26,458 bases of DNA, from positions 1 through 26,458 of the IMG/VR virus record IMGVR_UViG_3300030118_005374, one strand, 5' to 3'. This document shows positions 1 through 26,458 of this stretch, piece after piece. How positions within the stretch are numbered: the stretch's first letter is position 1; each line of letters begins with the position of its first letter. The DNA comes from a virus. A program made the translations under genes and the position numbers. The notes under the pieces were generated by a model that saw only the letters and a list, made by a program, of their open reading frames with translations, was not told where the DNA came from and did no database searches.

Positions 1-1310
1 GATTTGGAGGATTTGTCAAGTCTTGTCGCGATAACTCCTTGAGATTTTTCAAGAGCAGCAGTTCTTTTTTTAGACTTTTCTAACTCTTCATTAGCTTTTT
101 CTTGTGAGAGAACACCCGACTGCTGATTTGCAAGAATAGCTTCTCTCTCATTTACTTCATTTTGTAGTAAAGTTCCAATCTCTTTTTCGAAGAACAAGGC
201 TTGCTGAGTTGAAATGGCACCAGCCGCTAAAACTCTTTTTAGCTCTGCCCCGGAGGCTCTACCAACACCAGGTAGTGCTCCTCCTCCTTTGAACGCGTCA
301 CCTGCCGCCTTTGCTTCTACCGCGAGCTCTTGCATATTAATTTTACTTTTAGATAGATTATCAGCTAAGTCAGAAAGACGATTATTTATTTGAAGTAATC
401 CTTGAGTAGCGAAAAGAGATACTGATTCACGTAGCCTACCAAATACGAGGGTAGCCACAGCGCCCAGTAAAACAAGCCTATTACCTAAGTTCTGATCCAA
501 AAAGTCTGCAAATATACCAAGTGGTCCTGCTAAAAGATTACCTGCCACTAGCGCTAAGTTAGTGAAACTAGCGATGAGTTTTTCAAATCTTTCTTGAGTG
601 CTTCCTGCCTCAAGTGAAACATCTGCAAAAGCTTTAGTTCCATCTTCGATGATGCCATTAACAAAAGCTTGACGACGTTCAAATTGAGTAAGCTGTGAAA
701 CTGACTTGTTCAAGCTAGCAGCATATTTTTCAACGGCAGGGTCAAGTCTTGTGAAAATACCAATTTCATCTAAAAGTTCTGGTTCAAGCTTGATTGCACC
801 TCTAGTAATACGTTGAAAAGAATCTGTTAAGTTTCTGCCCAAAGTTTTGGAGGCTTTAAGGGCAATAGTGGCAAGTTCATCAATCTGCTCTCCGCTGAAG
901 CCTGCTGAGAGTGCTAAGTTGGCCTGAGTTGCCGCCTCGATTAGAGACAATTGACCTCTTGTGATTTCTTGTAAACTACCGGTTACTTTTTTAGCACTTG
1001 ATCCAACAGCAGTAGCGAGTTGATCTGTTCCTCTTAAAATAGTTTCAAACTGTGCAGCTCTGTTTAAAGCCGCAAAAGCTGCAGTCAGAGCAAAGACGTT
1101 TGCGGCAGCTGCAGCGTATACTCCAACTATACCTCCAAGACCTGCTGATTGCGCGGCAAAAGATCTACCTGCTGAGGCAGAAGCTTGAGCGAGTCTAGTT
1201 TGATTTCTGCCAAGTTGTTCAGTTGATTGGCCAACACGATCAAGATCCTTCTTAGCGGCAGCTCCGCCAGAAGTTTTGATGTTAAGTTCAGCAATAGTCT
1301 TCTTTGCCAA
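1..1310 (-). CDS. Tail tape measure protein, N-terminal part (runs off the left edge)
   Basis: 436 codons are visible and the reading frame is still open at the window edge. The protein begins (M)AKKTIAELNIKTSGGAAAKK and continues with long alanine-, serine- and glutamine-rich helical stretches, a hydrophobic stretch near residues 48-70, and heptad-like segments. This is typical of the proteins that set tail length in siphoviruses and guide tube polymerisation inside the tail. It lies directly after the frameshifted gpG/gpGT chaperone pair, where tape measure genes normally sit. The start is read as TTG at 1310, immediately after the TAA of the chaperone extension, because an AGAGGA Shine-Dalgarno lies about 6 bases upstream and no in-frame ATG is close. 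The family call rests on position and composition; no catalytic motif is expected. Confidence 0.85.
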   Translation of the reverse strand, partial: MAKKTIAELNIKTSGGAAAKKDLDRVGQSTEQLGRNQTRLAQASASAGRSFAAQSAGLGGIVGVYAAAAANVFALTAAFAALNRAAQFETILRGTDQLATAVGSSAKKVTGSLQEITRGQLSLIEAATQANLALSAGFSGEQIDELATIALKASKTLGRNLTDSFQRITRGAIKLEPELLDEIGIFTRLDPAVEKYAASLNKSVSQLTQFERRQAFVNGIIEDGTKAFADVSLEAGSTQERFEKLIASFTNLALVAGNLLAGPLGIFADFLDQNLGNRLVLLGAVATLVFGRLRESVSLFATQGLLQINNRLSDLADNLSKSKINMQELAVEAKAAGDAFKGGGALPGVGRASGAELKRVLAAGAISTQQALFFEKEIGTLLQNEVNEREAILANQQSGVLSQEKANEELEKSKKRTAALEKSQGVIATRLDKSSK

Positions 1311-2107
1311 TTATCTTCCTCTCTTAGCCTTCGAAAGAGCTTCTTGTTCTTTTCGCTTGGCAGAGTAGTATTTATTAAGCTCCTCTTCACATACTTTTAA
1401 AAGCTCAAATACTTCTCTTTTATTAGTAATCTCAAAAATATCTAAGATATCTCCAAGACCACTATAATCCTTACCTAACCAAACGCCATTCATACCGTCC
1501 CAATTATCAGGTAATGCATTCATGACAACTAAAGCCTGTTGTGCTTCAAGAGTAAAAGTAGAGGGGTCCTTAGGAATGTCCTCTTCTTTTGGCTCTACCC
1601 CCATCTGTTCACATATGAGGAAGTATTGTTCTACACTAACACCTCCTCCATGTAAAGCAGTCTGGAGGTAGTCTTTTAGTTTTTTGCGTTGGTCTCGGCT
1701 TTCTTCTTCGAGAACTGTTCAAAATCATTCATGGTATCTGTAACAAATTGGTCAAACACTGTAGAATTTTTCAAAAGTTCAATTGCATCTTCACTAGAGT
1801 ACTCAATATCGTCCTCACCGTCAATTCCAGAAATGTCAACAGGCATTAAAGCAGGCATATGTTTTACTTTAAGGCCTTTCCATCCAAGAATTGCTTTTTC
1901 AGCATAGTGCTCAAGAAATCGATCATTATCAATTTCCTCTTCACGCTGACGAGTACGCTTATTAAACTTGTAGGTAAGAGATGCGTTACGAATCTTCATC
2001 AAATCCTCACGGGTAAGATATTTAAGATTCAATTCAAATCCATCAATATCTGGGTACTCAACCCAAACTGATGATTTTTCTGCAATTAGATTTTTAATTT
2101 TACTCAT
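1311..2107 (-). CDS. gpGT-like tail assembly chaperone made by -1 frameshift
   Basis: Translation from 2107 reaches the heptamer A AAA AAC (1685 to 1679) in frame 0, directly before the TAA that ends gpG. A -1 slip there re-reads the C at 1679 and continues as LKDYLQTALHGGGVSVEQYF, then through MGVEPKEEDIPKDP to the stop at 1311. The fusion is 265 residues: 143 from frame 0 and 122 from frame -1. This reproduces the lambda G/GT arrangement, in which a minority frameshift product binds both the tape measure and the tube subunit during tail assembly. The ATG at 1604 has no convincing Shine-Dalgarno, so the downstream frame is best read as the T extension and not as a separate gene. The site, frame and position before the tape measure are seen directly; the frameshift frequency is unknown. 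Confidence 0.88.
1676..2107 (-). CDS. gpG-like tail assembly chaperone (unshifted product)
   Basis: This 143-residue protein begins MSKIKNLIAEKSSVWVEYPD and contains FELNLKYLTREDLMKIRNAS, the kind of short beta segment plus helix seen in gpG-type chaperones that follow the major tail protein. It is acidic toward the C terminus and ends A-K-N at the slippery site. The start at 2107 has GAGGGG five bases upstream. That Shine-Dalgarno is part of a set of complementary segments in the leader (see 2111-2226), so its accessibility may be controlled. Function is inferred from position between tail tube and tape measure and from the frameshift signal; sequence resemblance alone is modest. Confidence 0.8.
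   Translation of the reverse strand: MSKIKNLIAEKSSVWVEYPDIDGFELNLKYLTREDLMKIRNASLTYKFNKRTRQREEEIDNDRFLEHYAEKAILGWKGLKVKHMPALMPVDISGIDGEDDIEYSSEDAIELLKNSTVFDQFVTDTMNDFEQFSKKKAETNAKN
1679..1685 (-). promoter_or_regulatory. Programmed -1 ribosomal frameshift site (A AAA AAC)
   Basis: On the minus strand the frame-0 codons read GCA AAA AAC TAA, a perfect X XXY YYZ heptamer directly before the gpG stop. Downstream, CCTCCA and TGGAGG can form a 6-bp stem with a 12-base loop (an alternative pairing uses ACCTCC with GGAGGT), beginning about 10 bases past the heptamer. That is a usual place for a stimulatory structure. Confidence 0.88.
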
Positions 2108-2110
2108 GGT

Positions 2111-2226
2111 TTCCCCTCATAAAGAACGAGTGCTCACCACATATCTGCTTACAAGGGTGAGGGGGAGCCCTGTATCGCAAGTGGTGAACACTCTGCTGGT
2201 AGTTAGTAATTTAATGTTCCCCCTCA
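2111..2226 (-). promoter_or_regulatory. Structured leader of gpG/gpGT with interleaved complementary segments
   Basis: On the transcribed (minus) strand the order is: A, TGAGGGGGA (2226-2218); B, GAGTGTTCACCAC (2193-2181); A', TCCCCCTCA (2166-2158); B', GTGGTGAGCACTC (2140-2128); A2, TGAGGGGAA (2119-2111). A pairs with A' over 9 perfect bp. B pairs with B' over 13 bp with one U-G pair. The order A-B-A'-B' is that of a pseudoknot. A2 contains the gpG Shine-Dalgarno and can pair with A' over 7 bp, so A and A2 compete for A'. There is no U-tract, so a simple terminator is unlikely. A role in controlling gpG/gpGT translation is inference. Confidence 0.6.
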
Positions 2227-2235
2227 GAAACACTA

Positions 2236-3543
2236 TTAAGAAGTTGTCTTCTTAGCAAACATTGTCATTTCGCCACCGTCTCCCTTAGAGGCAGTAGGCT
2301 CCTGACCGACAAAGTTAACAGACATTGAAATAATATCTTCTGTTGCAATCTGCGGGAATTCAAACTGACAAGCGTCAAGCTGGAATGCCACAAACGGAGC
2401 AGTCGTGCCACCAATGATAAGGTTAGCGTTAGAAGTTTGTGCAGAGTTGGTCCTAGAGTCCTCAGAAATATTGCGAAGGAATCCAGCCGACTCAAGGTCA
2501 CCAGTACGAAGATACATAGTAGCTGATCCTGTGACCGCACGAGTTCCAGTAAACTGACCAATCGGCTCATTAAGAGCTGACAGTTCTTCTGGAGTTAAGT
2601 ATGTAATATTATTGTTATAGTCGAAGCTTAATGCCGTAACTGGGAAAGTAAACTTCTCATCGGATGCACCAGCGGAAGCTTTGTGGTGAAACTCAATTGC
2701 GCTAAGACGGTTTTTAATGAACGAGTTAGTGGCAAGAGAACCTGCGACGTTCATCTGATTATAAGGATGGTAAGATCCAACTACAGACAATGCAGCTGCA
2801 TTTGAGTTAGCCACAATCGCAGCTCCACCAGCGTTTTTAATTCCACCAAACGCTGAAATAGCTACGTCGCGTGCACTACCTGTAATCTCTTTAAGAGTTG
2901 TACCGAATCCGGCCCAGGTCGTAGTTGCAATTTCTTCAATACCGGCATCAACAGTTGCCTGATTAACAGTTGCGTTAGATACTTGATACACAACGTTATC
3001 AAGTTTAAAGTAAATGTGATTTTCAGGTGCAGTTGAGAAGTTAGAGCGAGTAGAGTGCGAACCTGTACCCTTTGCTACAGTTGTAGTTCTCAGCTTTCCT
3101 GACCTATTTGCTCCAGTTCCATCACCTGCTTCCCAAACAGACTGCTCACCCGTGGTGCCAGTTGCAGGTGCAGTATTTGAAACCATCGACTGCCACATAA
3201 ACCAGTCAGCGACTGGTTTCACATTACCTGAGGCGTTGGTTCCTGTACCAGTTCCAAGAGCAGTTGCCCCTACCTCTGCACCAGTTGGGCGAAGATAGGT
3301 TTGGAAGTTCCAATCAACAGGGTTAATAGCAGTGTTAAAGCGCTGCTGTGAACGATCTGGTGATGTACCAGATTCAAGTGAAGTGATATCCTGTGTAGCT
3401 GCGGATGACGTGACAGCAAATCCAGCTAACACTTCAAGTTTCCACGTGTTAGAAGGAGTGATTGCAGTAAGAGCAGCACCGTTAATAATATCAACGGTCG
3501 AGAAGAACACCTCGGAATTTCTCTGTAAGTTAAGAGACGCCAT
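2236..3543 (-). CDS. Major tail protein (tail tube subunit)
   Basis: 435 residues beginning MASLNLQRNSEVFFSTVDII. It is rich in Thr, Ser, Ala, Gly and Asn with alternating beta-strand patterns. An N-terminal segment ends NPVDWNFQTYLRPTG, and the C terminus reads FEFPQIATEDIISMSVNFVG, both typical of phage tube subunits that stack in rings around the tape measure. It is longer than many tube proteins (150-250 residues), so the middle probably holds an added surface domain. It lies between the tail terminator and gpG, the classic siphovirus order. The start has AAGGAG 8 bases upstream. Fold and position support the call; no single diagnostic motif exists. Confidence 0.75.
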   Translation of the reverse strand: MASLNLQRNSEVFFSTVDIINGAALTAITPSNTWKLEVLAGFAVTSSAATQDITSLESGTSPDRSQQRFNTAINPVDWNFQTYLRPTGAEVGATALGTGTGTNASGNVKPVADWFMWQSMVSNTAPATGTTGEQSVWEAGDGTGANRSGKLRTTTVAKGTGSHSTRSNFSTAPENHIYFKLDNVVYQVSNATVNQATVDAGIEEIATTTWAGFGTTLKEITGSARDVAISAFGGIKNAGGAAIVANSNAAALSVVGSYHPYNQMNVAGSLATNSFIKNRLSAIEFHHKASAGASDEKFTFPVTALSFDYNNNITYLTPEELSALNEPIGQFTGTRAVTGSATMYLRTGDLESAGFLRNISEDSRTNSAQTSNANLIIGGTTAPFVAFQLDACQFEFPQIATEDIISMSVNFVGQEPTASKGDGGEMTMFAKKTTS

Positions 3544-3555
3544 AATTTTTTCTCC

Positions 3556-4014
3556 TTAGTTTTCAAGCCTATAGGCTATTTGTAGTATTACCTCAGCAAG
3601 TCCATATGGTTCCACAAGTCCCTCATCTACGGTGATGCTGTCTATGATTATATCCTGCACACCTTTATCGGGGTTGTCTCCAAGTGAATAGATGACGTGC
3701 TCAATGTCCTGAATTAGATCATCTGCGAGGCTTTGGGAATTATCTTCTCCATAAACGTATGCTCTTATAGTAACGTCTAAAGTTGCTACCGTCAAACTTA
3801 AAGATTCAAAATCTCGAATTTCGGTACCAGCCGCTAGATAAATCGCTGGAAAATCATTTACCTCGTCTAAAAACTTAACTCCGCGAAAGACGTTATTAAA
3901 AAGATTAGTGTTATAGGTGTAGGAACTATCAAAAGATGATGTGCCCCCATTAATCTTTTTCAATTCTGGGATTAAAACATTATCAACAATCTCTGATCTT
4001 CTGTTAGTTGTCAT
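3556..4014 (-). CDS. Tail terminator-like protein (gpU position)
   Basis: 152 residues beginning MTTNRRSEIVDNVLIPELKK, with KFLDEVNDFPAIYL, a beta-strand run LTVATLDVTIRAYVYG, and a C-terminal VDEGLVEPYGLAEVILQI. This alpha/beta layout and the place just before the tail tube gene match tail-completion or terminator proteins, which cap the tube and join it to the neck. The ATG overlaps the stop of the preceding neck gene as ATGA, so translation is probably coupled. A clear paralogue sits 16 kb away at 20002-20406. The functional assignment is inferred from context. Confidence 0.65.
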   Translation of the reverse strand: MTTNRRSEIVDNVLIPELKKINGGTSSFDSSYTYNTNLFNNVFRGVKFLDEVNDFPAIYLAAGTEIRDFESLSLTVATLDVTIRAYVYGEDNSQSLADDLIQDIEHVIYSLGDNPDKGVQDIIIDSITVDEGLVEPYGLAEVILQIAYRLEN

Positions 4015-5390
4015 TGTCTAATAAACCTAAACGCTGTTCCAAATTTTTGCTGAACGACCCGTCTAATGCCAGACTCAATTAGAGTTCTAGGATTTCTACC
4101 TGTCGATTCATGAACTCTATAGATAGGATCGTAAGTGTAGCGTATTTTTTTTGCTCTTTCATCAACAGTTAAAATCTCAAACGACTTTGCAAATCTACCT
4201 GTTCTATAAGTCAATATTCCATCAACTGGTGGAGGTGGTCCATCGGGTTGACCTTTAGGCATTCTCTGAACAAAAGCTTTTCTAGCTAGTTCAGTAAGTT
4301 GTGCAACGCTTATCAATTCTTGTTGGGCAGACCTCGCACTACTTCTTTTTGCATTAGGTTTAGTTTTTGCAGATACCGTGCCAGGTTTACTCGCATCTAT
4401 CTCTTGCCTAAAACTAAACTCTTTACCTCCCATAGATGGATCAAATTGAGAAGCTAATACGATCATCTCTGCAAAAGCATTTACCAGCTGATACCTACTT
4501 TGAAGCTGTGCTTTCTTTATAGCTGACCCACCGAGTCTAGGATCGAGGTAGAAGTTTAAAAAGTTTTGTGCGAAATTTTTATTTAGCTGCCTTGTTGCTG
4601 CTTGACTTATGTCTACGGCTTGGGACTCTATAAACTTTACACCTGTGGGATTCAAACGAAATGAAATACTACCACCTCTAAGTTCTGGTGCTAAAAACTT
4701 TTTCTGATTTGCTATACTTCTTAAATTTAACTTTTTAGCTGCCCCTGGGACCACAGAAACGATAGGTCTCGGAGCAACATTGCCGCGCTCATCAACATAG
4801 CTAATTAGTAAAACGTTTCCAATCTTTTCTTCAATCTGTGCTAAAACTCGTTCTCTAAATGCTTTAGGAGCCTCAGTATTAAACCAGTCTAATATGGCAG
4901 AGGAGCTATACTTGCTAGCTCCTATTCTATCTAACGCTCGTTGTAGAGAGTCAATCTCATCTTTAAAAGCTTTACCACCTATCTGAGTTAAACTTTCTTT
5001 TCCTTTTTTTGTTGTAGCTGTCTGTTTTAGTTCTAAGGCTACACTGCCTTGATTAGACGGACCACCTGGTTGATCAACAAACTGTGCTGCTAGCTCTGGT
5101 CCTACTAGAGCAACTAAATCTGTTCTAGAAATTTCAATATCCGGGACTGACCCTGGAGCAGTGTAAGCGTTCCTAGTAGCGCCTTTAGGATCACCTAAAA
5201 ACCCTTCAAAAGCAGGTAAACCAAAACGAGCACCTTCACCTGATAAAAAATTAGATAGTAATTGTAAATCAAGAATCTTTTTTCTAATCTCAAGATCAGG
5301 TTTAGCTCTACCTTTTCTAACTCTATTCAAGGCAACTAAAAATTCTTTAGGAGGCTTACCGTCAAAAAGAAGATCAAAGTTCAGTTTCAT
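4011..5390 (-). CDS. Neck or tail-completion protein with a long N-terminal extension
   Basis: 459 residues, basic overall. The N-terminal three quarters is not recognised. It includes a Lys/Ala/Gln-rich helical stretch and a segment LNPTGVKFIESQAVDISQAA. The C-terminal part, PVDGILTYRTGRFAKSFEIL followed by YDPIYRVHESTGRNPRTLIE and a basic helix, resembles the ends of HK97 gp10 or gpZ-like neck proteins (TG-RFAKSFE, then a Tyr-rich strand and an arginine-rich tail). It overlaps both neighbours by ATGA (start at 5390, end at 4011) and lies between the connector and the terminator, as expected for a neck protein. It is much longer than the usual 110-200 residues. Confidence 0.55.
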   Translation of the reverse strand: MKLNFDLLFDGKPPKEFLVALNRVRKGRAKPDLEIRKKILDLQLLSNFLSGEGARFGLPAFEGFLGDPKGATRNAYTAPGSVPDIEISRTDLVALVGPELAAQFVDQPGGPSNQGSVALELKQTATTKKGKESLTQIGGKAFKDEIDSLQRALDRIGASKYSSSAILDWFNTEAPKAFRERVLAQIEEKIGNVLLISYVDERGNVAPRPIVSVVPGAAKKLNLRSIANQKKFLAPELRGGSISFRLNPTGVKFIESQAVDISQAATRQLNKNFAQNFLNFYLDPRLGGSAIKKAQLQSRYQLVNAFAEMIVLASQFDPSMGGKEFSFRQEIDASKPGTVSAKTKPNAKRSSARSAQQELISVAQLTELARKAFVQRMPKGQPDGPPPPVDGILTYRTGRFAKSFEILTVDERAKKIRYTYDPIYRVHESTGRNPRTLIESGIRRVVQQKFGTAFRFIRQ

Positions 5391-6724
5391 TCAATAATCC
5401 TGTAAAGATCTAAAATTCTACGAATGTGAGGAGGGAAATTACCTGCGAGTGGATATTTATCTCCCCTTTCGCCCTCAAATGAGAATCCACGTTTTTCTTG
5501 ATCTTGTTTATAAATAAGCTTGATAACATCGAGGGTTGCCATTTGTAGGTCGTAAGGAACATCTCCTGACTCGTATCCACCACGATACTCTACTTTAACC
5601 CCTGATGGGAAAGGAGCAAAAGAAGGTGGCCCTGATAAAGTCAAGGCAGGATACTGGTTACGAACTGAGGGATAAGTACCTCTTACGCCAACATGTCCAA
5701 CATCTCTTGTTACTTCACCCATATCACGAGTAAAAGCAAACTCGTTTACCTCATTGTGTACATCTTTAGCATCAGTCGTATCATTGTTACCATCAAAGTG
5801 AATAAGAGTAACTGTATCGTTATCAGGTCTAAACCTATTAGTAGGAGGAGTAAAATCAATATGATATCTAGCGATGTCAGAAACTCTAAGTTCATCTATG
5901 TAACCTACAAAAGTTGGACCTATTTGAACATTTGATGTGAATGTATTATTAGCCACAGCAAAAGAGGAGTTTGCAACTAGATTACCATTGTAGAAAAGTC
6001 TCATTCTCTCTTCTTGATTATCAAAAGACGCAGCGATATGAGCAAACTCACGCTTTTTATACTGCTGAGACTCTACTAGAGTATTTGCTCCTTGTGCAGT
6101 TGTGGCTGAGCCAGAAATATTTGACTCAAAAGCCAACCCACGTTGGTTTGCGAGTCTGAATTGCATGAAATTTGACGCGTCTGTGTTAATTGAAAACACG
6201 TTTGAATCTGTAATATTCTCAGCATTACGTCTAATAAACATCTCAATGGTAAAATCACCCTCTTCAAATTTTAATCTGTCAGGCACGGTGCCAGAAGAAA
6301 CAAAATCAGCAGTCGCCAACTCTAAGGATGATTTTCCAAAACGCTTAATTCTTGAATTTATGTGTGCATCGCCATTAAAAGTAACTGTAAGCTCTTGATT
6401 ATCAGAGCTTTCGACGGGAGTTCCTATGGTAGTTGGATCATTTAGAATCTTATGCTCTTCTCCATCAAACTCAGTAACTTGATAGACATTGTTAAGAGGG
6501 AGCCGAGATACCATAACAGAGGTTTTTCCTCCATCAAACACCTCAACGTAGTCATTCGCTAAAACCTCATGACCGATATAGTGTTCAACCATGCCCGTGG
6601 CATAGTTTAAAACATTAGCAATTCTGTCATCTTGGTTTGTACTATTGATCGACAAATAGTCTTTAACCTGTGCTAAGGTAATATACGGATACTTACCAAA
6701 GTTTTCTTGACGTCTATCTACCAT
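5387..6724 (-). CDS. Head-tail connector (gp6-like) with an inserted LamG-like domain
   Basis: 445 residues. Residues 11-90 (YPYITLAQVKDYLSINSTNQ, then DDRIANVLNYATGMVEHYIG and a RLPLNNVYQV strand) and 365-445 (VKVEYRGGYESGDVPYDLQM and the helix ATLDVIKLIY) together match an HK97 gp6-type head-tail connector, which forms a ring beneath the portal. Between them, about residues 115-320 form a separate unit. It has FGKSSLELAT, FEEGDFTIEMFIRR, HIAASFDNQEERMRLFYNG and GYIDELRVSDIARY, the order of strands seen in LamG or concanavalin-like sandwich domains. The connector therefore seems to carry a surface-exposed domain, possibly carbohydrate-binding. The insertion is visible in the sequence; its ligand is unknown. 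Confidence 0.75.
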   Translation of the reverse strand: MVDRRQENFGKYPYITLAQVKDYLSINSTNQDDRIANVLNYATGMVEHYIGHEVLANDYVEVFDGGKTSVMVSRLPLNNVYQVTEFDGEEHKILNDPTTIGTPVESSDNQELTVTFNGDAHINSRIKRFGKSSLELATADFVSSGTVPDRLKFEEGDFTIEMFIRRNAENITDSNVFSINTDASNFMQFRLANQRGLAFESNISGSATTAQGANTLVESQQYKKREFAHIAASFDNQEERMRLFYNGNLVANSSFAVANNTFTSNVQIGPTFVGYIDELRVSDIARYHIDFTPPTNRFRPDNDTVTLIHFDGNNDTTDAKDVHNEVNEFAFTRDMGEVTRDVGHVGVRGTYPSVRNQYPALTLSGPPSFAPFPSGVKVEYRGGYESGDVPYDLQMATLDVIKLIYKQDQEKRGFSFEGERGDKYPLAGNFPPHIRRILDLYRIIE

Positions 6725-6738
6725 AGGATTTCCTTTTC

Positions 6739-7038
6739 TTAGTCATCAGAAGCGTCTTCAGCTTCTTCCTCTTCATCTTCTTCTTCAAACTCATACTCTT
6801 CTTCGTCGTACTCTTCACCATCTTCATCGTAAAGCTCTTCATCGTCTTCTTCGAGCATAGGCTCTAAAACAACAGCGGCTACCTCTTCTACAGAGACAGG
6901 TGCTTGAATTACTTCTTCGACAGGTGCTTGATCAGCTTCCCACACATCGAGTTCTTCGTTTGCTAAATCGACTGAATATCCATGACGCAACATCCATTTA
7001 TATGCTTCGTCACGAGTTGTAATATGATCTGGAATCAT
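6739..7038 (-). CDS. Small acidic protein after the capsid gene
   Basis: 99 residues. The N-terminal 35 residues (MIPDHITTRDEAYKWMLRHG, then YSVDLANEELDVWE) look like a small three-helix unit. The remainder is a low-complexity acidic tail ending in runs of Glu, Asp and Tyr. The Shine-Dalgarno AAGGAG lies 8 bases before the ATG. It sits between capsid and connector, where decoration or head-completion proteins are often encoded. No function is recognised, and the acidic tail makes a nucleic-acid-binding role unlikely. Confidence 0.6.
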   Translation of the reverse strand: MIPDHITTRDEAYKWMLRHGYSVDLANEELDVWEADQAPVEEVIQAPVSVEEVAAVVLEPMLEEDDEELYDEDGEEYDEEEYEFEEEDEEEEAEDASDD

Positions 7039-7060
7039 TTTTTTCTCCTTAATTACATTA

Positions 7061-7082
7061 GGGGAGACGTGACCGCCTCCCC
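7061..7082 (-). other. Stem-loop between the capsid gene and the acidic-protein gene
   Basis: On the minus strand GGGGAG and CTCCCC form a 6-bp stem around a 10-base loop, 31 bases past the capsid stop and before the AAGGAG of the next gene. There is no U-tract. It may be a processing site or a partial attenuator that keeps capsid mRNA more abundant; this is inference. Confidence 0.4.
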
Positions 7083-7113
7083 CTTGTAGTAGTCTAATAT
7101 TTGAAGTCAGCTA

Positions 7114-8493
7114 TTAGCCAGCTTCAACAGTTACAGCGTAAGAGTACTTAGTAGCGTCCAGAGCTGCACTTGAGTTAGTGGTCAGTGCCTTGAAGTCAAT
7201 ACGAGTTGACATATACATTGCAGTGACCTGCTGGCGTGGTTCGTACTCGCTCTCGATCTCGATACCGCGACGTTCGGCAATCATAAATCCAGGCTTGTAG
7301 ACCAGGACACCCAGATCGTTATTAGAAGAACCAACGTTGTCCAGGAACTCAGAGATAGCAATCGGAATACCGTAAACGGCACCAACTGAACCTGTGAGAT
7401 AGGTTGCGTTCGGTCCAAACTTATCAACAGTCTGGAAGTCAGAGGTTGTTACAAGGTTATTATAACCTTCGATTGATGTGATGTACACAAGATCGTTACC
7501 AAGCTGGAGGCCATACTTGCCAAGCTTTGTACGAGCAGCTGCGATATCAGTCGGATCAGCTTTATCGTTGGCTCCACCAGTATCGACGGTCAGACCTGCA
7601 CCTACGTCACCAGTCAGGTTAGTAATACCTTCGATAACGGATGCATAACCAGTGCCAGCTACAATAGAGTTAGTTGGCGATGCAGTAAAGCCAGTCAGTG
7701 CGCCAGTACCACGAAGGATTGACTTATCAATCGCACGGGCCAAACGGCGAGTAGCAGCGGCACGCAGGAAGTCGATAAGCGGAAGCACAGTGTCTTCTTC
7801 TTCATCTTTGGCGAGGTGAGTTGCAGCCATGAACTTATGTGGAGTGAAGTCCACTGAGCTGATGGTGTTCTGGTTTGAGGCCGGTACGCGAGTTGCATCT
7901 GCGATGCCGGTAGCAAAAGTGCCAGAAGCAAACATTGCTACATCACCATCGGTATCCTCATCTGCGACTGGTACGCGGAAGTTTCTAGCATCCACAGCTA
8001 CACGCTCAAACATTGGAGCGACTACAAGCTGCTGTTCCATTTCGGTATAGATGTTAGATGAGAAGTTGCTAAGGAACTGATCAACAGTTGTGATAGCTTT
8101 CATCTTCGCACCAAGCTTGGTATCGAAAACGTCACGCTTGTTCATCATCTTAGCGAGCATTACGGCGTTAGCCTGCTCTTTTTCAGTGAACTGAGCTTGA
8201 TTGCGGCTCTGCTCCTGATAGTGCATTTTGGTCTGCTGAAGGGCAGCAATCTGGTCCTGGTATTGGGCCATTTGTGCCTTAAGAGCAGCTAACTCATCGC
8301 TCTCGCGAGGAGTGTAATCGGATTTTTCTTGAGCGTCTGACTCTTTGATGATAGCTTCACCGGTCTTTTCAACCAGTTCTGCAACTTGAGGCTCAGACAC
8401 TTGAACTGCCGGAGCAGCTTCTTTTTTGACTTCGACTTCTGCTTCTTTAGCAACGTTGTCGATATCAATCGTATCTACGACTTGTTCAGCCAT
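7114..8493 (-). CDS. Possible internal-start product: scaffold delta domain plus capsid
   Basis: An in-frame ATG at 8493 (MAEQVVDTIDIDNVAKEAEV, codon 436 of the fusion) is preceded by AAGGAG with 9 bases of spacing, as good as any dedicated start in the window. Translation from here gives 459 residues: an acidic lead, a coiled coil, and the whole capsid domain, without the protease. This would supply the excess of capsid subunits over protease that assembly needs. The signal is seen directly; use of the start is inferred. Confidence 0.6.
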   Translation of the reverse strand: MAEQVVDTIDIDNVAKEAEVEVKKEAAPAVQVSEPQVAELVEKTGEAIIKESDAQEKSDYTPRESDELAALKAQMAQYQDQIAALQQTKMHYQEQSRNQAQFTEKEQANAVMLAKMMNKRDVFDTKLGAKMKAITTVDQFLSNFSSNIYTEMEQQLVVAPMFERVAVDARNFRVPVADEDTDGDVAMFASGTFATGIADATRVPASNQNTISSVDFTPHKFMAATHLAKDEEEDTVLPLIDFLRAAATRRLARAIDKSILRGTGALTGFTASPTNSIVAGTGYASVIEGITNLTGDVGAGLTVDTGGANDKADPTDIAAARTKLGKYGLQLGNDLVYITSIEGYNNLVTTSDFQTVDKFGPNATYLTGSVGAVYGIPIAISEFLDNVGSSNNDLGVLVYKPGFMIAERRGIEIESEYEPRQQVTAMYMSTRIDFKALTTNSSAALDATKYSYAVTVEAG

Positions 8494-9798
8494 TGTTTCA
8501 TTCTCCTTATCAGAATTATTGTGAAGCTCTTTAGTCAGACTTTCGTTAGAAACCTCGTCTTCACTAGTGTGTGATTTTGTTTCAGATTGTGAGGAAAGTT
8601 CATCTGCGTTCACATTAAGAACATTATCACAATCTTTACCTTGAGCGTCAATCTCTAAAAACTTAAAGATTGGTGATTGGGCGGTTGCTATTTTAGTTAC
8701 CCTATACATTTTTTCATTGAAATTTACTAAATCTCCATGCTGAAGTGATTCTGGATCAGCTGACAGTAAGTTTACCATAGGAATCGACTCATTAGGATCA
8801 CGAGCTTCAAACTCTTCCTCAAAGTCATCTTCTTTTTCAACTTCTTCCATAACCTCTTCAGATGATTCAGCCTTCTCTTCTACGACTTCCTCAGATTTTT
8901 CTTCGACCTCTACTTCAGCCTCTTCTTTAATTACGACTTCCATTTCAGTTTCAGCTTTCTCCTCGATAGCCTCAGAAGTTTCAGTTTTGTCATTGGACAT
9001 TGCTTCCTCCTCTGTTGGAGATAAGGGACGTTCAGAAACTGACTCCTCACTCTCCATGTTATGAATAGGTACACCCATCATAGTAATATCATGAGTATGA
9101 CCTTCAGCTTCCATCACAATACCATTTACAACTTTATGAGCATGGTTGGACATATGAGATGCGTAAGTAGTAACCCCAGTTCCGTTATTATCCATTTCAA
9201 CGGTATGGTAATGTCCTTCATTTACGTTTGTGATACCAGCCTTGATACTACGCATCATTTTTACTTCATCCTCTGAGGCAGGCTCAAAAGATTTTTTGAA
9301 TTCTTCGAAATCTGTGTCAGACTCAAAGCTTTTTCTGATTGAGAAAAGCGAGTCTTGGTTACACGGGACTGAAACAACAGAAATTTCCATAAGCTCAACA
9401 TCAGTGATCATCATGCTGTCGTCTTCTCTATTGTATTTTCCGTCTTTAACCCTAAAACCAACAGAAAAGCTTTTTAAAGCACCGTCTCTGATTAAGGTTT
9501 GAATACCCTGATTTCTTTCAGCGGCTTCAGAAACTGCGGCTTCAACAAAGATTCCTTTTTTATCTACTGTGATCTTATCCACTCGCCCGATTGGGGCATC
9601 ATGTTTATGTTGATAAAGTAACACAGGATTGCGACGATAATTTTCAACACCCTTTGCCCAAGCTTGAGCAGTAACTACGTCACCCGCCCTGTCTTTTGTA
9701 GTAGTGTTGGCATATCCTGCAATTTTTAATGATTTGGAACCTTTTTTGACAGCCTTTGTCTCAAAAGAGCTGTTTAAATATAAAGTTTTATCCTTCAT
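7114..9798 (-). CDS. Fused prohead protease, scaffold and major capsid protein
   Basis: One open frame of 894 residues. Residues 1-165 are an S78 (HK97 gp4) prohead protease: IAGYANTTTKDRAGDVV, YQHKHDAPIGRVD with His64, LKSFSVGF with Ser110 or Ser112, and MEISVVSVPCN. Residues 205-260 form a His-rich unit (NEGHYHTVEMDNNG, MSNHAHKVV, EGHTHDI). Residues 267-360 are Glu/Lys-rich. About residues 365-410 form a small beta domain (HGDLVNFNEKMYRVTKI). Residues 500-550 are a coiled coil typical of a delta or scaffold domain. From about residue 572 follows an HK97-fold capsid subunit (VDQFLSNFSSNIYTEMEQQL, SSVDFTPHKFMAATHLAKDE, RRLARAIDKSILRG, YGIPIAISEFLD). The start at 9798 overlaps the portal stop and has GAGGAA upstream; an alternative start farther upstream lies wholly inside the portal gene. 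Two internal starts may release shorter forms. Confidence 0.85.
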   Translation of the reverse strand: MKDKTLYLNSSFETKAVKKGSKSLKIAGYANTTTKDRAGDVVTAQAWAKGVENYRRNPVLLYQHKHDAPIGRVDKITVDKKGIFVEAAVSEAAERNQGIQTLIRDGALKSFSVGFRVKDGKYNREDDSMMITDVELMEISVVSVPCNQDSLFSIRKSFESDTDFEEFKKSFEPASEDEVKMMRSIKAGITNVNEGHYHTVEMDNNGTGVTTYASHMSNHAHKVVNGIVMEAEGHTHDITMMGVPIHNMESEESVSERPLSPTEEEAMSNDKTETSEAIEEKAETEMEVVIKEEAEVEVEEKSEEVVEEKAESSEEVMEEVEKEDDFEEEFEARDPNESIPMVNLLSADPESLQHGDLVNFNEKMYRVTKIATAQSPIFKFLEIDAQGKDCDNVLNVNADELSSQSETKSHTSEDEVSNESLTKELHNNSDKENETMAEQVVDTIDIDNVAKEAEVEVKKEAAPAVQVSEPQVAELVEKTGEAIIKESDAQEKSDYTPRESDELAALKAQMAQYQDQIAALQQTKMHYQEQSRNQAQFTEKEQANAVMLAKMMNKRDVFDTKLGAKMKAITTVDQFLSNFSSNIYTEMEQQLVVAPMFERVAVDARNFRVPVADEDTDGDVAMFASGTFATGIADATRVPASNQNTISSVDFTPHKFMAATHLAKDEEEDTVLPLIDFLRAAATRRLARAIDKSILRGTGALTGFTASPTNSIVAGTGYASVIEGITNLTGDVGAGLTVDTGGANDKADPTDIAAARTKLGKYGLQLGNDLVYITSIEGYNNLVTTSDFQTVDKFGPNATYLTGSVGAVYGIPIAISEFLDNVGSSNNDLGVLVYKPGFMIAERRGIEIESEYEPRQQVTAMYMSTRIDFKALTTNSSAALDATKYSYAVTVEAG
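8503..8508 (-). promoter_or_regulatory. Internal ribosome-binding site before the capsid part
   Basis: AAGGAG on the minus strand, 9 bases before the in-frame ATG at 8493, inside the fused protease-capsid frame. Confidence 0.6.
9006..9011 (-). promoter_or_regulatory. Internal ribosome-binding site before a possible scaffold start
   Basis: AGGAGG on the minus strand, 5 bases before an in-frame ATG at 9000 (codon 267, MSNDKTETSEAIEEKAETEM). A product from here would start just after the protease and His-rich units, like the nested scaffold of lambda C/Nu3. The codons here encode a Glu run (EEEAM), so GAGGAGG may partly reflect amino-acid content; hence the lower confidence. Confidence 0.45.
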
Positions 9799-11068
9799 TA
9801 TTGGTTTCCTCTGTGTTAGGGTCAGTAGACTCAGCCTCAGCAGGTCTACCCCCTTGAGTAGCATCTGTTGCACTACCCGTAATGTTTTGTGGTACTCTTA
9901 TAGTATCATTATTCTCTAATTTTGGAAATCTTAATCCTTCACGAGCTTCATTTGGGGTGATAATTCCAGTGTTTACCAGAGTGGAATAGTATACGGCCTG
10001 AGTTCTATTATCTGGTTGTAGTGCTGGTACGCTTAATCTGTCTGGCCTGATATTAACACCATTATTAAAGAAATGCGCAAATGCAGAACAGAATTGGTTA
10101 AGAATAGGAATAATTGTGTGAAGATAGAATAATTTTTGGTTAGCATCGATATTAGCATTGTTGCCTGACTTAAGAAGCACATAAGGAACTCCAATAGCCT
10201 TCGCCATATCTTGCTGAATTCGTTCAATGGAATCTTCAAAATCTAATTGATCAAAGTTGATAGTAGAAAACGGATCAATTTTCAGTCCTCCATCTAAAAT
10301 AGCAGGGTTTCTTGCTCCATCAAAAATAGTAGAATAAGTTGACCTCCACGACTCTAATAATCTTTGCTTGACCCTTTGAGATAAAATATTATCTGTGGTT
10401 AGGACAAAACCTGGAAGAGCGTTATTCTTAAAAAACTGTCTTTGGAACTTAATCATGTAGAAGTAAAGTTCCATCAATTTAAGAATCGGCTTCAGTTTAG
10501 AAGTTCCACGGAAGATTGAGTTTTCGTTCTCAGCCATAACATGAATAATCTCATGGGGCTCAAACTGAATAGACTCTGATTTTCTTGTTTGTTTACTACT
10601 TCCTATACCATAAAAGTCTTGAGACTGTTGATTTGATATTAAGTAGTTGTAGTGGCTTACAAAGGTGCGAGCATCGGGAACTACCTCAACATCATTTGCA
10701 GGTAAAAGGTATAAGTCACTACCATCGTAATAAAAGAATGCGTTTCCATCCAGCATAAAGTCTAAAAAAGCTCTTCTAAATAGTCTTGACTTGTCCTCAA
10801 ATGGGTTAGGTCTAACATTTAGGAGTTTGTTAACTTTTTTAGAAGGAGACGCGCCTTCAACAATAAGTGGAACCTCATTACAGGCGTTGATAATCATTTC
10901 AACAGAGCGGTGAACAACTTCGATTTCTCGGTAAGCTTGTTCAAAATCAACAATTGTTTCAGGAGATGCATAAGGTTCTAAAGACGCAATAGACGGCTGA
11001 GCAGGATTCAACTTAAGACGATCGGCTGCCCACCTTCTAAAACCTTTTAATTCTTCATACTCCGCCAT
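9788..11068 (-). CDS. Portal protein (HK97 gp3 type)
   Basis: 426 residues. Key stretches are VVHRSVEMIINACNEVPLIV, LLNVRPNPFEDKSRLFRRAF, LDGNAFFYYDGSDLYLLPAN, the EIIHVMAENENSIFRGTSKL motif, and IERIQQDMAKAIGVPYVLLK followed by NANIDANQKLFYLHTIIPIL. All are characteristic of HK97-family portals, the dodecameric vertex through which DNA is packaged. The C-terminal 30 residues are a polar Asn/Thr/Glu tail. The length is normal. The ATG overlaps the HNH stop by 14 bases, and the stop overlaps the protease start. Confidence 0.92.
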   Translation of the reverse strand: MAEYEELKGFRRWAADRLKLNPAQPSIASLEPYASPETIVDFEQAYREIEVVHRSVEMIINACNEVPLIVEGASPSKKVNKLLNVRPNPFEDKSRLFRRAFLDFMLDGNAFFYYDGSDLYLLPANDVEVVPDARTFVSHYNYLISNQQSQDFYGIGSSKQTRKSESIQFEPHEIIHVMAENENSIFRGTSKLKPILKLMELYFYMIKFQRQFFKNNALPGFVLTTDNILSQRVKQRLLESWRSTYSTIFDGARNPAILDGGLKIDPFSTINFDQLDFEDSIERIQQDMAKAIGVPYVLLKSGNNANIDANQKLFYLHTIIPILNQFCSAFAHFFNNGVNIRPDRLSVPALQPDNRTQAVYYSTLVNTGIITPNEAREGLRFPKLENNDTIRVPQNITGSATDATQGGRPAEAESTDPNTEETNNEG

Positions 11069-11435
11069 TTTTTAACCTTTGAATATCTAACCAGTTCTTA
11101 ATTTTCGGTGTTAGATGATTTGAATACGTTTGCCCATAAATTGTATGTAGCTGTTTATGATGCTTAGAACATAAAGTAAATAAATTGTCGTGAGAAAGTT
11201 CTTCGGCACAATCCTCTGAAAATTTAACTCTATAATCGGTTATTTCTTCAACCGTGTCAATAGAATAAATTTTATTGTCTGAACACCACTGTCTAAAAAG
11301 CTCACTTACGCTGAACAGGTGGTGAAGTTCGAGTTTCTCAGACGATCCACAGATAAAACATTTGTCTCTAAGCTTGTAATCCTTCTTAATAAAGTCTCTG
11401 ATGTACTTTATTGGGAATCTTTTCAACTCTCTCAT
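11055..11435 (-). CDS. HNH endonuclease
   Basis: 126 residues. Cys26-Phe-Ile-Cys29 and Cys89-Ser-Lys-His-His form a probable zinc site. The HNH signature is Leu-His38-His39-Leu, then Asn84 in SHDNLFTLC, and His92/His93 with His97 downstream. HNH proteins next to terminase and portal genes are common, and in HK97-like phages one assists terminase cleavage at cos. Homing is the alternative. The region is AT-rich (35 percent GC in a sampled 60-base line), like the neighbouring glycosyltransferase, so both may have come in together. The stop lies 14 bases inside the portal gene. Confidence 0.8.
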   Translation of the reverse strand: MRELKRFPIKYIRDFIKKDYKLRDKCFICGSSEKLELHHLFSVSELFRQWCSDNKIYSIDTVEEITDYRVKFSEDCAEELSHDNLFTLCSKHHKQLHTIYGQTYSNHLTPKIKNWLDIQRLKNGGV

Positions 11436-11455
11436 ATTAACCTAATTTCTCCACA

Positions 11456-12100
11456 CTACCAACCAATATTTTTAAATTTTTCTACTACCTTCCATCTCAT
11501 CTTAAAATGATCTGGATGTTTGTTTAATCCTAAATTTCCTTCATCAAGGTTCTCTACTTTACCACTGATAGTTTCTAGCTTATCTAATTTAAGTTCTTTT
11601 TTAATCAAATATGAAATTATAATGTCATCGCCTCTAATCGGATAATTAGTTTTTTCTATCTGACTTTTAATTTTGTCTAAAATAGACTGTCTTACCAAAA
11701 TCACAGACCCAACTAAAAAATCAACTTTAGCGTCCACGCACCAGTGATCAATTAAGTCAGAGTAAGAGTTAGCTTTTTCTACATTCGTTTTGCCGTAGAT
11801 ACCCGCAATTGGTAAATTCTTTTCGTAAAGTTTTTTGACTAAAGAAGCATGAGGTAAAATATCATCATCCACTATTAATTTATATTCCTCTGGATAATCA
11901 TAACACCTTACCCACCTCTCCATACAAAACCAATTTTTTTCATTGTTGATGACATCTATAGGATGTCCTACATAAGGAAAAGGATCATGTGGATTATTAT
12001 TTATTACAGACACAGGCATAACTTTAGAATAAGCTTTTGCAATATTATAAACATTCTTTTTACGTTTATAATTTAGGATCATAAGTCTAATATTATGCAT
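11456..12100 (-). CDS. GT-A type glycosyltransferase, very AT-rich
   Basis: 214 residues. The N-terminal LMILNYKRKKNVYNIAKAY matches the first strand and helix of GT-A nucleotide-sugar transferases. The DDD motif at residues 78-80 (KLIVDDDILPH) would hold the metal and sugar nucleotide, and IRGDDIIISYLI at 156-165 resembles the acidic acceptor-side motif of GT2/GT64-like enzymes. Substrate is unknown; candidates are virion proteins, host envelope or modified DNA. Two sampled 60-base lines both have about 27 percent GC, far below neighbouring genes, which suggests recent acquisition. It overlaps the terminase stop by 8 bases, so it is read from the same late message. Confidence 0.75.
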   Translation of the reverse strand: MHNIRLMILNYKRKKNVYNIAKAYSKVMPVSVINNNPHDPFPYVGHPIDVINNEKNWFCMERWVRCYDYPEEYKLIVDDDILPHASLVKKLYEKNLPIAGIYGKTNVEKANSYSDLIDHWCVDAKVDFLVGSVILVRQSILDKIKSQIEKTNYPIRGDDIIISYLIKKELKLDKLETISGKVENLDEGNLGLNKHPDHFKMRWKVVEKFKNIGW

Positions 12101-13340
12101 AGATAGAAATGTTGCTCATCTTAGAATGTGTATAGATAGCATATCTTACCGCATCGCAGGGGTGAGATGCCCAATCATGAACTGGTTTTGGATTTTCAGT
12201 ATTAGGATTCCATTTATAGGAACTCATAGCAGCAAAAGTATGTGATGCGCCAAGAGTATCAAAGTACAGTCTATCTTTTTCGACTAAAACTTGGATATAG
12301 TTAATGCCGTCATTGACTGATTTAATAGCGTTTTCACAATAAATATCATAATCATAGGCAAAATCTGCCTTAACCTGTTGAGCTGCTGAGTCAATGTATA
12401 TAGTATCAATATTCCACTCATCAATTTTATCTTGAATTGCTGAAGCTAGCTCAGATGTTGTGGACTCTTTTGATATGTATTCATCTAAGATATAATAATT
12501 GTCACCATCATTTCCTATCACAACGAATACATTGTCGTCTCTATAGCCTACGTCTAGTCCGCCGATAACTTCTAAAAAGCGCTCTCCTGTATATTCTCCA
12601 ATATGTTTATTCTCATCAAGACCTTCGTATATCTGAGATTCTGTAGTAGTCCATTCACACTCATACTCTTGCGCAAAAAGTGCTCGGGTAGTTGCTTTTC
12701 TTGCTTCTTCAATATCTTTTTCCGCTAGTAAGGGATTTGATCTCCAAGTGTACACCGCTGAACCCCATTCTTCATATTCAGGATCGTCTCCTCTTAAGTA
12801 ATAAGTGTACAGGTAGTTACCCTTGCCTCTAGGAGTTGAAATCCATAGACAACGAGAGTCTTTATAAGTTGACAAAGCAGGACGCAAGTCACGGGTAAAA
12901 TATTCATCATTTGTGATAATCGCCGCTTCGTCTACTATAAGCAGATTGGCAGCTCGTCCAACGAGAGAGTCGCGGTTGTTCGCAGAAAGTAGTCTAAATA
13001 CAGAGCCGTTAATTAATTTTACTACTTTATCTTTTTGATTAAAACGATCTACTTCGATCTCAAGTTGTTTAATTAGATCAGTTACATAGTCCCAAATAAT
13101 AGAGGAAAGTGAGAAGTTTGGTGCTACTACCATCACTTGCTGACCAGGTTCTAAAAGTTTTGCGAAGGCTAAAATAGCAGCTGCATACGACTTTCCAGTT
13201 CTTCTGGCAGCAATATGCACAAAAAAACGATTCTCATTTAAACCATTGATCATAGCTTGTTGAGACTCGTTAAATGTTACTGGGACAGGAAGTTTAGTTA
13301 AAAGTTTGTCAATATTGAGACGAAAAAACTTATCACTCAT
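12093..13340 (-). CDS. terL: Terminase large subunit
   Basis: 415 residues. The ATPase has Walker A AARRTGKS (residues 44-51), Walker B LLIVDEAAI with Asp137-Glu138, and the coupling motif WISTPRG at 167-172. The nuclease domain has GGLDVGYRDD with Asp263, DTIYIDSAAQ with Asp317, and a C-terminal ASHPCDAVRYAIY aspartate. It cuts concatemers and drives DNA into the prohead through the portal. The start overlaps the stop of the coiled-coil membrane gene as ATGA. Family membership is clear; headful versus cohesive-end packaging cannot be told here. Confidence 0.95.
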   Translation of the reverse strand: MSDKFFRLNIDKLLTKLPVPVTFNESQQAMINGLNENRFFVHIAARRTGKSYAAAILAFAKLLEPGQQVMVVAPNFSLSSIIWDYVTDLIKQLEIEVDRFNQKDKVVKLINGSVFRLLSANNRDSLVGRAANLLIVDEAAIITNDEYFTRDLRPALSTYKDSRCLWISTPRGKGNYLYTYYLRGDDPEYEEWGSAVYTWRSNPLLAEKDIEEARKATTRALFAQEYECEWTTTESQIYEGLDENKHIGEYTGERFLEVIGGLDVGYRDDNVFVVIGNDGDNYYILDEYISKESTTSELASAIQDKIDEWNIDTIYIDSAAQQVKADFAYDYDIYCENAIKSVNDGINYIQVLVEKDRLYFDTLGASHTFAAMSSYKWNPNTENPKPVHDWASHPCDAVRYAIYTHSKMSNISIYA

Positions 13341-13642
13341 CTAGGAAATATGTTAAGTAAGACAGAAATAAAGGTAGCGATTGCCGCTACTGTAGCACCT
13401 AACCAAAGAAGTGTTTTTAGAGAAGTTTTACCCTGACTAGCAAGTTCTGACACCTGATTAAGTTTTTTGTGCATAAGACCCATTTCATCGCTAATAGCAT
13501 TCATGGTTGAGATGATATTGTTATAACGTTCTTCGCACACGGCTTCGTGTGCAGAAATGTTAGCTCTGTTGCTTTGTGAACGTTCATGTAATCGATCTAA
13601 CTCTTGCTGAATTTGATCTAGTTCTCTTGTGTTGTCTACCAT
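13337..13642 (-). CDS. Coiled-coil protein with a C-terminal membrane anchor (XhlA-like)
   Basis: 101 residues from the ATG at 13642, which overlaps the stop of the oxygenase gene (TAATG). Residues 3-70 are a polar helix with heptad spacing (LDQIQQELDRLHERSQSNR). Residues 76-97 form one membrane span (LLWLGATVAAIATFISVLLN), followed by I-F-P-R. This plan, a coiled coil followed by one C-terminal span, is that of XhlA/holin-accessory proteins. It could equally be an unrelated membrane-tethered factor. No endolysin is visible nearby, so a lysis role is unproven. Confidence 0.6.
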   Translation of the reverse strand: MVDNTRELDQIQQELDRLHERSQSNRANISAHEAVCEERYNNIISTMNAISDEMGLMHKKLNQVSELASQGKTSLKTLLWLGATVAAIATFISVLLNIFPR

Positions 13643-14229
13643 TACTCTGCATAAAGCACATCTAGTGAATACCAAACTGCGATTGTGATGCGCTTCTTTC
13701 CTTTTACCTCTGAGACAGAATGACTATGTTCTAAACCAGAAGGGAAGAAAACAGCTGATCCTTTTTCTGGTTTGATAGTAAGATCAAAATTCGGAAAATT
13801 AATCTCACCACCTTCATAATCATCGTTCAGATAAAAAATTGCGGAATAGTCTCTGAAGCCTGTTGGATGTGGAGTATCTTTAATATGATCAGGAACATTT
13901 TCTGCCCAGCAATTATCCGCATGTAAACTCATACTATCACCAGGGTTCCAAAACGTCAATTCTGTATTATCTGCAAAAGCTATTTTCCCGAAATGCTCGA
14001 ATATAAATTTTTGACCCATATGCCGGGCGTAATTTAATGTCCTCTCAACTTCGATGAAAGGTGAGGGCATAGAACGGTGAAGTTGTTTATATCCTAAAGT
14101 TTTATTTAAGAACTGAGGTATAGCTTGAGTGCCCTCATTTATGAAAGCATTCGTATTTTCAAGTGAGAATTTTGTTAAGAAGTCACAGGTTTCTATAGGG
14201 AGTGCGTTTGGAATTATGACAGGACTCAT
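13642..14229 (-). CDS. 2OG-Fe(II) dioxygenase (prolyl 4-hydroxylase superfamily)
   Basis: 195 residues. The iron triad is visible as His103-Ala-Asp105 (SLHADNC) and a distal His168 or His170 (GLEHSHSV). Arg180 (KKRITIAVW) would bind the 2-oxoglutarate carboxylate. DYSAIFYLNDDYEGGEINFP and KPEKGSAVFFPSG are typical jelly-roll strands. The protein would hydroxylate a peptide or nucleotide; the target is unknown. It sits among fibre genes and upstream of the terminase, overlapping the 94-aa gene by ATGA. Such enzymes are common in marine phages; modification of a virion or host surface protein is inference. Confidence 0.88.
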   Translation of the reverse strand: MSPVIIPNALPIETCDFLTKFSLENTNAFINEGTQAIPQFLNKTLGYKQLHRSMPSPFIEVERTLNYARHMGQKFIFEHFGKIAFADNTELTFWNPGDSMSLHADNCWAENVPDHIKDTPHPTGFRDYSAIFYLNDDYEGGEINFPNFDLTIKPEKGSAVFFPSGLEHSHSVSEVKGKKRITIAVWYSLDVLYAE

Positions 14230-14510
14230 GAGGGATTTCCTAACCCTGGGTGCGAAATTCCTGGAACTGCGAGACCTGATCTGTCTGCAACTCCTTGTAC
14301 TGCCATTTGTGATCTCACCTCTTCGATCCTATCTTGACGCCTAGAATCAAACTGAAAAAGAGCATTTGAAGGCACCTCTAGACGTTGCTTGTTCGCTAGA
14401 ATAAAGTAACGTGATACCCCGTAATCACTAAATCCATCTTCAGATACATTAGTGATGGTTTTCCAAGACGACCAGCCTTGAAACTTGTATTTTACTGAAT
14501 ATGTAACCAA
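14226..14510 (-). CDS. Small protein of unknown function after the collar fibre
   Basis: 94 residues. The start is read as TTG at 14510, with GGAGG five bases upstream and no usable ATG. The N-terminal half is beta-rich with aromatic residues (VTYSVKYKFQGWSSWKTI). The middle has FDSRRQDRIEEVRSQMAVQG, and the end is Pro/Gly-rich. It is translationally coupled to the oxygenase. Its position next to the fibre genes suggests a small structural or fibre-associated protein, but no family is recognised. Confidence 0.55.
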   Translation of the reverse strand: MVTYSVKYKFQGWSSWKTITNVSEDGFSDYGVSRYFILANKQRLEVPSNALFQFDSRRQDRIEEVRSQMAVQGVADRSGLAVPGISHPGLGNPS

Positions 14511-14528
14511 TTACCCCTCCATTGGTTG

Positions 14529-15461
14529 TTATGTTTTAATTATATAGTTTACCACACTAGTTGGCAAGGTCGTTGTTAAAGCAGGTACGCTTAGTGCTGG
14601 GATCGACAGAGCCGGTATACTCAATGCAGGTATTGAAAGTCCTGGCACAGCGTGACTGTGATCATCAACGGCTAGAGCCGGGATAGTAAGTGCAGGAATT
14701 GAAAGTCCTGGCACACTCAGTGCGGGTACTGATAGTGCAGGAACTGTGAGAGCCGGAATTGAGTGAGTATGTGCAGCGTTAGATACACTAGTGACAGCAC
14801 TAGCTGTGGATGAGTCTTTAGCGGATGATGCAAATGTACCAGTTCCTACTGAAAGAGAATTAGTTGTCGATCCTGTAGTTCCAGTGCCGGTATTACCTGT
14901 GCCAGTGTTACCAGTTCCGGTATTTGCTGTGCCTGTTGTACCAGTTCCAGTATTAGCAGCAGTAGTTTCAACCCCAGAGGAATTTCCAGTGTTCGCGGTG
15001 CCAGTAGTACCAGTACCAGTATTGCCTGTTCCCGTGTTTCCAGTTCCAGTGTTAGAGGTAGCATTTGTAATGACAGAGGAAGCTGCAGCTGAACCTGTTT
15101 CAGTGCCGAGAGTATCGTTATTAGATCCTTTACCTAAAGGAACTCTGTCTTGCAAATCAGGAAGACCAAAAGTGCCTGATCCATCTCCTGTTCCGAAGGC
15201 TGTACCGATTACTGCAAATAGTCGTGCGTAGGTAGTCCTTGAGACGTTAGAGCCATCACACAAAAGGAAGTTACCTGGTACAGTTGCTCCGCCAAATGGA
15301 AGAATAGTACCAGAAGGAATAATTTCAAAGCCTCCAGCTTGAGAACCGTCATGCACTCGAATGTTGTCAGTGTTAGTATCAATAGATATTTCACCGACGA
15401 CACCAGTGAATGCATTGTTTTGTGCTGTTGTGCCCCTTCTAAATTGTAATTGAGTAGGCAT
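14529..15461 (-). CDS. Tail-collar-domain fibre with two repeat tracts
   Basis: 310 residues. Residues 1-40 (MPTQLQFRRGTTAQNNAFTG, then a VGEISIDTNTDNIRVHDGS strand pattern) are the usual N-terminal attachment repeat of phage fibres. Residues 48-112 are a tail-collar domain (PSGTILPFGGATVPGNFLLC, FGLPDLQDRVPLGKG). Residues 137-197 are built from NTGTG and TTGTA units. After AAHTHS, residues 235-295 are built from the five-residue unit (I/V)PALS, interrupted once by DDHSHAV. Such collar-plus-repeat proteins form receptor-binding or short tail fibres. AAGGAG precedes the ATG. Repeat number could vary between relatives. Confidence 0.8.
   Translation of the reverse strand: MPTQLQFRRGTTAQNNAFTGVVGEISIDTNTDNIRVHDGSQAGGFEIIPSGTILPFGGATVPGNFLLCDGSNVSRTTYARLFAVIGTAFGTGDGSGTFGLPDLQDRVPLGKGSNNDTLGTETGSAAASSVITNATSNTGTGNTGTGNTGTGTTGTANTGNSSGVETTAANTGTGTTGTANTGTGNTGTGNTGTGTTGSTTNSLSVGTGTFASSAKDSSTASAVTSVSNAAHTHSIPALTVPALSVPALSVPGLSIPALTIPALAVDDHSHAVPGLSIPALSIPALSIPALSVPALTTTLPTSVVNYIIKT
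14577..14759 (-). repeat. In-frame tandem repeats coding for (I/V)PALS units
   Basis: About twelve 15-base units encode Ile/Val-Pro-Ala/Gly-Leu-Ser/Thr in the fibre C terminus, interrupted once by a His-containing spacer (AVDDHSHAV). The codons vary, so the units are old enough to have diverged. Confidence 0.75.
14871..15053 (-). repeat. In-frame tandem repeats coding for NTGTG/TTGTA units
   Basis: About twelve units encode Asn/Thr-Thr-Gly-Thr-Gly/Ala in the fibre middle, in two arrays split by NSSGVETTAA. They are likely to expand or contract by slippage or recombination. Confidence 0.75.
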
Positions 15462-15483
15462 GTTGTTTTCTCCTTATATTAAT

Positions 15484-15885
15484 TTAAAAAGCACCCAAGT
15501 CTTCGTTTTGTTCTGATCCAGAGGGTGATGTTAGCATATCAAAAATTGTTAAACCTGCAGTAGCTTGTCCAAATGCATCAGTAGCTGCATTAGCAGCATC
15601 TAGCAGTCCGTAGTCCCCGGTTGGGAATGTAGTAACGGAAGAGCCTGATGCTTGCCCTGAACCGTCCGCAAAAATAAGCTGACCAGAGGTCAACCTTAAA
15701 TTACCGCCTACAACTAAGGTATCCCCCTGAAAAGGGTTTGAATTTGAAATGGCTACAGTTCCACCAACTCTTAAGTTACCAGCAGAGGCTGAACCTATTT
15801 GAACTGTAGCGTTATCCTGTAATTCAAGTTTATTACGAGCGTCCCTACCAAGACCACCCATAAACGAGGATACTTTTGTACTCAT
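15484..15885 (-). CDS. Short fibre-like protein sharing its C-terminal module with the next protein
   Basis: 133 residues. The N-terminal part (MSTKVSSFMGGLGRDARNKL, then beta strands NLRVGGTVAISN and TLVVGGNLRLTSGQLIFADG) looks like a beta-solenoid fibre segment. Residues 87-133 (FPTGDYGLLDAANAATDAFG through LTIFDM to DLGAF) match the last 48 residues of the 562-aa protein at about 34 of 47 positions. AAAGG lies upstream of the ATG. It may be a short isoform-like fibre or an adaptor that uses the same tip or docking module. The structural assignment is inferred from composition and context. Confidence 0.65.
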   Translation of the reverse strand: MSTKVSSFMGGLGRDARNKLELQDNATVQIGSASAGNLRVGGTVAISNSNPFQGDTLVVGGNLRLTSGQLIFADGSGQASGSSVTTFPTGDYGLLDAANAATDAFGQATAGLTIFDMLTSPSGSEQNEDLGAF

Positions 15886-15932
15886 AATAACCTTTCTATC
15901 ATATTATTAAAATTTAGTCAACACATAAACTG

Positions 15933-15961
15933 AGTATAACATCATTTTTAACGCCTACCAA
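15933..15961 (-). promoter_or_regulatory. Candidate sigma70-type promoter before the short fibre gene
   Basis: TTGGTA (15961-15956), 17 bases, then TATACT (15938-15933) on the minus strand, 48 bases before the ATG at 15885. The -10 is identical to that of the main late promoter. Confidence 0.5.
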
Positions 15962-15964
15962 ATT

Positions 15965-17653
15965 TTAACTTAAAGCTCCTAAATCTTGTGTAGCTAATTC
16001 GCCACTGGGAGTAGTGCTCATATCAAAAATTGTAAGGTCAGCTACCGCAAATCCAAATGCGTCAGTAGCTGAGTTAGCTGCGTCTAATATACCGTAATCT
16101 CCAGTGGGAAAGGCAGCAGTTCCAGATCCAGCGATTCCAGCTGCTAATGCCTGAAGGTTTGAATTAATATTCTGATCTATGCCGTCTAAGAAAGCAAGCT
16201 CAGTAGAGGTGATTGCACTCACCTCGACCTTACCTCCTGATCCTGATACAAGTGCCCTAGAGGCTGTTAAATCTGAAGTAGTAATCGTCGATACTGCGCC
16301 TGCAATATTTTGTGTGCGTCGTGTTTCGACTGCTGAAGTGAGAGTGTTATTAGCAGTAATTCTAGCCTGTAAAGCTGTGTCTTCATTAGTAAACGCTGTA
16401 ACGTTAGTTGTGAGACGAGATTGTAAAGCTGTATCAGCTGTGTTAAGAGTAGCAACATTATCAGTGATAGCAGTATTTAAATCAGCTCCGTTGAAGGCGA
16501 CTGTGCTGGCAGTAAGTTGCCCGACAGATAAGTTTGCAGCACCAGTCGGGCTGATAGCCACATTTGTGTCAGGGTCTCGTGTTTCAGAAAGTGTAAAGAA
16601 TTTTGCTGACTCATCATAGAAAAATGCAGCATTACCTGAAGTCCCACGATTGAATAGGATACCAACATCGGCACTCGGTGCGCCGCTGACAGAGTTCGCC
16701 AACATAATAAATCTGTCTTGGATTACTTTATTCTCTGAATTAACAGTGGTAGTATCACCATTTACGGTAAGATTGCCAGTAACAATCAAATCATCACTCA
16801 TATTTACTTGGCCAGTAAACGTAGCAGATGTTAGGTTTGCAGCTCGCCTAGCCTCAACCGCATTTAGTTGGGTCTGAATAGCAGACGTAACACCGTCAAG
16901 ATGTCCAATCTCTGTAGAGGAGACTGCTGATACTGCGACTTTACCCGAACCGTCAGATACAAGAGCCCTTGAAGCTGTAAGATCACCAGTTGTAATTGTA
17001 GAAACTGCTCCAGCTATATTAGCAACACGTCTTGTCTCTACTGCGGCTGCATTAGATGAAACTGTGTTGATGTTTGCGTTGAGCCTAGTAAAGGTGACAA
17101 AGTCGTTAGATGCTGCTGTGGTTGAGTTAGCTGTAATTCTAGCTTGTAACGCTGTATCTTCGTTAGTAAAGGCAGTAGTGTTCGCAACGCGACGAGCTTC
17201 AACAGCAGCGACATTATCTTGTACGACATTGAGATTAGCGTTAAGACGAGTCTCTGTATCAGCCGCTGTACCTACAGTTACTGACGCGACATTATCTTGA
17301 ACTACGTTAATATTAGCGTTTAGGCGGGTAAAGGTGACAAAATCATTAGAGGCTGCTGTCGCAGCGTTGGCGGTGATTCTGGCTTGAAGTGCAGTATCTT
17401 CATTGTTATGGATTGTAACGTTGGCAACACGTCTAACTTCGATGGCTGCAGCATTGTCTTGAACTACATTAACATTAGCGTTCAATCGAGTAAAGGTTAC
17501 AAAGTCGTTAGCGTCAGAAACACCAACTTGCAAATCTGAGATCGCTACTTTTTTAGTCTGATCAACATTAATATCAACGATCGGTAGCACATCATTAGAA
17601 GCTAGGTCAGCTCCAGAGATGGCAGTAAGATCAGTAATTTTTACGTTTGCCAT
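15965..17653 (-). CDS. Repeat-rich tail fibre-like protein
   Basis: 562 residues beginning MANVKITDLTAISGADLASN, followed by DVLPIVDINVDQTKKVAISD, an N-terminal pattern common in fibre proteins of marine phages. Residues 47-215 are three diverged repeats built on NDFVTFTRLNANINVVQDN, EARRVAN and NEDTALQARITAN. A second repeat pair carries GAVSTITTGDLTASRALVS and STELAFLDGI. In the middle, NLTVNGDTTTVNSENKVIQD followed by RFIMLANSVSG is a beta-helical fibre motif. The last 48 residues form the module shared with the 133-aa protein. It probably forms an extended trimeric fibre. A candidate promoter lies upstream. No enzymatic domain was seen. Confidence 0.75.
   Translation of the reverse strand: MANVKITDLTAISGADLASNDVLPIVDINVDQTKKVAISDLQVGVSDANDFVTFTRLNANVNVVQDNAAAIEVRRVANVTIHNNEDTALQARITANAATAASNDFVTFTRLNANINVVQDNVASVTVGTAADTETRLNANLNVVQDNVAAVEARRVANTTAFTNEDTALQARITANSTTAASNDFVTFTRLNANINTVSSNAAAVETRRVANIAGAVSTITTGDLTASRALVSDGSGKVAVSAVSSTEIGHLDGVTSAIQTQLNAVEARRAANLTSATFTGQVNMSDDLIVTGNLTVNGDTTTVNSENKVIQDRFIMLANSVSGAPSADVGILFNRGTSGNAAFFYDESAKFFTLSETRDPDTNVAISPTGAANLSVGQLTASTVAFNGADLNTAITDNVATLNTADTALQSRLTTNVTAFTNEDTALQARITANNTLTSAVETRRTQNIAGAVSTITTSDLTASRALVSGSGGKVEVSAITSTELAFLDGIDQNINSNLQALAAGIAGSGTAAFPTGDYGILDAANSATDAFGFAVADLTIFDMSTTPSGELATQDLGALS
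17011..17515 (-). repeat. Diverged in-frame repeats in the fibre gene
   Basis: Three long units, each containing DFVTFTRLNAN, a variable linker, RRVAN and a TALQARITAN-like stretch (the last unit diverges after RRVAN). They encode the N-terminal third of the 562-aa fibre and are seen in both protein and DNA. Confidence 0.7.
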
Positions 17654-17686
17654 TTATTATCCTTCAAAAGAATCTGTAATTCTCAT

Positions 17687-17715
17687 ATTAAATCATATAC
17701 TAAAAAGACCGTCAA
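17687..17715 (-). promoter_or_regulatory. Candidate sigma70-type promoter before the long fibre gene
   Basis: TTGACG (17715-17710), 17 bases, then TTTAAT (17692-17687) on the minus strand, about 34 bases before the ATG at 17653. Each hexamer matches consensus at five of six positions. The region is AT-rich, so a chance match is possible. Confidence 0.5.
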
Positions 17716-17729
17716 TAATTAAAATATTA

Positions 17730-18074
17730 TTAACTTTGTCTTTGTGTCAGAAGACCTCTACCATCTTGAGTTGTGATTCCGTCAGCTGCTTGTGTCTCAA
17801 TCACATCACCTGAAGTGTCAAAGTCTTGTTGTAAAACTATGAGTCGTAGCGGATTTTGATTAAGACCTATGAACAATCCATCTTGTGTTACAAGCGGGTC
17901 CAAGAGATCAACGAAACCACCTGAAACAGGTGCATCTTGAGTAACAACAAACTCTCCTCGTTGACTTAAGATCGGAGACCCGTCTTGTGACAGGATGTTA
18001 AAAAAGTTGTTATCAACTCCTGTGATCTGTCTTAAAGCCCTAGATGAGATTCCAAGCCTTAATCTAGAAACCAT
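17730..18074 (-). CDS. Small structural protein with TQDG repeats
   Basis: 114 residues. VTQDAP, VTQDGLF, TTQDGRG and LSQDGSP recur every 15-30 residues, giving a repeated beta-turn pattern, and the N terminus is basic (MVSRLRLGISSRALRQITG). It lies between two other late structural genes. Function is not recognised; a fibre-base or head-surface protein is plausible. The ATG lies 2 bases after the stop of the 110-aa gene. Confidence 0.55.
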   Translation of the reverse strand: MVSRLRLGISSRALRQITGVDNNFFNILSQDGSPILSQRGEFVVTQDAPVSGGFVDLLDPLVTQDGLFIGLNQNPLRLIVLQQDFDTSGDVIETQAADGITTQDGRGLLTQRQS

Positions 18075-18076
18075 CT

Positions 18077-18409
18077 TTAGCTTCTTTCAGAGATGTGAAA
18101 TGTACCAGAGGAGGAGGCTTGAATCACAGCAATGTGTTTTTGTGACTCGTCATTTAGATCTTGTTTCACTGCAAGGTCAATATAGTTAGAAGCGGGAATA
18201 AAATGTGAGGAGGTTGTAGCTGTTACAGTAGAGTCTCCAACTTCAATGTGACAGTCTGCAGTACAGAAAATCGAAATCACCGACGTTGCCTTAGAAAACG
18301 CGGTGGAACGTTGAGAGCTTCCTGAAGTTGTTATTGTTTGAGCTGCACCTGCTCTATAACCTAACACAGGAATTGGATCGTTTGCATCATCTCTTGGTTG
18401 TTTTGACAT
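18077..18409 (-). CDS. Small beta-rich late protein
   Basis: 110 residues from the ATG at 18409, chosen because AAGGAG lies 6 bases upstream; upstream in-frame starts lie in the preceding gene without such a site. The segment FSKATSVISIFCTADCHIEV, then DSTVTATTSSHFIPASNYID and KHIAVIQASSSGTFHISE, is a compact beta sandwich pattern seen in small head or neck decoration proteins of marine phages. The exact role is unknown. Confidence 0.6.
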   Translation of the reverse strand: MSKQPRDDANDPIPVLGYRAGAAQTITTSGSSQRSTAFSKATSVISIFCTADCHIEVGDSTVTATTSSHFIPASNYIDLAVKQDLNDESQKHIAVIQASSSGTFHISERS

Positions 18410-18641
18410 CTTTTCTCCTTGGCGGGCGGCGGCACCCATCGTTCCTAACGTGCGCGAAGCGCTCGCGATTTTTTTTCTCTGTCTCACGTAAAGCTGCCTT
18501 ACCACTTTGCCACCAGCTTATACGTTCTTGAATTGACCTTTCTTCACATGGTCCACACTGTTTTATCACAGCTCCGCGTGAATTCGTCACACAGTCTGGA
18601 CAGGCCGCTCTACTAGTTGTTTTACTTCCCTGTGTACTCAT
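18387..18641 (-). CDS. Small zinc-ribbon-like protein
   Basis: 84 residues. Cys14-Pro-Asp-Cys17 and Cys29-Gly-Pro-Cys32 form a probable zinc site, and the C-terminal half is strongly basic (RETEKKNRERFAHVRNDGCR, then RRPPRRKD). It may bind nucleic acid. The start at 18641 lies inside the end of the glycosyltransferase gene without a good Shine-Dalgarno, so it relies on coupling. The end overlaps the next gene by 23 bases. The overlaps at both sides lower certainty. Confidence 0.55.
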   Translation of the reverse strand: MSTQGSKTTSRAACPDCVTNSRGAVIKQCGPCEERSIQERISWWQSGKAALRETEKKNRERFAHVRNDGCRRPPRRKDVKTTKR

Positions 18642-19428
18642 CGATTATTAAACTTCTCGAATCTCTCCACCCTCGGTAAAGTTCACGATTTGACTTATAA
18701 GCATGAAACATGGGCCACATTAAAGCATGTTGCTTATCTTTGTCACGCCCCACATAGTGAAAAAACCTCGTAGGCGAAATGTCACCGTCAAAAAACATGT
18801 CTTCAATTATACTATTGCGTTTAATAAACTGTATATAAGGTCGATTAGCCGCAATCCAGTGACGAATAAATACCTCATCGTGAAATAACATTCCTCTTGG
18901 CCACGATCTATTGGCGGCAGAGGCCCAATTTGCACAGTTCTGCTCTAAATACATGTCACTAGTTACACCTTCGTAACGTGTTTCAGGAACAGTCTGGTCT
19001 AAAATCCAAGAGTAGAGGTTTTTAAACCAGTGCGAAGGACCAGCGAAAAAATATCCATGAGCCGACCTCTTTCTATCATACCAAGGATACTGAGAAAAGA
19101 TTACTTCTGCCTTCATAATGCAGATAAACTTATCCTTAACTATCGGTATTTTAGGGTTTCCCCAGCACATCATGTCAGCGTCAAGGTAAATTATGTAGTC
19201 AAACTGATCAGCTACTTGAGCACACACCTCATACTTTCTAAATCCTCGATTAAAGTCAGGATGACGACATAACTCATAGTGTGTAGTCGGTTGTGGGACT
19301 AAACAGTGTTCATAACCGTTATACTTGCTCCACGTTTTTACACTTTTAATACAATCTTGTAAAACAGCTGGAATTTCTCCATCTTTTGAGTAGAGTGATC
19401 CAGCTGTTTGAACTACTCCTACTTTCAC
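18622..19428 (-). CDS. DxD glycosyltransferase
   Basis: 268 residues. MKVGVVQTAGSLYSKDGEIP and CIKSVKTWSKYNGYEHCLVP fit the start of a GT8/GT34-like GT-A fold. Asp83-Ala-Asp85 (YIIYLDADMMCWGNP) is the metal-binding DxD. FFAGPSHWFKNLYSWILDQT, LFHDEVFIRHWI and FFHYVGRDKDKQ are in the order of acceptor and distal His motifs of that group. It overlaps the small terminase by ATGA. A sampled line has about 48 percent GC, unlike the AT-rich second glycosyltransferase at 11456-12100, so the two have separate histories. Substrate unknown. Confidence 0.8.
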   Translation of the reverse strand: MKVGVVQTAGSLYSKDGEIPAVLQDCIKSVKTWSKYNGYEHCLVPQPTTHYELCRHPDFNRGFRKYEVCAQVADQFDYIIYLDADMMCWGNPKIPIVKDKFICIMKAEVIFSQYPWYDRKRSAHGYFFAGPSHWFKNLYSWILDQTVPETRYEGVTSDMYLEQNCANWASAANRSWPRGMLFHDEVFIRHWIAANRPYIQFIKRNSIIEDMFFDGDISPTRFFHYVGRDKDKQHALMWPMFHAYKSNRELYRGWRDSRSLIIDEYTGK

Positions 19429-19868
19429 TCCATAAGGTCTTTCATTAGTTTGTCATAGTTGTTAATCTGCACAGCTACCGCAGGTCCCTGCGTTTTCGGC
19501 TTTAATGACTGTTCTACCTCTTGAAGATGTTTCATCCAATCTAGAAGATCTTTTTTCGAGTAGATGCCTGTCTCTACGGCCTCTTGAATCTTTTGATCAA
19601 TCACCGAGTTGATTAGATTGATGCGCTTAATACGATTAAGATATCCCTGTGTGGCGAAAACGGAATCGATGTAAGATTTGACTTCCTTCTTCTCAATGAC
19701 CGCGGTTACGCGGTCCTCTGGAAGTCCATACTCTTCAGCGATTTCGTCAACGCCTTTACCGGATAAATAATCGTTAGCAAGCGCAAGCACAACCGGGTCA
19801 AGAGGCGGAGCCTCAAGCGTTCGGTTTAGCGCATCAACAGATGTTTTGATTGTTACATCATTACTCAT
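19425..19868 (-). CDS. Probable terminase small subunit
   Basis: 147 residues from the ATG at 19868. That ATG overlaps the stop of the 45-aa gene as TGATG and lies five bases after GGGTGG; an ATG one codon upstream and a GTG at 19877 are alternatives. VVLALANDYLSGKGVDEIAE followed by EYGLPEDRVTAVIEKKEVKS is a helix-turn-helix, followed by helices (YLNRIKRINLINSVIDQKIQ, KDLLDWMKHLQEVEQSLKPK) as in small terminases that recognise the packaging site and form a ring. It is separated from the large subunit by 6 kb of fibre and modification genes, which is unusual. Confidence 0.7.
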   Translation of the reverse strand: MSNDVTIKTSVDALNRTLEAPPLDPVVLALANDYLSGKGVDEIAEEYGLPEDRVTAVIEKKEVKSYIDSVFATQGYLNRIKRINLINSVIDQKIQEAVETGIYSKKDLLDWMKHLQEVEQSLKPKTQGPAVAVQINNYDKLMKDLME

Positions 19869-20005
19869 CATATCCACCCTAATGCATAAGCAATGCCCAT
19901 CTCAACTGTTAAGAGTGCTCCAAGCATGAACACAGCTCCTAACACAGCCATTGGTAAAAATGCATAGTCTTTCAAGCTTCTTTTTCTAGTACAACAACTG
20001 CTCAT
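19868..20005 (-). CDS. 45-residue membrane microprotein
   Basis: A short gene with tight coupling at both ends: ATGA overlap with the tail-terminator paralogue at 20005 and TGATG overlap with the small terminase at 19868. The protein is MSSCCTRKRSLKDYAFLPMA followed by a 25-residue hydrophobic helix ending in YALGWI. A basic head with two cysteines and one membrane span suggests an inner-membrane protein with its N terminus in the cytoplasm. It could be a small holin-like or spanin-like factor, but no family is recognised. Confidence 0.65.
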   Translation of the reverse strand: MSSCCTRKRSLKDYAFLPMAVLGAVFMLGALLTVEMGIAYALGWI

Positions 20006-20406
20006 ATGTCAACCTCGTATGTAATAAGTATCTGCATGTCACCAACTTGATATGGCCTCATCAATCCCTCATCTGACCCAAGAGTCACAACTTGAGCAAT
20101 CTCCACTCCGAGCGCACGTTGTGCGGCAGCGAAAGTGCCCACCTGATCTTCCACCTCTCTCAATCGAAGATCAAGCTCGGCAATGTCACGATCATACTCA
20201 TATAGACGAAGATCAATCTGTAGAGTAGCAAGTTTTCGTCCTGCTCCACGATGATCACGCGTTTCTCCACGCGGCACAAAAGTGATAGACGGAAAATCAT
20301 TAATCTCGTCTAAATACTTGTAACGCTTGAACACTTGTTCAATAGAGTTTAACGCCTCTAAATGTGATCTAAAAGCATCAACAATCTGAGTGCGTCTAGT
20401 AGTCAC
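20002..20406 (-). CDS. Tail-terminator paralogue
   Basis: 134 residues. It shares a scaffold of motifs with the 152-aa protein at 3556-4014: MTT-RR-x-x-IVD at the start, K(F/Y)LDE(V/I)NDFP in the middle, an LATL strand followed by a Tyr-rich strand, and DEGL-x-x-PY near the end. The linkers differ: here RLREVEDQVGTFAAAQRALG replaces the longer loop of the other copy. It is the second gene of the late operon, far from the tail cluster. It could be a second tail-completion protein or an assembly factor. Confidence 0.65.
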   Translation of the reverse strand: MTTRRTQIVDAFRSHLEALNSIEQVFKRYKYLDEINDFPSITFVPRGETRDHRGAGRKLATLQIDLRLYEYDRDIAELDLRLREVEDQVGTFAAAQRALGVEIAQVVTLGSDEGLMRPYQVGDMQILITYEVDI

Positions 20407-20429
20407 AGTCTATCTCCTAAAAATCATGA

Positions 20430-20834
20430 CTATGGCGCATCTGGCCACACTAGGTCAATCATTTCATCAATGGAATTATCTTTTGCCTTAGTAATTAAGT
20501 TGGTAGATCCGTCACTTTGAAAATTATACCAACGAAGAATATAGAAGTAATAATCTCTTTCATCAACTCTGATAAAGTTATCTTCAAACCATTCTGAAAA
20601 TGCCTCAACTGTAGGTAAATCTGCACCTAAAAAGTCATTATATTCTGTGTATTTTGGACTATGATTGGGATGAAGAGGGCAATCAAAAGGTAAGCATTGA
20701 TTTCCGTTCGGATCGACAGGGATGCCCATAGAATCATAACCAACTGGTGGCATGCCATTCCAATAAAAGTTTCCTGAGTCGTCTTCATCTGTAGTAGAAT
20801 TATAAATTAAAGGACCGTATCTATATTTTTCCAT
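20430..20834 (-). CDS. First gene of the late operon, unknown function
   Basis: 134 residues, acidic and rich in Tyr, Asp, Asn and Pro (MEKYRYGPLIYNSTTDEDDS, WNGMPPVGYDSMGIPVDPNG, CLPFDCPLHPNHSP). The second half is helical (LPTVEAFSEWFEDNFIRVDE, DYYFYILRWYNF). The paired cysteines and histidine (CLPFDCPLH) could bind metal but are not a known motif. The Shine-Dalgarno is weak. It lies about 50 bases downstream of the main leftward promoter. No family is recognised. Confidence 0.6.
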   Translation of the reverse strand: MEKYRYGPLIYNSTTDEDDSGNFYWNGMPPVGYDSMGIPVDPNGNQCLPFDCPLHPNHSPKYTEYNDFLGADLPTVEAFSEWFEDNFIRVDERDYYFYILRWYNFQSDGSTNLITKAKDNSIDEMIDLVWPDAP

Positions 20835-20892
20835 TTTTTTCTCATAAAATTAATTTCAGATTCGAGTAATTCTCGATTTAAAACTATAGTCT

Positions 20893-20921
20893 AGTATAGT
20901 ACTCCCTTAAAGGGATGTCAA
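20893..20921 (-). promoter_or_regulatory. Main leftward (late) promoter with a palindrome in its spacer
   Basis: TTGACA (20921-20916), exactly 17 bases, then TATACT (20898-20893) on the minus strand, a near-consensus sigma70-type promoter 59 bases before the first late gene. The spacer holds TCCCTT-T-AAGGGA, two perfect 6-base arms around one base, placed where a bound repressor would block polymerase. Confidence 0.8.
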
Positions 20922-21026
20922 GAATTAAGGTGTTTTTCAGAAATTACCAGGTCGAGGCTCTGTGAGTGTACGTTAGTCGGGCGCGCAAGATAATGTCTTA
21001 CAAACCGCCCTATACGCAACATTATT

Positions 21027-21044
21027 GCGTCAAATTACTGACGC
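21027..21044. promoter_or_regulatory. Inverted repeat GCGTCA-N6-TGACGC in the divergent gap
   Basis: Two 6-base arms with a 6-base spacer, about 30 bases before the rightward -35 element. Directly beside it, CGCAA-CATTA-TTGCG can form a small hairpin. It is a plausible operator between the divergent promoters. Confidence 0.45.
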
Positions 21045-21073
21045 GTTATTTTGCATTTTTTTCTTTTTAGGGC

Positions 21074-21119
21074 TTGATTTATCAGGCAAGAACCCTTATA
21101 TTCTATATATAACCTGATA
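21074..21119 (+). promoter_or_regulatory. Rightward early promoter with flanking inverted repeat
   Basis: TTGATT (21074-21079), 17 bases, then TATATT (21097-21102), followed by an 11-base AT tract. Arms TATCAGG (21080-21086) and CCTGATA (21113-21119) flank the -10, one between -35 and -10 and one around the expected start, so a dimeric protein bound there would cover the promoter. Confidence 0.7.
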
Positions 21120-21132
21120 GGGAGATATCGAA

Positions 21133-21330
21133 ATGAACATCTTAGGTCTGGCACTGCTGAAGCTCTTCTTCTTCATTGAAGCCGTTTCTTGCTTCGTTCT
21201 CATGCTGGTTGGCATTGGCATGATTGAACACGTCAATAACATGGTCGCACTGGTTGGCGGCATGATGGCGGCAGTCGGCGTCATTGGGTTTGTTTGGTTC
21301 GGCGTACTGTTCGCCCGTGAGGAGATATAA
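21133..21330 (+). CDS. Small two-span membrane protein
   Basis: 65 residues with two hydrophobic helices, about residues 4-28 (GLALLKLFFFIEAVSCFVLM) and 37-60 (MVALVGGMMAAVGVIGFVWF), and a charged end (AREEI). GGGAGA lies about 7 bases before the ATG. It is the first rightward gene after the divergent gap. Inner-membrane location is expected; function unknown. Small early membrane proteins often act in host takeover or exclusion, but nothing here proves it. Confidence 0.7.
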   Translation: MNILGLALLKLFFFIEAVSCFVLMLVGIGMIEHVNNMVALVGGMMAAVGVIGFVWFGVLFAREEI

Positions 21331-21332
21331 TC

Positions 21333-21491
21333 ATGACTAAAAAATTCGACGACTTTGATCTGACTGAGCTGGAAGCTGAATTTGACAAGCTTCCGCCTGA
21401 GATGGTCGAGGAGATGCAAGCGGAGTTTGACGCCATCTTTGAGGATGGCGCAGCTCCCACAACATTCGAGGAGATCTTCGGGGATATGTAA
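21333..21491 (+). CDS. 52-residue acidic protein
   Basis: Begins 2 bases after the previous stop, with GAGGAG upstream inside the previous gene's end. The product, MTKKFDDFDLTELEAEFDKL continuing to EEIFGDM, is almost entirely acidic helix with Phe, Leu and Met at regular spacing. Small, highly negative early proteins can mimic DNA or bind host RNA polymerase; here that is only a possibility. It is co-transcribed with the membrane protein and followed by a terminator. Confidence 0.65.
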   Translation: MTKKFDDFDLTELEAEFDKLPPEMVEEMQAEFDAIFEDGAAPTTFEEIFGDM

Positions 21492-21531
21492 TCCCCGACC
21501 CGCGCCAGCTGGAACAAAACGTGAACAGGCC

Positions 21532-21550
21532 CGGCGGCCCGCCGATTTTT
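21532..21550 (+). terminator. Rho-independent terminator after the first early operon
   Basis: CGGCG-GCC-CGCCG hairpin followed by A and five Ts, 40 bases after the stop of the acidic gene. The remaining bases to 21729 hold no gene, only a promoter near 21673. Confidence 0.65.
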
Positions 21551-21672
21551 CCTTTGTTTTCAATAGGTTAGCAGGTCTGTTTTGGCTAAGGCATTGATAT
21601 TTAACACTATTTTAGGCGCAAAATTCTTTTCTCCTCCCCTCTAAAAAAGCAAAAATTTTCTACTGTCTGCTC

Positions 21673-21701
21673 TTGAAATTTAGGGTCACAAGGCTTATAT
21701 A
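21673..21701 (+). promoter_or_regulatory. Early promoter before the HAD phosphatase gene
   Basis: TTGAAA (21673-21678), 17 bases, TATATA (21696-21701), then the gene at 21730. TTGAAATTTAGGGT at its start is shared in part with the later early promoters near 22417, 23581 and 24354. Confidence 0.7.
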
Positions 21702-21729
21702 TATTACATAACAACGAACGAGGTTTCTA

Positions 21730-22197
21730 ATGATCCGCAATATTTCCATCTTCGATCTTGACGGCACTGTCATCGACTCATCGCATCGTCAGGCGACCAA
21801 GCCTGATGGCACGCTTAATCTTGAACACTGGTTTGAGAACGCTACGCCTGAGAAGATCGCGCAAGATCGCGTCCTGCCTCTGGCTGAGCAAATCCGCAAG
21901 CGCACCAAGGCGGGCGATTACGTCGTGATCTGCACAGCTCGCACAATGACCTTCGCGGATTTTGAATTTCTTTTCGAGAACGGTCTCTGCGTTGACAAGA
22001 TCATTTCGCGTCCCGCTGGTAACATGGAAGCGGATGGCAAGCTCAAGGCTAAACAGCTTGGCTCGCTTTTCAATCTTCGTCAATTCAAGCTGGCTAACAA
22101 GGTCATGTTTGATGATGCTCCTTCGGTTCGTTCATCGCTCCGCAAGCTCGGCATCGCTGTCATCTGTCCCACCAAAATCCAAGAAAGGGTTAGCTAA
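21730..22197 (+). CDS. HAD-superfamily phosphatase
   Basis: 155 residues. Motif I is FDLDGTVIDS (Asp9 nucleophile, Asp11), motif II is ICTAR with Thr69, a lysine follows in the GKLKAK stretch (104-108), and motif IV is MFDDAPSVRSSL with Asp128-Asp129. The layout, with a short cap and CTAR, resembles the 3'-phosphatase domain of phage polynucleotide kinases and phage nucleotidases. It could mend DNA or RNA ends or dephosphorylate nucleotides. No kinase domain is fused to it. The stop overlaps the next start as TAATG. Confidence 0.85.
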   Translation: MIRNISIFDLDGTVIDSSHRQATKPDGTLNLEHWFENATPEKIAQDRVLPLAEQIRKRTKAGDYVVICTARTMTFADFEFLFENGLCVDKIISRPAGNMEADGKLKAKQLGSLFNLRQFKLANKVMFDDAPSVRSSLRKLGIAVICPTKIQERVS

Positions 22198-22397
22198 TGT
22201 TTGGGCTTGTTGGTTCCGCGCTGGTCATCGCACAGATGGCCGCGCTCTCTCTTGGGTTGCCGCTGCACCTCGCTTTTTTGTGTGGGCTGGGTGCGGCGGT
22301 CTGTTGGATTGTTCACGCGCTGGAACGAGACGATAAGGCTCTGCTGTTCGTCAATGTCGTTGTCGGCGGGTTTGCTTTCGCGGGTTTGATGCCCTAA
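22197..22397 (+). CDS. Small membrane protein coupled to the HAD gene
   Basis: 66 residues. Hydrophobic segments at about 2-19, 21-40 and 48-64 are separated by a charged loop (HALERDDKAL), giving two or three spans. The ATG overlaps the HAD stop (TAATG) with AAAGGG a little upstream. No family is recognised. Coupling suggests equal expression with the phosphatase, and possibly membrane recruitment of it. Confidence 0.65.
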   Translation: MFGLVGSALVIAQMAALSLGLPLHLAFLCGLGAAVCWIVHALERDDKALLFVNVVVGGFAFAGLMP

Positions 22398-22416
22398 CTT
22401 TTTTTCACTCTACCCC

Positions 22417-22447
22417 TTGAAATCTGGGGCAACAATCCCCATATTAT
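22417..22447 (+). promoter_or_regulatory. Repeated early promoter, copy before the exonuclease gene
   Basis: CCCC before TTGAAA (22417-22422), then a GGGG-N7-CCCC inverted repeat, then TATTAT (22442-22447) with a 19-base spacer, and the exonuclease ATG 24 bases later. The 19-base spacer is long for plain sigma70. The block CAATCCCCATAT is shared with the copies at 23581 and 24354. Confidence 0.65.
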
Positions 22448-22471
22448 ATAGACACAACGGAGAACGATCAC

Positions 22472-23152
22472 ATGACTATCAAGCAAAACGCTTACGTCGT
22501 AATGGACACCGAAACATCTTTCCGCAATGGCCTTGTCTTCGACTTTGGCTGGACTACTATCGACAAGCGCGGCAACGTCTTAGGTTCGGGCGATCTGAAT
22601 TTTCTGGACGTTATCGTTAAGGAAAAACCTTACTACGTCAACAAAATCGCAGGGTATGCCAAGCGTCAACGCCACGGCATCCATCGCGTGACTAACTTCG
22701 CGGCTGGTCGCCGTCTGTTCAACGCTCACCTTTCATGGCTGGAACGTCAGGGCTATAGGATTATCCTTTGCGCTTACAATGCTGGCTTTGACTGTCGCGT
22801 TCTCGGTGAGACTAGCAAGCGGATGACAGGCAAGCGGTTCCTGACCCACTCGGTCGATCTGCTGGACATTTGGGGCAACTGGGCAAACAGCGCACCCAAA
22901 GCCTATGATGCACCGCTCACGGCATCAGGCCGCTTCCTGTCTACCACCGCACAAAACGTCTATCGTTTTGAAATGCAGATGCCTGATTTTATCGAGGCGC
23001 ACACAGCGGCAGATGACACTAGGATCGAGGCACAGATTTTGCTTCGCGTTCTTCGCCGCAAAAAGAAACTGCGGATCGTCAAAAATCCGCGCGATTTTCA
23101 ATCCCAAATCTGGGAACTTTTCGAGGTCAAAAAGGAGACTGCAAATGTCTAA
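22472..23152 (+). CDS. DEDDh 3'-5' exonuclease (DnaQ-like)
   Basis: 226 residues. Exo I is VMDTETS with Asp12 and Glu14. Exo II is AYNAGFD with Asp107. Exo III is HTAADDTRIE with His177 and Asp182. Between them, HSVDLLDIWGNW is a typical strand-helix connection. The C-terminal 40 residues are basic. It would degrade single-stranded ends for replication proofreading, repair or host DNA breakdown. GGAGAAC lies upstream of the ATG. Its 3' end overlaps the CxxC gene by 8 bases. No polymerase domain is fused. Confidence 0.85.
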   Translation: MTIKQNAYVVMDTETSFRNGLVFDFGWTTIDKRGNVLGSGDLNFLDVIVKEKPYYVNKIAGYAKRQRHGIHRVTNFAAGRRLFNAHLSWLERQGYRIILCAYNAGFDCRVLGETSKRMTGKRFLTHSVDLLDIWGNWANSAPKAYDAPLTASGRFLSTTAQNVYRFEMQMPDFIEAHTAADDTRIEAQILLRVLRRKKKLRIVKNPRDFQSQIWELFEVKKETANV

Positions 23153-23318
23153 AAAATGGGAAACTCACGGGCAGGAGGGTTGCGACGACTGCCAATGGAT
23201 CGCCAACGAAACCGATGGCGATATCCTGATCTGTCAGGAATGCGATTGGGAACTGGATGGCCCTGACGGCCAGCCAGACTGGGCGCAGGAATGGCATGAC
23301 TTTGACCCTGAATGTTAG
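23145..23318 (+). CDS. 57-residue double-CxxC protein
   Basis: The ATG at 23145 lies inside the exonuclease end with AAGGAG 8 bases upstream. Cys13-Asp-Asp-Cys16 and Cys30-Gln-Glu-Cys33 form a likely zinc ribbon; the rest is acidic with many Trp residues (DWELDGPDGQPDWAQEWHDF). An acidic zinc ribbon is more likely to bind protein than DNA. It may partner the exonuclease, but this is inference. Confidence 0.7.
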   Translation: MSKKWETHGQEGCDDCQWIANETDGDILICQECDWELDGPDGQPDWAQEWHDFDPEC

Positions 23319-23326
23319 GAGGCGTC

Positions 23327-23419
23327 ATGTTTTGGCATTTTCTTGAAATCGTGCGGACGATTGTCCCCATCGCCATCCTTTGCATTCAGCTGATGCTGTT
23401 GCACGGAATTACGCTTTAA
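23327..23419 (+). CDS. 30-residue membrane microprotein
   Basis: A perfect AGGAGG stands seven bases before the ATG, which lies 8 bases after the CxxC stop. The product, MFWHFLEIVRTIVPIAILCI then QLMLLHGITL, is a single hydrophobic helix. The strong Shine-Dalgarno and operon position support it being made. Function unknown. Confidence 0.55.
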   Translation: MFWHFLEIVRTIVPIAILCIQLMLLHGITL

Positions 23420-23422
23420 AAA

Positions 23423-23464
23423 CAGGGGGTTGCGCCGGCAGACTAGCGTAACCCCTTGTTTTCA
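23423..23464 (+). terminator. Rho-independent terminator after the exonuclease operon
   Basis: The GGGGTT and AACCCC arms (23426-23431 and 23450-23455) are extended outward by ACAG/TTGT pairing and inward by GCG/CGT, with TTGTTTTC following. Confidence 0.7.
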
Positions 23465-23469
23465 TTGAC

Positions 23470-23500
23470 TTTTTCGGCGGCCCCCGGCAGCGCCGCTAAC
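23470..23500. repeat. GC-rich intergenic repeat, copy 1
   Basis: Starts TTTTTCGGCGGCCCCCGGC and ends CGCTAAC. Related blocks lie at 24252-24283 and 25349-25370, always between a terminator-like hairpin and the next early promoter, and a shorter GC-rich relative is the terminator at 21532. Confidence 0.5.
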
Positions 23501-23580
23501 TATTTGATTTCATTGGGTTTTTTGCGGAAAGATTTTCTAAACTTAATTAAACAACGCAAAATTTTTCTCACCCTGACCCC

Positions 23581-23611
23581 TTGAAAAATAGGGTTGCAAT
23601 CCCCATATTAT
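23581..23611 (+). promoter_or_regulatory. Repeated early promoter, copy before the first HTH gene
   Basis: CCCC then TTGAAA (23581-23586), 19 bases containing GGGTTGCAATCCCC, then TATTAT (23606-23611) and a TATATAT tract. The HTH gene starts at 23650. The GGGTTGCAATCCC core is nearly self-complementary. Confidence 0.65.
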
Positions 23612-23649
23612 ATATATCACTGAAACGATCAGACACAGGAGAAATGATC

Positions 23650-23955
23650 ATGGCAAAAGCTGTTAACTATACCCCCGAACTCACCGCTTCCATCGTCGAG
23701 CAATATCAGGCTGGCGTCGATGTCGCAGAGATCGCGTCGTCAATCGACAAATCGGTTCGGTCCGTTCGTTCCAAGCTGGTTCGCGAGGGCGTCTATGTCG
23801 CGTCCGCCAAGCCAGCGGCCAAGAAGGTTATGGGTCCGACTAAAAAGGAACTCTTGATCGAACTCGAGGAGATCGCCCCATTCTCGGTCGATGGTTTTAT
23901 GGGGGCCACCAAGGAGGCTATCAATGACCTCATCAAACACCTTCAAGACGCGTAA
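23650..23955 (+). CDS. HTH DNA-binding protein, copy 1
   Basis: 101 residues from the ATG at 23650, which has AGGAG 8 bases upstream. NYTPELTASIVEQYQAGVDV followed by AEIASSIDKSVRSVRSKLVR and EGVYVA is a SANT/helix-turn-helix-like unit in which the SVRSVRSKL helix would read DNA. The C-terminal part (GPTKKELLIELEEIAPFSVD, then GATKEAINDLIKHLQ) is helical and could mediate dimerisation. A clear paralogue sits at 25761-26060. Similar small proteins occur in many marine phages without known function. A regulatory role at the repeated promoters is inference. Confidence 0.75.
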   Translation: MAKAVNYTPELTASIVEQYQAGVDVAEIASSIDKSVRSVRSKLVREGVYVASAKPAAKKVMGPTKKELLIELEEIAPFSVDGFMGATKEAINDLIKHLQDA

Positions 23956-23969
23956 CCCTGTGGCGCGCA

Positions 23970-23994
23970 ACCTGCGGGCAAATCGCCCGCAGGT
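23970..23994 (+). other. Strong 10-bp hairpin after HTH copy 1
   Basis: ACCTGCGGGC-AAATC-GCCCGCAGGT, a perfect 10-bp stem with a 5-base loop, 15 bases after the stop. There is no U-tract, so it may protect the mRNA 3' end or act as a weak terminator that lets the next small gene be read. Confidence 0.6.
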
Positions 23995-24032
23995 CATCCC
24001 TTCAAAAAAGATTTACAAGCGGAGGCCTAAGC

Positions 24033-24203
24033 ATGGAAAAATCAAAGCTGCAAATTATCGCTGAGATCAACGGGCTTTGTCAGAATCCCGTCCCTTTGGG
24101 CTTGCGGTTTCGCATGATGTTCTGGCGTCGTCTGCGGCTGGACCGCGTGCACGCTCTCGCATCATATCACGTTAAGCATTATGGCAGAAAAATCCAAAAC
24201 TAA
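24033..24203 (+). CDS. 56-residue basic protein
   Basis: GGAGG lies 7 bases before the ATG. The product starts MEKSKLQIIAEINGLCQNPV and continues with an Arg-rich helix (RFRMMFWRRLRLDRVHALAS), then a His/Lys-rich end. The net positive charge suggests nucleic-acid or membrane contact. It follows HTH copy 1 after the hairpin and has no promoter of its own that I can see. No family recognised. Confidence 0.6.
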   Translation: MEKSKLQIIAEINGLCQNPVPLGLRFRMMFWRRLRLDRVHALASYHVKHYGRKIQN

Positions 24204-24210
24204 TCAATGA

Positions 24211-24234
24211 CTTAGCCGGGGACACCCTACTAAG
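24211..24234 (+). terminator. Weak terminator-like hairpin
   Basis: CTTAG pairs with CTAAG around a GGG-GACA-CCC inner stem, followed by CCTTTG, just after the 56-aa gene. The weak T-tract lowers confidence. The 15 bases AATCAATGACTTAGC that open it (24202-24216) recur exactly at 26112-26126. Confidence 0.4.
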
Positions 24235-24251
24235 CCTTTGAAAACACAGGA

Positions 24252-24283
24252 TTTTTCGCGGGGCCCCGGCGGCGGCTGCTAAC
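24252..24283. repeat. GC-rich intergenic repeat, copy 2
   Basis: Starts TTTTTCGCGGGGCCCCGGC and ends GCTAAC, matching the layout of the copy at 23470-23500. CCCATTGAAA follows and recurs again 24 bases later. Confidence 0.5.
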
Positions 24284-24353
24284 CCATTGAAATCGTTGGA
24301 AAATAAAAATGACAACCCATTGAAAACACTCAAATCTTTTTTTCATTTACCCC

Positions 24354-24384
24354 TTGAAATTTACCCTTGCAATCCCCATATATT
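24354..24384 (+). promoter_or_regulatory. Repeated early promoter, copy before the deoxyribosyltransferase-like gene
   Basis: CCCC then TTGAAA (24354-24359), 19 bases including TTGCAATCCCCA, then TATATT (24379-24384) and a TATATAT tract. The gene starts at 24413. TTGCAATCCCCATAT is identical to the copy at 23581. Confidence 0.65.
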
Positions 24385-24412
24385 ATATATGAACAAGATA
24401 AGGACTGAAAAA

Positions 24413-24850
24413 ATGAAAAAGACATTCTATACCGCTGGCAAGGTTTGGCACAACTCGAAATTTCAGGCACTGCGTGCTGAAGGTTTCGGCGTCAAGGCTC
24501 GCTGGATTGATCTCGACAACGACAGCGATTTCGTTCTGAACCAGAAAGACAAGCTCTGGAATCTCTGCTTTGAAGATGTCCGCGATGCAGATTTCGTTCT
24601 GTTCTACGCGGAAGATTTCAACGAGGAACAACGCGGAGCGTTGGTCGAGATCGGCATGGCCTATGGGTTCGGCAAGACTGTTTATGCCGTTGGCCGTTGC
24701 AAGACTGTTGCACCGAATGAGATTTCGGATGTTGCGTTTACCCATTTTGCTAATTGGCACTGGTTGCCTACTAACGATTTGCGTGAAGGCGCGGAGATGG
24801 CTCTACGCATTGAGGATCGCAAAGATCAGATCATGAAGGAGATTGCATGA
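24413..24850 (+). CDS. Nucleoside 2-deoxyribosyltransferase-like protein
   Basis: 145 residues from the ATG at 24413, with AAGGA upstream. The start TFYTAGKVWHNSKFQALRAE, the central EDVRDADFVLFYAED (Asp58, Asp60) and RGALVEIGMAYGFGKTVYAV with Glu79 give the Rossmann-like pattern of the nucleoside 2-deoxyribosyltransferase family, in which the glutamate attacks the sugar. It may act on nucleotides, for salvage or base modification; members of the wider fold also act on NAD-related nucleotides. The exact substrate cannot be read here. The stop overlaps the next ATG. Confidence 0.7.
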   Translation: MKKTFYTAGKVWHNSKFQALRAEGFGVKARWIDLDNDSDFVLNQKDKLWNLCFEDVRDADFVLFYAEDFNEEQRGALVEIGMAYGFGKTVYAVGRCKTVAPNEISDVAFTHFANWHWLPTNDLREGAEMALRIEDRKDQIMKEIA

Positions 24851-25002
24851 TGAATAAGACTGAAAAGAAAATGAATGAACTGCGTATTCGCTTTGGCGGA
24901 TTCAAATCTGGCGCTGAACTGCGTCGTGCACTCAGGATGCTGAAGGCTATTCAGCGTGCTCGTCAAGAGATGGAAGCTAGAAAAGCAAAGGAGATTGCAT
25001 AA
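24850..25002 (+). CDS. 50-residue basic helical protein
   Basis: Two adjacent ATGs (24847 and 24850) are preceded by AAGGAGATTGC; the second gives TGATG coupling with better spacing. The product starts MNKTEKKMNELRIRFGGFKS and continues as a charged helix (RRALRMLKAIQRARQEMEAR) ending KAKEIA. The same AAGGAGATTGCAT string closes this gene and the one before, so the ribosome-binding site seems to have been copied along the operon. Function unknown. Confidence 0.65.
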   Translation: MNKTEKKMNELRIRFGGFKSGAELRRALRMLKAIQRARQEMEARKAKEIA

Positions 25003-25295
25003 TGCCATATATTCCACAAGATCGTCGTGCTGATGTTCTCGCTGAACTGCGGGAGCATGGCACTCACTGGTCACCTGCCAATGCTGGCGATCTCAACTAT
25101 GTGATCACCTGCTTCATTGACAACTTCATCTTTGAGAATGGTTGTCGCTATGGTCACCTCAACGAGATGATGGGTGCGCTCGAATGTTGCAAGCTCGAAC
25201 TCTACAGGCGGCTTGTCGGCCCCTATGAGGATGAGGTTTTGGAGGCTAATGGGGACGCCTATGTCGTCGTCCCCACTAGGGAATCAGAATACTAA
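25002..25295 (+). CDS. Conserved small phage protein (DUF6899-like)
   Basis: 97 residues; the ATG overlaps the previous stop (TAATG) behind AAGGAGATTGCA. MPYIPQDRRADVLAELREHG, NAGDLNYVITCFIDNFI and GALECCKLELYRRLVGPYED with EANGDAYVV form a pattern I recognise from a widespread small phage and prophage family, which I believe is DUF6899; its function is not known to me. It closes this early operon before a strong terminator. Confidence 0.75.
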   Translation: MPYIPQDRRADVLAELREHGTHWSPANAGDLNYVITCFIDNFIFENGCRYGHLNEMMGALECCKLELYRRLVGPYEDEVLEANGDAYVVVPTRESEY

Positions 25296-25304
25296 ACAAA
25301 TCAA

Positions 25305-25341
25305 GGGGTTAGCGGACCACACTCTGCTAACCCTCTGTTTT
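25305..25341 (+). terminator. Rho-independent terminator
   Basis: GGGTTAGC (25306-25313) and GCTAACCC (25326-25333) form a perfect 8-bp stem around a 12-base loop, followed by TCTGTTTTT. Confidence 0.8.
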
Positions 25342-25689
25342 TACACGATTTTTCGCCCGCGCCCGGCGGCAAACCCGATTTTGTCAATGATTTCAATGCT
25401 TTACGGGCCACCATTAAACCAAGAAAATGCAATGATTTCAACCACTTGGCCATGTCAATAGAAAACTTAGCGACCATTCTTAATGTAACGACCAGGCTTT
25501 TCTGGTGGACAGTGCGCGGCAGCGCCAGTGGAAATGCGACGTTGTCAAGTAGAAAATGAATGTAAATTGTCGCACGCTACGAACTGAAGTAAAGTCTGTG
25601 CGTAGCACCAGTAGTAGTTCGACGATTGTCAAGTAAAAAGTGAATGCGATTGCTGAAAAATTATTTCACGACCCAAAGTCTGTTTTTAC
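25342..25689. other. Non-coding region with short dispersed repeats
   Basis: About 350 bases without a supported gene. It holds a GC-rich block (25349-25370); TTGTCAAGTA-like direct repeats (25537-25562 and 25620-25646, both continuing to TGAATG); AGC(G/A)CCAGT copies (25521-25534 and 25604-25617, with two more at 26146-26158 and 26184-26198); and AAAGTCTG at 25591 and 25675, repeated at 26255. The pattern suggests protein-binding sites or a replication region, but no origin can be named. Confidence 0.5.
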
Positions 25690-25718
25690 TTGCTCTCTGC
25701 TGAAAATTCGCGTATATT
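25690..25718 (+). promoter_or_regulatory. Promoter before HTH copy 2
   Basis: TTGCTC (25690-25695), 17 bases, TATATT (25713-25718), then TCTTTTTATAGAATG. The -10 region resembles that of the promoter at 21097 more than the TTGAAA class, so this copy may be controlled differently from HTH copy 1. Confidence 0.55.
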
Positions 25719-25760
25719 CTTTTTATAGAATGAAACGTGAGAGAGAAAGAGAGGCAGAAA

Positions 25761-26060
25761 ATGAAGGCACCAAACTATTCCGCAGAGGCGACTGCGAAGA
25801 TCATCGCTGACTACCAGAACGGCGTGGACGTTGCTGAGATTGCAGCTTCCGTTGAGAAGTCTGTGCGCTCGGTACGCTCGAAGCTGGTGCGTGAAGGGGT
25901 CTACGTTGCTAAGGCTAAGCCCGTAGCTAAGCGTGACTCTGGCCCATCCAAGAAGGAACTCCTCTTGGAGCTTGAGAACGACTTTGGCTTCGATGCCACT
26001 GGTCTTGAGGGGGCAACCAAAGATGCCATCGTGCGCATCATGAAGACCCTCGCGCAGTAA
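25761..26060 (+). CDS. HTH DNA-binding protein, copy 2
   Basis: 99 residues from the ATG at 25761, with GAGAGG upstream; a GTG eight codons earlier is possible. It is a clear paralogue of the protein at 23650-23955: NYSAEATAKIIADYQNGVDV, then AEIAASVEKSVRSVRSKLVR, EGVYVAKAKPVAK, GPSKKELLLELE, and GATKDAI near the end. The DNA-reading helix SVRSVRSKLVREGVYV is identical in the two copies, so they should bind similar sites. The C-terminal half differs more, which could change partners. It is followed by a strong terminator. Confidence 0.75.
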   Translation: MKAPNYSAEATAKIIADYQNGVDVAEIAASVEKSVRSVRSKLVREGVYVAKAKPVAKRDSGPSKKELLLELENDFGFDATGLEGATKDAIVRIMKTLAQ

Positions 26061-26105
26061 ACGATCGCTAGATCGTTATAGGAGAGCTTCGGCTCTCCTT
26101 TTTTT
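26060..26105 (+). terminator. Rho-independent terminator with UUCG loop
   Basis: AACGATC-GCTA-GATCGTT (26060-26077) is followed by AGGAGAGC-TTCG-GCTCTCCT (26080-26099) and a run of seven Ts. The second hairpin is a textbook intrinsic terminator. Confidence 0.92.
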
Positions 26106-26458
26106 ATGCGAAATCAATGACTTAGCGCACCCCAGAGTGCCGCAGGCACCAGTACAAAGTCGAAATTCGAATAGTCGCAGCCTAGCGCCAGTGCAAAACC
26201 TAATAAAGTAATAAATAGGTCGTGTGCAGGTGTGTGATAATTACAAATAGCTTCAAAGTCTGCTCTAAACCCCTACCCACCCTGGTATAATAGCACAAAA
26301 ACTACCCAATATGCAACAAAACACTGGCTCCCTACGGTCGCCAGCTACGAAATAATGTAGATTTATGTAGAATAGTGCAGAAAAGCGCATAAAATGTAAT
26401 TTTACAGAGTTTTGCACAAGAAAAAAGTAGAAAATAGCTGGCGATCGGCCCCCTAGCG
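26106..26458. other. Non-coding right end with repeats and an extended -10 promoter
   Basis: No gene is supported here. Besides the AGC(G/A)CCAGT and AAAGTCTG repeats, the last 120 bases contain TCGCCAGCTA (26338-26347) and its exact inverse TAGCTGGCGA (26435-26444) enclosing an AT-rich stretch with repeated ATGTAG/TAGAA strings. The region looks regulatory, and the enclosed AT-rich stretch would suit a replication start, but that is speculation. Confidence 0.5.
26283..26291 (+). promoter_or_regulatory. Extended -10 promoter (TGG TATAAT)
   Basis: A perfect TATAAT (26286-26291) with the upstream TGn of extended -10 promoters; no good -35 at 17 bases. It probably drives a gene beyond the right edge. 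Confidence 0.6.

Follow-up and report, generated by a model that had tools for sequence, protein, structure and literature searches.

Genomic context of the gpG leader

The DNA analysed here (hereafter, the window) is the whole stretch of 26,458 nucleotides at positions 1 to 26,458 of the IMG/VR virus record IMGVR_UViG_3300030118_005374. According to PHROGs, the neighbouring genes encode the tail tube, the gpG and gpT chaperones, the portal, the terminase and the tail terminator. The tail tube (major tail protein) gene lies on the minus strand at 2236..3543 (phrog_3575, E 6.7e-47), and the gene for the tail assembly chaperone gpG lies on the same strand at 1676..2107 (phrog_313, E 1.4e-15). 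The 128 bases from the tail tube stop to the gpG start are occupied by a folded mRNA element of about 110 bases, directly downstream of the first gene and directly upstream of the second.

At the other end of gpG, a slippery heptamer A AAA AAC is found at 1685-1679 (minus strand), directly before the stop codon, and a gpT-like ORF (1604..1311, minus strand) follows downstream in a different frame. Because ...KN is the C-terminus of all 22 gpG proteins listed, the usual -1 frameshift that yields gpGT seems to be conserved.

The window has several other features. A 919-aa ORF at 7114-9873 (minus strand) combines an N-terminal part resembling a head maturation protease with a C-terminal part resembling a major head protein, and thus looks like a fused protease-capsid gene. 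A 134-aa ORF at 20002-20406 (minus strand) seems by eye to be paralogous to the tail terminator (3556-4014, minus strand), both having the ...YLDEINDFPSI/FLDEVNDFPAI... region in common. The ORFs at 23581-23955 and 25737-26060 (plus strand) encode near-identical small proteins that share ...GVDVAEIA(S/A)S(I/V)(D/E)KSVRSVRSKLVREGVYVA..., which points to a duplicated gene. A 310-aa tail-fibre-like ORF at 14529-15461 (minus strand) carries GTGNTGTG and SIPALSIPALS repeats, and a small ORF at 11055-11435 (minus strand), just upstream of the portal gene, has the pattern CFICG...LHHLF...CSKHHKQLH, by eye that of an HNH-type endonuclease.

Anatomy of the element

The initial annotation had described a pseudoknot-like leader with two interleaved complementary pairs, and the positions proved to be right. 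Five segments follow one another on the minus strand, which is also that of the genes, in the order A-B-A'-B'-A2. Segment A (TGAGGGGGA = UGAGGGGGA, 2226-2218) begins 9 nt downstream of the tail tube stop and matches A' (TCCCCCTCA = UCCCCCUCA, 2166-2158) perfectly over 9 bp. B (GAGTGTTCACCAC, 2193-2181) pairs with B' (GTGGTGAGCACTC, 2140-2128) over 13 bp including one U-G. The last segment, A2 (TGAGGGGAAAC = UGAGGGGAAAC, 2119-2109), contains the gpG Shine-Dalgarno (SD) sequence GAGGGG (2118-2113) and can form 7 contiguous pairs with A'. In most members A' has A2 as a potential partner besides A.

The fold of the minus strand was better than that of all 200 dinucleotide shuffles (z -3.44), and the plus strand was unremarkable in the same comparison (z -1.38). 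Just 3' of the tail tube stop lies the hairpin P1, AGUGUUUC-UGAG-GGGGAACAUU (2213..2234, minus strand), whose loop and 3' strand contain A. A linker of 17-25 nt leads to P2, the B/B' helix, which has a constant length of 13 or 14 bp. P2b is offset from P2 by a bulge of 4-5 nt that begins A-U/C (AUAU in the window). Its 5' strand UUGC (2177..2180, minus strand) is near invariant in 40 diverse members; its 3' strand GCAG together with the bulge AUAU (2141..2148, minus strand) includes AGCAGA, identical in 34 of 34 rows of alignment A3, with rare variants of strand and bulge in more distant members. P3 is formed by ACAGGG (2168..2173, minus strand), where relatives have compensating pair changes, and CCCUUGU (2151..2157, minus strand), placed by the fold and by pair counts; it encloses A' in its loop. 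The P2-P2b-P3 arm amounts to about 26 bp, with 7-13 nt between P2 and A2 with its SD. Among members, the stop-to-A spacing ranges from 7 to 21 nt and the SD core precedes the gpG start codon by a median of 7 nt. In the nested fold, part of A2 is engaged in other pairs (its mean probability of being unpaired is 0.44).

The location of A inside a conserved hairpin and of A' inside a closed loop within B/B', neither of which figured in the initial annotation, means that A/A' is not part of a simple two-stem H-type pseudoknot, but a loop-loop (kissing) contact or a more complex pseudoknot. From the sequence comparisons described below, the element almost certainly consists of the hairpin P1, the long P2-P2b-P3 arm and the A/A' contact that joins the P3 loop to the P1 region. 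A short coding ORF in the leader was also considered and rejected, since members do not share the ATG that precedes A2.

Distribution of the element

Aiming to find relatives, we searched IMG/VR with the gpG protein and retained the best 80 loci, all relatives being the best 80 per scan and coming from metagenomes. The set was then widened by pattern searches and by more distant gpG and tail tube protein queries. In total, more than 85 distinct leader sequences were compared, from phages whose gpG identity reaches as low as about 48-55%. Wherever the upstream region was available among the loci found through gpG, the leader was present, with visibly compensating changes. A covariance model recognized the element in 67 of 67 loci selected by gpG or pattern, some of which had served to train it, and in 54 of 55 loci selected by the tail tube; the contig of the 55th stops at the tail tube stop, so that all 54 tail-tube-selected loci with sequence past the stop have the element. 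In 30 whole records, the longest of 112 kb, there was a single copy each, in the same place before gpG. No second copy in the same record was found with the covariance model in these records or in the tail-tube-selected loci, the weak second matches on the minus strand being the self-complementary element itself. With the same architecture in every relative that has sequence past the tail tube stop, we regard the observation as settled.

The phages carrying the element are uncultured T5-like viruses, distant kin of the cultured T5-like Demerecviridae, with gpG, terminase and tail tube all below 60% identity to them. Four whole records of cultured T5-like phages gave no significant match to the model, only a single chance-level one (E = 0.6) away from gpG. 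In these four phages (L324, L325, L326 and L327), tail tube and gpG are separated by a gene of about 0.9 kb, whose end coincides with the gpG start or lies no more than 8 bases from it. The group of the window lacks this gene here and has the RNA element in the gap instead.

A blastn search of the leader against 50,697 phage records returned no match. The pattern matched three times in 84,980 prokaryote genomes; none of the three scored with the covariance model, and the one inspected lay in a bacterial gene context, so we take all three as chance. Using Rfam (release 15), we found no family at or above the gathering threshold in the window and none at E <= 1 in nine relatives. Our literature searches likewise turned up no leader RNA upstream of gpG, in agreement with the initial annotation, which knew of no such element. 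The shape of the leader is kept while its letters change across the whole uncultured T5-like group, and it matches no known RNA family.

Covariation supports the helices

Since an alignment made with the covariance model leans towards the structure of the model, we based the main test of covariation on an alignment in which nothing but the P2 3' strand was fixed. Pairs were assessed with a tree-aware test of our own design (R-scape-like in idea, but not R-scape), in which columns are simulated independently along a gpG tree and scored by an APC-corrected G statistic. In separate pair counts over 65 distinct rows, 95.5% of the cells were paired, as against 42-46% for slid partners, and there were 221 two-sided changes, as against 72 in shuffles.

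The strongest signal came from P2. With 34 sequences, the top four of 8,128 column pairs were all in this helix; with 40 sequences (8,256 pairs), it again led, with six pairs at E < 0.05. Overall, 98.9% of P2 cells were paired, and two-sided changes occurred at 10 of its 14 pairs. Read from the other strand, the G-U pairs of P2 would become A-C, which identifies the coding strand as the functional one. In the 40-sequence test the P1 pair 7/22, changing from G-C to A-U, reached E = 0.001; one pair outside the model, 89/104, reached E = 0.028. In P3, A-U is replaced by G-C in five rows, including the window, and G-C by A-U in L270.

For the 10-pair A/A' helix, 96% of the cells are standard pairs, and its edges change in step (alignment columns 19/79: GC 43, AU 15, GU 5). 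Its core of 6-7 pairs is almost invariant, so the statistical support rests on the flanking pairs and on one deep lineage. None of the A/A' pairs was significant alone in the tree-aware test, and the claim is carried by two other observations. First, in a swap test the strands of A/A', like those of P2 and P1, prefer their own partner over swapped ones (p < 5e-5; these values are optimistic because the sequences are related, but one-per-clade sets agree). Second, a compensating change in the core, with A = UGAGGGA and A' = UCCCUCA, marks the lineage that lies deepest, which two separate contigs (L359/L406 and L407) represent. At the same base as this change in A, the P1 pair 11/18 goes from C-G to U-A, and the lineage also has a C-G to U-A double change in P2b (64/94); in L359, the P3 pair 72/85 goes from G-C to A-U. 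The initial annotation had proposed compensatory changes in relatives as the check on its pairs, and those in B/B' and A/A' uphold an interleaved RNA, be it a pseudoknot or a kissing contact. Judged by these comparisons, the leader is a genuine and new cis-acting structured RNA, carried in the late mRNA of uncultured T5-like siphophages.

Alternative pairings and possible mechanism

To build its tail, a phage needs fixed proportions of tail tube, gpG and gpGT. Much is known about the frameshift inside gpG; far less has been described of the control of how much gpG synthesis is started; a covarying pseudoknotted leader across a divergent group, with gpG down to about 48% identity, offers a defined and testable element for such control. 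The element most likely sets the expression of the tail chaperones gpG and gpGT relative to the tail tube, and a cis-acting RNA of this kind is, with moderate confidence, the explanation that best fits the whole of the evidence. It ends 7-13 nt upstream of the SD. Because it abuts the gpG ribosome-binding region, and because the proportions of the products of the partner genes matter (gpG:gpGT is 30:1 in lambda (PMC5009743)), we consider post-transcriptional action on gpG fairly probable.

How the element would act is suggested by bases with two partners. Columns 18-21 of alignment A3 pair with columns 8-11 (upper P1) in 38-40 of 40 members, and also with columns 74-77 of A' in 30-40 of the 37-40 members with letters there. 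Upper P1 and the full A/A' helix share these bases and are thus mutually exclusive, forming a conserved pair of alternatives that is better supported than A'/A2. The mechanism that we think most likely, and put forward tentatively, starts from this exclusion. With P1 closed, A' would be free and could lower access to the SD in the members with GAGGG(G). P1 could be opened by a ribosome terminating at the tail tube stop, for example, or by a bound protein; A would then capture A', the SD would be left open and gpG would be translated, coupling chaperone synthesis at long range to tail tube synthesis. The 5' strand of P1 would start no further than about 10 nt from the stop in 29 of 34 members, as calculated from the spacings, so a terminating ribosome could cover it there but not in the five members in which it lies further away. 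The range of stop-to-A spacings indicates that tight coupling is not required. In its strongest form, P1 and A/A' would define a new class of kissing-loop RNA switch, whereby translation of the upstream tail tube gene or tail proteins decide the amount of tail chaperone; we regard this strong form as doubtful.

About equally plausible as P1 opening, by our assessment, is the binding of a protein to the near-invariant core. Here a protein of the phage or its host (gpG, the tail tube protein or a ribosomal protein) would bind the core made of P2b, the bulge and the kissing contact, and repress or activate gpG. The near-invariant core beside a freely covarying P2, as well as the constant length of P2, suggests a fixed three-dimensional binding surface, and T4 gene 32 provides a phage precedent (PMC3014915); the binding protein is hypothetical, which leaves a protein operator a tentative reading too.

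Somewhat less probable is the switch proposed by the initial annotation, a conserved two-state device in which A/A' frees the gpG SD and A'/A2 hides it. The layout of SD, anti-SD and anti-anti-SD is indeed present. Most members have an unusual gpG SD, GAGGG(G), where other genes of these phages use AAGGAG-like sites, and it pairs with A' far better than the other SDs do, averaging -13.3 versus -5.4 kcal/mol (kissing energies were approximated by simple duplexes). However, A2/A' had no two-sided change, with 76.6% of cells paired, and in the swap test A2 showed no preference for its own A' over those of other phages (p = 0.94-0.996 for "better" pairing). Hardly any complementarity is left in L359 (-2.8 kcal/mol), and it is weak in L262, L267, L344 and L393, so an SD-masking step cannot be universal. 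Given an arm of about 26 bp and a link of 7-13 nt, A2 would reach the P3 loop only if the arm bent sharply or partly opened. SD masking may thus occur in many members, although by these comparisons it is not what the whole family conserves. From the initial interpretation, then, the interleaved RNA outside any described family stands, now with covariation behind it; a two-state SD switch in exactly the form proposed is possible, but as a conserved feature it is unsupported.

Preferring P1 opening or a bound protein, we weighed three further readings of the same anatomy. The arm could be an RNase III-type site or a stability barrier that separates tail tube from chaperone messages. The fold and pair counts do give the long imperfect helix expected of such a site, between genes with very different product needs; this would leave the A/A' covariation, P1 and the near-invariant P2b and bulge unexplained, and we find it improbable. 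An undescribed class of metabolite riboswitch or self-cleaving ribozyme would account for the conserved core, the covarying helices, the loop-loop contact and the lack of a known family, but is still less probable: the element has one gene context in all records, unlike metabolite riboswitches, and was not seen to recur before several genes of one pathway, always preceding gpG; a layout like that of the HDV ribozyme does not fit, as the conserved helices P3 and P2b enclose A', and no Rfam ribozyme matched. A transcription attenuator or antitermination signal within the late operon is very unlikely, for although the intergenic hairpin is strong, a U tract directly after it, as in an intrinsic terminator, is not conserved (at least 5 U after P2 in 7 of 34 members), and the hairpin in the window is not called as a terminator.

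Comparison with known systems

Translational riboswitches have expression platforms built from SD, anti-SD and anti-anti-SD segments. The gpG leader shares with them conserved helices with near-invariant core nucleotides, an A segment that resembles the SD, an anti-SD-like A' and the possibility of alternative pairings. It differs from them in that its anti-SD/SD pairing is neither covarying nor universal, as well as in its single gene context, in a ligand that is only hypothetical and in its lack of an Rfam match. T7-type late-gene intergenic hairpins are RNase III processing sites, and the leader is likewise a long interrupted hairpin between late genes; its conserved loop-loop pairing and near-invariant core would be unexpected in a plain processing site. 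The -1 frameshift control of lambda concerns the same genes (PMC5009743), and the window has a slippery A AAA AAC at its gpG end; that control acts at the gpG end, on the gpG:gpGT ratio, whereas the leader would act, if at all, before gpG.

The nearest system is the T4-type gene 32 leader, an mRNA pseudoknot upstream of the ribosome-binding site that is conserved among related phages and that serves as an autogenous translational operator acted on by gp32 (PMC3014915). The gpG leader similarly has pseudoknot or loop-loop pairing upstream of the ribosome-binding site with comparative support. Compared with gene 32, the leader is bigger, comprising a kissing contact and three hairpin arms, lies between late genes before a tail chaperone, has no sequence relation in Rfam scans, and has a binder that is only hypothetical. 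In a 2010 review, the T4 gene 32 pseudoknot was described as perhaps still the sole viral pseudoknot involved in autoregulating translation (PMC3014915), which makes a second phage candidate useful.
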